Shown here: one piece after another, positions 1 to 64,000 of the stretch | Layout: each line of letters begins with the position of its first letter | Position numbering within the stretch: position 1 is the first letter of the stretch | DNA from: Noviherbaspirillum soli | Lineage (GTDB): Bacteria > Pseudomonadota > Gammaproteobacteria > Burkholderiales > Burkholderiaceae_D | Assembly (NCBI RefSeq): GCF_015352955.1 | Contig: NZ_JACYOX010000004.1 | Span: 1 to 64,000, forward strand | Direction: 5' to 3' | Length of the DNA: 64,000 nucleotides | The notes under the pieces: generated by a model | What the model saw: the letters and a program-made list of their open reading frames with translations, nothing else | Databases searched by the model: none | What the model was told of the DNA's origin: nothing | Position numbers and translations under genes: made by a program

Positions 1-510
1 GCCTGCATGCATTGCTCCGACGCGCCCTGCATGGCGGTGTGCCCGGTCGACTGCTTCTACCGCACCGACGAAGGCGTGGTGCTGCACGACAAGGACATCT
101 GCATCGGCTGCGGCTACTGCTCGTATGCCTGCCCGTTCGGCGCGCCGCAGTTCCCGTCCAACGGCACTTTCGGCCTGCGCGGCAAGATGGACAAGTGCAC
201 CTTCTGCGCCGGCGGCCCGGAAGCTGATGGCTCGCATGCCGAGTTCGAGAAATACGGCCGCAACCGCCTGGCCGAAGGCAAGCTGCCGGCCTGCGCGGAA
301 ATGTGCTCGACCAAGGCGCTGCTGGGCGGCGACGGCGACGTGGTGGCGGACATCTTCCGCAATCGCGTGCTGCGCCGTGGCAAGGGCAGCGAAGTGTGGG
401 GCTGGGGCACTGCCTACGGCCGTGCGCCGAACGCCAACGCTACCGCGCCGATGCCTGCGCCGGCCCCGGCGCCTGCCGCCACCAAGACCTCTGCCGGAGC
501 CAAGTCATGA
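1..510 (+). CDS. Formate dehydrogenase iron-sulfur (beta) subunit, 5' partial
   Basis: This is the electron-transfer subunit of a membrane-anchored molybdo/tungsto formate dehydrogenase. It carries electrons from the catalytic subunit to the cytochrome b subunit through [4Fe-4S] clusters. The frame is open from base 1, so the true start lies upstream of the window. The visible 169 codons hold ferredoxin-type cysteine groups: CxxC, CxxxxCxxxCP and CxxC near the start, CIGCGYCSYACP around residues 33-44, then DKCTFC and PACAEMC. The last 25 residues are an Ala/Pro-rich tail. The stop overlaps the start of the next small gene by four bases (ATGA), which indicates translational coupling. The family assignment is firm; the exact FDH class (FDH3-like) is inferred from the neighbours. 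Confidence 0.9.
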   Translation, partial: ACMHCSDAPCMAVCPVDCFYRTDEGVVLHDKDICIGCGYCSYACPFGAPQFPSNGTFGLRGKMDKCTFCAGGPEADGSHAEFEKYGRNRLAEGKLPACAEMCSTKALLGGDGDVVADIFRNRVLRRGKGSEVWGWGTAYGRAPNANATAPMPAPAPAPAATKTSAGAKS

Positions 511-731
511 TGCGGGTTGCCTTGATGCTGGCCGCAATGCTGGCGCTGTCGGCCTGCGGCGAGCGGGAACAGACGCTGGCCGCCAATCGCAACAAGTCGC
601 CCGACCAGCCATGGCAGGGCGCCAAGAACGAATTTGTTGTGAAGAACTGGACCCCGAGCGACAAGGCGGGCTGGGAAACCCAGCTGCGCAACCGCGCGCA
701 GACCCAGAACGAGTACAACAAGACCAATTGA
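507..731 (+). CDS. Small lipoprotein in the formate dehydrogenase operon
   Basis: A 74-residue protein whose start overlaps the stop of the iron-sulfur subunit. Two consecutive ATG codons (507 and 510) could start it. The N-terminus is a short hydrophobic signal ending in a lipobox (LSAC), followed by a polar mature part of about 55 residues. This predicts a lipid-anchored periplasmic protein. It lies between the beta and gamma subunits of formate dehydrogenase, so a role in assembling or stabilising the complex at the membrane is likely, but that is inference from position. I do not recognise a named family. Confidence 0.75.
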   Translation: MMRVALMLAAMLALSACGEREQTLAANRNKSPDQPWQGAKNEFVVKNWTPSDKAGWETQLRNRAQTQNEYNKTN

Positions 732-753
732 TGCCCTCTGTATCGGAGCAGCC

Positions 754-1932
754 ATGAAAAAATGCTTAGCCAGCCTGGCGCTGGGTCTGTCGTTGCTGGC
801 AACGACGGCCATCGCGCCCGCGCAGGACAAGACACCGGTGCCGCCGGGCGGCATCGTCGTCAGCACACCGCCGCAGTCGCCGCCCGGCATCACCTCCGCG
901 CCCAGCCCCGGCTTTCCGGGCGTGGAATCGGCCGACATCCTGAAGCAGAACCAGGCCGAGCGCACCCAGGTGCAGCCTGGCAACGCCGCGCCGACCTGGC
1001 GCGTGGTCAAGGAAGGCACCACCAACTATTCCAGCCTGCCGGCGCTGGACGCGGGCGTGCTGATCCAGCCCAAGGCCCAGTTCCCGGGCCAGATGCGCGC
1101 CACCACCGCAGGCGAAGCCTGGCGCCAGTACCGCAACGGTCCATTGACCAAATTCGGCGGCTGGCTGCTGCTTGGGGCACTGATCCTGCTGGCCGCTGTC
1201 TATTTCATTGCGGGCAAGATCCGGATGAAGGCGCCGCTGACGGGCCGCCTGATCGAACGCTTCACCTCGTTCGAGCGCATCGTGCACTGGACCGTTGCGA
1301 TCAGCTTCGTCACGCTCGCGGCGACTGGCATGATGATCCTGTTCGGCAAGTACGTGCTGATGCCCATCTTTGGCCACACGCTGTTTGGCTGGATCAACTA
1401 TGCCGGCAAGAACATCCACAACTTCGTCGGCCCGCTGTTTGCCGGTTCGCTGGTGGTGATGTTCATCACGTATGTGAAGGACAACATACCGGGCCTGACC
1501 GACCTGCGCTGGCTGGCGCGGCTGGGCGGCGTGCTGGGCAAGGGCCATCCGCCGGCCGGCCGCTTCAACGGCGGCGAGAAGGTCTGGTTCTGGCTGGGCG
1601 TGGTGGTGCTGGGCCTGATCGTCAGCGCTTCGGGCTTCGTGCTTGACATGCTGGTGCCCGGCATCATCTACAGCCGTGGCAACATGCAGATCGCCAATGT
1701 GATTCACCTGGTGGCAGCGGTGCTGGTAACAGCCATGTCCCTGGGCCACATCTATCTGGGCACGATAGGCATGGAAGGCGCGTATGCGGCAATGCGCCAT
1801 GGTTATGTGGACGACACCTGGGCCAAGGAACACCACGACCTCTGGTACGAGGACATCGAAAGCGGCAAGGTGCCGCGGGTGCGCACCCAGGAAGGCGCGA
1901 ACCGCGTCGGCACGCCGGTCAAGGCGGTTTGA
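754..1932 (+). CDS. Formate dehydrogenase cytochrome b556 (gamma) subunit
   Basis: The membrane anchor of formate dehydrogenase, which passes electrons from the iron-sulfur subunit to quinone through b-type hemes. The 392-residue protein begins with a signal peptide (residues 1 to about 23, cut after APAQ) and a Pro-rich periplasmic stretch, so it is longer than the E. coli FdnI/FdoI type. Five hydrophobic segments follow at about 133-153, 178-198, 223-241, 277-297 and 316-336. Histidines suited to heme ligation lie in RIVHWT, NIHNF, VIHL and GHIY. It starts 22 bases after the small lipoprotein gene, in the same operon. Confidence 0.9.
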   Translation: MKKCLASLALGLSLLATTAIAPAQDKTPVPPGGIVVSTPPQSPPGITSAPSPGFPGVESADILKQNQAERTQVQPGNAAPTWRVVKEGTTNYSSLPALDAGVLIQPKAQFPGQMRATTAGEAWRQYRNGPLTKFGGWLLLGALILLAAVYFIAGKIRMKAPLTGRLIERFTSFERIVHWTVAISFVTLAATGMMILFGKYVLMPIFGHTLFGWINYAGKNIHNFVGPLFAGSLVVMFITYVKDNIPGLTDLRWLARLGGVLGKGHPPAGRFNGGEKVWFWLGVVVLGLIVSASGFVLDMLVPGIIYSRGNMQIANVIHLVAAVLVTAMSLGHIYLGTIGMEGAYAAMRHGYVDDTWAKEHHDLWYEDIESGKVPRVRTQEGANRVGTPVKAV

Positions 1933-1942
1933 GGAGCAACGG

Positions 1943-2317
1943 ATGAATAAATTACTGATCGCCCTGTTGGGCATGTCCCTGGCCGGCGCCGCAGTCGCCA
2001 AGCTGCCGCCACCGAGCCCGGAAGCCCAGGCCAAGGCGGATGAAGCCAAGCAGAAGACCGCCTGGTCGGACAAGGTGGCGGCTTACCAGCTGTGCCAGGC
2101 GCAGGACCGCGTGGCCGCGGCTTACCGCAAATCCAAGGGCGCGCAGACCAAGGAGCAGCCAGCCGCACCGGCTGCCAGCGCAGCGCCCACGATTCCGCCG
2201 TGCCAGGACCCTGGTCCGTATGTCGCCGCCGCGGCCAGTGCCAAGGTCGGCGTCGCCGATTCGCTGCCGGTGCCGGCCGCCGGCAAGCCGCCCGCGCCCG
2301 GCGAGGCGAAGAAGTAA
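1943..2317 (+). CDS. Secreted Pro/Ala-rich small protein in the formate dehydrogenase operon
   Basis: A 124-residue protein starting ten bases after the gamma subunit. A strong ribosome-binding sequence (GAGGAG) overlaps the gamma subunit's stop codon. It has a clear Sec signal peptide (MNKLLIALLGMSLAGAAVA). The mature part is rich in Ala, Pro, Lys and Gln and has two cysteines, in QLCQAQD and PPCQDPG, which could form a periplasmic disulfide. I do not recognise the family. Its place between the cytochrome subunit and fdhD suggests a periplasmic accessory protein of formate dehydrogenase. That is inference. Confidence 0.75.
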   Translation: MNKLLIALLGMSLAGAAVAKLPPPSPEAQAKADEAKQKTAWSDKVAAYQLCQAQDRVAAAYRKSKGAQTKEQPAAPAASAAPTIPPCQDPGPYVAAAASAKVGVADSLPVPAAGKPPAPGEAKK

Positions 2318-2342
2318 GAAGGAAGCAGCCATCCGCATCGCC

Positions 2343-3188
2343 ATGTCCAGCCGTCCCCAGCTCAGCAATGCCGCCGCCGCGCTCACCCATGAGGTCGAGG
2401 TGATGGACGAGCGCGGCCGCGTCTCCACCATCGCGATACCGGCCGAGCGGCCGCTGACGCTGTATGTCGACAAGCGCGAGCTGGTCACGCTGATGACCCT
2501 GGGCGGCGCGCCCGAGGCGCTGGTGCTGGGCTATCTGCGCAACCAGCGCCTGGTCAAGTCGCTGGAAGACATCGCGTCGGTGCAGGTCGACTGGAGCGTC
2601 GACGCCGTGGCGGTCAAGACCCGGCACGGCATCGCCAATGTCGAGGAGCGCACCTCGAAGCGCGTGGTCACCACCGGCTGCGGCCAGGGCTCGGTGTTCG
2701 GCGGCCTGATGGACGATGTCGATGCCATCACGCTCGATCCAAACGCGCGCCTGAAGCAGTCGGTGCTGTACCGCATCGTCGACACCATCCGCACCCAGCC
2801 CTCGATCTACAAGCAGGCCGGCTCGGTGCATGGCTGCGCGCTGTTCTCCGCCGAAGGCGAACTGATCCATTTCGTCGAGGACGTGGGCCGCCACAATGCG
2901 GTCGACGCCATTGCCGGCAAGATGTGGCTGGACGGCATGGAAGGCCACGACAAGGTGTTCTATACCACCGGGCGGCTGACTTCCGAAATGGTGATCAAGG
3001 GCGCGCAGATGGGCATTCCTTTCCTGCTGTCGCGCTCCGGCACCACGCAGATGGGCCACATGGTGGCCGAAAAGCTGGGAATGTCGCTGCTGGCGCGCTG
3101 CACCGGAAAGCACTTCCTGCTGCTGACCGGCAAGGAACGCCTGCAGTTCGAGCCGGGCCTGGCCGAGCAGACGCGTCGCGTTGCCTGA
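2343..3188 (+). CDS. fdhD: FdhD sulfurtransferase for formate dehydrogenase activation
   Basis: FdhD moves sulfur from a cysteine desulfurase to the molybdenum/tungsten cofactor of formate dehydrogenase, which the enzyme needs for activity. The 281-residue protein shows the family's TTGCGQGS loop near residue 110, with a single cysteine where some relatives have CxxC. It also has the C-terminal signature GSVHGCALF...VEDVGRHNAVDA. I chose the ATG at 2343 because family similarity begins there and AAGGAAG lies upstream; an open frame continues further 5' but is high-GC shadow. The gene is 25 bases after the small secreted protein and co-directional with the whole cluster. Confidence 0.93.
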   Translation: MSSRPQLSNAAAALTHEVEVMDERGRVSTIAIPAERPLTLYVDKRELVTLMTLGGAPEALVLGYLRNQRLVKSLEDIASVQVDWSVDAVAVKTRHGIANVEERTSKRVVTTGCGQGSVFGGLMDDVDAITLDPNARLKQSVLYRIVDTIRTQPSIYKQAGSVHGCALFSAEGELIHFVEDVGRHNAVDAIAGKMWLDGMEGHDKVFYTTGRLTSEMVIKGAQMGIPFLLSRSGTTQMGHMVAEKLGMSLLARCTGKHFLLLTGKERLQFEPGLAEQTRRVA

Positions 3189-3235
3189 ATGACGGCGGCA
3201 ATCCGGCGGGCGGCTGCCGCCTCTCACACCACGCA

Positions 3236-3943
3236 ATGCATTTGATCCAGGCTATTCAGGACGCCTTCGCACTGCTTGTTTCCGGCGATGCGAACCTCTG
3301 GCGCATCATCTGGATTTCCGTCAAGACCACGCTGCTCGCGCTGCTGATCGCTACCCCGTTGTCGGTCGTCTGCGGTTATGCGATCGCCTCCCACCGCTTT
3401 CTCGGCCGCCGCATACTGATCTGGCTGGCCCAGGTGTCGCTTTCCCTTCCCACCGTGCTGATTGGCCTGCTGCTGTATCTGCTGCTGTCGCGCCGCGGCC
3501 CGTTGGGCGAACTGGGCTGGCTGTTCTCGCAGACCGGCATCGTCGCCGGTCAGGTGCTGATCGCCTTGCCGGTGCTGATCGCCTTCACGCTGGCGGCGGT
3601 GCAGGCAGCCGATGTGCGCCTGGCCGAGACCGCGATCACGCTTGGCGCATCACGCTGGCGGGTGATGCTGACCGTATTGCATGAAGTGCGCTTCGGCGTG
3701 ATGGCGGCCGTCATCACCGGCTTCGGCCGGGTGATTTCCGAGGTCGGCTGCGCGATGATGGTCGGCGGCAATATTGCCGGCGAGACCCGCACCATCACCA
3801 CCGCAATCGCGCTGGAAACCAGCAAGGGCGAGTTTGCCCAGGGCATTGCGCTGGGCATCGTGCTGGTGTCGATTTCGCTGGTGATCAATGCCGGCCTGAT
3901 GCTGCTGCAGGGCGACGCCCACGCGGCGCCGGCGGCGCGATGA
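3236..3943 (+). CDS. tupB: Tungstate-type ABC transporter permease
   Basis: A 235-residue inner-membrane permease of the sulfate/molybdate/tungstate importer family. Several hydrophobic segments surround the cytoplasmic coupling loop (LAETAITLGASRWRVML), the EAA-type contact site for the ATPase. An upstream open frame adds residues without membrane character, so the ATG at 3236 is preferred. The stop overlaps the start of the ATPase gene by four bases (ATGA). No binding-protein gene (tupA) is visible, so it may lie upstream of the window. Next to formate dehydrogenase, the likely job is to supply tungstate or molybdate for the cofactor. TupB is favoured over ModB by context and by the two-gene layout, not by a substrate-specific residue. 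Confidence 0.8.
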   Translation: MHLIQAIQDAFALLVSGDANLWRIIWISVKTTLLALLIATPLSVVCGYAIASHRFLGRRILIWLAQVSLSLPTVLIGLLLYLLLSRRGPLGELGWLFSQTGIVAGQVLIALPVLIAFTLAAVQAADVRLAETAITLGASRWRVMLTVLHEVRFGVMAAVITGFGRVISEVGCAMMVGGNIAGETRTITTAIALETSKGEFAQGIALGIVLVSISLVINAGLMLLQGDAHAAPAAR

Positions 3944-4599
3944 GCAGCCTGCTGCAGATCGATGGCTTGCGCAAGCGCTTCGGGCAGCGCCTGCTGCTCG
4001 ATATCGACCATCTGCAAATCGACGCTGGCGCCGCCTATGTGCTGACCGGGGCAAATGGCGCCGGCAAGAGCACGCTGCTGCGGGTGCTGTGCGGCCTGGA
4101 GCCGGCCGAAGTGGGCCGTCTTGTCTTCATGGGCGAATCCTTGCGGCTGTCACCCTATCCACGCGCAATGCGGGAGGCAATCGCCTATGTGCACCAGCAC
4201 CCGGTGATGTTTTCCACCAGCGTTGCCGACAATATTGCCTATGGCCTGAAGGGGCGTGGCCTGTCGCGCGAGGACATCCGCAGCAGGGTGGACGAGGCGA
4301 TCGCCTGGGCTGGCATCGACCATTTGCGCGGCAGCCCGCCGGCCACGCTGTCGGGCGGGGAAAAGCAGCGGGTGGCGCTGGCGCGCGCACGGGTGCTGCG
4401 CCCGAGGCTGCTGCTGCTGGACGAGCCCACCGCCAACCTGGATGGCGCCGCGCGCGAGGCGGTGATCGGGCTGATACCGACGCTGGTCCATGCCGGCAGC
4501 AGCGTGGTGATGGCCTGCCACGACCGCGACCTGATCAATCTGCCGGGCGTGCGCCGGATGAAGCTGCGCGAGGGGCGCATCGAGATCAAAAGCGCCTGA
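3940..4599 (+). CDS. tupC: Tungstate-type ABC transporter ATPase
   Basis: The ATPase partner of the preceding permease, 219 residues. It shows Walker A (GANGAGKST, near residues 33-41), a Q-loop region (VHQHP), the ABC signature LSGGEKQR, Walker B (LLLLDEPTANLD) and a switch histidine in ACHDRD. It lacks the extra C-terminal regulatory (MOP) domain seen in ModC, which fits a short TupC-type protein. It overlaps tupB by four bases and is the last gene of the formate dehydrogenase cluster. A palindromic repeat begins directly after its stop. Confidence 0.82.
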   Translation: MSSLLQIDGLRKRFGQRLLLDIDHLQIDAGAAYVLTGANGAGKSTLLRVLCGLEPAEVGRLVFMGESLRLSPYPRAMREAIAYVHQHPVMFSTSVADNIAYGLKGRGLSREDIRSRVDEAIAWAGIDHLRGSPPATLSGGEKQRVALARARVLRPRLLLLDEPTANLDGAAREAVIGLIPTLVHAGSSVVMACHDRDLINLPGVRRMKLREGRIEIKSA

Positions 4600-4601
4600 T
4601 A

Positions 4602-4754
4602 CCAATCCCAACCCATAACTTCCCATGAAACCGCGTCTTTTTCCGCCTCGCTGCGTTGGGATCGTCGTCAATAGCTGGGCTATTGACTCCTCCCCCGTCT
4701 TGCCAGACGAAAAAATCCATCGGTTTCATCTGGGACGTTATGGATCGGGATTGG
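4602..4754. repeat. Palindromic MITE-like repeat element with inner hairpin
   Basis: About 150 bases bounded by imperfect inverted arms. The left arm is 4602-4632 (beginning CCAATCCCAACCCATAAC) and the right arm 4722-4754 (ending in GGATCGGGATTGG); they pair over about 30 bases with few mismatches. At the centre is a perfect 9-bp hairpin (GTCAATAGC, TGG, GCTATTGAC; 4667-4687). It encodes no transposase. The structure resembles a non-autonomous, mobilised palindromic repeat. It starts within three bases of the tupC stop and might also help end transcription. I do not recognise the family. Confidence 0.75.
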
Positions 4755-4990
4755 CATGAGCCGACCGGACGATGCAGGACGCAGGGTTGAATCGGCGTTT
4801 GCGGATATACCCTGTGCGTTGGCCGCAGCTCGCTCGTGCATGAGGCGCATGCGCATGCCTTCCTGTCATGGCGCAACAAGCTGCTGGACTGGCAATGAGG
4901 CAGAAGGGCAGAAGGGCAGAAGGGCGTGAACCGGCAGGCCGCGTGCCGCGGCTGCCGTGCCTGAAGCAGGCATTGCCCTTGATATGCCGG
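4755..4990. other. Intergenic stretch with a short tandem repeat
   Basis: No convincing gene lies between the palindromic repeat and the stop of the DUF2520 gene. The one clear feature is three head-to-tail copies of the octamer CAGAAGGG at 4901-4924. Small open frames here have no family character or ribosome-binding site. Confidence 0.6.
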
Positions 4991-5818
4991 TCAACGCCTG
5001 CGTTGTCCGGCAAGCTTCAGGGTGGCCTGCGCCAGGCAGTCATAGAGGCTGCCGTATCCCTGGTTCCATTCGCTCAGGGCGCGTGCCTGCCTTTCCACGG
5101 TCGCCACGTCGCCGCGCGCGATCGGGCCGGACAGCGCCGCCGCGGTGCCCGCCTCGAACACCTGGTCCACCGTCTTGCGCACCAGCGGTTCCATCAGCTT
5201 CATCGCCACCTCCGGCGGCACGCCGGCCTGGCCATAGGCCTGCAGCGCGACATCGATCACCGTGACCAGGTAATTGCTGGCGAATACCGCGGCCGCGTGA
5301 TACACGGTCTTGGCGTCCGGGTCGATGGCGATGCAGTGGGCGCCCATGGCTTCGAATAGCGGCGTTACCACGGCCAGCGCCTGCGCGTCGCCTTCCATGC
5401 CGCACCAGGTGCCGGCAAAGGATGCGGCAACCTGTTCCGGCAGCGCAAAGCTGCGGACGGGATGGACGCTGGCGACCAGCGCGCCGCAGGCCAGCGCCGG
5501 CTGCAGCACCGAGGCGGGCAGGGCGCCGCTGCAATGGAACACCACCGTGCCGCCCAGGATGCGGCCGCTGTCGGCGAGCAGTTTGCAACAGGCGGCGATC
5601 TGGTCGTCAGGCGTGGCGATCAGGTAGATGTCGGCCTGCTGCAGGGCGGCATAGTCCTGCAGCGCGCGGCCGGCGCCGATGAATTCGCAGGCCGCCTGCG
5701 CGTTGCCCTTCGAGCGGCTCAGCACATCGAGCAGCAGCACGCGCTGCCCGCCATGCCACAGGCGCCCCAGCGTCCTGGCGACATGGCCGCTGCCGATGAT
5801 GGAGAAGCTCGGTGGCAT
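4991..5818 (-). CDS. Rossmann-fold DUF2520 domain protein (ProC-like)
   Basis: A 275-residue protein with an N-terminal dinucleotide-binding fold (SIIGSGHVARTLGRLW in residues 5-20) and a C-terminal helical DUF2520 domain. The layout resembles pyrroline-5-carboxylate reductase and 6-phosphogluconate dehydrogenase. Motifs include IATPDDQI and HCSGAL in the first half and ASNYLV in the second. The substrate of this family is not established. I chose the ATG at 5818 because GGGGGGCAGGA precedes it and the NAD(P)-binding fold starts there. The start lies about 50 bases after the stop of the ABC-F gene on the same strand, so the two are probably cotranscribed. Confidence 0.8.
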   Translation of the reverse strand: MPPSFSIIGSGHVARTLGRLWHGGQRVLLLDVLSRSKGNAQAACEFIGAGRALQDYAALQQADIYLIATPDDQIAACCKLLADSGRILGGTVVFHCSGALPASVLQPALACGALVASVHPVRSFALPEQVAASFAGTWCGMEGDAQALAVVTPLFEAMGAHCIAIDPDAKTVYHAAAVFASNYLVTVIDVALQAYGQAGVPPEVAMKLMEPLVRKTVDQVFEAGTAAALSGPIARGDVATVERQARALSEWNQGYGSLYDCLAQATLKLAGQRRR

Positions 5819-5865
5819 GTTCCTGCCCCCCTGCACTGGAAATTGGCCGGTCACTTGCGCCGGCG

Positions 5866-7818
5866 TCAGGCCAGTATGGTTTCCAGCGCTTCCTGCTGTT
5901 CCAGCCATGCCATCTCCAGTTGTTCCAGCGACTGCGCGCAGGCAGCCTGCTCGGCCAGCAGTGTCTTGAGCTCGTCCTTTTTGCCGGCCTCATAGATGGA
6001 CGCGTCCGCCAGCCGGGCATCGAGTGCGGCTTTCTTCTCCGTCGCCGCGGCAATCTGCTGCTCCAGCTTCTTGATCCGGCTTTCGATCGGCTTCTTCAGG
6101 GCGGAAAGCCGCTGCCTGTCCTGCGCCTCGACCCGCTTCTGCTCACGCCGGTCGGTGGTTCCCGAAGCTTCCTTCTGGGCGCTGGCCTGGGCTTCCCGGT
6201 TGGCCAGCTTGGTCTTGAACAGCCAGTCGCGGTAATCGTCGAGATCGCCGTCGAAGGGCGTGAGCCGGCCGTCGGCCACGATCAGGAATTCGTCGGTGGT
6301 GGCGCGCAGCAGGTGGCGGTCGTGCGATACCAGCAGCAGCGTGCCCTCGAACTGCGCCAGCGCCTCGGTCAGGGCTTCGCGGGTTTCCAGGTCCAGATGG
6401 TTGGTCGGTTCGTCCAGCAGCAGCAGGTTGGGCCGCTGCCAGACGATCAGCGCCAGCGCCAGCCGCGCCTTCTCGCCGCCGGAGAACGGCGCGATCGGGC
6501 TGGTCACCATGTTGCCGGGAAAGTTGAAGCCGCCGAGGAAGTTGCGCAGTTCCTGCTCGCGCACGTCGGGCGCGATGCGCGCCAGGTGCCACAGCGGCGA
6601 TTCGTCATGGCGCAGCATCTCCACCTGGTGCTGGGCGAAATAGCCGATCGCCAGGCCCTTGCCGAAGCGGGCGTCGCCGGCCAATGGCTGCAGTTCGGCG
6701 GCAATGGTCTTGATCAGGGTGGACTTGCCGGCGCCGTTGATGCCCAAAAGGCCAATGCGCTGGCCGGCCTGCATCGAAAAGGTGATGCCGCTGACGATGG
6801 TTTTTTCGGTGACGGCATGGGTGTCCGGATTTTCCACGCGGTAGCCGGCATTCACGTCTTCCATCACCAGGAGCGGGTTCGGCGCATTCTGCGGCTCGCG
6901 GAAGGTGAAGGAAAACTCGGCGGCGGCGCGCAGCGGCGCCAGTTCCTCCATCTTGGACAGCGCCTTCATCCGGCTCTGCGCCTGGCGCGCCTTGGTTGCC
7001 TTGGCCTTGAAGCGGTCGATGAAGGACTGCAGATGCGCCCGCTCGCGGGTCTGCTTCTCGATCATGCCTTGCGTCAGGATCAGCTGCGCGGCGCGCTGGC
7101 GCTCGAAGGCGGAGTAGTTGCCGGAATAGCGTTTCAGCTTGCGCTCGTCGATATGCACGATCACGTTGACCACGCCGTCGAGGAAGTCGCGGTCATGGGA
7201 GATCACCACCAGGGTGCCCGCATAGCGCTTCAACCAGTCTTCCAGCCAGATGATGGCGTCCAGGTCCAGGTGGTTGGTCGGCTCGTCCAGCAGCAGCAGG
7301 TCGGACGGGCACATCAGCGCCTGCGCCAGGTTCAGGCGCATGCGCCAGCCGCCGGAAAAGCTGGCCACCGGCTGGCCCATCTGTTCCTGGGTAAAGCCCA
7401 GGCCGGTCAGCAACTGCTCGGCGCGCGAGCGCACGGTGTAGGCGTCGGCATCGGCCAGCGCGGCATGCAGTTCGCCGATGCGATGGCCGTTGGCGGCGCC
7501 TTCCGGCTGGCTTTCCACGGCGGCCAGTTCGGCTTCCAGCCGGCGCAGGCCGGCGTCGCCATCGATCGCATAGTCGAGCGCGCTGCGGTCCAGCGCCGGT
7601 GTTTCCTGCGCCACGTAGGCCACGCGCCAGGTCATGGGGAAGCCGGCGTCGCCCTGGTCGGCATGCAGTTCGCCGCGCAGGAGGCCGAACAGGCTGGACT
7701 TGCCGGCGCCGTTGGCCCCCACCAGGCCGATCTTCTCGCCGGGGTTCAGGGTCAGGTCGGCATTCTCGAACAGGGCCTTGGTGCCCCGCATCAGGCTCAC
7801 TTGCTGGAAACGGATCAT
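5866..7818 (-). CDS. ABC-F family ATPase (YheS/Uup type)
   Basis: A 650-residue soluble protein with two ABC ATPase domains and no membrane segments, typical of ABC-F proteins that act on the ribosome. Domain 1 has Walker A GANGAGKSS, signature FSGGWRMR and Walker B LLLLDEPTNHLDLD. Domain 2 has GINGAGKST, signature FSGGEKAR and the same Walker B. The linker contains the charged helical segment expected of the family, and the C-terminal 100 residues form a predicted coiled coil like that of Uup and YheS. Length and layout favour YheS. The gene follows prmB by 13 bases. Confidence 0.88.
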   Translation of the reverse strand: MIRFQQVSLMRGTKALFENADLTLNPGEKIGLVGANGAGKSSLFGLLRGELHADQGDAGFPMTWRVAYVAQETPALDRSALDYAIDGDAGLRRLEAELAAVESQPEGAANGHRIGELHAALADADAYTVRSRAEQLLTGLGFTQEQMGQPVASFSGGWRMRLNLAQALMCPSDLLLLDEPTNHLDLDAIIWLEDWLKRYAGTLVVISHDRDFLDGVVNVIVHIDERKLKRYSGNYSAFERQRAAQLILTQGMIEKQTRERAHLQSFIDRFKAKATKARQAQSRMKALSKMEELAPLRAAAEFSFTFREPQNAPNPLLVMEDVNAGYRVENPDTHAVTEKTIVSGITFSMQAGQRIGLLGINGAGKSTLIKTIAAELQPLAGDARFGKGLAIGYFAQHQVEMLRHDESPLWHLARIAPDVREQELRNFLGGFNFPGNMVTSPIAPFSGGEKARLALALIVWQRPNLLLLDEPTNHLDLETREALTEALAQFEGTLLLVSHDRHLLRATTDEFLIVADGRLTPFDGDLDDYRDWLFKTKLANREAQASAQKEASGTTDRREQKRVEAQDRQRLSALKKPIESRIKKLEQQIAAATEKKAALDARLADASIYEAGKKDELKTLLAEQAACAQSLEQLEMAWLEQQEALETILA

Positions 7819-7831
7819 GGTCGCCTGCCCG

Positions 7832-8728
7832 TTATTTCAGGATGCCCAGTTGCTCGGCGGTCAGCAGGAAGACCATGTCGTCGCCGGCGCTGGTGGACAG
7901 CCAGGTCAGTTCCAGGTCCGGGAAGGCGGCTTCGGCATGCTCCCGCTCGTTGCCGATCTCCACCACCAGGACGCCGCCCGGCGCAAGCCGCGAGCGGGCG
8001 CCGTCGACGATGCGGCGGACCAGGTCCATGCCGTCGTCGCCGCCGGCCAGCGCCATCTGCGGCTCGCGCTGGTACTCCGGCGGCAGCTTGGCCATCGAGC
8101 CGGCATTCACATAAGGCGGGTTGGTGACGATCAGGTCGTATTTGCGGGTATCGGGCAGTGCATCGTACAGGTCGGACCGAAGCAGCGTGATGCGGTCCTG
8201 CATCTGGTAGTCGGCGACGTTGCGCGCGGCGACTTCCAGGGCATCGGCCGACAGGTCGACCGCGTCCACATGCGCATCGGGGAAGGCGTCGGCCAGCAGC
8301 ACTGCCAGGCAGCCCGAGCCGGTGCACAGTTCCAGCACGCTGGTGACTTCCTCCGGGTCGCTGACCCAGGGCGCGAACTGTTCCGGGATCAGTTCGGCGA
8401 TGAAGGAGCGCGGCACGATGGTGCGCTCATCCACATAGAAGCGGTAGGCGCCGAGCCAGGCTTCACGGGTGATATAGGCGGCCGGCACCCGTTCCACCGC
8501 GCGCCGCTCGACCACCTTGAGAAGGGCGTCGACTTCCTCGGGCAGCAGGCGGGCGTCAAGGAAAGGGTCAAGCCGGTCCAGCGGCAGCTTCAGCGTGTGC
8601 AGCAGCAGGTAGGCGGCTTCGTCGAAGGCATTGCTGCTGCCGTGGCCGAAGAACAGGCCGGCGCCATTGAAGCGGGTGGTGGCGAAACGCAGGACGTCGC
8701 GCAGGGTGGCAAAGTAGGTGGAGGTCAT
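7832..8728 (-). CDS. prmB: Ribosomal protein L3 glutamine N5-methyltransferase
   Basis: A 298-residue SAM-dependent methylase that modifies a glutamine of ribosomal protein L3. Features are the SAM-binding motif ELCTGSGCLAVLLA and the catalytic NPPYVN, shared with PrmC and HemK. The N-terminal extension with RVPAAYIT favours PrmB over PrmC. I chose the ATG at 8728; an in-frame TTG eight codons upstream is also possible. It sits between dapE and the ABC-F gene on the same strand, a common arrangement in Burkholderiales. A perfect hairpin lies just upstream of its start. Confidence 0.9.
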   Translation of the reverse strand: MTSTYFATLRDVLRFATTRFNGAGLFFGHGSSNAFDEAAYLLLHTLKLPLDRLDPFLDARLLPEEVDALLKVVERRAVERVPAAYITREAWLGAYRFYVDERTIVPRSFIAELIPEQFAPWVSDPEEVTSVLELCTGSGCLAVLLADAFPDAHVDAVDLSADALEVAARNVADYQMQDRITLLRSDLYDALPDTRKYDLIVTNPPYVNAGSMAKLPPEYQREPQMALAGGDDGMDLVRRIVDGARSRLAPGGVLVVEIGNEREHAEAAFPDLELTWLSTSAGDDMVFLLTAEQLGILK

Positions 8729-8746
8729 GAGTGGATTTCCGGGGAT

Positions 8747-8774
8747 GGGCAACGCCGGCGACGCGGCGTTGCCC
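8747..8774. other. Perfect 11-bp inverted repeat between dapE and prmB
   Basis: GGGCAACGCCG (8747-8757) and CGGCGTTGCCC (8764-8774) are separated by six bases. The stem is GC-rich and uninterrupted. It has no T-run on the minus strand, so a simple intrinsic terminator is unlikely. It could be an mRNA processing or attenuation structure in the dapE-prmB transcript, about 20 bases upstream of the prmB start. Confidence 0.7.
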
Positions 8775-8791
8775 GTGATGAAGGCAGGCGC

Positions 8792-9985
<1,194 letters not shown>

Positions 9986-10029
9986 CTAATACGGTTCGCG
10001 GTGGCGCGATATGGCCGGCGCCGCAGCGT

Positions 10030-10050
10030 CGCGGCGCGTAATGCGCCGCG
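10030..10050. other. GC-rich hairpin after the ArsC-like gene
   Basis: A perfect 8-bp inverted repeat (CGCGGCGC, GTAAT, GCGCCGCG) begins seven bases beyond the stop of the ArsC-like gene on the minus strand. It lacks a T-run. It may stabilise the 3' end or reduce read-through into dapE. Confidence 0.5.
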
Positions 10051-10056
10051 GTTTGC

Positions 10057-10410
10057 TCAGCGCTGAAACAGGTCGCGGTACTGGCTCTCGCTATAGCCGC
10101 AACACGCCGCGCCATCCCGGACCAGCACCGGCCGCTTGATCAGCGAGGGCGTTTCCAGCATCAGTGCGATCGCATCGTCGGCGCTGCCGACCGCGTTGCG
10201 GCGCTCCTCCGGCAGTCCGCGCCAGCTGGTGCCGCGCCGGTTGAGCAGGGTTTCCCAGGGAATGTCGGCCAGCCAGGCTTCCAGCATCGGCCGGGTGACG
10301 CCGCTTTTCCTGAAGTCGTGGAAAACATGGTCGATACCGTTGTCTGCCAGCCAGCCGCGGGCTTTCTTGACGGTGTCGCAGTTGGAAATGCCGTAGAGGG
10401 TGATGGTCAT
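10057..10410 (-). CDS. ArsC/Spx-family thioredoxin-fold protein (YffB-like)
   Basis: A 117-residue protein of the arsenate reductase-like family. The N-terminal motif YGISNCDTVKKARGWL keeps one redox cysteine, with threonine instead of a second cysteine. RRGTSWR and the conserved IKRPVL segment follow. In gammaproteobacteria YffB lies next to dapE, as here, and is not a proven arsenate reductase. I therefore call it by fold. It is co-directional with the dap genes. Confidence 0.85.
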   Translation of the reverse strand: MTITLYGISNCDTVKKARGWLADNGIDHVFHDFRKSGVTRPMLEAWLADIPWETLLNRRGTSWRGLPEERRNAVGSADDAIALMLETPSLIKRPVLVRDGAACCGYSESQYRDLFQR

Positions 10411-10461
10411 GGTTGATGGATGCAGGTGCGGCGGGCCTGGGCGGCGAAATGCCGGCCCGCG

Positions 10462-11592
10462 TCAAATGTTCAGGGTGAATTCGGTGAAGGTCGGCTCGTC
10501 GTCATCCTTCCTGCTTTCCTCCACCTGTTCCTGCGCCTGGCCATTGTTGAGCAGCCAGTACAGGTTGCTGGAAGAATCCGCATGCGCCAGCGCTTCCTCC
10601 TCGGTGATCACGCCTTCCCTGATCATCGTCATCAGCGCCTGTTCGAAGGTCTGCGAGCCGGCCGACAGGCTCTTTTCCACCGCCTCGCGGATCTGGCCGA
10701 TCTCGCCCTGTTCGATCAGCTCGGCCACATGGCGGGTGTTGAGCATGACTTCGACCGCGGCGCGGCGGCCGCCGTCGATGGCCGGCACCAGCCGCTGCGA
10801 TACGATGGCGCGGATCGTGGCCGCCAGGTCGGGGTACAGCGACTGCCGCGACTCGACCGGGTAGAAGCTGATGATGCGGTTCAGCGCCTGGTAGCTGTTG
10901 TTGGCATGCAGCGTCGCCACCACCAGGTGGCCGGACTGGGCATAGGACAGGGCCGCGGTCATGGTGTCGCGGTCGCGGATCTCGCCGATCAGGATGCAGT
11001 CCGGCGCCTGCCGCAGCGCATTCTTCAGCGCAATGCCCAGGCTGTGGGCATCGGTGCCGATCTCGCGCTGGTTGACGATGGATCGCTTGGCGGAGAACAG
11101 GAATTCGATCGGGTCTTCCAGCGTCAGGATATGGCCGTTGGACATCGCATTGCGATGGTCCAGCATAGAGGCGATGGTGGTGGACTTGCCGGAGCCAGTG
11201 GCGCCAACCACCAGCAGCAGGCCACGCCGCGCCATGATCAGTTCCGGCAGCACCGCGGGCAGATGCAGTTCCGACAGCGCCGGTATCTGGTAGGGCACGA
11301 AGCGCAGCACCGCCGAGACCGAGCCGCGCTGCTGGAACGCGGACAGGCGCAGCCGGCCGATGCCGCTGGCCTGGATGCCGAGGTTGAGCTCATGCTCGCG
11401 CCGCAGCTCGTCGAGCCGGTCGGCCGGGACGACCTCGGAGAGCAGGGCCATGATGGAACCCTGGTCCATGCGCTGCTGGTTCACGGGGATCAGGTTGCCG
11501 TTGATCTTGACCTGGATCGGCGAGTTCACCGCCAGGAACAGGTCGGACGCGCCCTTGTCCTTCATCAGCTGGAACAGACGTTCCATCGCCAT
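10462..11592 (-). CDS. pilU: Type IV pilus retraction ATPase PilU
   Basis: A 376-residue secretion-type ATPase that works with PilT to retract type IV pili. It has Walker A GATGSGKST near residue 130, an Asp box LTLEDPIEF, Walker B ILIGEIRD and a His box ATLHANNS. The C-terminal acidic tail (ESRKDDDE) and the length fit PilU rather than PilT (about 345 residues). The ATG at 11592 has AGGAG seven bases upstream. It lies between dapD and the ArsC-like gene, away from other pilus genes. Its usual partner pilT is not in the window. Confidence 0.85.
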   Translation of the reverse strand: MAMERLFQLMKDKGASDLFLAVNSPIQVKINGNLIPVNQQRMDQGSIMALLSEVVPADRLDELRREHELNLGIQASGIGRLRLSAFQQRGSVSAVLRFVPYQIPALSELHLPAVLPELIMARRGLLLVVGATGSGKSTTIASMLDHRNAMSNGHILTLEDPIEFLFSAKRSIVNQREIGTDAHSLGIALKNALRQAPDCILIGEIRDRDTMTAALSYAQSGHLVVATLHANNSYQALNRIISFYPVESRQSLYPDLAATIRAIVSQRLVPAIDGGRRAAVEVMLNTRHVAELIEQGEIGQIREAVEKSLSAGSQTFEQALMTMIREGVITEEEALAHADSSSNLYWLLNNGQAQEQVEESRKDDDEPTFTEFTLNI

Positions 11593-11672
11593 CGTCGGCT
11601 CCTGCTATCTGCTTGTTTGGAAAGAGGGAGATTGCGGCACGGGCCGCGCCGGGCCCGTGCGCCGGAGAGCTG

Positions 11673-12497
<825 letters not shown>

Positions 12498-12536
12498 CTT
12501 GTTTGCTTGGTGAGTTGAGGTTTGCGATTGCGGCGC

Positions 12537-13745
12537 TCAGCGGCTGGCGAGCTTGCCGGTGAATTCGACGATGCGGTGCGCGGCTTCGAGGCATTCGTCC
12601 ACCTCTGCCACCAGCGCCATGCGGATGCGGTTCTTTCCGGGATTGATGCCGTGCGCCTCGCGGGCCAGATAGCTGCCCGGAAGGACCGTCACATTATATT
12701 CGGCATAAAGACGTTTCGCATAATCAACATCCGAAATCTGCGTCAGCTTATCGACCTTCGCCCACAGGTAAAAGCCGGCATCCGGCAGCTCCACGTCCAG
12801 CACCTGCTTGAGCAGCGGCGTGACCTGCTCGAACTTGGCGACGTACTTGGCGCGGTTCTCCTCGACATGGGCCTCGTCGTTCCAGGCGGCGATCGAGGCG
12901 GCCTGCACCGGCGGGCTCATCGCGCCGCCGCAGTAGGTGCGGTAGAGCAGGAAGCGCTTGAGCACCGCGGCGTCGCCGGCGACGAAGCCGGAACGCATGC
13001 CGGGGACGTTGGAACGCTTGGACAGGCTGGAAAAGGTGATCAGGCGTTCAAAGCCGGTACGGCCCAGCTTGTGCGCGGCTTCCAGGCTGCCCAGCGGCGC
13101 TTCCGACTTGAAATAGATCTCGGAATAGCACTCGTCGGCGGCAATGATGAAGCCGTAGCGGTCGGACAGGTCGAACAGTTCCTTCCAGTCTGCCAGCGAC
13201 AGCACCGCGCCGGTGGGATTGCCGGGCGAGCAGATATAGAGCAGTTGCACCCGTTTCCAGGCCTCTTCCGGCACGCTGGAAAAGTCGGGCGCGAAGTTGC
13301 GCGCCGGGTCGGAATTGACGAACCATGGCGTGGCGCCGGCCAGCAGCGCCGCGCCCTCGTAGATCTGGTAAAACGGATTGGGGCAGATCACCAGCGCGTC
13401 GGCGCGCGGGTCGATCACGGCCTGGGCCAGCGCGAACAGCGCCTCCCGCGAACCATTGACCGGCAGCACCTGGCTTGCCGCATCGACCGCCGGCAAGCCG
13501 TAGCGCCGCTCCAGCCAGCCGGCGATGGCCTGGCGCAGCGGATCGCCGCCGGGCGTGCTGGGGTAGACCGCCAGGCCGCCCAGGTTGTCGGCCAGCGCCT
13601 GCCGGATGAAGTCCGGCGTCGGATGCTTGGGTTCGCCTATCCCGAGGCTGATGGCGCGCCGCGCCGCGTCCGGCTGGCTGTCGGCCAGCAGGCGACGCAG
13701 TTTCTCGAAGGGATAGGGCTGGAGCTTGTCAAGGAGTGGATTCAC
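12537..13745 (-). CDS. dapC: Succinyldiaminopimelate transaminase
   Basis: A PLP-dependent aminotransferase (class I/II), 402 residues from the GTG at 13745, that makes N-succinyl-LL-diaminopimelate. The lysine that binds PLP is in SSLSKRSNVPG; other motifs are PVNGSREALF, CSPGNPTGAV and AADECYSE. The encoded start VNPLLDKL is where the family begins. A TTG further upstream (13766) would add seven residues but would lie almost on the predicted transcription start. A TATAAT box lies about 33 bases upstream on the same strand. DapC was preferred over ArgD-type enzymes because dapD follows directly. Confidence 0.9.
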   Translation of the reverse strand: MNPLLDKLQPYPFEKLRRLLADSQPDAARRAISLGIGEPKHPTPDFIRQALADNLGGLAVYPSTPGGDPLRQAIAGWLERRYGLPAVDAASQVLPVNGSREALFALAQAVIDPRADALVICPNPFYQIYEGAALLAGATPWFVNSDPARNFAPDFSSVPEEAWKRVQLLYICSPGNPTGAVLSLADWKELFDLSDRYGFIIAADECYSEIYFKSEAPLGSLEAAHKLGRTGFERLITFSSLSKRSNVPGMRSGFVAGDAAVLKRFLLYRTYCGGAMSPPVQAASIAAWNDEAHVEENRAKYVAKFEQVTPLLKQVLDVELPDAGFYLWAKVDKLTQISDVDYAKRLYAEYNVTVLPGSYLAREAHGINPGKNRIRMALVAEVDECLEAAHRIVEFTGKLASR

Positions 13746-13777
13746 GAATGCCGGCCAGAAAAGCAAATGAAGGCGGC

Positions 13778-13783
13778 ATTATA
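13778..13783 (-). promoter_or_regulatory. Candidate -10 box for dapC
   Basis: The minus strand reads TATAAT, a perfect sigma70 -10 element, at the very end of the upstream small gene. Transcription from here would begin about 25 bases before the GTG of dapC. I see no good -35 box at the usual spacing, so the promoter would be weak or activator-dependent. Confidence 0.4.
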
Positions 13784-14057
13784 GTTTGTCGGTTGGCTCC
13801 ACGCTGCCGAGAATTTTCTGCAGCTTTTCGGTGAAGTCATTGCTGAACTTGGCCACGGCTTCCTCTCTTTCCGCCTTCACCTTGGCCCACGCTTCCGGAC
13901 CCAGTTCGGCTTCGCTCTGCTTTTCAAGTTCATCGCTGTACTGCAGCAGCCTATTGAGCACGTCGACAATTTTCTCGACCTGGCCTTCTGCTATGGGAAT
14001 CCCCGATTCCTTGAGCATCTCCTTGATGGGCAACACGTCTTTCGGATCGATCTGCAT
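13779..14057 (-). CDS. Small acidic helical protein of unknown function
   Basis: A 92-residue protein without signal peptide, cysteines or membrane segments. Nearly the whole sequence is predicted helical and charged (KEMLKESGIP, DVLNRLLQYSDELEKQSEAE). It is encoded upstream of dapC on the same strand and divergently from smc. Base composition and codon use match the chromosome, so it looks native. I do not recognise the family. Confidence 0.7.
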   Translation of the reverse strand: MQIDPKDVLPIKEMLKESGIPIAEGQVEKIVDVLNRLLQYSDELEKQSEAELGPEAWAKVKAEREEAVAKFSNDFTEKLQKILGSVEPTDKL

Positions 14058-14308
14058 ATTTCCTCGCTCGGTGAGTGGATTGTCGAAGAGACGTCAACTA
14101 CGTGGGGCTGGATCCTCTTCAGTTCCGCGCTGGCTTGTCGCCGCGTCCGTCACGGCCGAAAACGGGGAATCGGTTCGTCTGCCTGGACGCGGAGCTGCCG
14201 GCGCCCGGTGGTATCATCCCGTGCCTGAAGGCTGGCGCCGCCCGCGCCGGCCATCACCCACCGGGCAAGCTTTCCCGTGTATGCAATTCGGTCTGGAAGA
14301 ATCAAAAA

Positions 14309-17300
14309 GTGCGCTTAACCTCGATTAAATTATCCGGCTTCAAATCCTTCGTCGATCCCACCAATTTCCAGGTCCCCGGCCAGCTGGTGGGCGTGGTCGG
14401 CCCCAACGGTTGCGGCAAGTCCAACATCATCGACGCGGTGCGCTGGGTGCTGGGCGAGTCCAAGGCATCGGAGCTGCGCGGCGAGTCGATGCAGGACGTG
14501 ATCTTCAACGGCAGCACCAACCGCAAGCCGGCCGGACGGGCGTCGGTCGAACTGGTGTTCGACAATGCCGATGCCAGGGCGGCGGGGCAGTGGGGCCAGT
14601 ATGCGGAGATTGCGGTCAAGCGCACCCTGACCCGGGACGGCACCTCCAGCTATTACATCAACAACCAGCCGGTGCGCCGGCGCGACATCCAGGATATTTT
14701 CCTCGGCACCGGCCTCGGCCCGCGCGCTTACGCCATCATCGGCCAGGGCATGATCTCCCGCATCATCGAAGCCCGGCCGGAAGACCTGCGGATTTTTCTG
14801 GAAGAGGCGGCCGGGGTATCGAAATACAAGGAACGCCGCCGGGAGACGGAAAACCGGCTGCATGACACCCGCGAGAACCTGACCCGCGTCGACGACATCC
14901 TGCGTGAGCTCAATGCCAACCTGGACAAGCTGCAGGCGCAGGCGGTGGTGGCGCGCAAGTTCCACGAGATGCAGGCCGACCAGTCGCAGAAGCAGAAGCT
15001 GTTGTGGCTGCTGCGCCGCAATGAGGCCAGGGCCGAGCAGGAAAAGCATTTCCGCGAGATCGAACTGGGGCAGCTGGAACTGGAGCAGCAGACCGCCAGG
15101 CTGCGCCATGTGGAAGCCGAACTGGAGCAGATGCGGCAGGGGCACTATGCCGCCGGCGACCGGATGCACCAGGCCCAGGGCCACCTGTACCAGACCAATT
15201 CCGAGATTGGCGGGCTGGAAGCGCAGATCCGCTTCGTGATCGAGTCGCGCGGCCGGCTGCAATCGCAGCTGACGTCGCTCGCCACCCAGCGCGAGCAGTG
15301 GCAGCGCCAGCATGACCAGCAGATGGAAGACCTGGCCGAAGCCGACATCGGGCTGGAGGAACACGCAGCCCGTGTCGAGCAGGCCGAGCTGTCGGCCGAG
15401 CAGCAGAATGCGCTGCTGCCCGAACTGGAGCAGGCCTGGCGCGACGCCCAGGCGAAGAGCGCCGAGTCGCGCACCCGCATCCTGCAGGCGCAGCAGCGCA
15501 TCGAACTGGAAGCGGCGCAGCAGCGCAATGCGTCCCAGATATTGAACAGCCTGGCGGCCCGGCGCGAACGGCTGGCGCAGGAAAAACAGGGGCTGCATCA
15601 ACCAGACGGCGCCCACCTGGAAAACCTGCGCGCGCAGCTGGAGGAAAAGCAGGCGCAGCTGGAAGAGGCGCGCCTGCTGCAGGAACAGGCGCAGGAACAG
15701 CAGCCGGCGCTGGAGCAGGCGCGGCGCGAGGCGCAGGCCCGGGTCAACGCGGAAAACGCGGCCAATGCCCAGCTCGAAGCCAGGCTGAACGCGCTGCGGC
15801 AATTGCAGGAGCGGGTGCAGTCGCAGGGCAAGGTGCAGCCCTGGCTGAAGAAGCATGGCCTGGATACGCTGCCGCGGCTGTGGCAGAAGCTGCAGATCGA
15901 GCAGGGCTGGGAAACCGCGCTGGAGTCAGTGCTGCGCGAGCGGGCGTCGGCGCTGGAAGTGTCCAAGCTCGACTGGGCGCAGGGCTTCCTTGCCGATCCG
16001 CCGCCGGGAAAAATGGCGCTCTACGCCGCCGACGCGGTGCAAAGCCGTGCCGACAGCGTTGCCGGCCTGAAAAGCGCGATGAGCCTGCTGCATGTGAACG
16101 ATCCCGGCCTGCGCGCGCTGATGCAGGACTGGCTGCACCAGGTCTATGTCGCCGACGACGCGGCCAGCGCCTTTGCCGGCCGCGACAGGCTGCCGGCCGG
16201 CGCGGTGTTGCTGACCCGCGAAGGCCACCTGGTCGGCCGTTCCAGCGTGCGTTTCTATGCGGCCGATGCCGAGCAGGACGGCATGCTGGCGCGCCAGCAG
16301 GACATCGAGAATATCGTGCGCCAGTTGCGGGCGCAGCAGATGCTGGCCGAGGAGGCGCGCGCAGCGGCAGCCGGTGCCGAAACGGCCCTGGCGCAGGCGA
16401 CCCAGCGGCTGCAGGAGTTGCGGCAGCGGGTCAATGCGCTGACGCAGGGCGCCCATGCGCTGCAGATCGATTTGATGAAGCAGACCGAAGTGCAGACCCG
16501 CTACGACCAGCGCCATGCGCAGATTGTCGGCGACCTGTCGGAAATCGCGGCCCAGGAAGCCGAGCAGCAGGAAGCCAGCGCCGAATCCGAGGCGCGGCTG
16601 GAGCAGCTCGATATCGAACTGGCCGAGCTGCAGGAACTGCACGAGGAAGGCCAGAACGACTACATCGGCCGCGAACAGCGGCTCAGCGAGGCGCGCGCCC
16701 GGCTGCGCGAGCTTGAGCGGGCCGCGCAGGAAGCCCAGTTCGCCGAAAAAACCCATCGCAACCGGATCGAGGAACTGCGGCGCGGCATTGCCACCGCGGC
16801 GGAACAGGTGGTCCAGCTCAATGCCAGCATGCAGGCCGGCCAGAGCGAACTCGCCGGGCTCGACGACCAGACCGCGCAGGACGGGTTGCAGGACCTGCTG
16901 GAGCGGCGCAGCCAGCAGGAGCGCGCGCTGGCCGACGCCCGCCACGAGCTCGACCAGCTGACCCAGAAACTGCGCCACCTGGAAGAGGCGCGGATGCAGA
17001 TCGAGCGCAGCCTGCAGCCGCAGCGCGAACGCATCATGGAACTGCAGCTGAAGGAACAGGCGGCGCGCCTGAACCAGGAACAGTATGCGCAGCACCTGGC
17101 CGAAGCCGGCGCCGACGAGGCGGCCCTGGCCGCGCTGCTGGACGGCGATGTCAGGCCGTCCTGGCTGCAGGGCGAGGTGACGCGCCTGACCAATGCGATC
17201 GCCGCGCTCGGTCCGGTCAACCTGGCAGCGCTGGACGAACTGGCGCAGGCGTCCGAGCGCAAGCAGTTCCTGGACGCCCAGACCGCTGACCTGGCCGAGG

Positions 17301-17833
17301 CCATCGCCACGCTGGAAGACGCGATCCACAAGATCGACAAGGAAACACGCGACCTGCTGCAGGACACCTTCGACAAGGTCAATCATCACTTCGGCGAGCT
17401 GTTCCCGGTGCTGTTTGGCGGCGGCAATGCGCGCCTGATCATGACGGGGGAGGAAATCCTGGATGCCGGCGTGCAGGTGATGGCGCAGCCGCCGGGCAAG
17501 AAGAATGCGACGATCCACCTGCTGTCAGGCGGGGAGAAGGCGCTGACGGCGACGGCGCTGGTGTTCTCGATGTTTCAGCTCAATCCGGCGCCGTTCTGCC
17601 TGCTCGACGAGGTCGATGCGCCGCTGGACGATGCCAACACCGAGCGCTTCTGCAAGATGGTGCAGCGCATGTCGTCACAGACCCAGTTCCTGTTCATCTC
17701 GCACAACCGGATCGCCATGGAAATGGCGCAGCAGCTGATCGGCGTGACCATGCAGGAGCAGGGCGTGTCGCGCATCGTCGCGGTGGACATGGAAGCCGCC
17801 GCGGGCTTCGCGACCGAAGCGCGGGCGGCGTGA
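14309..17833 (+). CDS. smc: Chromosome segregation protein SMC
   Basis: SMC is the ATPase core of condensin, which compacts and helps segregate the chromosome. The 1174-residue protein has an N-terminal ATPase half with Walker A (GPNGCGKSN, residues 31-39). Two long coiled-coil arms rich in Gln/Glu/Ala/Leu flank a hinge near residues 500-640. The C-terminal half has the ABC signature LLSGGEKAL (about 1070) and Walker B CLLDEVDAPLDD (about 1097). I chose the GTG at 14309 (RLTSIKLSGFKSF) because family similarity starts there and GGAAGA lies nine bases upstream; the open frame extends 78 codons further but is not conserved-looking. The partners scpA/scpB are not in the window. Confidence 0.95.
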   Translation: MRLTSIKLSGFKSFVDPTNFQVPGQLVGVVGPNGCGKSNIIDAVRWVLGESKASELRGESMQDVIFNGSTNRKPAGRASVELVFDNADARAAGQWGQYAEIAVKRTLTRDGTSSYYINNQPVRRRDIQDIFLGTGLGPRAYAIIGQGMISRIIEARPEDLRIFLEEAAGVSKYKERRRETENRLHDTRENLTRVDDILRELNANLDKLQAQAVVARKFHEMQADQSQKQKLLWLLRRNEARAEQEKHFREIELGQLELEQQTARLRHVEAELEQMRQGHYAAGDRMHQAQGHLYQTNSEIGGLEAQIRFVIESRGRLQSQLTSLATQREQWQRQHDQQMEDLAEADIGLEEHAARVEQAELSAEQQNALLPELEQAWRDAQAKSAESRTRILQAQQRIELEAAQQRNASQILNSLAARRERLAQEKQGLHQPDGAHLENLRAQLEEKQAQLEEARLLQEQAQEQQPALEQARREAQARVNAENAANAQLEARLNALRQLQERVQSQGKVQPWLKKHGLDTLPRLWQKLQIEQGWETALESVLRERASALEVSKLDWAQGFLADPPPGKMALYAADAVQSRADSVAGLKSAMSLLHVNDPGLRALMQDWLHQVYVADDAASAFAGRDRLPAGAVLLTREGHLVGRSSVRFYAADAEQDGMLARQQDIENIVRQLRAQQMLAEEARAAAAGAETALAQATQRLQELRQRVNALTQGAHALQIDLMKQTEVQTRYDQRHAQIVGDLSEIAAQEAEQQEASAESEARLEQLDIELAELQELHEEGQNDYIGREQRLSEARARLRELERAAQEAQFAEKTHRNRIEELRRGIATAAEQVVQLNASMQAGQSELAGLDDQTAQDGLQDLLERRSQQERALADARHELDQLTQKLRHLEEARMQIERSLQPQRERIMELQLKEQAARLNQEQYAQHLAEAGADEAALAALLDGDVRPSWLQGEVTRLTNAIAALGPVNLAALDELAQASERKQFLDAQTADLAEAIATLEDAIHKIDKETRDLLQDTFDKVNHHFGELFPVLFGGGNARLIMTGEEILDAGVQVMAQPPGKKNATIHLLSGGEKALTATALVFSMFQLNPAPFCLLDEVDAPLDDANTERFCKMVQRMSSQTQFLFISHNRIAMEMAQQLIGVTMQEQGVSRIVAVDMEAAAGFATEARAA

Positions 17834-17854
17834 CGTGCGGGTTGGGTGCCGGCC

Positions 17855-18073
17855 TCAGTGCATGCCCAGCCACTGGGAGCGGGCAAGGGCGGCTTTCTTC
17901 TGGAAGTAGGCGGCATTCTGCTGGGCTTCGCGCATGCGGTCCTGCTCCACGTCGGCGCAGATGAGGTAATGCGACTCGGCCCGCTTCCACCACCAGCGTC
18001 GCACCATGGCCTTGATCGGGTTGAGCGGCAACATGGTCAGCTCGTGTAATTTCAGCGATTTGACATCAGACAT
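17855..18073 (-). CDS. Small basic protein of unknown function
   Basis: A 72-residue, Lys/Arg/Trp-rich protein (three consecutive tryptophans in MVRRWWWKRAE) with no signal peptide. The start at 18073 is supported by a strong ribosome-binding sequence (GAGAGGAAG) five bases upstream. It is convergent with smc, with 21 bases between the two stops. A TAGAAT sequence near 18155-18160 on the minus strand could be its -10 box. I do not recognise the family. Confidence 0.6.
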   Translation of the reverse strand: MSDVKSLKLHELTMLPLNPIKAMVRRWWWKRAESHYLICADVEQDRMREAQQNAAYFQKKAALARSQWLGMH

Positions 18074-18486
18074 GACTTCCTCTCTGGATTGGCGTGGCGG
18101 TTGTCCGGGTTTTTCTTTTAGGCAAAGGGCGCGGGCCAGTTGCCAGGAATTCATTCTATGGTCAAAAAGACAAATTGTATTGATTGGTGTCAACGTTTTC
18201 CCCGGCTGAAGCGAACGGGAAATTTCTCATTGGAAATGCAATCCGCGGTGAAAAGGCGCCCCTGCGTCGGCTTGACAACTTGACATACGAACACTTACCC
18301 TAGCGCGGTTGACGCCCCGGCCGCGCTCAAGCGGCTTATCCCTGCTACGAAAGCGTGGAAAACGCTACAGCCCGTCGACTTTCTGGAACCAATAATGACC
18401 CGATCCGTATCCCCCGCGTGGGCCAGCAACCGAGACCGCACGGCGCAGGCCCAGGCCGGCGTTTCGCATGCCATGAAGGCAGTTGC
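18074..18486. promoter_or_regulatory. Divergent intergenic region upstream of zipA
   Basis: This 413-base stretch separates the small basic protein gene from zipA and holds no gene I can support. On the + strand a perfect -35 hexamer TTGACA lies at 18272-18277; a weak -10 (TACCCT at 18297-18302) follows at a long spacing. A 7-bp inverted repeat (AGCGCGG and CCGCGCT, 18302-18327) and a 5-bp one (AGCGT, ACGCT, 18352-18366) lie further downstream. Confidence 0.4.
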
Positions 18487-19632
18487 ATGACCGATTTACA
18501 AGCCAGTCTGATCGCCATCGGCGGCGCCATTGTCGTGGGCGTGTTTTCCTATAACAAATGGCAGGAATACAGGACGCGCAAGACTGTCGAGCGCGCATTC
18601 GCGGATGATCAGCACGATGTGCTGATGCATGGGGATGCGGCGCCGCATGAACGGGTGGAGCCGGGCTTCGGCGCGGCGGCCGCGCAGCCGGAACATCAGG
18701 CCGAGTCGGAATTCGCCCCGTCGGCGACGTCGGCCAGTGCCGCGGCCGACGATCCGGCCGCGCCGGCAGCGGAGGCGGCGCCCGTGCCGCAGCAGGAACC
18801 CAGCGCCATGGAGGAAACGGTGCTGCATGCGCCGCGCCATGATCTGCCGGTCGACCAGCTGATCGATTGCACCATCGGCCTCGGCCTGGAGTCGCCCCTG
18901 CGCGGCGACCGCGTGCTGCCCATCGTCCATACGCTGCGCCACGTCGGCAACAAGCCGGTGCATTTCATCGGCCTGGCCGACGACGGCCGCTGGGAAGCGA
19001 TTGCCCATGGCCGCACCTACACCATGCTGCAGGCCGGCATCCAGCTTGCCAGCCGCACCTCGGCATTGAACGAGATCGAATATTCCGAGTTCGTCAGCCG
19101 GCTGCGCCAGGTGGCCGACGAGCTCGGCGCGGAGTGCGACGTGCCTGACATGTCGCGCATCGTGTCCATTGCCCGCGGCCTGCATCAGTTCGTTGCCGAG
19201 TATGGCGCGCAGCTGAGCGTGAACGTCCAGTCCAACCGCGCGCCCTGGCAGATCAGCACGCTGCTGGCCGCGCTGGCGCGCCAGGGCTTCGACCTGCGCC
19301 CGGACGGCAGGCTGGTGATGCCCGACGGCGACGGCGGCGTGCTGTTTTCCATTTCCACCAATGCCAGCGGCGGCGACGAAACCACGTCCCGGCTGACGCT
19401 GCTGCTGGATGTGGCGCTGGTGGCTGCGGCCCGCGATGGCTATGGCGCCATGATCGCCTGCGCCAAGTCGCTTGCCGCGCGCCTCGACGGCACCGTGGTC
19501 GACGACTCCAACCAGGCCCTGTCCGATGCCACCCTGGAAGAAATAGCATCCCAGGTGCACGCGTTCTATGCCGAGATGGAAAGCTCTGAAATTCCGGCCG
19601 GATCGACGCGCGCGCTGCGACTCTTTGCCTGA
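18487..19632 (+). CDS. zipA: Cell division protein ZipA
   Basis: ZipA tethers FtsZ to the inner membrane during assembly of the division ring. The 381-residue protein has one N-terminal membrane segment (about residues 5-22), then a basic stretch, then an Ala/Pro/Glu-rich linker to about residue 115. The C-terminal domain fits the FtsZ-binding fold, with segments such as VHFIGLADDGRWEAI and GYGAMIACAKSLAARLDG. The ATG at 18487 is where the membrane segment begins. The next gene, four bases away, is ligA, the same pairing as in E. coli, which supports the assignment. Confidence 0.85.
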   Translation: MTDLQASLIAIGGAIVVGVFSYNKWQEYRTRKTVERAFADDQHDVLMHGDAAPHERVEPGFGAAAAQPEHQAESEFAPSATSASAAADDPAAPAAEAAPVPQQEPSAMEETVLHAPRHDLPVDQLIDCTIGLGLESPLRGDRVLPIVHTLRHVGNKPVHFIGLADDGRWEAIAHGRTYTMLQAGIQLASRTSALNEIEYSEFVSRLRQVADELGAECDVPDMSRIVSIARGLHQFVAEYGAQLSVNVQSNRAPWQISTLLAALARQGFDLRPDGRLVMPDGDGGVLFSISTNASGGDETTSRLTLLLDVALVAAARDGYGAMIACAKSLAARLDGTVVDDSNQALSDATLEEIASQVHAFYAEMESSEIPAGSTRALRLFA

Positions 19633-22555
<2,923 letters not shown>

Positions 22556-22559
<4 letters not shown>

Positions 22560-23092
22560 CAGTCCGGGAAATCCTGAAGATGGGAGATCCGCGGCTCTTG
22601 CGGCAGGCCGAGCGGGTCACCGAGTTCGATACGCCGGCGATGCGGGAGCTCATCGCCGACATGTTCGACACGATGTACGCCGCCAACGGCGCTGGCCTGG
22701 CCGCCCCGCAGATCGGTGTCAACCTGCAGCTGGTGATTTTCGGCTTCAAGCAGAACCTGCGCTATCCGGATGCCGCGCCGGTGCCTGAAACCGTGCTGAT
22801 CAACCCGGTGCTGACGCCGCTGTCGCAGGAAACCAATGAGGACTGGGAAGGTTGCCTGTCAGTCCCCGGCCTGCGCGGCGTGGTGCCGCGCTGGACGCAG
22901 CTGCGCTACGAGGGCGTCGACCAGCACGGTGCGCCGATCCGGCGCGAAGTCGATGGCTTCCATGCGCGCGTGGTTCAGCATGAATGCGACCATCTTGCCG
23001 GCATCCTGTATCCGATGCGGGTGCGGGACTTTACCCGCTTCGGCTATACCGAGATCCTGTTTCCGGGCCTGAGCGACGCCGACGACGATTAA
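22556..23092 (+). CDS. def: Peptide deformylase
   Basis: Removes the formyl group from nascent proteins. The 178-residue protein carries all three family motifs: [19 protein letters not shown] with the metal-binding cysteine, and [12 protein letters not shown] with HExxH. The ATG overlaps the galU stop. Bacteria often encode several deformylases; this one is not next to fmt, so a second copy elsewhere is likely. A palindromic repeat starts immediately after the stop codon. Confidence 0.95.
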
Positions 23093-23283
23093 AGCGTGTT
23101 CGCCCGGCTGGCTTGGCGAGGCTGAGGCGGATTGCCTCCCGGAACAAGAGGCAGGCAGGGTTACGCAAAGCATTGCCTTGCGCCTGTAAAGCCTCCCGAC
23201 GAGTCGTGCCGGGGCACGGCGAGGAGGCGCGACGCAGGGGCGATCCGGCCGGCATTGACGAGCCAAGTCAGGACAAACACGCT
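23093..23283. repeat. Second palindromic repeat element after def
   Basis: The element begins with AGCGTGTT directly after the def stop and ends with its exact complement AACACGCT (23276-23283). Matching is partial further in, including CTTGGC on both sides. Inside is a nested hairpin: GCCTCC (23191-23196) pairs with GGAGGC (23223-23228) around CGTGCC/GGCACG. No transposase is encoded. Its sequence differs from the repeat at 4602-4754, so this would be a different family. It may be a non-autonomous mobile repeat or a composite terminator. Confidence 0.6.
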
Positions 23284-23465
23284 CAACGGAAATCGATGCC
23301 GGCAAGACATGCTTTTTGCCCATTCCTTGATGGATTCCGTGTCGGCGATACCAGACATTCCCAATCGGCATTGGCAGCATGCTGCAACGCAGCATAGACT
23401 GTCGCCTTATGGTATCAACCCGCCTTGCGCAACCTTGCGCCTGGGCGCCGCCGATGAGGACACCG
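23284..23465. other. Intergenic stretch before the alpha/beta hydrolase
   Basis: I see no gene here. The hydrolase frame extends upstream to 23379, but the extra residues lack family character. GAGGAC just before 23466 marks the likely ribosome-binding site. No clear promoter was found. Confidence 0.4.
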
Positions 23466-24107
23466 ATGAATCTTGTGTACATACACGGCAATCACGCCAC
23501 AGCTGACAGCTTCAACTTTATCCGCAGCAAGCTTTGCGGCCATAACGACATCCTGCTCGAATATGACAGCGGACACGGCTTCTACAGCAATCACGCCAGG
23601 ATGCTGGAACGCCTGGCGGACCTGCCCGACCTGTTTTTCGTCGCCCATTCACTGGGCGGCATCCACGCGCTGCACCTGGCAGCGGAGCTGGGCGAGCAGG
23701 TACTGGGTGGCGTCACGATGAGCACGCCTTACGGCGGCAGTGAAGCGGCGGAAATGGTTGCCTGCCTGCTACCCTTCAGCCAGGTGCTGAAGGACATCCG
23801 CCCGCGCAGCGCGCCGATTCTCGAGGGCAAGCGCATTGCGCTCAATGTGCCGTGGACCAACCTCGTCAGCACTGCCGGCGCCTCGCCATTCATGCTGGCG
23901 GCCAATGACGGCGTGGTGACCCAGGATTCCATGCGCCACCGTGACGATATCCGGCTGATCGACATTGCCTGCAATCACTTCGAGATTGTGCTCAACCAGG
24001 AGGCGCTGGCAGTAATCCAGAGCGAGATCGCGCAGGCGAAAAAGCGCGCGACCACGCAAGCATCCCGCGACCGTTCTGCAGTCTTCCTCGCGCAGCTGCT
24101 GGGATGA
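23466..24107 (+). CDS. Alpha/beta hydrolase of unknown substrate
   Basis: A 213-residue cytoplasmic hydrolase. The nucleophile elbow is AHSLGG (Ser62); Asp148 (AANDGVV) and His171 (CNHFEIV) complete a plausible catalytic triad in the correct order. An oxyanion-hole region is suggested by YIHGNHA near the N-terminus. It has no signal peptide. The start at 23466 has GAGGAC a few bases upstream. It is transcribed alone and convergently with the pseudouridine synthase gene. The substrate cannot be told from sequence. Confidence 0.75.
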   Translation: MNLVYIHGNHATADSFNFIRSKLCGHNDILLEYDSGHGFYSNHARMLERLADLPDLFFVAHSLGGIHALHLAAELGEQVLGGVTMSTPYGGSEAAEMVACLLPFSQVLKDIRPRSAPILEGKRIALNVPWTNLVSTAGASPFMLAANDGVVTQDSMRHRDDIRLIDIACNHFEIVLNQEALAVIQSEIAQAKKRATTQASRDRSAVFLAQLLG

Positions 24108-24134
24108 GGCTGTGAGAGCGCAGGAACGGGGCCG

Positions 24135-24881
24135 TCAGAAACGTTCGTCGGCGCCCAGATAGCGCCACTGGCCAGGCGGCAGGTCGCCCAGCGTGACGCC
24201 GCCGATCCGCACGCGCTTCAGGCCCAGCACCTTCAGGCCGACCATGTCGCACATGCGGCGGATCTGGCGCTTTTTCCCTTCGCGCAGCACGAAGCGCAGC
24301 TGGTCTTCATTCTGCCAGCGCACCTGCGCCGGCTTGAGTTTCTTGCCGTCCAGCGTCAGGCCGTAATTCAGGCGTTTCAGGTCGCTGTCGGGCAGGCGCC
24401 CCGGCCTGGTGTACTCCACCCGCACCAGGTATTCCTTTTCCACCGCGCTGTCTTCGCCGATGAGCTGCTTTGCCACGCGGCCGTCCTGCGTCAGCACCAG
24501 GAGGCCGGTCGAGTCGATGTCGAGCCGCCCGGCCGGCACCAGGCTGCGCAGCTGGGTCGGATGAAACCGCAGCGGCGCGTGGTCCTCCTCCCAGCGGTTT
24601 TCCGGCGTGACCAGCACCAGCGCGGGACGGTAGCCGTCCTCGGCCTGGCCGCTGACATAGCCGACCGGCTTGTGGACCAGCACCGTAACCCGCTTGGACT
24701 GTTCGGCGGCGGCCTGCCGCTCCACCGTCACTTTCTGGTGCGGCAGCACCTTGCTGCCGAGTTCGGAGACGACCATGCCATCCACCCGCACCCAGCCGCG
24801 GGCAATCCATTCATCGGCCTCGCGGCGGGAGCACAGGCCCAGTTCGGACATGCGTTTGGACAGGCGTAGCGGTTCAGTCAT
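24135..24881 (-). CDS. RsuA/RluF-family pseudouridine synthase
   Basis: A 248-residue RNA modification enzyme. The N-terminal S4 RNA-binding domain (LSKRMSELGLCSRREADEWI) is followed by the catalytic domain with the active-site aspartate in GRLDIDSTGLLVLTQDG and the C-terminal REGKKRQIRRMCDMVG. This layout is shared by RsuA, RluB, RluE and RluF. The YVSGQ segment resembles RluF, but the target (23S or 16S rRNA, or tRNA) cannot be fixed here. It lies 33 bases downstream of glnD on the same strand. Confidence 0.85.
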   Translation of the reverse strand: MTEPLRLSKRMSELGLCSRREADEWIARGWVRVDGMVVSELGSKVLPHQKVTVERQAAAEQSKRVTVLVHKPVGYVSGQAEDGYRPALVLVTPENRWEEDHAPLRFHPTQLRSLVPAGRLDIDSTGLLVLTQDGRVAKQLIGEDSAVEKEYLVRVEYTRPGRLPDSDLKRLNYGLTLDGKKLKPAQVRWQNEDQLRFVLREGKKRQIRRMCDMVGLKVLGLKRVRIGGVTLGDLPPGQWRYLGADERF

Positions 24882-24914
24882 GTGAATCAGAAGCAATCGT
24901 TAAGGAAGTTGGAA

Positions 24915-27467
24915 TCAGGTATGCAGCGCGTCCAGCAGTTCGCGTTCCAGCTGGATCTGGCTGCGCGCATGCTGCAGCACCGGGCCATCGACCAGGAACA
25001 CGTCTTCCACCCGCTCGCCCAGCGTCATGATCTTGGCGGTATGCAGATTGACGCGGTACTTGGCCAGCACATTGGCGATGGCATAGAGCAGGCCGTTGCG
25101 GTCGCTGGCCGAGACCGACAGCAGATAGTACTGGCCGCGCTCGTCCGGACGCAGATCCACCGTCGGCGTGAACGGAAAGGTGCGCGACAGCCGCGACAGC
25201 CGCCCCTTGCGCGGCGGCGGCAAGGGCTCGCTGCTCGACAGGCACAGGCCCAGCTCGTGCTCGATCAGGTTGATGATGTCGCGGTAGTTGTTGGCAAACG
25301 CGGGCTCGGTCACGAGGAAGGTGTCGAGTGCGTAGCCGTTGCGGGTGGTGTGGATCTTCGCGTCCAGGATGCTGAAGTTCTTGCGCTCGAAATAGCTGCA
25401 GATGCGCACGAAGAGGTCCGGCTGGTCCTTCACATACACCGTCACCTGCAGGCCTTCGCCGATCGGCGCGAGCCTGCTTTTCACCACCGGCACGCTGCTG
25501 TTGATGCGGTTGTACAGCATGCGCGTCTGCCAGGCGATGTCGGAGGCGTCGTGGCGCAGGAAGTAGGCGACATCGAGCTGGTTCCACAGCGCGTCGTGGG
25601 CCTGTTCTGGCAGGCCGTACAGGCGCAGCGTCTTCAACGCATCTTCCTGCCGGTTCTTCAGCTCGCGGTCGGCCGACGGCGCCTCGCCGCCCAGCACCCG
25701 CAGCGTCATCCGGTAGAGGTCTTCCAGCAGCTTGCCCTTCCAGGCATTCCAGACCTTGGGGCTGGTGCCGCGGATGTCGGCCACGGTCAGCAGGTACAGC
25801 GCCGTCAGGTGGCGCTCGTCCTTCGCCAGCGCGGCGAAATCGCGGATCACGTCCGGGTCCGACAGGTCCTGCTTCTGCGCCACCTGCGACATCGACAGAT
25901 GATGCTCGACCAGGAACACCACCAGCTCGGTGTCGGCGTCCGACAGCGCATGGTCGCGGCAGAAGCGGCGCGCATCGACCATGCCCAGCCTGGAATGGTC
26001 GCCGCCGCGCCCCTTGGCGATATCGTGGAACAGGGCGGTGATGTAGAGCAGCCAGGGCTGGGCAAAGTTGGCCATCAGCTGGCTGCAAAACGGGTATTCA
26101 TGCGCATGCTCGGACATCGTGAAGCGGCGCAGGTTGCGCGCCACCATCAGGATGTGCTGGTCCACCGTGTAGACGTGGAACAGGTCATGCTGCATCTGGC
26201 CGACGATGCGCCGGAAGTTGGGCAGATAGCGGCCGAGTATGCTCAGCTGGTTCATCCGCCGCAGCGCATGGGTGATGCCTTCCGGCGCCTTCAGGATCTC
26301 CAGGAACAGCGCGCGATTGGCCGGGTCGCGCCGGAAATCGCGGTCGATGCCGAAGCGGGCATGCCACAGGGCGCGCAGCGTGCGCGCCGTCATGCCGCGC
26401 AGTGAAGGACGCTGTTCCATGAGCAGGAAGATTTCCAGCATCGCCGAGGGTGTCTCGGTGAACAGGTCGTCGCGGGCGATGTCGATCAGGCCGTTGACTT
26501 CGTTGAAGCGCGGGTTGATCGCCAGCGGACACGTCGATTGCGGGAACAGCTGCGCCTCGATGTTCTGCAGCAGGATGGTATTGAGCTGGGTGACCGCCTT
26601 GGCCGCCCAGTAGTAGCGCTGCATCAGGTATTCGCTGGCGCGCCGCGTCTCGGTATTCTGAAAGCCAAGCGACTGCGCGATCGGTGTCTGCACGTCGAAC
26701 ACCAGCCTGTCCTCGCGCCGTTTCGCATGGATATGCAAGCGGATGCGGATGTCCTTGAAGGCGCGTTCCTTCTGGGTCAGCTGGCGCGCCTCGGTCGGCG
26801 TGATCAGGCCGCGTTCGGCCAGCTTGCGCCAGGAGTCGCCCAGTCCCGCCGCCTTGGCCACCCACAGGATGACCTGCAGGTCGCGCAGGCCGCCCGGACT
26901 TTCCTTGCAGTTCGGCTCCAGGCTGTAGGGCGTGTCCTCATACTTCGCATGGCGCTGGTGCAGTTCCAGGATCTTGGCCTCGAAGAAGGCCTGCGGGTCC
27001 ATCGCCTGCCGGCATTTTTCCACCAGATCGCCAAACAGCACGCGGTTGCCGGTTACCAGGCGCGCTTCCAGCAGGCTGGTCTGCACCGTGATGTCGGCGG
27101 CGGATTCGGAGAGGCATTCCCCCACCGTGCGGATGCTGTGCCCGATTTCCAGGCCCAGATCCCACAGCAGCTGCACCATTTCCTCCAGCTGCGCCTGCTC
27201 TGCGGCATCGGGCGGCGCTGCCAGCAGGATCAGCACGTCGACGTCGGAATAGGGAAACAGTTCGCCGCGGCCGTAGCCGCCCACCGCCACCAGGGCGCTC
27301 TTCTCGGGCATGCCGCAGGCGCGCCATGCCTGCGTCAGCACCCGGTCCACCAGCTGCCGCAGCGCCGTGGTCAGCCGTTCCGGCTTGCCGTGTGCTTCGT
27401 AGGAGACGATTTCATTCTGGCGCCCGGACTTGAGCTCCTCCTTCAGGGGCAGCACCAGCGTGTTCAT
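24915..27467 (-). CDS. glnD: PII uridylyltransferase/uridylyl-removing enzyme GlnD
   Basis: GlnD senses glutamine and adds or removes UMP on PII proteins, controlling nitrogen metabolism. The 850-residue protein has a nucleotidyltransferase domain with [16 protein letters not shown] (catalytic aspartates at about 75 and 77). A helical linker follows, then an HD phosphohydrolase domain ([15 protein letters not shown], about 480), and two C-terminal ACT domains (starting near 669 and 785) that bind glutamine. Length matches the family. It follows map by three bases. Confidence 0.96.
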
Positions 27468-27470
27468 GGA

Positions 27471-28298
27471 TCAGGCCGTTTCCGCCTGGCTGGCGTTCCT
27501 GGTGATGAAGGCGGGCGGCGCCGGCATGCCCGGCGACACGGTAAGCACTTCATAGCCGGTCTCGGTCACCAGCACCGTGTGCTCCCATTGCGCCGACAGG
27601 CTGCGATCCTTGGTCTTGATGGTCCAGCCGTCGTTCATCTCGCGGATATCGCGGCGGCCGGCGTTGATCATCGGCTCGACGGTAAAGATCATCCCGGCTT
27701 CCAGCTTTTCCAGCGTGCCGGGACGGCCATAGTGCAGCACCTGCGGCTCTTCATGGAATATCTTGCCGATGCCGTGGCCGCAGAACTCCCGCACCACGCT
27801 GTAGCCGGCTTTTTCCGCATGCTGCTGAATGACGTAGCCGATGTCGCCCAGGTGCGCGCCCGGCTTGATCTTGGAGATGCCCAGCCACATGCATTCATAC
27901 GTGATGTCTCCCAGGCGCTTGGCCAGGATCGACGGCTGGCCGGCATAGAACATCCGGCTGGTGTCGCCGTGGTAGCCATCCTTGATGATGGTGACGTCGA
28001 TATTGACCGCGTCGCCATTCTTCAGCGCCTTGTCGCCGGGGATGCCGTGGCAGATCACGTCGTTGACCGAGGTGCAGATCGCTTTCGGATACGGCGTGTA
28101 GCCCGGCGGGCAGTAGTTGAGCGGCGCCGGAATGCTGCCCTGCACATTGGTCATGTATTCATGGCAGAGGCGGTCCAGTTCGGCGGTGGTCACGCCCGGC
28201 TTGACGAAGGGCGTGATGTAATCGAGAACTTCGGCGGCCAGTCGGCCGGCAACGCGCATGCCGCGAATGTCCTCTTCAGTCTTGATGGTGATAGGCAT
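27471..28298 (-). CDS. map: Methionine aminopeptidase type I
   Basis: Removes the initiator methionine from nascent proteins. The 275-residue protein has the five metal ligands of the family: two aspartates in VNIDVTIIKDGYHGDTSRMF, His in GHGIGKIFHEEP, Glu in MIFTVEPMI and Glu in WEHTVLVTETGYE. It lacks the zinc-finger N-terminus, so it is the standard bacterial type. It is divergent from rpsB, as in many proteobacteria. A TATAAT sequence at 28354-28359 on the minus strand could be its -10 box. Confidence 0.96.
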   Translation of the reverse strand: MPITIKTEEDIRGMRVAGRLAAEVLDYITPFVKPGVTTAELDRLCHEYMTNVQGSIPAPLNYCPPGYTPYPKAICTSVNDVICHGIPGDKALKNGDAVNIDVTIIKDGYHGDTSRMFYAGQPSILAKRLGDITYECMWLGISKIKPGAHLGDIGYVIQQHAEKAGYSVVREFCGHGIGKIFHEEPQVLHYGRPGTLEKLEAGMIFTVEPMINAGRRDIREMNDGWTIKTKDRSLSAQWEHTVLVTETGYEVLTVSPGMPAPPAFITRNASQAETA

Positions 28299-28400
28299 AG
28301 TCGGGAAAGTCCGGAAGGATTGCCGCAGTGCGGCAGAAGCGCTGGAAGCGGCAATTATAGACCACCGGCTCGGCGTTCGCCCGGCTGGGCGGAAGCAGAC

Positions 28401-28430
28401 TTGAAAGGGCCAAGAGATTTAGGGTAGAAT
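28401..28430 (+). promoter_or_regulatory. Promoter for rpsB-tsf
   Basis: TTGAAA at 28401-28406 and TAGAAT at 28425-28430, spaced by 18 bases, make a good sigma70 promoter on the + strand. Transcription would start near 28437, giving a leader of about 160 bases before rpsB. Confidence 0.65.
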
Positions 28431-28436
28431 CACGGG

Positions 28437-28597
28437 TTCCTTTGATTGTCTTGCCTGAAGTCATGTCGAGCCGGCGATTGCCAGCGCAGCGTGGGGCCAT
28501 TCATCAATCGACAATTCTTTTTAAATCGCGAGTCCGGTCCACAAGGGTGCCCTGTATGGGTCACTGGCCGGATTCCAGACCCAACCCTGGAGCAAAC
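28437..28597 (+). promoter_or_regulatory. Structured leader of rpsB (possible S2 autoregulation site)
   Basis: The predicted leader ends with GAGTCCGGTC (28529-28538) that can pair with GGCCGGATTC (28565-28574), closing a stem over a loop with a smaller GGGTGCCC element. This sits just before the rpsB ribosome-binding site (GGAG at 28589). Ribosomal protein S2 controls its own operon in enterobacteria through its leader; whether this structure does the same is inference. The frame of rpsB is also open through the leader, but with no usable start. Confidence 0.35.
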
Positions 28598-29350
28598 ATG
28601 TCTGTCACCATGCGTGAAATGCTGGAAGCCGGTGTCCATTTCGGTCACCAAACCCGCTTCTGGAACCCCAAGATGGCCCCGTTCATTTTCGGTCATCGCA
28701 ACAAGATTCATATCGTCAACCTGGAAGTGACGCTGTCCAAGTACAACGAGGCGATGAAGTACATTCGCCAGCTGTCGGCCAACCGCGGCACCATCCTGAT
28801 GGTTGGCACCAAGCGCCAGTCGCGCGACCTGGTCGCCCAGGAAGCCCAGCGTGCAGGCGTGCCTTACGTTGACCAGCGCTGGCTGGGCGGCATGCTGACC
28901 AACTTCAAGACCATCAAGACCTCGATCAAGCGCCTGAAGGAAATGGAACAGGCCATCGAAGACGGTTCGGTCGAGAAGCTGTCGAAGAAGGAAGGGCTGA
29001 TGTTCAGCCGCGAAATGGAAAAGCTGCAGAAGTCCATCGGCGGCATCAAGGACATGAACGGCATTCCTGACGCGATCTTCGTCATCGACGTCGGCTACCA
29101 CAAGGGCGCTGTCACCGAAGCCGCCAAGCTGGGCATCCCGGTCATCGGCGTGGTCGACACCAACCACTCCCCGGACGGCGTGGCTTACGTCATCCCAGGC
29201 AACGACGACTCCTCGAAAGCCATCGCGCTGTACGCACGCGGCGTTGCCGACGCGATCCTCGAAGGCCGCGACAGCGCAGCCAGCGAGCTGGTCGAGTCCA
29301 TCAAGAGCGATGCCGGCGACGAATTCGTCGAAGTCAACGAGCAGGCATAA
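28598..29350 (+). CDS. rpsB: 30S ribosomal protein S2
   Basis: A 250-residue core ribosomal protein. It begins [20 protein letters not shown], with family motifs [16 protein letters not shown] and [11 protein letters not shown]. The ATG at 28598 follows GGAG at normal spacing. It is followed by an intrinsic terminator and then tsf, so tsf may be expressed by partial read-through or from its own promoter. Confidence 0.98.
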
Positions 29351-29387
29351 TACGCCTCTGCCCGCGGCAGCGTCCGCGGGTGAATAG

Positions 29388-29419
29388 AAAAGGGGCAACA
29401 TCCGTTCGCCCCTTTTTTT
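29388..29419 (+). terminator. Intrinsic terminator between rpsB and tsf
   Basis: AAAAGGGGC pairs with GCCCCTTTT around an 11-base loop, followed by a run of seven T. A perfect 7-bp hairpin (CCCGCGG and CCGCGGG, 29361-29380) lies just before it. It probably attenuates expression between rpsB and tsf. Confidence 0.85.
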
Positions 29420-29485
29420 CGAGCTGAATCCCCACAATTTCGATCCGGCAGGCCCGCGAGGCAGCCGATCAGCAAGGAGAATACG

Positions 29486-30367
29486 ATGGCCACAATTACA
29501 GCAGCAATGGTAGGCGAACTGCGCGCCAAGACCGATGCACCGATGATGGAATGCAAGAAGGCCCTGACCGAAGCCGGCGGCGATCCGGTCAAGGCGGAAG
29601 AAATCCTGCGCGTCAAGCTGGGCAGCAAGGCTTCCAAGGCCGCTTCCCGCATCACCGCCGAAGGCGTGGTTGCCGCCTACATCCAGGGCACGGTTGGCGC
29701 GCTGGTGGAAGTCAACTGCGAAACCGACTTCGTGACCAAGAACGACGACTTCCTGAAAATGGCGTCCGAAGCCGCCCGCCTGGTGGCCGAAGGCAATCCG
29801 GCCGACGTCGCCGCGATGGGCGCGCTGCAGCTGGATGGCAAGACCTTGGAAGAGCAGCGCACCGAGCTGGTGGGCCGCATCGGCGAGAACATGTCGTTCC
29901 GCCGCTTCAAGCGTTTCGACAGCGGCTCCAAGCTGGTGTCCTACCTGCACGGCACCCGCATCGGCGTGATGGTCGAATATGACGGCGCCGACGAGCAGGT
30001 CGCCAAGGACGTGGCCATGCACATCGCTGCAATGAAGCCGGTGTCGCTGTCGTCCGACCAGGTGCCGGCGGAACTGATCGAGCGCGAGCGTTCGGTTGCT
30101 TCGCTGAAGGCCGCCGAGTCCGGCAAGCCGGCCGATATCGCCGCCAAGATGGTCGAAGGCTCGGTGCAGAAGTTCCTGAAGGAAGTGTCGCTGCTGGCCC
30201 AGCCGTTCGTGAAGAACGACAAGCAGACCGTCGAGCAGATGCTCAAGGCAAACAACACCACGATCAAATCGTTCGTGATGTTCATCGTTGGCGAAGGCAT
30301 CGAGAAGAAGCAGGATGACTTCGCGGCCGAAGTGGCTGCCCAGGTGGCAGCCGCCAAGCAGGCGTAA
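29486..30367 (+). CDS. tsf: Translation elongation factor Ts
   Basis: EF-Ts exchanges GDP for GTP on EF-Tu. The 293-residue protein has the N-terminal UBA-like domain ([20 protein letters not shown]) and the core motif [13 protein letters not shown]. Length matches the full-size proteobacterial form. AAGGAG lies seven bases before the ATG. It is followed by a strong intrinsic terminator. Confidence 0.98.
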
Positions 30368-30375
30368 TCAGCAAG

Positions 30376-30398
30376 CGGGCCGAAAGGCCCGTTTTTTT
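30376..30398 (+). terminator. Intrinsic terminator after tsf
   Basis: A GC-rich stem (CGGGCC, loop GAAA, GGCCCG) is followed directly by seven T. The GNRA-type tetraloop and T-run make this a textbook rho-independent terminator, starting about eight bases after the tsf stop. Confidence 0.93.
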
Positions 30399-30532
30399 CA
30401 AGGTGCGGCGCCCATGTGGCCGCACCGCGCCCGGGCTCTTGCTTCATCGCTGTAAAATGTCGCACCATCAAGCAGCTATCCGGGCGGTATATTGCATTCA
30501 AGCAAAACCGGATCACCATAAGGAGCCATTTC

Positions 30533-31249
30533 ATGACCCAACCAGCGTACAAGCGCGTCCTCCTCAAGCTTTCCGGTGAAGCCCTGATGGGCGACGACTC
30601 CTACGGCATCAACCGCGCCACGATCGAGCGCATGGTGGCCGATGTTTCCGAAGTCGTCAAAATGGGTGTCGAGCTTGCCATCGTGATTGGCGGCGGCAAT
30701 ATCTTCCGCGGCGTCGCGCCCGGCGCGCAGGGCATGGACCGCGCCACTGCCGACTACATGGGCATGCTGGCCACCGTGATGAATTCCCTGGCCCTGGCAG
30801 ACGCGATGCGGCAGTTCGGCATGACTGCGCGCGTGATGTCGGCCATCAGCATCGAGCAGGTCGTGGAGCCGTATGTGCGGCCCAAGGCGCTGCAGTATCT
30901 GGAAGAAGGCAAGGTGGTGATCTTCGCCGCCGGCACCGGCAACCCGTTCTTCACCACCGATACCGCTGCCGCGCTGCGCGGCTCGGAAATCGGCGCCGAG
31001 GTTGTGCTGAAGGCAACCAAGGTTGACGGCGTCTACAGCGCCGACCCGAACAAGGACGCTTCCGCAACGCGATATGCGAGCATCAGTTTCGATGAGGCCA
31101 TTTCCAAGCACCTGCAGGTGATGGACGCCACCGCCTTTGCACTGTGCCGCGACCAGAAACTTCCGATCCGGGTGTTTTCCATCGTCAAGCCCGGTGCGCT
31201 GAGCCGCATCGTGATGGGTGACGACGAGGGCACCCTGGTGCATGTTTAA
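30533..31249 (+). CDS. pyrH: UMP kinase
   Basis: PyrH phosphorylates UMP to UDP in pyrimidine nucleotide synthesis. The 238-residue protein shows the amino-acid-kinase motifs [39 protein letters not shown] and [12 protein letters not shown]. The ATG at 30533 follows AAGGAG. The frame is open further upstream, but only through the terminator region. It opens the stretch pyrH-frr-uppS-cdsA-dxr-rseP. Confidence 0.97.
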
Positions 31250-31294
31250 TACGAGCACACGAACTCCAACATTTGTGAATAACAGGAGAGCAGC

Positions 31295-31855
31295 ATGACT
31301 GTCGCCGACGTCAAGAAAAGTACCGAACAGAAGATGAACAAGTCGATCGAGACGCTCAAGGCCGACCTGGCCAAGGTGCGTACCGGCCGCGCCCACGCCG
31401 GCATCCTCGATCATGTGAAGGTCGACTACTACGGCAATCCGACCCAGTTGAGCCAGGTTGCCAATATCACCCTGATAGACGCCCGCACCATCGGCGTCCA
31501 GCCATGGGAAAAGAAAATGGTGGGCGCCATCGAAAAGGCGATCCGCGAGTCCGACCTGGGCCTGAATCCGGCCACCCAGGGCGACCTGATCCGCGTGCCG
31601 ACGCCGCCGCTGACGGAAGAGCGCCGCAAGGAAATGGTCAAGCTGGTCAAGACCGAGGCCGAAGACGCGAAGATCGCCGTGCGCAACATCCGCCGTGACG
31701 CCAACGAAGGCCTGAAGCGGCTGCTCAAGGACAAGGCTATCTCCGAGGATGACGAGCGGCGCGCCCAGGACGACGTGCAGAAACTGACCGACCGCTTCGT
31801 CGCGGAAATCGACAAGCTGGTTGCGGAAAAGGAAAAGGAAGTGCTGACGGTTTGA
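31295..31855 (+). CDS. frr: Ribosome recycling factor
   Basis: RRF, with EF-G, splits post-termination ribosomes. The 186-residue protein shows [10 protein letters not shown], the LRVPT-type [13 protein letters not shown] segment and the VRNIRRDAN motif. The length is the family standard. AGGAGAG precedes the ATG. It is 45 bases after pyrH and in the same transcription unit. Confidence 0.98.
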
Positions 31856-31900
31856 CAGGCGGCCCAGCCTTGTCATACCGTAGCGGCCCGCCAATCATTA

Positions 31901-32674
31901 ATGAAAAGCAAGCTCATGAAGCAAACCAGTTCGACGCAAGGAGTGCCTGAAGTATCGGCGGTGCCGCGTCACATTGCCATCATCATGGATGGCAATGGCC
32001 GTTGGGCCACGCGGCGCTTTTTGCCGCGCGTGGCGGGTCATGCCAAGGGCGTCGAGCGGGTCCGCGATGTAGTGGAAAAGTGCGTCGAACGCGGCGTCGA
32101 GTACCTGACCCTGTTTGCGTTCAGCTCCGAGAACTGGCGCCGGCCGGCCGAGGAAGTCTCGGTGCTGATGCGGCTGTTCATGACGGCGCTCGAGCGTGAA
32201 GTCACCAAGATGCATGTCAACAGCATCCGCCTGAAAGTGGTTGGCGACCTGTCTCGGTTCGATCCCAAGCTGCAGGAAATGATCGCCAGCGCCGAGCAGC
32301 GCACCGCCGGCAATACGCGGCTGACGGTGAATGTCTGCGCCAACTATGGCGGCCGCTGGGACGTGATGCAGGCGGTGGGCAAGATGGTGGCAGCCAATCC
32401 CGGTTCCACCGACTTCAGCGAGGAGCAGCTCGCGCCCCATCTGGCGCTGGCTTTCGCGCCGGAGCCTGACCTGTTCATCCGCACGGGCGGCGAACAGCGC
32501 ATTTCCAATTTCATGCTGTGGCAGCTGGCCTATACCGAGATGTATTTCACCGAGACCTACTGGCCCGACTTCAATGGCGCCTCGCTCGACGAAGCCATTG
32601 TGTCTTACCAGCAGCGCGAGCGCCGTTTCGGACGCACCAGTGCCCAACTGATCACGCCGAAGAAAGCTTCCTGA
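31901..32674 (+). CDS. uppS: Undecaprenyl diphosphate synthase
   Basis: UppS makes the C55 lipid carrier for peptidoglycan and lipopolysaccharide by cis-prenyl condensation. The 257-residue protein has the catalytic [21 protein letters not shown] and the C-terminal [15 protein letters not shown] and ELYFT-like segment [12 protein letters not shown]. The start could be 31901 or the ATG at 31916. The stop TGA overlaps the ATG of cdsA. Confidence 0.96.
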
Positions 32675-33492
32675 TGCTGGCAACCAGAGTCGTCACCGCG
32701 GTCGTGCTACTGGCAGTGCTGCTGGGCGTGGTGTGGTCGGGTTCGACGCTGTTGTTCAATGCCGTTCTGACGCTTTTTTTCGCCGCCGCGATCTGGGAGC
32801 GCACGCGTCTGTTTCAACTGCCCATGCCGCTGCTGGCTCCGGCCTTGTGGTCGGCGGCGCTGCTGCTTGTGCTGCTGCGCTATCTGGACGGCGTGGTCTA
32901 TCCGCTTTGCATGCTGTGCGTGGCGATCTGGGCGATACGTCTCGCGCCGGCGCTGGGCCTGGGCCTGCCGCCGCTTGCCACCCTGCCTAACCGGCTGGTA
33001 TCCGTGGTGTACGGCATTGCGATCCTCGGCTGCTTTGCCGCCATTGCCGCCTTCTACCACCGCTCTCCCGTCTACCTGCTGTCCGTGATGGCCATCGTGT
33101 GGGTGGCCGACATCGGCGCCTATTTCGCCGGCAAGGCCTTTGGCAAGCGCAAGCTCGCGCCGACGATCTCGCCCGGCAAGTCTTGGGAGGGCGCCATAGG
33201 CGGCTGGCTGGCAGTGCTGCTGCTGGCATCGGCCAGCGTCTTCTCAGGCGCCTTGCAGGATACCTTCGCGGTGCACCTGCAGCGCAGCCTGGGCTGGTTC
33301 GGCATGCTGGCGGTGATGACGCTGGTGGTCGCGGCCAGCGTGGTCGGCGACCTGTTCGAATCCATGCTCAAGCGCCGCGCCGGCATGAAGGACAGCAGCA
33401 ACCTGCTGCCGGGCCATGGCGGCGTGCTGGACCGCATCGATGCACTGGTTCCGGTGCTGCCGCTGGCAATCGTGATCGCCTTCCGTTTATAA
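32674..33492 (+). CDS. cdsA: Phosphatidate cytidylyltransferase
   Basis: CdsA makes CDP-diacylglycerol, the precursor of all phospholipids, at the inner membrane. The 272-residue protein is almost wholly hydrophobic, with about eight membrane segments. The C-terminal family signature runs from [16 protein letters not shown] through [20 protein letters not shown]. The ATG overlaps the uppS stop by one base, so translation is coupled. Confidence 0.96.
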
Positions 33493-33524
33493 CGCCACAA
33501 GGCTATAAGGCTGGATTCGTTTTA

Positions 33525-34694
33525 ATGCAAAACATCACCATTCTTGGTGCGACCGGATCGATCGGCGTTTCCACGCTCGACGTGATCGCACGCCATCCCG
33601 ACCGCTACCGGGTCCACGCGCTGACTGCGCACAGCAAGGTCGACGAACTGGCAGGGCAATGCGCACGCTTCCTGCCCGAGGTGGCGGTAGTCGGCAGTGC
33701 GCAGGCTGCGTCTGCGCTATCGGCGCTGCTGAAGAAGGCCGGCGTCGCCACCGAGGTGCTGTGGGGCGAGGAAGCGCTGTGCCAGGTGGCGTCGGCTTCC
33801 GGATGCGATACGGTGATGGCCGCCATCGTCGGCGCCGCCGGCCTGGCGCCATCGCTCGCCGCCGCGCGCGCCGGCAAGAAGGTCCTGCTGGCCAACAAGG
33901 AAGCGCTGGTGATGTCAGGCCAGCTGTTCATGACCGCCGTTGCCGAAAGCGGCGCAACCCTGTTGCCCATCGACAGCGAGCACAATGCGATCTTCCAGTG
34001 CCTGCCCGGCGACTTCTCGCGGCAGCCCGAGCGCCACGGCATTTCCCGGATATTGCTGACCGCCTCCGGCGGTCCCTTTCTGAACCGGGCGGTCGAGACG
34101 CTGGATACGGTGACGCCGGAAGAAGCGGTCGCGCATCCGAACTGGGTCATGGGACGCAAGATTTCCGTCGATTCCGCCACCATGATGAACAAGGGGCTGG
34201 AAGTCATCGAAGCCGCCTGGCTGTTCGGCGCCTCGGCCGGCCAGATCGAAGTGCTGATCCATCCGCAAAGCGTGATCCATTCCATGGTGTCGTACATCGA
34301 CGGTTCGGTGCTGGCGCAACTCGGCAATCCCGACATGCGTACGCCGATTGCCCATGCGCTGGCCTATCCGGAGCGCATCGCCTCCGGCGTCGCGCCGCTC
34401 GACCTGACCGCCATGGCCCAGCTGCGCTTCGAGCGCCCGGACCTGCGCCGCTTTCCCTGTCTGAAACTGGCGTATGATGCGCTGCAGGCCGGAGGCTCCG
34501 CGCCGGCATTGCTCAATGCCGCCAACGAGATCGCCGTCGAAGCCTTTCTCAACCGCCAGATTGGATTTCGCATGATAGACCAGCTGATAGACCGGGTGAT
34601 GAATACCATTCCCCACGAGCCGGTGGCCGATATCGGCGCACTGCTGGAACAGGACGAAAGGGCGCGCGCGCTGGCGCGGGAGTGCCTGCAATGA
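33525..34694 (+). CDS. dxr: 1-deoxy-D-xylulose 5-phosphate reductoisomerase
   Basis: Dxr carries out the committed step of the MEP isoprenoid pathway, making 2-C-methyl-D-erythritol 4-phosphate with NADPH. The 389-residue protein has the NADPH-binding [12 protein letters not shown], the substrate/metal motifs [11 protein letters not shown] and [12 protein letters not shown], and the C-terminal [13 protein letters not shown]. It is the standard gene between cdsA and rseP. Its stop overlaps the rseP ATG. Confidence 0.97.
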
Positions 34695-36061
34695 TCACGC
34701 TGCTGCAAACGCTGGTGGCGTTCGTGGTGGTGCTGGGCATCCTGGTGGTGGTCCATGAACTTGGCCACTACTGGATTGCCAGGTGGTGCGGCGTCAAGGT
34801 TCTGCGGTTTTCGGTCGGCATGGGCAAGATCGTCTGGTCGCGCAAGTTCGGACCCGACCAGACCGAATGGGCATTGTCGGCGCTGCCGCTTGGCGGTTAC
34901 GTGAAGATGCTGGATGCGCGCGAACAGGACATGTCGCTGGTCAGCGCAGCCGACCGCAAGCGGGAATACACCGTGCAGTCGGTGTGGAAGCGCATCGCCA
35001 TCGTTGCCGCCGGACCGCTGTCGAACTTCCTTCTCGCCATCCTCCTGTTTGGCGGGCTTTATATGTACGGCATTCCCGAGCCGGCGCCGCGCCTGCGGGC
35101 CGTGCCGCAGGAGAGCGCCGCCTACGACGCAGGCCTGCGCGGCGGCGAACTGGTGAAGTCGGTCAATGGCGAACCGGTTCACATCTGGTCCGACCTGCGC
35201 TGGACGCTGCTGCGGGCTGCGGTGGACAAGGCGCCGGCCCGGCTGGAGGTCGAGCGGCCCGATCCTGCGGGCGAGAACGGCGTCGTTGCCGCCAGCGCCA
35301 CGCTGCCAACCAACATGCTCGATGCATCCGAACTCGAAACCGACTTCATGCCGCGGCTTGGCCTTGACCTGGCCCGCCCGCCGGCAGTGCTGGGCAAGCT
35401 CGTCGTCGATGGCCCCGCGGCCCGCGCCGGACTGCGTACCGGCGACAAGGTCGAAGCAATCAATGGGCAGCCGGTGGCCGATGGCGGCGTGTTCGTCGAA
35501 ACGGTGCAGAAGTCGGCTGGCCAGGCCCTGATGCTGTCCATACAGCGCGACGGCAAGCCCATGGAAATCAGCGTGGTGCCGCAGGTCGTGGAAAGTGGCG
35601 GCAAGCGCATCGGCCGCATACAGGCCGAAGTGGCGATGGCGCCTGAAATGGTCAATGTCCGGTCCGGCCCATTGCAGGCGCTCGCGCGCGGCGCCCAGAA
35701 GACCTGGGATACCAGCGTGATGACCATCCGCATGCTGGGCCGCATGATCGTCGGCGAAGTCTCGCTGAAGAACATCACCGGGCCGATCACCATTGCCGAT
35801 TACGCGGGACAGACGGCACGCATCGGCATGGTCAGTTACATCAGCTTTATCGCCTTCATCAGCATCAGCCTGGGCGTGATGAATTTGCTACCGATACCGG
35901 TGCTTGATGGTGGCCTTTTGCTGTATTATTCGCTGGAAGTTTTGACCGGGCGCCCCGTGTCCGAGCGTTTCGGTGAGCTGGCACAACGTGCCGGCATCGG
36001 CATCCTGATGACCCTGATGATGGTGGCGGTCTTTAACGACATCGTCCGCCTGATCTCCTGA
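34691..36061 (+). CDS. rseP: RIP zinc metalloprotease RseP
   Basis: RseP is the site-2 protease that cleaves anti-sigma factors and leftover signal peptides within the inner membrane. The 456-residue protein has the zinc-binding [10 protein letters not shown] in its first membrane segment. Two PDZ domains lie in the periplasm (about residues 120-220 and 225-310), and the third zinc ligand is in [12 protein letters not shown] near the C-terminus. The start overlaps the dxr stop (ATGA). bamA follows after 58 bases. Confidence 0.96.
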
Positions 36062-36068
36062 GGTAGAG

Positions 36069-36084
36069 GCCCGACATCTCGGGC
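36069..36084. other. Short hairpin between rseP and bamA
   Basis: GCCCGA, loop CATC, TCGGGC forms a perfect 6-bp stem eight bases after the rseP stop. No T-run follows. It may be a transcript-processing or stability element that separates bamA expression from rseP. Confidence 0.4.
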
Positions 36085-36119
36085 TCGCCTCACACCAGTA
36101 CATTACACAACAACAGCAA

Positions 36120-38450
36120 ATGAAATTACATTCAGAGCGTTTTTTTCTGTCTCTTCGTCCTCGTCGTCTGATTGTCTCCGCCATCATCGCACTTTGTTCC
36201 GGCTCCGCCCTGGCGGTCGATCCCTTTACGGTACGAGACATCCGCGTGGAAGGGATACAGCGCACTGAAGCCGGCACCGTGTTCAACTATCTGCCTGTGA
36301 AGGTCGGCGACACCTTCACTGACGAGAAGGGCGCGGCATCGATCAAGGCCCTGTACGCCACCGGGTTTTTCAAGGATGTACGGGTCGAAGCGGAAGGCGA
36401 CGTTCTGGTTGTGACCGTGGAAGAGCGCCCGGCCATCGGCGCGGTTGAATTCACCGGCACCAAGGAGTTCGACAAGGACACCCTGACCAAGGCGCTCAAG
36501 GAAATCGGACTGGGCGAATCGCGCATCTACGACAAGGCATTGCTGGACCGTGCAGAGCAGGAGTTGAAGCGGCAGTACCTGTCGCGCGGCCTGTATGGTG
36601 TGCAGATCACGACCACCGTCACGCCGATCGAGCGCAACCGGGTCAACATCAACTTCGCCGTGGACGAAGGCGACATCTCGCGCATCCGCGAGATCAATAT
36701 CGTCGGCAACAAGGCTTTCTCCGACAAGGAATTGCGGGACGTGATCAAGCTGACCACGCCCGGATGGTTTACCTGGTACACCAAGAACGACCAGTACTCC
36801 AAGCAGAAGCTGACCGGCGACATCGAGACCCTCAAGTCCTTCTATCTCAATCGCGGCTACCTTGAAATGCAGGTGGAATCGACCCAGGTGTCGATCACGC
36901 CAGACCGCAAGGACATCTATGTCACCATCAACATCACCGAAGGCGACAAGTTCACGGTATCGGATGTCAAGCTGGAAGGCGAAATGTTCGGGCGCGAGGA
37001 AGAGCTCAAGTCGCTGGTGCAGCTCAAGCCCGGCGATGTGTTCTCGGGCGCCAAGCTGACCGAGACCACCAAGAAAATCTCCGAGCGTCTGGGTAACTTC
37101 GGCTACGCCTTTGCCAACGTCAATGCCAACCCCCAGATCGACCGGGAAAAGAAGCAGGTTGCGTTCACCATCCTGGTCGATCCGGGCAAGCGTGTCTATG
37201 TCCGACGCATCAATATCGGCGGCAACACCCGCACGCGCGATGAAGTCATCCGCCGCGAGATGCGACAGCTGGAAAGCTCCTGGTACGACGCTTCCAAGAT
37301 CAAGCTCTCGCGCGACCGCGTCAATCGCCTGGGTTATTTCACCGAGGTGAATGTGGATACGCCTGAAGTGCCGGGCACGACCGACCAGGTCGACCTCAAC
37401 ATGAACATCGTCGAGAAGCCAACGGGCGCGATTTCGCTCGGCGCCGGTTTCTCCAGCAGCGAGAAGCTGACCCTGACCGGCTCGATCCAGCAGGCCAATG
37501 CGTTTGGCAGCGGCAATACCATTGGCCTGGATGTCAACACCAGCCGGCGCTATCGCACCATCGCAGTGTCGCAGACCAATCCGTATTTCACCGACGACGG
37601 CGTCAGCCGCAGTTATGAAGCATTCGTGCGCACCACGCGGCCGCCCATTGTCACGACGAGCAACTACCGCATCAGGACAATTGGCGGCAATGTCCGGTTC
37701 GGCGTGCCGTTTTCCGAGGTCGATACGGTGTTCTTCGGCGCCGGCGCCGAGCATACGCAGGTCGATGTGGATGAAACCAGCCCACTGCTGTATCGCAAGT
37801 TTGTCTCCGACTTCGGCAGCGACAATACCGCAAAGGCAACGTCATTTCCCCTGACCGTCGCATGGCAGCGCGACAACCGCGACAGCGCCCTGATACCGAC
37901 CACTGGCCGTTACCAGAGGGCCAACCTGGAGCTTTCCATGCTGGGCGACCTGCGTTACTATCGCGCCGTCTATCAGCACCAGTACTTCAAGCCGCTTTCC
38001 AGCACCATGACGCTGGCGCTGAACGGTGAAGTCGATTACGGCAACGCACTGAGCAATCGTCCCTATCCGGTCTTCAAGAACTTCTATGCCGGCGGCATAG
38101 GATCGGTTCGTGGCTACGAAAGCTCGTCGCTGTCGGTGAAGGGAACCGACCGGGCGAATATTACCGGCGGTAATGCTCGTCTCATCATGAATGCCGAATT
38201 GCAGTTCCCGTTCCCGGGCACAGGCGCGGATCGCACCCTGCGCTGGTTTACCTTCCTTGACGCCGGCCAGGTCTTCAACACCACTGCGGACGAGAAGGTT
38301 AGCGTGTCCAATCTGCGCTACTCGGCAGGTGTCGGCATCAGCTGGGTCTCGCCGATCGGTCCGTTGAAACTGAGCTTCGGCAAGGCGCTCAATGCCAAGG
38401 ATGCCGACCTGACACAGCCCTTCCAGTTCCAGTTGGGAACCGGTTTCTGA
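36120..38450 (+). CDS. bamA: Outer membrane protein assembly factor BamA
   Basis: BamA folds and inserts outer-membrane beta-barrel proteins. The 776-residue protein has a signal peptide (cut after SGSALA, about residue 33) and five POTRA domains in the N-terminal half, beginning VDPFTVRDIRVEGIQR. The C-terminal 16-stranded barrel carries the VRGYESSS region of the conserved inward-folding loop and ends in FQFQLGTGF, with the C-terminal aromatic typical of barrels. Gene order rseP-bamA-skp-lpxD is conserved across proteobacteria. Confidence 0.97.
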   Translation: MKLHSERFFLSLRPRRLIVSAIIALCSGSALAVDPFTVRDIRVEGIQRTEAGTVFNYLPVKVGDTFTDEKGAASIKALYATGFFKDVRVEAEGDVLVVTVEERPAIGAVEFTGTKEFDKDTLTKALKEIGLGESRIYDKALLDRAEQELKRQYLSRGLYGVQITTTVTPIERNRVNINFAVDEGDISRIREINIVGNKAFSDKELRDVIKLTTPGWFTWYTKNDQYSKQKLTGDIETLKSFYLNRGYLEMQVESTQVSITPDRKDIYVTINITEGDKFTVSDVKLEGEMFGREEELKSLVQLKPGDVFSGAKLTETTKKISERLGNFGYAFANVNANPQIDREKKQVAFTILVDPGKRVYVRRINIGGNTRTRDEVIRREMRQLESSWYDASKIKLSRDRVNRLGYFTEVNVDTPEVPGTTDQVDLNMNIVEKPTGAISLGAGFSSSEKLTLTGSIQQANAFGSGNTIGLDVNTSRRYRTIAVSQTNPYFTDDGVSRSYEAFVRTTRPPIVTTSNYRIRTIGGNVRFGVPFSEVDTVFFGAGAEHTQVDVDETSPLLYRKFVSDFGSDNTAKATSFPLTVAWQRDNRDSALIPTTGRYQRANLELSMLGDLRYYRAVYQHQYFKPLSSTMTLALNGEVDYGNALSNRPYPVFKNFYAGGIGSVRGYESSSLSVKGTDRANITGGNARLIMNAELQFPFPGTGADRTLRWFTFLDAGQVFNTTADEKVSVSNLRYSAGVGISWVSPIGPLKLSFGKALNAKDADLTQPFQFQLGTGF

Positions 38451-38494
38451 TATGTTGCGGCGATAACAGATTTTTTGAATTGCGGAGAAGATCC

Positions 38495-39013
38495 TTGAAG
38501 TTTTCCATCCAACAGTCTCTGGTCGCACGCTGTGCGGCCGTGTTTGCCGCTTCCGTCGTCTGCATGGGCGCTGTCCAGGCACAGGAAGTCAAAGTCGGTT
38601 TCGTCAGCACCGAGCGAATTTTCCGCGAGGCAGCGCCGGCAAAAACAGCCAACGCCAAGATCGAGCAGGAGTTCTCCAAGCGCGACAAGGACTTGCAGGA
38701 CATGGGCGCGCGCCTGAAGTCCATGGCCGACAAGCTCGACAAGGATGCGCCGGTTCTGTCGGAGTCCGACCGCGTGCGGCGCCAGCGGGAATTGAGCGAT
38801 CTTGACAAGGACTTCCAGCGTCGTCAGCGCGAGTTCCGTGAAGACCTGAACCAGCGTCGCAATGAGGAACTGGCAACGGTCCTGGAACGCACCAATCGCG
38901 TGATCAAGCAGATCGCCGAGGCGGAAAAATACGACATCGTGTTCCAGGAAGCGGTCTATATCAGCCCGCGCATCGACATCACCGACAAAGTGCTGAAGGC
39001 GCTGAACAAGTAA
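38495..39013 (+). CDS. skp: Periplasmic chaperone Skp/OmpH
   Basis: Skp holds unfolded outer-membrane proteins in the periplasm. The 172-residue protein has a signal peptide cut after AVQA (about residue 29) and a long charged coiled coil (KSMADKLDKDAPVL, SDLDKDFQRRQREF) for the chaperone arms. I chose the TTG at 38495 because GGAGAAG lies just upstream and the resulting signal peptide is of normal length. The TTG at 38480 would put its start before that ribosome-binding site. Confidence 0.92.
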   Translation: MKFSIQQSLVARCAAVFAASVVCMGAVQAQEVKVGFVSTERIFREAAPAKTANAKIEQEFSKRDKDLQDMGARLKSMADKLDKDAPVLSESDRVRRQRELSDLDKDFQRRQREFREDLNQRRNEELATVLERTNRVIKQIAEAEKYDIVFQEAVYISPRIDITDKVLKALNK

Positions 39014-39026
39014 GCGGTGCAAAACC

Positions 39027-40088
39027 ATGGCGATACCCCTGCGGCAACTGGTTGAACAGGTAGGCGGACAGCTGCAGGGCGATCCGGACACGCTCGTATC
39101 CGGCATCGCGCCGCTCGATGCGGCCGGCGCTTTCCATGTCAGCTTTCTGTCCAATCCCAAGTTGCGGACCCAGGCTGCGGCCAGTGCCGCTGCCGCGCTG
39201 ATACTGACCGAAGCCGATAGCGAACGCATCGGTAGCCAGTATGCCGGCGCCCGCATCCTGACCGAGCGGCCCTATGCCTACTTCGCGCGCGCAGCCCAGC
39301 TGTTCGCCGCGCTGGCGGCGCCGCCGGTCCAGCCCGGCATTCATGCCAGCGCGGCAATTGATCCAGGTGCGAAGGTGGCGGCAAGCGCCTGTATCGGTCC
39401 ACACGTTACCGTCGAGGCGGGCGCCGTGATCGGCGAGCGCTGCATCATCGACAGCGGCTGCGTGATCGGCCGCAACGCCGTGGTCGGCGCCGACACCCAT
39501 TTTCATCCCCGTGTGTGTTTTCTGGACGGATGCGTCATCGGCGAGCGCGGCATCCTGCATTCCGGCGCCGTGATCGGCGCCGATGGCTTCGGGTTCGCCA
39601 ACGAGGGCGGCGCCTGGATCAAGATCCCGCAGACCGGCAGGGTCGTCATCGGCAATGATGTCGAGATCGGCGCCAATACCACCGTCGACCGCGGCGCACT
39701 GGCCGATACCGTGATCGAGGATGGCGTCAAGCTGGATAACCAGATACAGATCGGCCACAACTGCCATATCGGCGCCCACACCGCGATGGCCGGCTGCGTC
39801 GGCGTGGCCGGCAGCGCGACGATAGGAAGGTACTGCACCTTTGGCGGTGCGGCCATGATATTGGGCCATCTGGCGATCGCCGACAATGTCCATATCTCTT
39901 CAGGCAGCCTGGTCAGCCGCTCCATCACCGAAGCAGGCCAGTACACCGGGTTTTATCCTCTGGCCACCAATGCGGAATGGGAAAGGTCGGCCGCCATCGT
40001 GCGCAATCTCTCCGGCATGCGCAGCAGGATGCGTGAACTGGAAAAAACGGTAGCGATGCTGACCAGTCAAAACAAGAACGAGCAATGA
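39027..40088 (+). CDS. lpxD: UDP-3-O-acylglucosamine N-acyltransferase
   Basis: LpxD adds the N-linked acyl chain in lipid A synthesis. The 353-residue protein has a uridine-binding N-terminal domain followed by a left-handed beta-helix of hexapeptide repeats. The catalytic His lies within [15 protein letters not shown]. The C-terminal helical extension binds acyl-ACP. It overlaps the upstream possible start of fabZ. Confidence 0.97.
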
Positions 40089-40570
40089 AAGAAACCACTA
40101 TGAACACGCTGGACATCAACCAGATCAAGGAATATCTGCCACACCGTTACCCCTTGCTGCTGGTCGACCGGGTGCTGGATTACGAAGTTGGCAAGTCGAT
40201 TACCGCAATCAAGAACGTCACCATCAACGAGGAATTCTTCAACGGGCATTTCCCGCACAAGCCAGTCATGCCCGGCGTGCTGATGATCGAGGCGCTGGCC
40301 CAGACGGCTGCGCTGCTGTCCTTCCTGACCATGGGCAAGAAGCCCGACAGCAGCTCGGTGGTGTATTTCGTGGGCATCGACGCGGCGCGTTTCAAGCGTC
40401 CTGTCGGCCCTGGCGACCAGTTGCGCATGGAGGTCGAAATCACCCGCTCCTCGCGCGGCATCTACAAATACGCCGCGCGCGGCCTGGTGGACGGTGAGGT
40501 TGCGCTGGAAGCGGAACTGATGTGCACGATGCGCAGCAGCACCGACGCCAGCCAGCCAGCGGGACAGTAA
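40085..40570 (+). CDS. fabZ: 3-hydroxyacyl-ACP dehydratase FabZ
   Basis: FabZ dehydrates 3-hydroxyacyl-ACP in fatty acid elongation and shares its substrate pool with LpxA and LpxD. The 161-residue protein has the hot-dog fold motif [19 protein letters not shown] with catalytic His and Glu. Two starts are possible: 40085, overlapping the lpxD stop (ATGA), or 40100 (NTLDINQIK), which fits the family length better. The stop overlaps the lpxA ATG. Confidence 0.95.
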
Positions 40571-41361
40571 TGGCCCTGATTCATCCTACCGCCATCATCG
40601 ATGCGAAGGCTGAGCTCGACGCCTCGGTCGAGGTTGGCCCTTACAGCGTGATCGGCCCGCGGGTGCGTATTGGCGCAGGCACGCGCATTGCGTCGCATGT
40701 GGTCGTCGAGGGCGATACCACGATAGGGCGCGACAACGTGATCTATCAGTTCTGCTCCCTGGGCGGCGCGCCGCAGGACAAGAAATACCGCGGCGAGCCG
40801 ACACGCCTGGAGATCGGCGACCGCAACACGATCCGTGAATATTGCAGCCTGAACCTTGGCACCGTCCAGGACGCCGGCGTCACCCGCCTTGGCAATGACA
40901 ACTGGATACTGGCCTATGTGCATATTGCGCATGACTGCCAGGTCGGCAGCAACACCATCTTTTCCAACAATGCCACGCTGGCCGGACACGTCCACGTCGG
41001 CGACTGGGTCATCATGAGCGGCTTCGCCGCGGTGCATCAGTTCTGCAAGATCGGCGACCATGCCTTCGTCGGCATGAATGCCAGCCTGTCGCAGGATGTG
41101 CCGCCGTTCATCCTGGCCGCTGGCACGCCGATCGCGCCGCGCGGCCTGAATATCGAAGGCCTGAAGCGCCGCGGCTTCGGCGCCGATGAAATCGCCGCGC
41201 TGCGCCGCGCCTACAAGCTCATCTACAAGTCAGGCCTGACGCTCGACGAGGCACGCGCTGCGCTGGCCCGGGAAGAGGCTGGTCTGGATGGCAATCCCGC
41301 AGGGCGGCTGCGCAGCATGCGCGCTTTCCTCGACAACGCTTCCCGTGGCATCGTCCGCTGA
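40570..41361 (+). CDS. lpxA: UDP-N-acetylglucosamine acyltransferase
   Basis: LpxA carries out the first step of lipid A synthesis, 3-O-acylation of UDP-GlcNAc. The 263-residue protein begins IHPTAIIDAKAELDASVEVG, entering the beta-helix at once. The catalytic His is in LAYVHIAHDCQVGSN; the C-terminal helical part contains RGLNIEGLKRRGF. The ATG overlaps the fabZ stop by one base (TAATG). Confidence 0.97.
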   Translation: MALIHPTAIIDAKAELDASVEVGPYSVIGPRVRIGAGTRIASHVVVEGDTTIGRDNVIYQFCSLGGAPQDKKYRGEPTRLEIGDRNTIREYCSLNLGTVQDAGVTRLGNDNWILAYVHIAHDCQVGSNTIFSNNATLAGHVHVGDWVIMSGFAAVHQFCKIGDHAFVGMNASLSQDVPPFILAAGTPIAPRGLNIEGLKRRGFGADEIAALRRAYKLIYKSGLTLDEARAALAREEAGLDGNPAGRLRSMRAFLDNASRGIVR

Positions 41362-42514
41362 ACTGGCGATTGCGCTGGTAGCCGGCGAAACGTCGGGCGA
41401 CTTGCTGGCGGCGCGCCTGCTGTCCGGCCTGCGTCCGCAGTTGCCGCAGGCCCGCCTGCACGGCATCGGCGGCGCCCGCATGGCCGAGCACGGCTTCATC
41501 AGCGACTGGCCGATGGACAAGCTGTCGGTGCGCGGCTTGTTCGAAGTGCTTGCGCACTACCGCGAAATAAAGGGTATCCAGCTTGCGCTGCGCGACCAGC
41601 TGCTGCGCGAGCGGCCCGCTGCCTTCATCGGCGTGGATGCGCCGGATTTCAACCTTGGGCTGGAAGCAGAACTGAAGCAGGCAGGCATACCCACCATGCA
41701 TTTCATTGGTCCATCGATCTGGGCCTGGCGCGGCGGCCGCATCAAAAAGATTGCGCGCGCCGTGTCGCACATGCTGGTGATCTTCCCGTTCGAGGAAGCC
41801 ATCTACCGCCAGGCCGGCATCCCGGCTACCTACGTTGGCCATCCGCTGGCGGAAGTGATCCCGATGCAGCCCGATACCGGCGCGGCTCGTGCTGCGCTGG
41901 GCTTGCAGGGCAACGCGCCGGTGGTGGCGATCCTGCCCGGCAGCCGCATGTCCGAGCTCAAGTACAACAGCGTTGCCTTCCTGTCGGCGGCGCAACTGCT
42001 GGCCGCGCGCGACCGGTCGATCCGCTTCGTCGCGCCGATGGCGGGCCAGGCGCAGCGGCAGTACTTCGAAAGCCTGCTGGCCGGCGCCGGCCTGGCCGAT
42101 CTGCCGCTGCAGATACTGGATGGCCAGTCGCATGCGGCGCTGGCCGCCGCCGACGCGGTGCTGGTGGCGTCGGGCACCGCGACGCTGGAAGTGGCGCTCT
42201 ACAAGAAGCCAATGGTGATAGCGTATAAAATGATGGCCGCTTCCTGGCAGGTGATGCGGCACATGGGCTACCAGCCCTGGGTAGGCTTGCCCAATATCCT
42301 GGCGCGTGAATTTCTGGTGCCGGAATTGCTGCAGCACGCGGCTACGCCAGAAGCGATTGCCGATGCCCTCTGGAAGCAGTTGACCGACGGCAATGCGCGT
42401 CAGGTGCTGGTGCAGCGCTTTACCGACATGCACCATACGCTGCTGCGCGACACCGCCCGCCTGAGCGCGGATGCGGTGCTTGAAATGATCGCTAACCATC
42501 GAGGACGCCCTTGA
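41288..42514 (+). CDS. lpxB: Lipid A disaccharide synthase
   Basis: LpxB joins UDP-diacylglucosamine with lipid X to give the lipid A disaccharide. The protein has the N-terminal glycosyltransferase motif [39 protein letters not shown] and the nucleotide-binding [12 protein letters not shown]. The ATG at 41288 gives 408 residues, overlaps lpxA by 74 bases and has AAGAGG upstream. A GTG at 41345 would give a more usual N-terminus but lacks a ribosome-binding site. The start is therefore uncertain. Confidence 0.94.
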
Positions 42515-43131
42515 AGAAGACACCCCGCGAGCGCACCTTGCCGCTGTTTGATCATGCCAGCGAAATCGTCTGCGGCGTCGATGAGGCCGGCCGTGGGCCG
42601 CTGGCCGGCCCGGTGTTTGCCGCCGCCGTGATTCTCGACCCGGCGCGCCCCATACCCGGCCTGCGCGATTCGAAGAAGCTGACCGCCGCGCGCCGCGAGG
42701 AACTGGCTGTACTGATCCGGCGCGATGCGCTGGCCTGGTCGGTCGCCCAGTGCTGTGAAAACGAGATCGACACGCTCAACATCCTGCACGCCACCATGCT
42801 GGCGATGCGGCGCGCAATCGAAGGGCTGCATCGGCAACCGACGCTGGCGCTGATCGACGGCAATCGCTGTCCGCCGGCGGCAGTGCGCTGCGAAGCCATC
42901 GTCGGCGGCGACGACCTGGTAGAGGCGATTTCCGCCGCGTCCATCCTGGCCAAGACCGGGCGCGATGCCGCGCTGGTGGCCTTGCACCAGACCTATCCGC
43001 AATATGGCTTCGACCAGCACAAGGGTTATCCGACCGCGCTGCATCTGGAGCGGCTGCAATTGCACGGCGTGTCGCCCGCGCACCGGCGTTCTTATGCTCC
43101 GGTGCGGGCGATGCTGGACCCGCGGCCATGA
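42511..43131 (+). CDS. rnhB: Ribonuclease HII
   Basis: RNase HII cuts RNA in RNA-DNA hybrids and starts removal of misincorporated ribonucleotides. The 206-residue protein has the acidic active-site motif [21 protein letters not shown], and ALIDGN, with the further Asp in [15 protein letters not shown]. Translation starts at TTG 42511 with GAGG seven bases upstream, overlapping the lpxB stop. It overlaps the next gene by four bases. Confidence 0.95.
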
Positions 43132-43916
43132 GCGTGAAGTACATCAGTTCGCGCGACAACCCGCTGTACAAGGAGTTGAAGCAACTGGCGACCAGTTCGC
43201 AGGCACGCCGCCGCGCCCATCGCACGCTGCTCGACGGGGTGCATCTGTGCGGCGCCTACCTGGCGCAGCGCGGCCTGCCGGCGCTGTGCGTGGCCGGGGA
43301 CAGCGCACAGTCAAATCCCGAAGTCGCGGCGCTGCTGGCGCGCTGCCGCGATGCACAGTGCGTGGTCCTGCCGGACGCGCTCTACCATGCGCTGAGCCAG
43401 GTGGAAAACGGCATCGATTTGCTGTTCGTGATCGATACGCCCCAGGCATCGCCGGCGAACGCGCTGACCGGAGATGCGGTATTGCTGGACAACCTGCAGG
43501 ATCCCGGCAACTTGGGCTCCATCCTGCGCAGCGCCGCCGCGGCCGGCATCAAGGCCGTGTACTGCAGCGCCGGCACCGCCTTCGCCTGGTCGCCGAAAGT
43601 CTTGCGGGCTGGCATGGGCGCGCATTTTGGGCTGGAAATCCATGAGCAGGTCGATCTCGCTGCGCTGATCGGTTCCAGCGCCATCCCGGTGCTGGCGACC
43701 AGTTCCCATGCCGATGCAAGGATATACGACGTCGATTTGCGGCGGAACGTCGCATGGCTGTTCGGCCATGAAGGGCAGGGCGTGTCGGAACCGTTGATGG
43801 CTCTGGCCAGCCAGCAGGTGAGCATCCCGCATCTGGGCGAGATGGAGTCGCTGAATGTCGCCGCCAGCGCTGCGATCTGCCTGTTCGAGCAGGTCAGGCA
43901 GAAAACCGCGACATGA
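43128..43916 (+). CDS. TrmH/SpoU-family RNA 2'-O-methyltransferase
   Basis: A 262-residue knotted (SPOUT) methylase. It has an N-terminal substrate-binding domain and the three SpoU motifs: [30 protein letters not shown] and [18 protein letters not shown]. The motifs show the SAM knot. RNA target (rRNA or tRNA) cannot be assigned; in this gene position many betaproteobacteria encode a RlmB-like enzyme. It is the last gene of the long lipid A/rnhB run. Confidence 0.9.
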
Positions 43917-43952
43917 TGCCCGCTGCCGCACCGGTAATCCCAGCCCAGGCGC

Positions 43953-45521
43953 CTATGACTGCGGCAAGGTGGCACGAAGGAAATCGCCTTCCCGGTTCTG
44001 GTCGAGATACTCGACCCGCAGGCGTTCTGCCTTTCCTGAATCTGGCACGCCGAAACTGACTTTCGTGATCCTGACCGCATTCTCGCCGTACGGCTCGTAT
44101 AGAAAGTCATCTGCGCTCCAGTGGCGCAGCGAATACGCTGTCTTGTCAGGGCCGATCGTCAGCGTCAGCGCATCCCCGTTCTGCACGACAGCGGCATTGC
44201 CATAGTAGTCGTTAAGGTAGTTGCCGGCATAGGCTTGCAGATCCCTGGCAGGTTCCGCTTCAGGCAATGGCTGGACATAATCGCCTGGGCCGCGCAATTC
44301 GGCCTGGAGCTTGGCCGTGAATGCACCCCTGTATAACGCCATCCAGTCCTGACTGACCGTGCCGTTCAGTGCGTAATCCATGAAGGTTTTCGCGATGCCT
44401 TCTGCTACTCCCACCGGCCAGGCGTTGGTGAGCACGACAATGCCCAGGCGCTGCTCGACGCATACTGTCACGTTGGTTGCTGCGCCGAGCATGAAACCAC
44501 CGGAGTGGCCGTTAAAGACGCGTCCGTTGGCGTCAGTATCGACAGTCCAGCCAAGGCCGTAATATGAGGACTTACCGACAGGTGACCGGACGGCCGATAG
44601 CGACTCGATCTGCGGCTGACGCGTTTGCGCAAGCTCGGCGGCGGCGACGTGGCGAACGCCGTCGAGCTGGCCATCGTTGAGAATGATCCGCAGCCAGCGT
44701 GCCATGTCAGCGATGCTGGCGCTTGCGCCCCCGGCAGGCGACTGCGCATCGGCATTACGTTCGTACTTCGCGGTATAGGTTGTGCCGTCGTCGGCCACAT
44801 GCAGCCTGGCGCGATTGCCTGAGGCGATGAAGTCCTGGTAGCGGAAGCTGGTCGAAGTCATCCCGGCCGGCTGGAACAGTCGTTGTGCGGCCAAGTTCTC
44901 CCAGGATTGCCCGGCTGCCCGCGCTGCTGCGACCGCCGCCTGGGTTAGCCCGAAATTGGTGTAGGCAAAACCGGCGCGCAGTGGCTTGTCCAGCGGCAAA
45001 TACCTGAGCCGGTAAAGAGTGGCGTCGCGATCGTAACCGATGTCTTCCAGCAGATCCCCGGCATGCTCGGACAGGCCGGAGCGGTGACAGAACATGTCAC
45101 GCAAGGTGACTTGCCGGGTCGCTACTGCATCGGCCAGTGCGAAGCCCGGCACATGCTTGGTAATCAAGTCATCCCAGCCGATCACGCCATCCCCGACCAG
45201 GCCAGCCAGCACGGTCGCGGCCATGGGCTTGGAAACCGATGCCAGCTGAAAAATGGTGTCGGTGTCGACTGCAGAGCGATGGCCCGCCTCGCGCACGCCG
45301 TAGCCTTTGAGGTGCACGACGCGGTCGTTGTGCACAACCGCAATCGCCATGCCGGGTATGCCTGACGTGCCCAGGGTCTCCGATGCAAGCTGGTCTAGCG
45401 CAAGAAGGGCGGAATGTAGCTGGTCTGGGTCGTGGGAAGTGCAGGCAGGGCAGACAGAAGCAGCGAGTAAGGACGGAATGGCTTGCAGGATGCGCCTGCG
45501 GCGCCGGGAAAAATGGTCCAT
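43953..45521 (-). CDS. Serine beta-lactamase-like hydrolase (lipoprotein)
   Basis: A 522-residue class C beta-lactamase/penicillin-binding fold protein. The active site has SxxK (Ser95 and Lys98, in ASVSKPM), the tyrosine motif YTNFG and HSGGF in place of KTG. The N-terminus has five arginines, a hydrophobic segment and cysteines in SVCPACTS, suggesting lipidation and an arginine-rich, Tat-like signal. After the hydrolase domain comes a C-terminal domain of about 130 residues ending EYLDQNREGDF. I start at the ATG at 45521 because the signal begins there. Related proteins act as esterases or D-amino peptidases; beta-lactam resistance cannot be assumed. Confidence 0.82.
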   Translation of the reverse strand: MDHFSRRRRRILQAIPSLLAASVCPACTSHDPDQLHSALLALDQLASETLGTSGIPGMAIAVVHNDRVVHLKGYGVREAGHRSAVDTDTIFQLASVSKPMAATVLAGLVGDGVIGWDDLITKHVPGFALADAVATRQVTLRDMFCHRSGLSEHAGDLLEDIGYDRDATLYRLRYLPLDKPLRAGFAYTNFGLTQAAVAAARAAGQSWENLAAQRLFQPAGMTSTSFRYQDFIASGNRARLHVADDGTTYTAKYERNADAQSPAGGASASIADMARWLRIILNDGQLDGVRHVAAAELAQTRQPQIESLSAVRSPVGKSSYYGLGWTVDTDANGRVFNGHSGGFMLGAATNVTVCVEQRLGIVVLTNAWPVGVAEGIAKTFMDYALNGTVSQDWMALYRGAFTAKLQAELRGPGDYVQPLPEAEPARDLQAYAGNYLNDYYGNAAVVQNGDALTLTIGPDKTAYSLRHWSADDFLYEPYGENAVRITKVSFGVPDSGKAERLRVEYLDQNREGDFLRATLPQS

Positions 45522-45593
45522 GGGTCCCTGATCACGACAATAAAACAAGTTCGTGGGAGAGAAGACCCTGGTGGTTCCATATGCAGCGTTGCG

Positions 45594-45947
45594 TCAGCCG
45601 GCGTTGGCGGCGTTGGTATCATCGTGAAGGGAGTACACCAGGCCCGGAGGCAGGCAGCGCTGATTGGCTGCAAGGCGAATGTCCTTGCCGGCAGCCACGT
45701 AGTCGAATTCGTAATTCTGGCCATCGATAATGGCGAACCGATAAATCGTGGTATCGCCGAGCCGGCCAATCGGATCGTACAGGCGGTCGACATGGACCGT
45801 GTTCACGCCGCGCGAACTGCGCCCGGCCGCCTTTTGCGCCGCCGTCCTTTCCAGTTCGGACTCGATCTTGCCCAATGAGTCTTTCATTACCCAGAGAAAA
45901 CAGATCAGCCCGGCCCACAGCACCAGTTCCAGAAGCACAATGTCCAT
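45594..45947 (-). CDS. Small membrane protein of unknown function
   Basis: A 117-residue protein with one N-terminal membrane segment (LLELVLWAGLICFLWVM) and a soluble part of about 90 residues. The ATG at 45947 has TGGAGG upstream. The soluble part contains VDRLYDPIGRLGDTTIYRFAI and a short, Cys-containing LAANQRCLPPGL. I do not recognise the family. It lies between the beta-lactamase-like gene and ppsR, all on the minus strand. Confidence 0.7.
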   Translation of the reverse strand: MDIVLLELVLWAGLICFLWVMKDSLGKIESELERTAAQKAAGRSSRGVNTVHVDRLYDPIGRLGDTTIYRFAIIDGQNYEFDYVAAGKDIRLAANQRCLPPGLVYSLHDDTNAANAG

Positions 45948-46042
45948 ACGTCCTCCAGACGTCGATTCCATGCTAGCAAAGACCAGCGCCGGAGGCCTTG
46001 CGCAGCCGCGTATCTGCTGCAAACTGGACGCGGATCGTGCTG

Positions 46043-46891
46043 TCAGTAGGAACGCTTATCGAGGCGAATCTCCTGCAGGATCATGGTGGCGATTTCCTCG
46101 ATGGATTTGACAGTGGAAGACATCCACCGTATCCCTTCGCGCCGCATCATATTTTCCGCTTCGTTGACTTCGTACCGGCAATTTTCCAGCGCCGCATACT
46201 TGCTGCCTGGCCGGCGCTCGTTGCGCACCTCGGCCAGCCGCTCCGGGGCAATCGACAGGCCGAAGATCTTGGACTTGAACTGCACCAGGTTGCCAGGCAG
46301 CCTGCCGCGCTCGAAATCTTCCGGAATCAGCGGATAGTTGGCTGCCTTGATGCCGTATTGCATCGCCAGATACAGGCTGGTCGGGGTTTTCCCGGAGCGC
46401 GACACGCCAACCAGGATCACGTCGGCCATCGCCAGGTTCTTGTCGGACTGGCCATCGTCATGCGCCAGAGAGAAGTTGATCGCCTCGATCCGGTTCTTGT
46501 ATTCGTCCGAATCCGCAATGTTATGGCTGCGACCGATTGTGTGGCTGGACTTGATGCCCAGTTCCTGTTCCAGCGGTTCGACGAAGGTATGGATCAGGTC
46601 CATATGCATGCCGCTGGAACGCCGCACCACGGCCGACAGGTCGGCCTTGACCAGCGTCGAGAACACGATGGGACGCTTGCCGTCGGCGGCGCAGCATTCG
46701 TTGATGCGGCGCACCGCGTCGTATGCCTTTTCCAGCGTATCGATGAACGGCAGCCGGATCTGGCGGAAGCGCAGCTCGAACTGCGTCAGCACCGAATGTC
46801 CGAAGGTCTCGGCCGTGATGCCGGTGCCGTCGGAGACAAAAAACACGGTGCGTTCGGCTGCTGGCAGGTGGGGAGAGACGATATCGCGCAT
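46043..46891 (-). CDS. ppsR: PEP synthase regulatory protein (kinase/pyrophosphorylase)
   Basis: PpsR both inactivates and reactivates PEP synthase by ADP-dependent phosphorylation and phosphate-dependent dephosphorylation of a threonine next to the catalytic histidine. The 282-residue protein (DUF299) has the P-loop [14 protein letters not shown] and the N-terminal [18 protein letters not shown] chose the ATG at 46891; upstream residues are not family-like. It is divergent from ppsA, its target, which confirms the call. Confidence 0.95.
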
Positions 46892-47055
46892 GGGAGACTT
46901 TGATGGAAAGAGTGAATTGTCGAGAGTGCAAGCCAAAAATCCGGCCGCGCCTGTAAAATGCGGCAAATGAAAACCGCGCAGACCCGCAGAAGAATACCAA
47001 AATCCCCCGGATGCGACGGCGCACGTCCCGATTTCCCATCAAACCAGAGGTTGTT

Positions 47056-49485
47056 ATGTCCAATGCAGCAAACCAGGGGGGCTCCCCGGAGGCCACCTAC
47101 GTAGCATCGTTTGAAGAACTCAGGATGACCGACGTCGAGTCGGTCGGCGGCAAGAATGCATCGCTGGGCGAGATGATCAGTCAGCTCGCCGGCGCCGGCG
47201 TTCGCGTGCCGACGGGTTTTGCCACCACCGCGCAGGCCTTCCGCGATTTTCTGTCCCATAGCGAAGTCGGCGGTGTTTCTCTCGCGCAACGCATCGAGGA
47301 TCGCCTGGCCGGCCTGAACATCGACGACGTGCGCTCGCTCGCCGCCGCCGGCGCCGAGATCCGCCAGTGGATCATCGACACCCCATTCCAGCCGCGTCTG
47401 CAGCAGGAAATCACCCAGTTCTACGAGCGCCTGGTTGCCGATTCCACAGCGGAAATGTCGTTCGCCGTCCGCTCTTCGGCAACCGCGGAAGACCTGCCGG
47501 ATGCGTCCTTCGCCGGTCAGCAGGAAACCTTCCTGAACGTGGTCGGCATCGACAACGTGCTGGAAGCAATGAAGCATGTCTTCGCGTCGCTGTATAACGA
47601 CCGCGCGATCTCCTACCGGGTCCACAAGGGCTTCACCCATGCGGAAGTGGCCCTGTCGGCCGGCGTGCAGCGCATGGTCCGTTCCGATGTCGGCGCCGCC
47701 GGCGTGATGTTTACGATGGACACCGAATCCGGTTTCCGCGACGTGGTCTTCATTACCTCCAGCTATGGCCTGGGCGAGACCGTGGTGCAGGGCGCCGTCA
47801 ACCCGGACGAATTCTATGTCCACAAGCCGATGCTGGCGCAGGGCAAGCTGCCCATCATCCGCCGCAACATCGGTTCCAAGATGATCAAGATGGAATTCAC
47901 CGGCGAAGCCAAGGCGGGCCGTTCGGTGCGCACGGTGGATGTGCCGATCGAGATGCGCAACCGCTATTCGCTGAACGATGAGGAAATCGTCGAACTGGCC
48001 AAGTATGCGGTGATCATCGAGAAGCACTATGGCCGCCCGATGGATATCGAATGGGGCAAGGATGGCCGCGACGGCAAGCTCTACATCCTGCAGGCGCGTC
48101 CGGAAACCGTGAAGTCGCAACAGAAATCCACTGATGCCCAGCAGCGCTACAAGTTGAAGGGCAGCAGCGTGGTGCTGACCTCGGGCCGAGCGATTGGCCA
48201 GAAGATCGGCGCCGGCCCGGTCCGCGTGATCCGCGATCCGTCGGAAATGGAGCGGGTGCAGCCGGGCGACGTGCTGGTGGCCGACATGACCGATCCCAAC
48301 TGGGAGCCGGTGATGAAGCGCGCCTCGGCCATCGTCACCAACCGTGGCGGCCGCACCTGCCACGCCGCCATCATCGCCCGTGAACTGGGCGTGCCGGCGG
48401 TGGTTGGCTGCGGTGACGCAACCGACGTGCTGATCGACGGCAATCTGGTCACCGTGTCCTGCGCCGAAGGCGATGAAGGACGGATCTATGATGGCCTGCT
48501 GGAAACCGAAGTGACCGAGGTGATGCGCGGCGAACTGCCGGAACTGCCGGTGAAGATCAGCCTGAACGTCGGCAATCCGCAGCTGGCATTCGACTTCCAG
48601 TCGGTGCCGAACGCCGGCGTCGGCCTGGCGCGCCTGGAATTCATCATCAACAACAATATCGGCGTCCATCCGAAGGCCATTCTGGAATACCCGAACATCG
48701 ATGCATCGCTGAAGAAGGCGGTGGAGTCGGTGGCGCGCGGCCATGCATCGCCCAAGGCGTTCTACGTCGACAAGCTGGCCGAGGGCGTGGCCACGATTGC
48801 GGCGGCATTCTGGCCCAAGCCGGTGATCGTTCGCCTGTCCGACTTCAAATCGAATGAATACAAGAAGCTGATCGGCGGCTCGCGCTATGAGCCGGACGAG
48901 GAAAATCCGATGCTGGGTTTCCGCGGCGCGGCCCGCTACCTGGCCGAGGATTTCGCCGAATCGTTCGAGATGGAATGCGCGGCGATGAAGCGGGTGCGCG
49001 AGGACATGGGCCTGACCAACGTCGAGATCATGGTGCCCTTCGTGCGCACCCTCGGCCAGGCGCAGAAGGTCATCGACCTGCTGGGCAAGAATGGCCTGCG
49101 TCGCGGCGAAAACGGCCTGCGCCTGATCATGATGTGCGAAGTGCCTTCCAATGCCATCCTGGCCGATGAGTTCCTGGAATATTTCGACGGCTTCTCGATC
49201 GGATCCAACGACCTGACCCAGCTGACCCTGGGCCTGGACCGCGATTCCGGCATGGCGCTGCTGGCTGCGGACTTCGACGAGCGCGATCCGGCGGTGATGG
49301 CCATGCTGTCGCGTGCGATCGGCGCCTGCCGCAAGCAGGGCAAATATGTCGGCATCTGCGGCCAGGGCCCGTCCGACCATCCGGACTTCGCCGAGTGGCT
49401 GATGAAGGAAGGCATTACTTCCATCTCGCTCAACCCGGACTCGGTTGTCGATACCTGGCAGAACCTGGCCAAACGCCTCGGTTGA
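47056..49485 (+). CDS. ppsA: Phosphoenolpyruvate synthase
   Basis: PpsA makes phosphoenolpyruvate from pyruvate and ATP for gluconeogenesis. The 809-residue protein has the N-terminal ATP-grasp part ([32 protein letters not shown]). The swivelling phosphohistidine domain has [15 protein letters not shown], and the C-terminal PEP/pyruvate barrel has [14 protein letters not shown] and [15 protein letters not shown]. The ATG at 47056 follows AGAGG. It is divergent from ppsR. A strong hairpin lies downstream, before nfeD. Confidence 0.97.
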
Positions 49486-49518
49486 GTGGTGAATTAGGCA
49501 CAGTCTGCCGGAAAAGAG

Positions 49519-49547
49519 TTGCTGACAAAAAACTCATCCGCTAGACT
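49519..49547 (+). promoter_or_regulatory. Promoter for the nfeD-qmcA pair
   Basis: TTGCTG (49519-49524) and TAGACT (49542-49547) are spaced by exactly 17 bases, a good sigma70 arrangement. Transcripts would start near 49554, about 100 bases before nfeD, and would pass through the hairpin at 49605-49640. Confidence 0.55.
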
Positions 49548-49604
49548 GGCCTTCATTCCAGCCGGATAACAACCAACAACAAAGTTTCTTGCTGTTTTCT
49601 CATG

Positions 49605-49640
49605 CCCCTGCAACCATACGGTTCCAGGGGTTTCTTATTT
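49605..49640 (+). terminator. Intrinsic terminator or attenuator upstream of nfeD
   Basis: CCCCTG/CAGGGG and, inside, AACC/GGTT around ATAC form a nearly perfect 11-bp stem, followed by TTTCTTATTT. It lies 120 bases past the ppsA stop and only a few bases before the nfeD ribosome-binding site (GGGAG). It probably ends ppsA transcripts, but transcripts from the promoter at 49519 must cross it too. Confidence 0.75.
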
Positions 49641-49655
49641 CCAATGGGAGAAAAT

Positions 49656-50075
49656 ATGACGGCCTGGATGGTATGGCTGGCCTTGGCCGGCACGCTGGTC
49701 ATTCTTGAAATGTTTTCCGGCACGTTTTACTTACTCATGATTGCGCTTGGCATGGCGGCCGGCGCTTTGGCCGCCTTGCTCGGCCTGTCAGCTGAAGTGC
49801 AGGTCCTCCTGGCGGCCCTGGTCGGCGCCGCGGCTGCGCTGGCATTGCGCCGGCGCCGTCCGCGGAAGAACGACGCGGCGCGCGACCCCAACATCAATCT
49901 CGACATTGGCCAGAGCCTGCATGTCAGCCACTGGCATGAAGGAACGGCAAGGGCCATGTACCGTGGCGCCCTGTGGGATGTGGAACTGGCCCATGGCGCG
50001 CATCCGAGAACGGGGCAGTTCGTCATACGCGAGGTCCGCGGCAGCCGTCTCATCGTCAGCAATCAACCGGAGTAA
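49656..50075 (+). CDS. NfeD-like membrane protein
   Basis: A 139-residue protein of the NfeD family, partners of SPFH/stomatin-type proteins. Two or three membrane segments (residues 3-62) and a basic stretch (RRRRPRK) are followed by a small soluble OB-like domain (SLHVSHWHEGTARAMYRG, TGQFVIREVRGSRLIVSN). The ATG at 49656 has GGGAG six bases upstream. It lies six bases before the SPFH gene, the usual pairing. Confidence 0.87.
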   Translation: MTAWMVWLALAGTLVILEMFSGTFYLLMIALGMAAGALAALLGLSAEVQVLLAALVGAAAALALRRRRPRKNDAARDPNINLDIGQSLHVSHWHEGTARAMYRGALWDVELAHGAHPRTGQFVIREVRGSRLIVSNQPE

Positions 50076-50081
50076 GCACTC

Positions 50082-50639
50082 ATGGAAATCACGTTTGGCT
50101 CTTTGACCCTGGTCTTTTTCATTCTCGCCGTCGTCTTCGTGATCAAGACCATCAAGGTCGTGCCGCAGCAGCATGCCTGGGTGGTGGAGCGCCTGGGCAA
50201 GTATCACGCGATACTCGGGCCTGGCCTCAATATCGTGATTCCCTTCATCGACCGGGTGGCCTACAAGCACATCCTGAAGGAGATCCCGCTGGATGTGCCG
50301 CCCCAGGTCTGCATCACGCGAGACAACACCCAGCTGCAGGTGGACGGCATCCTGTATTTCCAGGTGACCGATCCGATGCGCGCTTCCTATGGCTCCTCGA
50401 ACTATGTCGCCGCGATCACCCAGCTGGCGCAGACCACGCTGCGCTCCGTGATCGGTCGCATGGAACTGGACAAGACTTTCGAGGAGCGCGAGCACATCAA
50501 TACCGCCATCGTCAATGCGATCGACGAGTCGGCGGCGAACTGGGGCGTGAAGGTATTGCGCTACGATTATGGCTGGAAGGCGAAAATGGGCTCGATCGTT
50601 TTGGGTAGGACAGCGTACGAAAGTTTCTTTGTTGCATAA
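50082..50639 (+). pseudogene. qmcA: QmcA-like SPFH/band 7 protein, truncated by island insertion
   Basis: The first 161 residues are a typical QmcA/stomatin-like protein: one N-terminal membrane segment, then the SPFH domain (VERLGKYHAILGPGLNIVIPF, LQVDGILYFQVTDP, ITQLAQTTLRSVIGRMELD, NWGVKVLRY). At about 50565 the homology stops within the stretch where relatives continue with the C-terminal coiled coil. The next 24 residues (from DYGWKAKM to SFFVA) are read from the inserted DNA. Full-length relatives have around 300 residues, so the scaffold-forming part is missing. The lost 3' part is not found up to 64000. The truncated product may be made but is probably unable to oligomerise normally. 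Confidence 0.85.
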
Positions 50640-50699
50640 AATCAAGGTTGGCCGGGTTGCGATTTGCAACGCAAAGACGAACAATAATAGTCATTCCGC

Positions 50700-52118
50700 T
50701 TAAAAACTATCTAATTCGTCATCTTCCATATTATTCCGCTCGTAACCATTATCCGGTTTTTTAGGCATTTGCAAACGTTTCTCCCTCAGCGAAAGCTCAG
50801 CTTCTTTCAACGCAATGCGATTTTCTCGTAATTCAAGTTCCGTGCGTCTTTTGGCGATCGTCGCCTCGTCAGTCTCAGCTTCGACTGCATTCAGTGCATA
50901 AATATATGCCTCTTGAGAGGCCATGCTGGAATGTCCGAGTTTTCTGGCAACTGCCATTTGCACGCCGTCTTTAGTTACCATTCCACCAGCTTCACGTGTT
51001 CTTCTTATTGTGTCCACGCCTTCTTGATTTGCGCGTGCGCGTCTTATCGCAGGAGCGCCAGTTCTTCGTACAGTAATTCCAGCTTTCCTAAATCCTTTTC
51101 GGATAATTTCACGCATTGCTTTGGCGGTCATTGCCTTCCCTGTTTTAGAGTTAAGAAAGACAGCATCGTCTACTAAGGAATCATTTACGCCAAGAGTGGT
51201 AAGTAAGTCTGCCCGTGGACCATCTATGAATTTCCGTATCTCCAAGCAAAGCGAATAACTCAGCATAAAAGTATTTTGGTAGCCCAGTTTTTGCATGAAC
51301 GGCCTTACTGGAAACTCTTTTGCGGTATTGGTCTCCCGTTCTAACTCGGCGAGCGGAGGGATTTGTGACGTCGTTAATGAATTTGCAGACTCTGCTCGCA
51401 AAGCGGTTTCTCGCAGGATAGCGATAAAGAGTGAGTCCCGCTCAGCTATGAAAAGGCTCTCGGTACTTTGCGTTACTATCGTATTTAAAAGATTAAGTTC
51501 ATTGTCCGTTGGGAAATGCTTAATGGTCTTTCTTGATATGGGTACCGGTAATGTGAGGGGCCTGTAAAGAACCGATCTCACTTTTTTTGAAAGTTTATTA
51601 GGCTGGGTACGCGAGCTTTTATGATTTAGTACCCCTTTGCTATCTTTGTCGGTCGAAAGCAGAGTGTCAATTCGACATCTTGGCCCTATTACATCAGAGA
51701 CCATCTTCTCGGATTGAGCCCATTCATAGAAATCGTAAATGGCATGAATTTTTCGGTTCACATTAAGGTTCGCACCAGCTTCATCAATTTGTTCATATTT
51801 TTGATTTGCTTGCCAGGCCTTGACCTTCAAAACCTCTTTCTCTATAAATTCTAGGAAACGCTCATCGTTAAAGCTTTTCCAGTCGATCTTGTACTTATAC
51901 AAGTAGGTTGCGAAAGCCTTGAGGTCACGGGCACGTGCATCAAACGTGTTTTTATTCGTCTCTTTCGATTGGCGTTTTGGTTTGGCGAAATCCAACATGT
52001 AATCATTGAGCCAGACCAACAGTTCACCATCAGAAGTGAAATATACGGGAAGCTTATACGACGTGAATAAGTCTTTTCCAACCCATACCAACTCAATGCC
52101 GATTTCTTCGCTAGCCAT
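50700..52118 (-). CDS. Tyrosine-type site-specific integrase with C-terminal coiled coil
   Basis: A 472-residue recombinase, the gene nearest the left end of the island. An N-terminal core-binding (SAM-like) domain (about 25-135) contains ARARDLKAFATYLYKYKID. The catalytic domain has box I arginine in RETALRAES (about 233), a box II-like RRAR near 354 in place of the usual HxxR, and LGHSSMASQEAYIY (about 390-406) with the likely nucleophilic tyrosine. The last 60 residues are a charged coiled coil (RRTELELRENRIALKEAEL), unusual for simple integrases and possibly for contact with the partner proteins. It overlaps the helicase gene by eight bases. Low GC confirms foreign origin. Confidence 0.85.
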   Translation of the reverse strand: MASEEIGIELVWVGKDLFTSYKLPVYFTSDGELLVWLNDYMLDFAKPKRQSKETNKNTFDARARDLKAFATYLYKYKIDWKSFNDERFLEFIEKEVLKVKAWQANQKYEQIDEAGANLNVNRKIHAIYDFYEWAQSEKMVSDVIGPRCRIDTLLSTDKDSKGVLNHKSSRTQPNKLSKKVRSVLYRPLTLPVPISRKTIKHFPTDNELNLLNTIVTQSTESLFIAERDSLFIAILRETALRAESANSLTTSQIPPLAELERETNTAKEFPVRPFMQKLGYQNTFMLSYSLCLEIRKFIDGPRADLLTTLGVNDSLVDDAVFLNSKTGKAMTAKAMREIIRKGFRKAGITVRRTGAPAIRRARANQEGVDTIRRTREAGGMVTKDGVQMAVARKLGHSSMASQEAYIYALNAVEAETDEATIAKRRTELELRENRIALKEAELSLREKRLQMPKKPDNGYERNNMEDDELDSF

Positions 52119-54405
52119 GTTTTCTCACCTTTAGTCTTAGGCCTACGATCCTGTTAAACGACTTTGGGGGTCGAACCACATGCTTATTCATGGTGTTCCA
52201 GTCGCCTATTAGAACAATCTGTTTTCTTGCACGAGTAAACGCAGTATAAAACCAGGTATTATCTAACACTGCAGATTCATTCGATACGATAATGATCCGT
52301 TCGAATGCGCTTCCTTGTGATTTGTGGCAGGTAATAGCATAAGCCAATTCTAAGCGGTCGAAATCGTCTAATGCCATGTTTCGACGGACCCCGTCAAGCT
52401 CCGCAATGGCCACGATCTCAACTGCCTTTTCTTCATCGTCCCATGTCTGCGATCCGTACTGGGGTTTCGAAAGAATTTCCACGATGCGGCCCATACTTCC
52501 ATTCCATAAATCTCGCGCTGCAAGATTTCTAGTAAAAATGACTGGATCGTCTTCTGCAAATTTTTTGTACTGAGTGATCTCTAAGCTTTTTCGGCTGGAA
52601 GTAGAATAAACATTCTGCAAATTTTCGTTAAGGTTTGCTACACCAACTGCGGGGCTCTCTGGGCTAGCACGGTTGATAGCAGCGATAATCTGAACTTCGC
52701 CTTTTGTTTTCATTTCGCGATAGGCGCGAATAATCGCATTTTGAATTTCGTTTCTTTCAGTGCAAATAAAAAGGACGCCTATGTCGGTGGTAATCATCCG
52801 TCCAGGGGCGTCCGGCACATATTGACAACGTGCCATGTGGGGCATCACCTGTTCGCGGATAAGCCTAGCGGCTGCTGGGATGCCAGTTTCTACAGCAGAT
52901 CTATGAACTTCCGTTAGATACGTCTGCGGTACTTCCGGCGACTTGGCCAGGATGTGAAAGGTTAATCCAGCCCCGATCGGCGGAAGTTGATAGGGATCTC
53001 CTACAAATACGATTCGTGAGCCCGCAGGGATGAATTTTAGTAGTTCATACAAGGTCGAAGTGTCAACCATACTGGCTTCATCGATGACAAAGTACGCACC
53101 CGGTTGGGGGGAAACTCGACCCTTTTTCCTCTCAAGGACAAATTTCGCAATTGTGCTGGCATGTGCTTGCCCAGTTGCCTCACGGATCTGCTTTGCAGCT
53201 TTACCAGTCGGTGCCATCGGAAAAATAGCGCCACCTTGCGAAATTATTTGATCAAATAATGCGTTAAGGATCGTTGTTTTGCCGGTGCCTGCATCGCCTG
53301 CAATTATAGATATCGGTGCACTTAGCGACATTTTTACCGCTAATTTTTGCTCTTCATTTAATGCGAAGTCGGGAGAGCTACTTCGGATGCGAGTCGTTTC
53401 TTCAAAATTCTTAAGCCGAAATAAATCGAATTTTGCTTGGAAAAGTGTGTCTTGAAACTCTTCTCGCCCCTCGATCATCGCGACTAACCGCTCGGATATT
53501 GTGCGTTCCATCAGAGCCACGCCACGCAGTTGAACAAGTATTTCGTTACCTGATCCCTCAGCGAACTCGACGGCTAAATTTGCTGCTGCGTTTTTGAGGA
53601 TATTGTCATTACTTGTTCTGGTCCGGCCGAGCAGCAAGTCAAGGCGCTCACTAAGTTTGCTTAAAGTTGCCGCTGTATTGCCGTTATCCCATTCCTGGTA
53701 CATCGCACACTCGAACGCTGCGAGAAGGCGGCGACTGTCGTGTTGGGCAATGTTGAGTTTACGGATGGCCAAATTATCGACTTTGGCAAACGATGCGGCT
53801 GCGCTGTTGCTTGGTACGAACGCCAATAGACGGTAAGGATTATCTTCTATGGCTTCGACGGCGTCCGCTCCCCAGGCTTGTCTTGCCCGGCGAGCCAACG
53901 TTTTTGAAAAGCCATGTACTTGCATCCACTGCATGGCTTTCGATTCGGCTAAGACCTCCTGCCATCGACGCAGCAAAATCGGAATAAATTCAGGTGCTAG
54001 CAACCTTTTATTCTTTTTATCTAGTAGCGCTGAGAGAAGATCAACTTTCCCTTTATCTAATGCATCATGTAGATCTATAGATTGTTCCACCGCACTACGC
54101 CACATTGCACTAGCTTTCGCTCGACCGATGCCATCAAACTGCGTGGCAAGGAAATCAATGAGCAACTCTCCGGACGGCATAATCATGCACGCTTCATGAG
54201 CGAGCAGTTGCCAGCCATATCGGCTATTTTTTTCATCAATAAACGGTTCGCCGCTGACTTGCCATACTTCCCCTGGCAGAGGTCGTGCATCGTTGACGTC
54301 GGTCTGAAGGCAAACGCGGTAGAGTTTGTCTCCACGCCTCATCGTGAAAAACCTGCTCCACGACTTCTCCACGATGCCTGAAAAGGTAGGGTAGGGAGAT
54401 TGCAT
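52111..54405 (-). CDS. RecD2-type superfamily 1 DNA helicase
   Basis: A 764-residue 5'-3' helicase-like protein. The N-terminal part has helix-hairpin-helix segments (FDGIGRAKASAMW, HGFSKTLARRARQAWG) as in RecD2. Motor motifs are Walker A GDAGTGKTT (about 365), DEASMVD (about 440), GDPYQLPPIG (about 464), CHKSQGSAFE (about 691) and YTAFTRARKQ (about 718). It lacks a nuclease domain and relaxase motifs. It lies between the two small coiled-coil genes and the terminal integrase, with one base and an eight-base overlap at its borders, so it is part of the mobility operon. A role in unwinding or replicating the excised element is inferred. Confidence 0.88.
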   Translation of the reverse strand: MQSPYPTFSGIVEKSWSRFFTMRRGDKLYRVCLQTDVNDARPLPGEVWQVSGEPFIDEKNSRYGWQLLAHEACMIMPSGELLIDFLATQFDGIGRAKASAMWRSAVEQSIDLHDALDKGKVDLLSALLDKKNKRLLAPEFIPILLRRWQEVLAESKAMQWMQVHGFSKTLARRARQAWGADAVEAIEDNPYRLLAFVPSNSAAASFAKVDNLAIRKLNIAQHDSRRLLAAFECAMYQEWDNGNTAATLSKLSERLDLLLGRTRTSNDNILKNAAANLAVEFAEGSGNEILVQLRGVALMERTISERLVAMIEGREEFQDTLFQAKFDLFRLKNFEETTRIRSSSPDFALNEEQKLAVKMSLSAPISIIAGDAGTGKTTILNALFDQIISQGGAIFPMAPTGKAAKQIREATGQAHASTIAKFVLERKKGRVSPQPGAYFVIDEASMVDTSTLYELLKFIPAGSRIVFVGDPYQLPPIGAGLTFHILAKSPEVPQTYLTEVHRSAVETGIPAAARLIREQVMPHMARCQYVPDAPGRMITTDIGVLFICTERNEIQNAIIRAYREMKTKGEVQIIAAINRASPESPAVGVANLNENLQNVYSTSSRKSLEITQYKKFAEDDPVIFTRNLAARDLWNGSMGRIVEILSKPQYGSQTWDDEEKAVEIVAIAELDGVRRNMALDDFDRLELAYAITCHKSQGSAFERIIIVSNESAVLDNTWFYTAFTRARKQIVLIGDWNTMNKHVVRPPKSFNRIVGLRLKVRKHG

Positions 54406-54406
54406 T

Positions 54407-54865
54407 TTAATTATTGAAGGAGTTACAACTTCCGTTCGGCGACTGTCGCTGGTACGGGTGGATCACGCGTCCTGTACGCAGCAAATACTCCTCGGCTTGG
54501 TCTCTGCGGAGCGTCTGCTCTCGGACTGCTTCCAATTCAATTGTCTTCAACAATAAAGCTTTTTCTAATGTTTTCACACGCGCTTCAAGTGCTCTCATCT
54601 CCTTGTTGGAATGACTTGGCTTAGCTTCTGTCATAGCGACTTGCCCGCTAAACTCCAGTAGTCGCGCCATTTCCTGTCCTAGAGCTTTGTTTGAATGAAA
54701 GCGCTCCCGCGCAAAACCCAGTTTCTCAGCTACCGCTGTGACGTTCACTTGCCCATGCCTCATTGGAACTTCGGCTTTGCCTTGTAGTGCGTCGTCGACA
54801 AACTCCTTCATCTTCTTTACAAATGTTGCCGCCTTTTCGTTATTACTGGCCGATTCACGTTTCAT
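54407..54865 (-). CDS. Small helix-turn-helix/coiled-coil protein of the mobility operon
   Basis: A 152-residue protein with a probable helix-turn-helix (VNVTAVAEKLGFARERFHSN, about 40-60) and a coiled coil (KEMRALEARVKTLEKALLLK, about 94-120). The layout resembles the small third protein (TnpC-like) encoded with paired tyrosine recombinases in Tn554-type transposons; this is a similarity of layout, not proven homology. It overlaps the upstream gene by 11 bases and ends one base before the helicase start. It could bind the element ends or help choose orientation, but that is inference. Confidence 0.7.
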   Translation of the reverse strand: MKRESASNNEKAATFVKKMKEFVDDALQGKAEVPMRHGQVNVTAVAEKLGFARERFHSNKALGQEMARLLEFSGQVAMTEAKPSHSNKEMRALEARVKTLEKALLLKTIELEAVREQTLRRDQAEEYLLRTGRVIHPYQRQSPNGSCNSFNN

Positions 54866-55619
54866 TCGGTGACCCTTTGATGTTGTTTAGCCCAATCACC
54901 TTTTGTCTTTCTTTCACCAAATCGCGAACTTTGGCTTCAAGCAACGCAATTTGTTCATCTTTCTCAGCAAGAAGCGCTTTCATCTCTTTTTCTCGGCGTA
55001 TGTACCTTTCTTCCGTTTCTTTCCATTTTGCTAACAATGCCCGTAGTTCTTTCCGATCGGCCAGAGACTGTAATGCAGCGCTTTCCCGCTGGCTATCCAT
55101 GGTTTTAAGTCGGCAGTTCAATTCAGAGATCAAGCCATGCTTGTTTTCAGACTCGAACTGTCTTTCTTTCGTCGCCTTAAGAATTTCTAGCGCCCGATTT
55201 AAGTTTTGTTTTAACGTAAAGTAATGCGCCTTTTCCTCTTTGTTTCTTATTTTCTGAATTCCCCCTGGTGTCAGGGCTGCTGCGTCGTAACTGCCAAATG
55301 CGTCTACATGATCTGGCTGGATAAGCTCTTGTTGAAGCATGTCGTTTAATGCTTGAGCGATGATTCCATCACTGTTATCTGTCCGCTTCCAGCGGCGCAC
55401 CTCATTTTCAGAATCAGGCACGTGTTCAAGAATCTTTTGTCCATCTTGATCAAACACGTATTTTCCTTCTGCATCTCTTTTCCAGGGAACGCCTGTTCGA
55501 CCCCAATATTCAAGGAGCGCTACTTTCACCTCAATTTTCTTTCTTGCAGTGCTGTGCGACACCTGCGATATATGGGTGGATGAAAAAGCGGCAGAATCTT
55601 TTTTTGAATCTTTTTGCAT
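54855..55619 (-). CDS. Coiled-coil protein of the mobility operon
   Basis: A 254-residue soluble protein. The N-terminal half (about 20-130) is mixed and contains VALLEYWGRTGVPWKRD and RRWKRTDNSDGII, perhaps a winged-helix DNA-binding domain. The C-terminal half is a long charged coiled coil (about 130-245) ending near RDLVKERQKVIGL. I do not recognise the family for certain. Its place after two recombinase-like genes fits a three-gene mobility module such as the described gamma-mobile-trio (GMT) modules, with this gene as a candidate GmtX counterpart. That link is a hypothesis. Confidence 0.65.
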   Translation of the reverse strand: MQKDSKKDSAAFSSTHISQVSHSTARKKIEVKVALLEYWGRTGVPWKRDAEGKYVFDQDGQKILEHVPDSENEVRRWKRTDNSDGIIAQALNDMLQQELIQPDHVDAFGSYDAAALTPGGIQKIRNKEEKAHYFTLKQNLNRALEILKATKERQFESENKHGLISELNCRLKTMDSQRESAALQSLADRKELRALLAKWKETEERYIRREKEMKALLAEKDEQIALLEAKVRDLVKERQKVIGLNNIKGSPNET

Positions 55620-55660
55620 AGTCTTTTAAAATTGGGTATCCAGGCATCAGCGCCCCGTTT

Positions 55661-58012
55661 CTATGCTGGAACAGGGAATATCTGAATAGTTATCTTTTTA
55701 TTTCTTTCATACTCAGCGAGGTGATATTGCTTCGCTTCATGCAAACGCGCTAACTTCATCTTTGCGTGTTCGTGTTTCAAGGCAGACTGGCTAAAATCAT
55801 TTAGGATATTCTCGAAGTGAGCGATCTCGCCTTCGAGAAAAATCATGGTCCCGCTATGGGTACCATGATTGCTACAGCTACTACACAAGGTGCAAGATGC
55901 CTGGCTTCGATCGATTTTTCCTTCTTTCGCACAATGCGCTTCGTGTGCCTCGTAATGAGCGCTCTCTCTTGCGAAGCAGATGCCATGGGCAAGTGGCTTT
56001 GGTACATGTCCTTCCCGAATTAATTTTTTGGCAAGCGGCATAAATCTTTGTGCGTCCGTTAGCACGGCGTCGGTGTTGAACTGCTTTACATAGTCAGCCA
56101 CACGTTTGATGAGAGAGCGAACGAAGCCACCAGAAGCGTTACCCTCAGCAGCTTTCATAATGTTTCGCAGCATATATTCTTCCGCTACGCTGTCAAAGAT
56201 CTTTATATACTCGACATCAAATTCTTCGATTGCCGTAGCTCCTTTTCCATCAATTTCAACTTCGTGCAGCTTTACTTTTTCCGAAATACTACTTGCGTGT
56301 TCTACAAAGTTCTTATCCGTAATGTAAGTAAAGGTTTTGCTCTCACTGAAGTGAAAAAATTGTTTAGACAAGGCTGAAAGCTGAGGGAAGTCATATCGGT
56401 AAAAATAAAGAACAGCATAGAACCTACGCCACATATGCGGTCGCACTTGTATTAAATTATTTCCGATAACTAATTCTATCCATTTGGGAAGATGTCTATC
56501 TGCTATTTTTGGATCGGTGTAGTTTCCGGTAACAAAGGCTCCTGTTGTGAATCCGATTCTGGCGGAAAATAGTGGCTGGTCATCCGCAACCTGCCCATCA
56601 GAATCTAAATTTGAATAGACTTCGTGGATTCTTTGAAGCACTTCAATAGCTTTGCCCGCCAAAAAGTTAATACCTGTTGTCACATAATCTCTTATCGTTT
56701 TTTCGATATATACCCGCATTGAGTAAACACCAAGTTCTGATTTTTTTAAGCATCCATAGGTAAGTCCAAACTTGTTACTGGCAATTTCCATTTTTCTACG
56801 AGCGGTATTGCTGTAAATCACACAAACACACGCTGACGATAACAAATGGAAAGCCATGATCACATCATCGAAATTTTTAATATTCATGCCTGTGATTTTG
56901 TTAAGGTTTACCCCGGTTTCTTCCCTTATAAGGGCAACCTCATTGGCCACTTTACGAGGAACGTGGTACCAAAGTGAATTCGGATGCTTGATGAGTAGAC
57001 GTTTGGCAGCCTGTCCCAACTTGAAGAAGGCCTCTGCATAGTCGATGACCCATGTTGCGCCAGCAGCCATAATTTTGACGGCGTCATCAAGAGAAAGATT
57101 TTCGGTGCGTCCTCGCGGAGCCGCTTTAAATTTTAGGAAAAATTCTTCAGTAGTGTCAGGAAATGCAAAGAAGCGAATTGTATCGAAGCCCGTAGGAATT
57201 TGGCTTAGTTGGTTGATTGTGTTTGCCACACGCTGCAATGTTGTTACTGATACAGCCTTGACTTCGTATCCTGTGACCAGAAAGTCTGTAACAGGGATGT
57301 TTACAAGGTCCGTAAACTTTTCGATAAAAGGCCGTGGCAGTGAGTTTGTCACTCTCATCCCGATGGCGTTTGACAGAGCGTCTAAATTAAAAACAAATCC
57401 GATTCCGGCCTTCGCAGGCTTTTTTCTGGCTATCAGGTGGCTTAGCAGTGCGGTTTGTCGGTCAATTGGTGATAGTTTTTTTTCATAATCTTCCAGTAAT
57501 TTCATCAGCCGGCTGTTTAGACCGCTTGCCACACCGATACCTATGGCACAGTCCTGCAGAAAATGGTTTACATGATCCCGAGTCAAATCCTGAAATTGAT
57601 AAATATCCTGTTTGCGCATCCAGGCGCACAGCATCTCAAGGTAGGCCAAGGTAACATCAGGAGAGGATGCGGCGCTGCTTTTGCTCAAAACAATATTAAC
57701 CAATGCCTTTGCAGTATTTACGAGTTCCCTTCGGTCGGTGAAGCGCTCGGCCTCCGGATAAATGGATGAGGACGCAATCCAAAATTTATTTAATTCAATT
57801 TGCTTTTCTTCAACCTTCCCGCCGCCTGCATTGTATTTGTAACGGATAACGTCGTCGCTAAAATCCGATACGTAATTTGCATGTTTTACCAAGTCGTGAA
57901 ACGGACTTGTAAATTCGATGATACGCAGTCGCTCTTGTGGCGGGTGACCACTTCCGATGGTGAGTAAATTGTCGACTACTGTGCTTGGCTGATCATCTGG
58001 GGCGTGACTCAT
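55661..58012 (-). CDS. Large divergent tyrosine-recombinase-like protein with cysteine cluster
   Basis: A 783-residue protein. Around residues 395-570 lies a degenerate tyrosine-recombinase catalytic domain: TARRKMEIA (about 402) may hold the box I arginine, RPHMWRRFYAVLYFY (about 520-535) fits HxxR box II, and the segment ending FTYITD (about 565) could supply the tyrosine. The C-terminal part has a cysteine/histidine cluster (CAKEGKIDRSQASCTLCSSC, about 690-720) that probably binds zinc. The long N-terminal half has no domain I recognise. TnpB of Tn554 and GmtZ-type proteins are possible relatives. It lies 13 bases after the 712-residue recombinase gene. Confidence 0.65.
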   Translation of the reverse strand: MSHAPDDQPSTVVDNLLTIGSGHPPQERLRIIEFTSPFHDLVKHANYVSDFSDDVIRYKYNAGGGKVEEKQIELNKFWIASSSIYPEAERFTDRRELVNTAKALVNIVLSKSSAASSPDVTLAYLEMLCAWMRKQDIYQFQDLTRDHVNHFLQDCAIGIGVASGLNSRLMKLLEDYEKKLSPIDRQTALLSHLIARKKPAKAGIGFVFNLDALSNAIGMRVTNSLPRPFIEKFTDLVNIPVTDFLVTGYEVKAVSVTTLQRVANTINQLSQIPTGFDTIRFFAFPDTTEEFFLKFKAAPRGRTENLSLDDAVKIMAAGATWVIDYAEAFFKLGQAAKRLLIKHPNSLWYHVPRKVANEVALIREETGVNLNKITGMNIKNFDDVIMAFHLLSSACVCVIYSNTARRKMEIASNKFGLTYGCLKKSELGVYSMRVYIEKTIRDYVTTGINFLAGKAIEVLQRIHEVYSNLDSDGQVADDQPLFSARIGFTTGAFVTGNYTDPKIADRHLPKWIELVIGNNLIQVRPHMWRRFYAVLYFYRYDFPQLSALSKQFFHFSESKTFTYITDKNFVEHASSISEKVKLHEVEIDGKGATAIEEFDVEYIKIFDSVAEEYMLRNIMKAAEGNASGGFVRSLIKRVADYVKQFNTDAVLTDAQRFMPLAKKLIREGHVPKPLAHGICFARESAHYEAHEAHCAKEGKIDRSQASCTLCSSCSNHGTHSGTMIFLEGEIAHFENILNDFSQSALKHEHAKMKLARLHEAKQYHLAEYERNKKITIQIFPVPA

Positions 58013-58025
58013 TTTTGTCTTTCTT

Positions 58026-60164
58026 CTACGCTGTCTGGAATTGGGGGCCTTGTTCTTTGGTAACTTGTCGCTCTATTTCTTCGTATAAACTTTTATACCG
58101 TATGTTGTTGCGTATGACGTGAGAAAGTGCAATTTGAAACGCAAATGCCTTCACGCCATGCTTTATCCAATGTTCGGAGTTACGTGCGCAAATTTCTTCT
58201 AGGTGATTTCGAAAGTATCGCAGCATCAAAACATTTTCCTTCATGCGGCCTTCCGTGATGATAATTTTTTGCTGTTTGCAGTCATGGCATTGTTCGCCAT
58301 CACAAACCTCACCGGTCTTGATCGTATGATTCGGGCTTTCAGTTGGGCTCATGCATCCGACGCCATTACCAACCGCAGTCAGTTTTTGTTTGATTTCGTC
58401 TGCGTGGGCAGGCCGATTTTGTAACGTAACGATCGGGATAGTCTTAACGTTAATATCTTCGCGTTGAAGGTGATGCGTATATAACGCATCATCGCCGCCG
58501 ATGGCGAACATGATGGTGGCTGCTATCTGGCGTTCAAACTGATTAATGATCGCTTCGTCAAGCCCTGTGAGAACTTGAGCCACATAACCCGCAGAGATCG
58601 CAATATCTGAATGACCGAGCTTGTTCCTTACTTCGAACAGATTTCCATTGCTACGTACAACGACCTGGCATCCAACTTGGCTTCGAAGGTGCTTAAACGT
58701 GTAGTTTGAATTGATATTCCATGCCAGTTTAAATTTATCAAATACTTTTCCCCATGTGCCGATACGCCTTTGAGCGCGGAAACCCTCCAAGCGGTTGGGG
58801 TAGCAGAAAAGGTAGCCTTCGCTGTGAGGCGCGCATGCCCAGTGCTCGCGCAGCCGGTCATAGTTCGATATAAGCATCTCCATTGCATCAAAGGCGGTCT
58901 TTTTAGCACTTTCACCTGGCTGACTCGCATGCTTCACGATGTAGTCGGCATCGTCCTCCAGACCTTCATCGGCAGGCTCCAATGCCTGGTCCTGACCTTT
59001 TCCAGTCTTCTTCTTAATAGGCATTAGTCTCCAGCGTGCGGTTTGCCCTTTCTCTCGTTCACACTGAGAAATATGCAAGTCTTGAAGCGGTTGCGGATTG
59101 AAACCAGTTTCTGACAAAATTAATACCTGGATTGCAACCAACTCGGCTGATCCAAAATAGGAAAGTGCGCACAAAAGATCGGGCAAGAAACTTTTTTTGC
59201 CGCTGAACCCTCTGATCAATTCATCACTGAAATAGTTTGCAACGCGATCCCCGTGGGGATAGACGGTCTTATACTGAGAGATAAAATTCTGCATTTTTAC
59301 GTACACATGCAGTTCCTCTTGAAGAAACTCTGTGACATAAAAGGCTCCAAGCTCTTTGCTATCTATAGCATTCAGTGCTGAACGTTCGGACTCAATCTCT
59401 GACCACCCTTGGCGATGAGGATCCAACACCTGTTGAATTTCTGCGTACCGCTTTGGCGTGAGAAGGGCGGCAAGAGTTGTTAACGCAGCTTTACGCGTTT
59501 CCCAGTAAGTCAACGCTTGAAAGCATTTTTCCTGAAGCTCTGCAAGGCGTGTATCAAGATGCTTTGCTTGCTTGTCCCGCGCTTCCTCGATCGTCTTGAA
59601 CGTAATATCTGTGATCGCGCCAGGGGCTTGGCTGGATGTATCTTCAAATGACGATAGGGTCAATGAACTACTCCGCTTATCGGGTGGCAGCGGGTCCAGA
59701 AAATTCTTTATGTCATGGTAGCGAAAACTGAGGATATTCGAATCAAACCACGCGTCGATTCCAGCCCAAAAAAGCTTCCTAGAATTTAGAATTAATGGCC
59801 TCAAGGCCGATATGTGAGATTTCGAGATCTTGATTGTCTGCTCTATAACAGAGAAAAACTCCCGCATCTCGTTCCGAGTAGGGGGCTTATCCGGGCGCGA
59901 TCCTAAAATCCGAATGACAAACGCAGTATGATGCGCTGACATCGAAGGCAGGCATTGCAGCCCAGCTACGGCTTGTAAATATGCCGGTTCACTCCTTCTG
60001 CTGTTACTGCAGTAATGGAGCCAAGCTGTTTCAAGAAAGCTTTGGTTGGCTATTCTTACTCCAGGGAAACTGTATTTCAATAGCTTCTTACCAACCTTCG
60101 TTGGGGTTTCCACCCAGACGCATAGTTGGTTGTTTTCGCAATAGCCTTGTCCAATAACGTCCAT
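58026..60164 (-). CDS. Large tyrosine-recombinase-like protein, first gene of the mobility operon
   Basis: A 712-residue site-specific recombinase-like protein. The catalytic domain (about 330-540) has ETGFNPQPLQDL where box I usually has ETGxRxxEL, so the first arginine appears replaced by asparagine. Box II KHLRSQVG (about 488) and box III LGHSDIAISAGYV with the candidate nucleophile tyrosine (about 515-528) are intact. A cysteine cluster CDGEQCHDC (about 618) is a likely zinc site. The N-terminal 300 residues contain a probable core-binding domain. GAGAAG precedes the ATG. Its upstream region has a LexA-like operator, so this gene probably heads the operon. Confidence 0.8.
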   Translation of the reverse strand: MDVIGQGYCENNQLCVWVETPTKVGKKLLKYSFPGVRIANQSFLETAWLHYCSNSRRSEPAYLQAVAGLQCLPSMSAHHTAFVIRILGSRPDKPPTRNEMREFFSVIEQTIKISKSHISALRPLILNSRKLFWAGIDAWFDSNILSFRYHDIKNFLDPLPPDKRSSSLTLSSFEDTSSQAPGAITDITFKTIEEARDKQAKHLDTRLAELQEKCFQALTYWETRKAALTTLAALLTPKRYAEIQQVLDPHRQGWSEIESERSALNAIDSKELGAFYVTEFLQEELHVYVKMQNFISQYKTVYPHGDRVANYFSDELIRGFSGKKSFLPDLLCALSYFGSAELVAIQVLILSETGFNPQPLQDLHISQCEREKGQTARWRLMPIKKKTGKGQDQALEPADEGLEDDADYIVKHASQPGESAKKTAFDAMEMLISNYDRLREHWACAPHSEGYLFCYPNRLEGFRAQRRIGTWGKVFDKFKLAWNINSNYTFKHLRSQVGCQVVVRSNGNLFEVRNKLGHSDIAISAGYVAQVLTGLDEAIINQFERQIAATIMFAIGGDDALYTHHLQREDINVKTIPIVTLQNRPAHADEIKQKLTAVGNGVGCMSPTESPNHTIKTGEVCDGEQCHDCKQQKIIITEGRMKENVLMLRYFRNHLEEICARNSEHWIKHGVKAFAFQIALSHVIRNNIRYKSLYEEIERQVTKEQGPQFQTA

Positions 60165-60671
60165 GTGTCTTCTTCTCTATCAATTTATGACGTCCTAATC
60201 CTATTGTATTATTGAAACTAACTTTCATTAAAGTATTCTTGTTTCAAAGTACAGTACAGCGCTGAGTATTAAAGTCAAATAGTGGTGACGTGAAGAAAAA
60301 CGCCTTGTTCGTAGTCTCTCATTGGGCTTTTGCTATTACTGTACATCCGTACAGTATTTATGGCAAGTGCCATTGACTGCGCGTCGTTCAAAAAAGTGTT
60401 TCTTCAATCCTTATAAAAGTTTACAGTGATTCCTAATTGCAATTTAGAGACGACTTGTAATTGGAGGAAATATCTTTAGATGCTAATTTTTAATATTTTT
60501 GGCAATACTTTTAGGGGGAATTTAAATATATAGATAATTATGATTAGGTCCCTAGGATTTTAAATATTAAATATTTGTTTCAACCGTTTGTGGCACCGTG
60601 ATGGTAGGCGCTGGTACATCTACAGTGGCGTAAAAGAATCTAACTCAATAGACACATCAAAAGGAGTAATA
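60165..60671. promoter_or_regulatory. AT-rich control region between the mobility operon and the slipin gene
   Basis: This 507-base stretch has no gene. It holds the LexA-like site at 60337-60356 and an extra half-site copy, GTACAGTAC (60249-60257). A short palindrome ATGGCA-AG-TGCCAT lies at 60360-60373. On the minus strand, TTGCCA and TACAGT spaced by 17 bases form a promoter that the LexA-like site would cover. The 60470-60590 part is very AT-rich and may carry the slipin promoter; I cannot point to one good pair of boxes. Confidence 0.55.
60337..60356. promoter_or_regulatory. LexA-type SOS box upstream of the mobility operon
   Basis: The sequence TACTGTACATCCGTACAGTA has the exact LexA arrangement TACTGT-N8-ACAGTA, with both six-base arms perfect. 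It overlaps the spacer and -10 of a minus-strand promoter candidate for the recombinase operon, so LexA would repress by blocking polymerase and DNA damage would release it. The first start codon is about 170 bases downstream. The site is symmetric and could also affect the slipin gene on the + strand. Confidence 0.7.
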
Positions 60672-61427
60672 ATGATTTTTGAATCCGCGTTTGGGGTGGT
60701 GATCGTTTTTGTAATTTTTATTGTCTTGACTTCGATGCGTGTATATCGAGAATATGAGAGGGGAGTTATTTTTACACTAGGCCGATTCACGAGTGTAAAA
60801 GGCCCTGGGCTCGTCATTATTATCCCTTTTTTTCAGCAAGCTGTAAAAGTTGACCTTCGTACCATAGCAATGGAAGTACCACCTCAGGATGTAATTTCAC
60901 GTGATAACGTTTCGGTAAAAGTAAATGCTGTCGTGTATTTTCGTGTAGAGGATGCATCCCGTGCTGTCATTCAAGTGGTGGATTACCAGAACGCGACAAG
61001 CCAGCTAGCGCAGACAACCTTGCGTTCGATATTGGGCAAACACCAGTTGGATGAAATGCTCGCTGACCGCGAAAAGCTGAACGCCGATATTCGCTCGGCT
61101 CTCGACGCTCAGGCGACGTCATGGGGTGTCACCGTCGCAAACGTGGAGATCAAACAGGTTGACCTCACCGAGTCAATGGTTCGAGCTATAGCTCGACAGG
61201 CGGAAGCGGAGCGGGAACGACGGGCCAAAATCATACATGCCGAAGGCGAGTTGCAAGCGTCGGAAAAACTATACCAAGCGGCCAATACTCTTGCCAAAGA
61301 GCCTCAAGCGATGTTGTTACGCTATTTGGAAACACTCACGGTTATTGGCGCTGAAAAAAACACGACCGTCGTGTTTCCCCTTCCAATGGATCTCGTCGCG
61401 CCTTTTTTAAATCGCAACAAGCCATGA
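60672..61427 (+). CDS. Slipin (SPFH/stomatin-like) membrane protein
   Basis: A 251-residue stomatin-type protein with one N-terminal membrane segment (about 5-24) and a complete SPFH domain (YREYERGVIFTLGRF, DVISRDNVSVKVNAVVYFRV, LAQTTLRSILGKHQLDEMLAD). A C-terminal coiled-coil part (RQAEAERERRAKIIHAEGE) ends in a short hydrophobic tail. AAGGAG supports the ATG at 60672. It is a slipin subfamily member and distinct from the QmcA-like gene cut by the island; it cannot be that gene's missing end. It is the first cargo gene next to the mobility operon. Confidence 0.9.
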   Translation: MIFESAFGVVIVFVIFIVLTSMRVYREYERGVIFTLGRFTSVKGPGLVIIIPFFQQAVKVDLRTIAMEVPPQDVISRDNVSVKVNAVVYFRVEDASRAVIQVVDYQNATSQLAQTTLRSILGKHQLDEMLADREKLNADIRSALDAQATSWGVTVANVEIKQVDLTESMVRAIARQAEAERERRAKIIHAEGELQASEKLYQAANTLAKEPQAMLLRYLETLTVIGAEKNTTVVFPLPMDLVAPFLNRNKP

Positions 61428-62440
61428 TAGTTACCACATCCCGATTACTTTCATCTCACGGTCGTGCGTGGGCAAGCTCTTGTGGATAGAAGGTTGTATA
61501 TGAAGAAGAGTGCAACACGATCTAGGTTCGTGGAAAGCAGAACTATGTAAAGAATTAGAGTGGGCTGGCCAATCGACGGCTGTTTCGGCCAGCCGCCTTA
61601 GTGGTTGGCAGTACAGTGGGATCGCCCGAGTCCGCGTCCGGTTCGTTGATGTGTTATAGGCGAGCGGATAGATGGCGGCCCGCATCGTGCATCTCGGTGT
61701 CGCCATTTGCACCAAGATGCACATATCCTGGTCGCGACTTAAAACATAAAGTGCGATCCCTTTTCTTGGTTGGGTTCTAGGTACGCATGGAATCCCAATA
61801 CCTTTTCGACAGTAAATCAGTTCACTAAATTGTCTAATCCTACGGCATTAATGGTGCGAGCACTGGCGGTTCAAGGCCGACCTTTCAAGCAATCCAGACT
61901 TTATATAAGAATAGGGTCATGCAGGAAAATCTGGATGCTTTGTCAATTGTTTTCCAAATGGCTTGTGCCTGGGTACGCTAAGTTTTCGTTAGTCATAGCG
62001 AAGCACATAAAACGTTAAAGCAGCAGAGTCAACTCTCACGAGATTCACCTCTGAACAAATTTAGTTAAATTGTGTAAGGAAGAGTAAGTAACGTTTGGTG
62101 CTACATTTGGAAATTTGCATACTATGATGCTTGTAATTTTTACAAATGTATCGGACTTTGTGTCCTGATTCGGTAATTTCTTCGTGGTGTTAATACCCGT
62201 AGTTTAGTCCGGCCCACTGTTTGCAGACGTTGGATGGCATCCCATGTATAGGGTCACGATGAATTGTTGAGCGCCGATGTGAGGCTCTATCCCATGGGTA
62301 TTCGGCCGGCAATTTTTGAGCATGCACACGCCAAGCATGCTGGATTGCATGGCTACATGTAGATTGCCCGCTCGCTCGCCGTCGATATCTACAGAGAGGA
62401 TCGGTATGGACAGTAGCCAATTTTCTGAAAGGAGAAAAAC
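61428..62440. other. One-kilobase stretch without recognisable gene
   Basis: Short open frames exist on both strands but none has family character, a good ribosome-binding site and cargo-like codon use together. An 8-bp inverted repeat (GGCTGGCC at 61563-61570 and GGCCAGCC at 61587-61594) may be a weak terminator after the slipin gene. The last 100 bases probably hold the promoter and leader of the DUF305 gene, including a possible 22-codon frame at 62406-62474. The rest may be decayed DNA. Confidence 0.4.
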
Positions 62441-63205
62441 GTGGTTGAGATATTATCTTTCGAGGGAGGCCTGAATAGGCCTTTTTATCCAAGAACCCGT
62501 GTTACATCGGGTGCGATGCGTTCCGTTAGTAAGGTGCTCTTCGCGCTAGGTGCCACTGCAATACTGTCAATAGCGGCTCCTGCCGCAAACGCCAGCGGTC
62601 CAGGTCGAGGTGTGACTGCCGACTTTGAGAAAGCTTATCTTGAATTTATTATTGACCATCACTACTCTGCGTTAAGGATGACTGAACTGGCAGCGGGGAC
62701 CGATCTTCAACGGGACGCTCCCGTTGACAATGCCCAGGAAGGTACCGCTCCAACCCCAAATACCAATCCAACACCGGCAAAGGCAACTGATGATCAAATC
62801 AAGTCTATGTCGCGCCAAGCAAATCGCACTCAACGGGAAGAGATCCTAAAAGCGCAACGGTTCTTGCGGGACTGGTACGGCGTAAACCACACACCACAAT
62901 TGCAGCCGCAAGGACGTCAAGCAATTCAGCAATTGGAACAGACGGCCACAGGCACCGAATTTAACCGCACTTTTCTGCAAACCTTCAGCAATCACCATTA
63001 TCGAGCGCTTTTCCCAAGCTTGGCCTGCCAAGTGAAACGAGACATTGACCATGATGAACTAGAGCGCTACTGCAGCGGTATTGTCCATTCTCAGACGAAC
63101 CAGATTAACGACATGCGAGAGATGCTATGCAAAAAATTCTCAATCTGTGATTTTGTGCCGACGGCAAATCTTGGTCCCGCCCTAAGGCTTATCAATCAGC
63201 CATAG
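62441..63205 (+). CDS. DUF305-family secreted metal-binding protein
   Basis: A secreted protein related to the CopM/DUF305 family, which binds copper or silver in the periplasm. The start is a GTG at 62441 with AAAGGAG six bases upstream, giving 254 residues; a second possible start is the ATG at 62516 (229 residues), directly before the signal peptide (RSVSKVLFALGATAILSIAA, cut after ANA). Two family repeats are seen: FEKAYLEFIIDHHYSALRM and FLQTFSNHHYRALFPSL, each with a His-His pair, and a second-half VHSQTNQINDMREML. Four cysteines lie in the last third. The gene is close to two other copper protein genes. Confidence 0.8.
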   Translation: MVEILSFEGGLNRPFYPRTRVTSGAMRSVSKVLFALGATAILSIAAPAANASGPGRGVTADFEKAYLEFIIDHHYSALRMTELAAGTDLQRDAPVDNAQEGTAPTPNTNPTPAKATDDQIKSMSRQANRTQREEILKAQRFLRDWYGVNHTPQLQPQGRQAIQQLEQTATGTEFNRTFLQTFSNHHYRALFPSLACQVKRDIDHDELERYCSGIVHSQTNQINDMREMLCKKFSICDFVPTANLGPALRLINQP

Positions 63206-63264
63206 GGATGTGATATTTGCCAAATTCTTAAACACCGTGCTGGTGACGCTTAAATGGAGAAGCT

Positions 63265-63597
63265 ATGCCAAATCAACAATATGCCTCGTGTATCGATGCC
63301 TGTAACGCTTGCGCAGACGCCTGCGATTTCTGTGCGACTTCCTGCTTGCAAGAGCAAGACGTCAAAATGATGGCACGCTGCATCGCCTTGGATATGGATT
63401 GCGCCCAAATTTGCCGCCTGGCCGCCAGCTATATGGCTCGTGGGAGCGAACACGCTAAAGCAATCTGTCAGCAATGTGCAGACATCTGCGAAGCTTGCGG
63501 CGATGAATGCGCCAAACATCAGATGAATCATTGCCAGGAATGCGCAGCAGCGTGTAAACGCTGTGCAGCGGAGTGTCGCCGAATGGCAGCCGCCTAA
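63265..63597 (+). CDS. Four-helix-bundle copper-binding protein (Csp-like)
   Basis: A 110-residue protein with 19 cysteines spaced mainly as CxxC and CxxxC along predicted helices (CIDACNACADACDFCATSC, CQECAAACKRCAAECRRM). This is the pattern of Csp copper-storage proteins, which hold many Cu(I) ions inside a four-helix bundle. It has no signal peptide, so it should be cytosolic (Csp3-like). GGAG precedes the ATG. It follows the DUF305 gene by 59 bases and may share its transcript. A hairpin terminator candidate lies after it. Confidence 0.92.
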   Translation: MPNQQYASCIDACNACADACDFCATSCLQEQDVKMMARCIALDMDCAQICRLAASYMARGSEHAKAICQQCADICEACGDECAKHQMNHCQECAAACKRCAAECRRMAAA

Positions 63598-63619
63598 CAG
63601 TAGAACAAGGAGGTCAGAT

Positions 63620-63657
63620 GCTTTGCTTGTCGAGGGATTTCACAAGCAAAGCGTCTT
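63620..63657 (+). terminator. Terminator candidate after the copper storage gene
   Basis: GCTTTGCTTGT (63620-63630) and ACAAGCAAAGC (63642-63652) form a perfect 11-bp stem with an 11-base loop, followed by GTCTTTT. The T-run is short but acceptable for a rho-independent terminator. It lies 22 bases after the stop. Confidence 0.7.
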
Positions 63658-63753
63658 TTCATTTAGAAGAAGCGATCGAAGGTTAGGTCGGAACTTTAAA
63701 TTCCAAACGACGCTTGCAAAGACCCGCAAGATGTAACTTGCCCTGCGACGTGT

Positions 63754-64000
63754 TCAATATGCCTTTGTAATTACGTAATTTGCACCTTCTTTGACAAATT
63801 CGACATTGACGCTTTTGCCAACTGACATCTTATCGAGCAAAGCCTTGTCGCGGACAGAGAACCCCATGGTCATGGCGGGCCACTTAAGGCTCTCGACCGG
63901 TCCATGTGCCAAGGTCACGGTTCCTTTTTGAGGCTCTACGTTTTTTATGACGCCAGTGGCCTTATGTATCATATCGGTATTGCCGGCATCAGACGTGCTT
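63754..64000 (-). CDS. CusF-like copper-binding protein, 5' partial at window edge
   Basis: The visible C-terminal part (at least 72 residues from Met at 63972) is a CusF-type small beta-barrel: GVIKNVEPQKGTVTLAHGP, then the metal-site motif WPAMTMGF, with the tryptophan and two methionines of the Cu(I) site and a histidine before it. The frame stays open from 63972 to the window end with residues like those before a mature CusF domain, so the real start and a signal peptide probably lie beyond 64000. CusF passes Cu(I)/Ag(I) to a CusCBA-type efflux pump; a pump may be encoded just outside. It is convergent with the copper storage gene. Confidence 0.85.
   Translation of the reverse strand, partial: STSDAGNTDMIHKATGVIKNVEPQKGTVTLAHGPVESLKWPAMTMGFSVRDKALLDKMSVGKSVNVEFVKEGANYVITKAY

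What the first reader, a model, noticed from the sequence alone, without database searches (positions are those of the whole stretch)
50700..60164. Six-gene operon combining two divergent recombinases, two coiled-coil proteins, a RecD2 helicase and a third integrase
All six genes lie on one strand with gaps of 1-41 bases or small overlaps, so they form one unit. Three carry tyrosine-recombinase domains, of which two are large (712 and 783 residues) and have added cysteine clusters. A RecD2-type helicase within the same operon is not part of the classical Tn554 or RIT recombinase-trio layouts. The first three genes resemble a described GMT-type module by order and size, while the helicase and terminal integrase seem to be an extension. 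It may be a new mobility architecture with its own unwinding step.
Basis: partly seen in the sequence, partly recalled or inferred. Interest (0 to 1): 0.82.

Follow-up and report, generated by a model that had tools for sequence, protein, structure and literature searches.

The report
Mobile island with helicase-linked recombinase trio
The six genes are the likely integration machinery of an 87,000-base metal-resistance island that has jumped into a conserved bacterial gene; they belong to a divergent family of multi-recombinase islands in which a helicase gene is intact in some members, dead or missing in others.

Summary
The six-gene operon is real and is the recombination module of a precisely bounded 86,991-bp island (contig 50567-137557) inserted inside a paraslipin (qmcA-like) gene. 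A sister genome has the empty site. Both ends carry a 6-bp core (CTACGA) flanked inside by inverted TTATGGCT arms. Genes g2 and g6 keep the tyrosine-recombinase catalytic residues; g1 has lost the first arginine, as reported for GInt GinC.

It is not a GMT system: g1-g3 fail the GmtY/Z/X models. It is a separate family with a g1-g2-g3-g6 core. The small gene g4 and the RecD2-like helicase g5 are an optional pair, also found behind gmtYZX and in a rhizobial recombinase family; recombinase-linked helicases form one side of a 100/100-supported branch (19 rows). So the helicase is no novelty of this operon, and the "terminal integrase" is core.

Three helicase states exist in the family: intact (window, Alteromonas, G1356), full-length without ATPase motifs (two loci), absent (at least five). 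Three relatives sit in one GNAT-type gene and carry a complete diverged copy of it; the window island carries an SPFH gene. Circularisation, transfer and the helicase's role are inferred.

The parts
50082..50566 (+). 5' fragment (161 codons) of the interrupted paraslipin/qmcA-like SPFH gene, the insertion target; its 3' part resumes at contig position 137552, outside the window
   Evidence: 98% identical at protein level to the intact 308-aa gene of sister genome G003; DNA alignment to four of four relatives stops at 50566; remainder found at C49:137552-139069
50561..50566 (.). left 6-bp core CTACGA, identical at the right end (137552-137557) and in the empty site
50567..50576 (.). left inner arm TTATGGCTGG; the right end reads TTATGGCTTG in inverted orientation (13 of the first 18 positions equal)
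   Evidence: at least 13 of 18 in 20 of 400000 random position pairs; first 8 identical in 5 of 400000
50700..52118 (-). g6: tyrosine recombinase of ordinary size, catalytic residues kept (His of HxxR is Pro here); remotely like SE IntA
   Evidence: (hhalign 95.3%, 333 columns)
52111..54405 (-). g5: RecD2-like SF1B helicase with Walker A, Walker B, III and VI motifs intact
54407..54865 (-). g4: small protein of the VPA1267 kind, partner of the helicase
   Evidence: family alignment hhalign 97.1% (E 6.1e-11) with VPA1267, 96.9% with the rhizobial counterpart; alone it reaches only E 0.08 to NF040697
54855..55619 (-). g3: small protein, coiled-coil-like by eye; core gene of the family
   Evidence: blastp to L038, L080, L081, L082 counterparts
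55661..58012 (-). g2: large tyrosine recombinase, R-K-HxxR-H-Y plus invariant C-terminal cysteines
58026..60164 (-). g1: large tyrosine-recombinase-like protein without the first catalytic Arg, with C-terminal Cys/His cluster
60588..61427 (+). SPFH (slipin-type) gene beside g1; possible stand-in for the interrupted SPFH gene
   Evidence: Band_7; 38% identity over 198 aa to the intact target protein
50567..64000 (.). part of the 86,991-bp island that lies in the window; it continues to contig position 137557
   Evidence: G+C 0.44-0.56 in 3-kb windows against 0.59 and 0.69 in the flanks

Best explanation
The operon is the integration/excision module of an 87-kb site-specific mobile genomic island. 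Shown: the island interrupts a conserved SPFH gene, is bounded by a 6-bp core with inverted arms, and carries three tyrosine-recombinase-type proteins, the only integrase-like genes found in it. Inferred: g2 and g6 cut and rejoin DNA at the 6-bp core, g1 (no first Arg) is a structural or regulatory subunit, g3 assists, and together they join the ends into a circle and insert it into a conserved coding sequence, as in SE and GInt islands. Also inferred: g4 and the RecD2-like helicase are a dedicated accessory pair that opens or remodels DNA at the recombination junction, for example so that a single-strand-exchange product can be replicated (copy-out); this is helpful rather than essential in the family. 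The island carries copper/metal resistance genes and a Pycsar-type defence operon.
For: Empty site in G003 and exact junctions. No Phage_integrase hit on contig C49 among 14 in the genome. Catalytic residues in g2 and g6, no Arg at the first catalytic column in 9 of 9 g1 rows. The same core operon beside independently mapped insertions: one GNAT-gene site in G984, G910 and G1034 with 6-bp cores and (A/C/T)TATG arms; codon ~65 of a comM/yifB-like gene in G017 and G814, one end only. Six-gene order in Alteromonas and G1356. Recombinase-linked (11 rows) and stand-alone RecD-like helicases (8 rows) separated by a 100/100 branch.
Against: No direct evidence of excision, circles or transfer. The window operon points outward (g6 next to the end), whereas g1 is next to the end in 5 of 5 mapped relatives, so the module may have been inverted or rearranged. 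The integrase screen did not report g6 itself, so it could miss other diverged integrases. Helicase ATPase motifs are lost in 2 relatives and the gene is absent in at least 5. g1, g2 and g3 have no detectable sequence relation to the one SE tested. Arms agree at only 9 of 18 positions in G910. The trees rest on few, long-branched rows.
Confidence: 0.78

Rival explanations
1. The operon is a divergent Gamma-Mobile-Trio (GMT) system with an added integrase.
For: Same position of a VPA1267-like gene and RecD2-like helicase behind a pair of recombinase genes; g4 related to VPA1267.
Against: g1, g2 and g3 give no hit to the GmtY, GmtZ and GmtX models at E 0.1, although the same models score 559, 1041 and 252 bits on a true GMT; no hhalign match of g1, g2 or g3. 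g6, a core gene here, has no counterpart next to the helicase in the annotated GMT loci opened.
Confidence: 0.12
2. The helicase and g4 are passengers (repair or defence genes) without a part in recombination.
For: Absent from 4-gene relatives; ATPase motifs lost in L080 and L081.
Against: Of 19 plasmid loci opened around helicase hits (of 327 records), 10 are multi-recombinase modules and 9 are not, and the two sets separate on one branch of the tree; the pair recurs in three recombinase families; L080 and L081 homologues remain full length. Two of the ten were opened because g2 matched, so the sample is biased.
Confidence: 0.25
3. The island is an inactive remnant; the module no longer works.
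For: Operon orientation differs from the relatives; the His of the g6 HxxR motif is Pro.
Against: All six ORFs intact, both ends present with identical cores.
Confidence: 0.25
4. The operon is cargo, and another enzyme moved the island.
For: Only 29 of 74 island ORFs of 100 aa or more were given to domain searches (9 in the window; 20 beyond it), and the Pfam integrase screen is blind to g6-like proteins.
Against: No other Phage_integrase hit on C49; the same core operon sits next to an insertion end in 5 mapped relatives.
Confidence: 0.06

Closest known systems
Strand-biased circularizing integrative elements (SE; intA-tfp-intB-srap; PMC10214605)
   Same: Two catalytic recombinases (one ordinary, one large), one recombinase-fold protein reported to lack the catalytic motif, a small protein; split attB, imperfect inverted repeats, 6-bp spacer; g6 remotely like IntA.
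   Different: Other gene order (g1-g2-g3-...-g6); g1 keeps the Tyr; no detectable relation of g1, g2 or g3 to Tfp, IntB or Srap of the one SE tested; helicase pair; 57 and 87 kb in the two elements with both ends on one contig against a reported median of 15.7 kb (abstract).
GInt islands (ginABCD; PMC5385486)
   Same: Three recombinase-type proteins plus a small one; one lacks the first arginine; 6-nt staggered core; large cargo (up to at least 70 kb reported).
   Different: Gene order (third recombinase is last, behind the small genes); sequences of GInt proteins were not at hand, so relatedness was not tested.
Gamma-Mobile-Trio systems (gmtY-gmtZ-gmtX)
   Same: VPA1267-like gene and RecD2-like helicase follow the recombinase genes.
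   Different: GmtX/Y/Z models not met; the annotated GMT loci opened have no g6 behind the helicase.
Rhizobial multi-recombinase plasmid modules (L040, L094; unnamed)
   Same: VPA1267-like protein (E 1.3e-10) and RecD2-like helicase at the end of a recombinase gene cluster.
   Different: Two annotated recombinases first, then 785/786-aa and 151-aa proteins; no relation of these to g1-g3 found by hhalign.
RIT and Tn554 (PMC3414803, passages)
   Same: Several tyrosine recombinases acting as a set; Tn554-type elements pair a long and a short one.
   Different: RIT: three adjacent overlapping recombinase genes; Tn554: tnpA-tnpB-tnpC; the word helicase does not occur in the main text of that paper.

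Membership tests
GMT | GmtY (NF040693), GmtZ (NF047926), GmtX (NF040692) | tested here: not met
   No hit at E <= 0.1 for g1, g2, g3; the models work on a true GMT; hhalign no match; no NF040692 hit in the own genome
GMT | VPA1267-like gene and RecD2-like helicase downstream (seen in 6 GMT or GMT-like loci here, not a published criterion known to me) | tested here: met
   g4-VPA1267 hhalign 97.1%
SE | Split attB in attL and attR, inverted repeats, 6-bp spacer | tested here: met
   criteria from PMC10214605 (passage)
SE | intA-tfp-intB-srap order with Tfp and Srap homologues | tested here: not met
   order differs; only g6-IntA matches in one SE, L102
SE | Strand-biased circularisation without empty site | not testable with these tools
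   needs DNA of the host
GInt | ginABCD order, recombinases first, small gene last | tested here: not met
   against PMC5385486 (text parts 1-2 of 6)
GInt | One of three recombinases lacks the first arginine | tested here: met
   g1; GinC statement
GInt | Sequence relation to GinA-D | not tested
   no GInt sequence fetched
RIT | Three adjacent, overlapping recombinase genes | tested here: not met
   g3-g5 lie between g2 and g6; definition
Tn554 | tnpA, tnpB, tnpC: two recombinases and one helper | tested here: not met
   three recombinase-type genes; DUF6262 hit of g4 is below its cut-off; a link of DUF6262 to TnpC is recalled
RecD2 (equivalog) | TIGR01448 above 500 bits | tested here: not met
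   344.3 bits; RecD2-like, separate branch

The most novel reading that the evidence does not exclude
A dedicated branch of RecD2-like helicases, paired with a VPA1267-like adaptor, is a portable accessory module of several otherwise unrelated multi-tyrosine-recombinase elements. It drives or remodels the single-strand-exchange intermediate (copy-out), and in some lineages it has turned into an ATPase-dead structural subunit before being lost. The elements insert inside conserved genes and bring a diverged stand-in of the gene they break, whose att site no longer matches, so that the host is not harmed and the stand-in resists re-insertion.
Probability: 0.35. Interest if true: 0.78.

Novelty: new variant of a known kind. 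Interest (0 to 1): 0.6.

Why it matters
How SE-like and some GInt islands move without leaving an empty site is unresolved. A family with the helicase pair intact, motif-less or absent beside the same recombinases is a natural experiment on whether unwinding or replication is part of that cycle. The stand-in gene copies would explain how large islands can settle inside conserved genes. The window's island also carries metal resistance and anti-phage defence.

Tried and rejected
Close relatives of g1 in genome contigs: none. Window g2 and A5 in viral contigs: none. A5 in genome contigs: one locus, Massilia brevitalea, the same locus as L080. NF040692 was searched in 299 genomes on a wrong guess about its name; it is GmtX; 4 of 299 genomes matched, the own genome did not. 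'A plain GMT': rejected. 'Helicase as a novelty of this operon': rejected. I first read L080-L082 as lying at the 3' end of a GNAT gene; sister genomes showed that this gene is a carried copy and that the insertion is inside the resident gene. Papers on the helicase link: none found in the open library; the GMT paper (Mahata 2024) is not held. Of the 28 other A1-positive family genomes, 17 were looked at in 18 regions: 7 regions (L076-L082) hold the core operon; 11 (L083-L093) hold more distant g2-like genes, some with a g6-like or g1-like gene, and were dropped from the counts; 11 genomes were not opened.

The structure prediction never completed, so the recombinase fold of g1 and g2 rests on aligned motifs only.
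Full report
OBSERVATION. I call them g1 (712 aa), g2 (783), g3 (254), g4 (152), g5 (764, RecD2-like) and g6 (472). Pfam and NCBIfam do not name g1, g2 or g3; g6 scores 18.5 bits to Phage_integrase (cut-off 27.1); g5 scores 344 bits to RecD2 (cut-off 500) and has the HHH_RecD2 domain.

THE ELEMENT. The window is the start of contig C49 (209,255 bp) of a 105-contig genome. Alignment to four same-genus or same-family genomes stops at 50566 in four of four, inside a gene whose intact form in G003 codes for 308 aa (the name paraslipin/qmcA is recalled, the SPFH/Band_7 domain is). The rest of that gene resumes at C49:137552. The junctions read ...GCG-CTACGA-TTATGGCTGG... and ...CAAGCCATAA-CTACGA-GATCAAGG..., the empty site ...GCG-CTACGA-GATCAAGG.... 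Counting one core, the insert is 50567-137557, 86,991 bp. The inner arms agree at 13 of the first 18 positions in inverted orientation; 20 of 400,000 random pairs in the island did as well, and 5 of 400,000 had the first 8 identical. G+C in 3-kb windows is 0.44-0.56 inside and 0.59 and 0.69 in the flanks. Of 59 other genomes searched, 44 have a gene at least 63% identical to the 5' part and all 44 read on for at least 304 aa; the window genome's copy reads 187.

CARGO. Of 74 non-overlapping ORFs of 100 aa or more, 29 were given to domain searches: 9 in the window and 20 beyond it (PADLOC for 8 of them). Found: a P-type ATPase, multicopper oxidase, CopD, cation efflux, DsbD-type and TonB-receptor genes, DUF305 and Csp1-like proteins; RND pumps and further P-type ATPases are read from their sequence starts only. 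At the right end (130978-136419) lies a Pycsar operon: PycC, E1-E2, JAB, TIR effector, PycTM. No relaxase or type IV secretion domain was among the hits, but 45 ORFs were not scanned. Among 14 Phage_integrase hits in the genome none is on C49; that screen did not report g6 either.

THE RECOMBINASES. In alignments of 9 loci, g2 keeps Arg, Lys, Arg and Tyr in 9 of 9 (His of HxxR in 6, the later His in 8), g6 keeps Arg, Lys, Arg, His and Tyr in 9 of 9 (His of HxxR in 8; Pro in the window), and g1 keeps Lys, Arg, His and Tyr in 9 of 9 but has no Arg at the first catalytic column in any row; three rows have an Arg one to three residues before it. A recombinase without the first Arg is what was reported for GinC of GInts (PMC5385486, text part 1), and Tfp of SEs is said to lack the catalytic motif (PMC10214605, section 3 part 1). 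g2 has invariant C-terminal cysteines; g1 has a Cys/His cluster in 6 of 9 rows. Structure prediction could not be completed, so the fold itself is inferred.

RELATIVES. tblastn over 72,556 plasmids found g2 relatives in 4 records: Alteromonas mediterranea (2), Methylibium petroleiphilum, Rhodovastum atsumiense. A g2 alignment matched 29 of 392 same-family genomes and 5 of 399 same-order genomes; a larger alignment matched 2 of 369 same-class genomes. All three counts include the window genome. Six-gene order g1-g2-g3-g4-helicase-g6: window, Alteromonas L038, G1356 L167 (its helicase is the closest found, 35% over 806 columns), L080 = L103 Massilia brevitalea and L081/G984. Rhodovastum L037 has g2, g4, the helicase and a g6-like integrase, with further genes. 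Four-gene order g1-g2-g3-g6: Methylibium L039, L078 (g3 fused to g2), L079 (g2 split into two ORFs) and L082; L076 is cut by a contig end within g1; L077 has g1, g2 and a 174-aa piece of g6, and no g3 was found. Neither has room for a helicase.

WHAT THE HELICASE IS. Records annotated gmtY/gmtX carry the order gmtY-gmtZ-gmtX-VPA1267-AAA ATPase, and the ATPase is this kind of helicase; pKAZ2 and a Photobacterium plasmid have it too, a diverged form is in Vibrio vulnificus, and two rhizobial plasmids have it behind another recombinase set. g4 as a family is related to VPA1267 and to the rhizobial small protein (hhalign 97.1% and 96.9%). I opened 19 plasmid loci around helicase hits, of 327 records: 10 are multi-recombinase modules and 9 are not. 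The ten are among the 29 best-ranked hits, as is one of the nine (H32); the other eight come from a spread down the ranking. Two of the ten (L037, L038) were opened because g2 matched. One of the nine is a 547-aa piece beside mercury genes, another has a single small recombinase 2.4 kb away. In a tree of 19 rows the 11 recombinase-linked and 8 stand-alone helicases are split by one branch with 100/100 support; L042, L095 and the Salmonella piece were left out, L167 was fetched later, and several rows have long branches. Similarity and context were not sampled independently.

THREE STATES. Walker A, Walker B, III and VI are intact in the window and L038 (DET for DEA in Walker B), and Walker A, B and VI in L167, where III was not looked at. 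In L080 and L081 all four are gone, although the proteins remain 697 and 693 aa long and align to each other at 29% identity over 694 columns. The gene is absent in the 4-gene loci. Trees of g2 and of g6 (10 rows each; L079 missing from the first, L077 from the second) put the two motif-less loci together (100/99); L082, which has no helicase, falls beside them in the g2 tree (91/91) and is unresolved near them in the g6 tree. The three states need 3 changes in either tree, shuffled mean 4.5, as low in 11 and 12 of 200 shuffles. Helicase activity is therefore not strictly needed in the family; a structural use of the protein is possible.

TARGETS AND STAND-INS. In G984 the element runs from about C1:1804750 to 1862257 (57.5 kb) and splits a GNAT-type gene at about codon 86; the remaining 3' part is 91% identical to the sister gene. 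G910 and G1034 are split at the same site, with the two ends on different contigs; for G1034 no sister empty site was read. All three carry a complete GNAT-type gene just behind g6; these carried copies are 50-62% identical to each other and 46.5-50.5% to two resident genes. The attB core GTGTTC is kept at the far end in 3 of 3, while the g1 end has GAGCTC, GTGAAG or GAACAG. An asymmetric 6-bp footprint is a stated SE property, though there the attB core is at the intA end. Carried copies read GTTTTC and GTCTTC at that place (two of three seen). Arms match at 13 of 18 in G984 and 9 of 18 in G910, where the first 6 are identical; G1034 was read by eye. G017 and G814 are inserted near codon 65 of a comM/yifB-like gene (name recalled; 84 and 93% protein identity of the remaining part to sister genes); their far ends were not found. 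In the window the broken gene is an SPFH gene, and an SPFH gene (38% identity over 198 aa) lies beside g1 on the inner side of the module; with one case and low identity this parallel is suggestive only.

A DIFFERENCE. In 5 of 5 mapped relatives g1 is next to the insertion end and the operon reads inward; in the window g6 is next to the end (133 bp) and the operon reads outward.

INTERPRETATION. Works like: SE and GInt islands, with two catalytic recombinases, one altered recombinase, a small helper and a 6-bp core. Is a member of: neither, by the tests done, and not GMT; GInt sequences were not tested. I file it as a further family of this kind with an optional helicase pair shared with GMT. 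Steps shown: insertion, ends, module content, conservation. Steps inferred: circle formation, transfer route, division of labour, helicase function.

LITERATURE. Seen: PMC10214605 (abstract, section 3 part 1 of 2, section 12, passages), PMC5385486 (parts 1-2 of 6), passages of PMC12715929, PMC12259885, PMC3414803 and PMC10734457; the rest in search listings only. The GMT paper was not readable, so I cannot say whether it already describes the helicase.

Noticed in passing
contig C49 130978-136419, L028:6978-12419 (outside the window): Right end of the island holds a Pycsar operon with E1-E2 and JAB genes between the cyclase and the TIR and PycTM effectors; ubiquitin-like accessory genes are, from memory, typical of CBASS.
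   Followed up: partly
60588-61427: SPFH slipin-type gene carried beside the recombination module of an island that has broken an SPFH gene.
   Followed up: partly
L080, L081, L082 (GNAT gene behind g6): Three islands carry a full-length diverged copy of the gene they interrupt; the two copies whose site was seen differ from the attB core.
   Followed up: partly
L078 and L079 (G017, G814): Two four-gene relatives are inserted at the same codon of a comM/yifB-like gene, a gene recalled as a target of Acinetobacter resistance islands.
   Followed up: partly
G000:C77:2942-5354: Three consecutive Phage_integrase matches in the own genome, a possible RIT element.
   Followed up: no
62441-63597: DUF305 protein and Csp1-like copper-storage protein next to the module.
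   Followed up: no
L116 (Salmonella IncC plasmid): A 547-aa piece of the helicase next to a mercury operon, possibly a GMT remnant; 26 Salmonella records matched the helicase.
   Followed up: no
L122:1-2386 (Anabaena plasmid): A VPA1262 family gene near a stand-alone RecD-like helicase.
   Followed up: no
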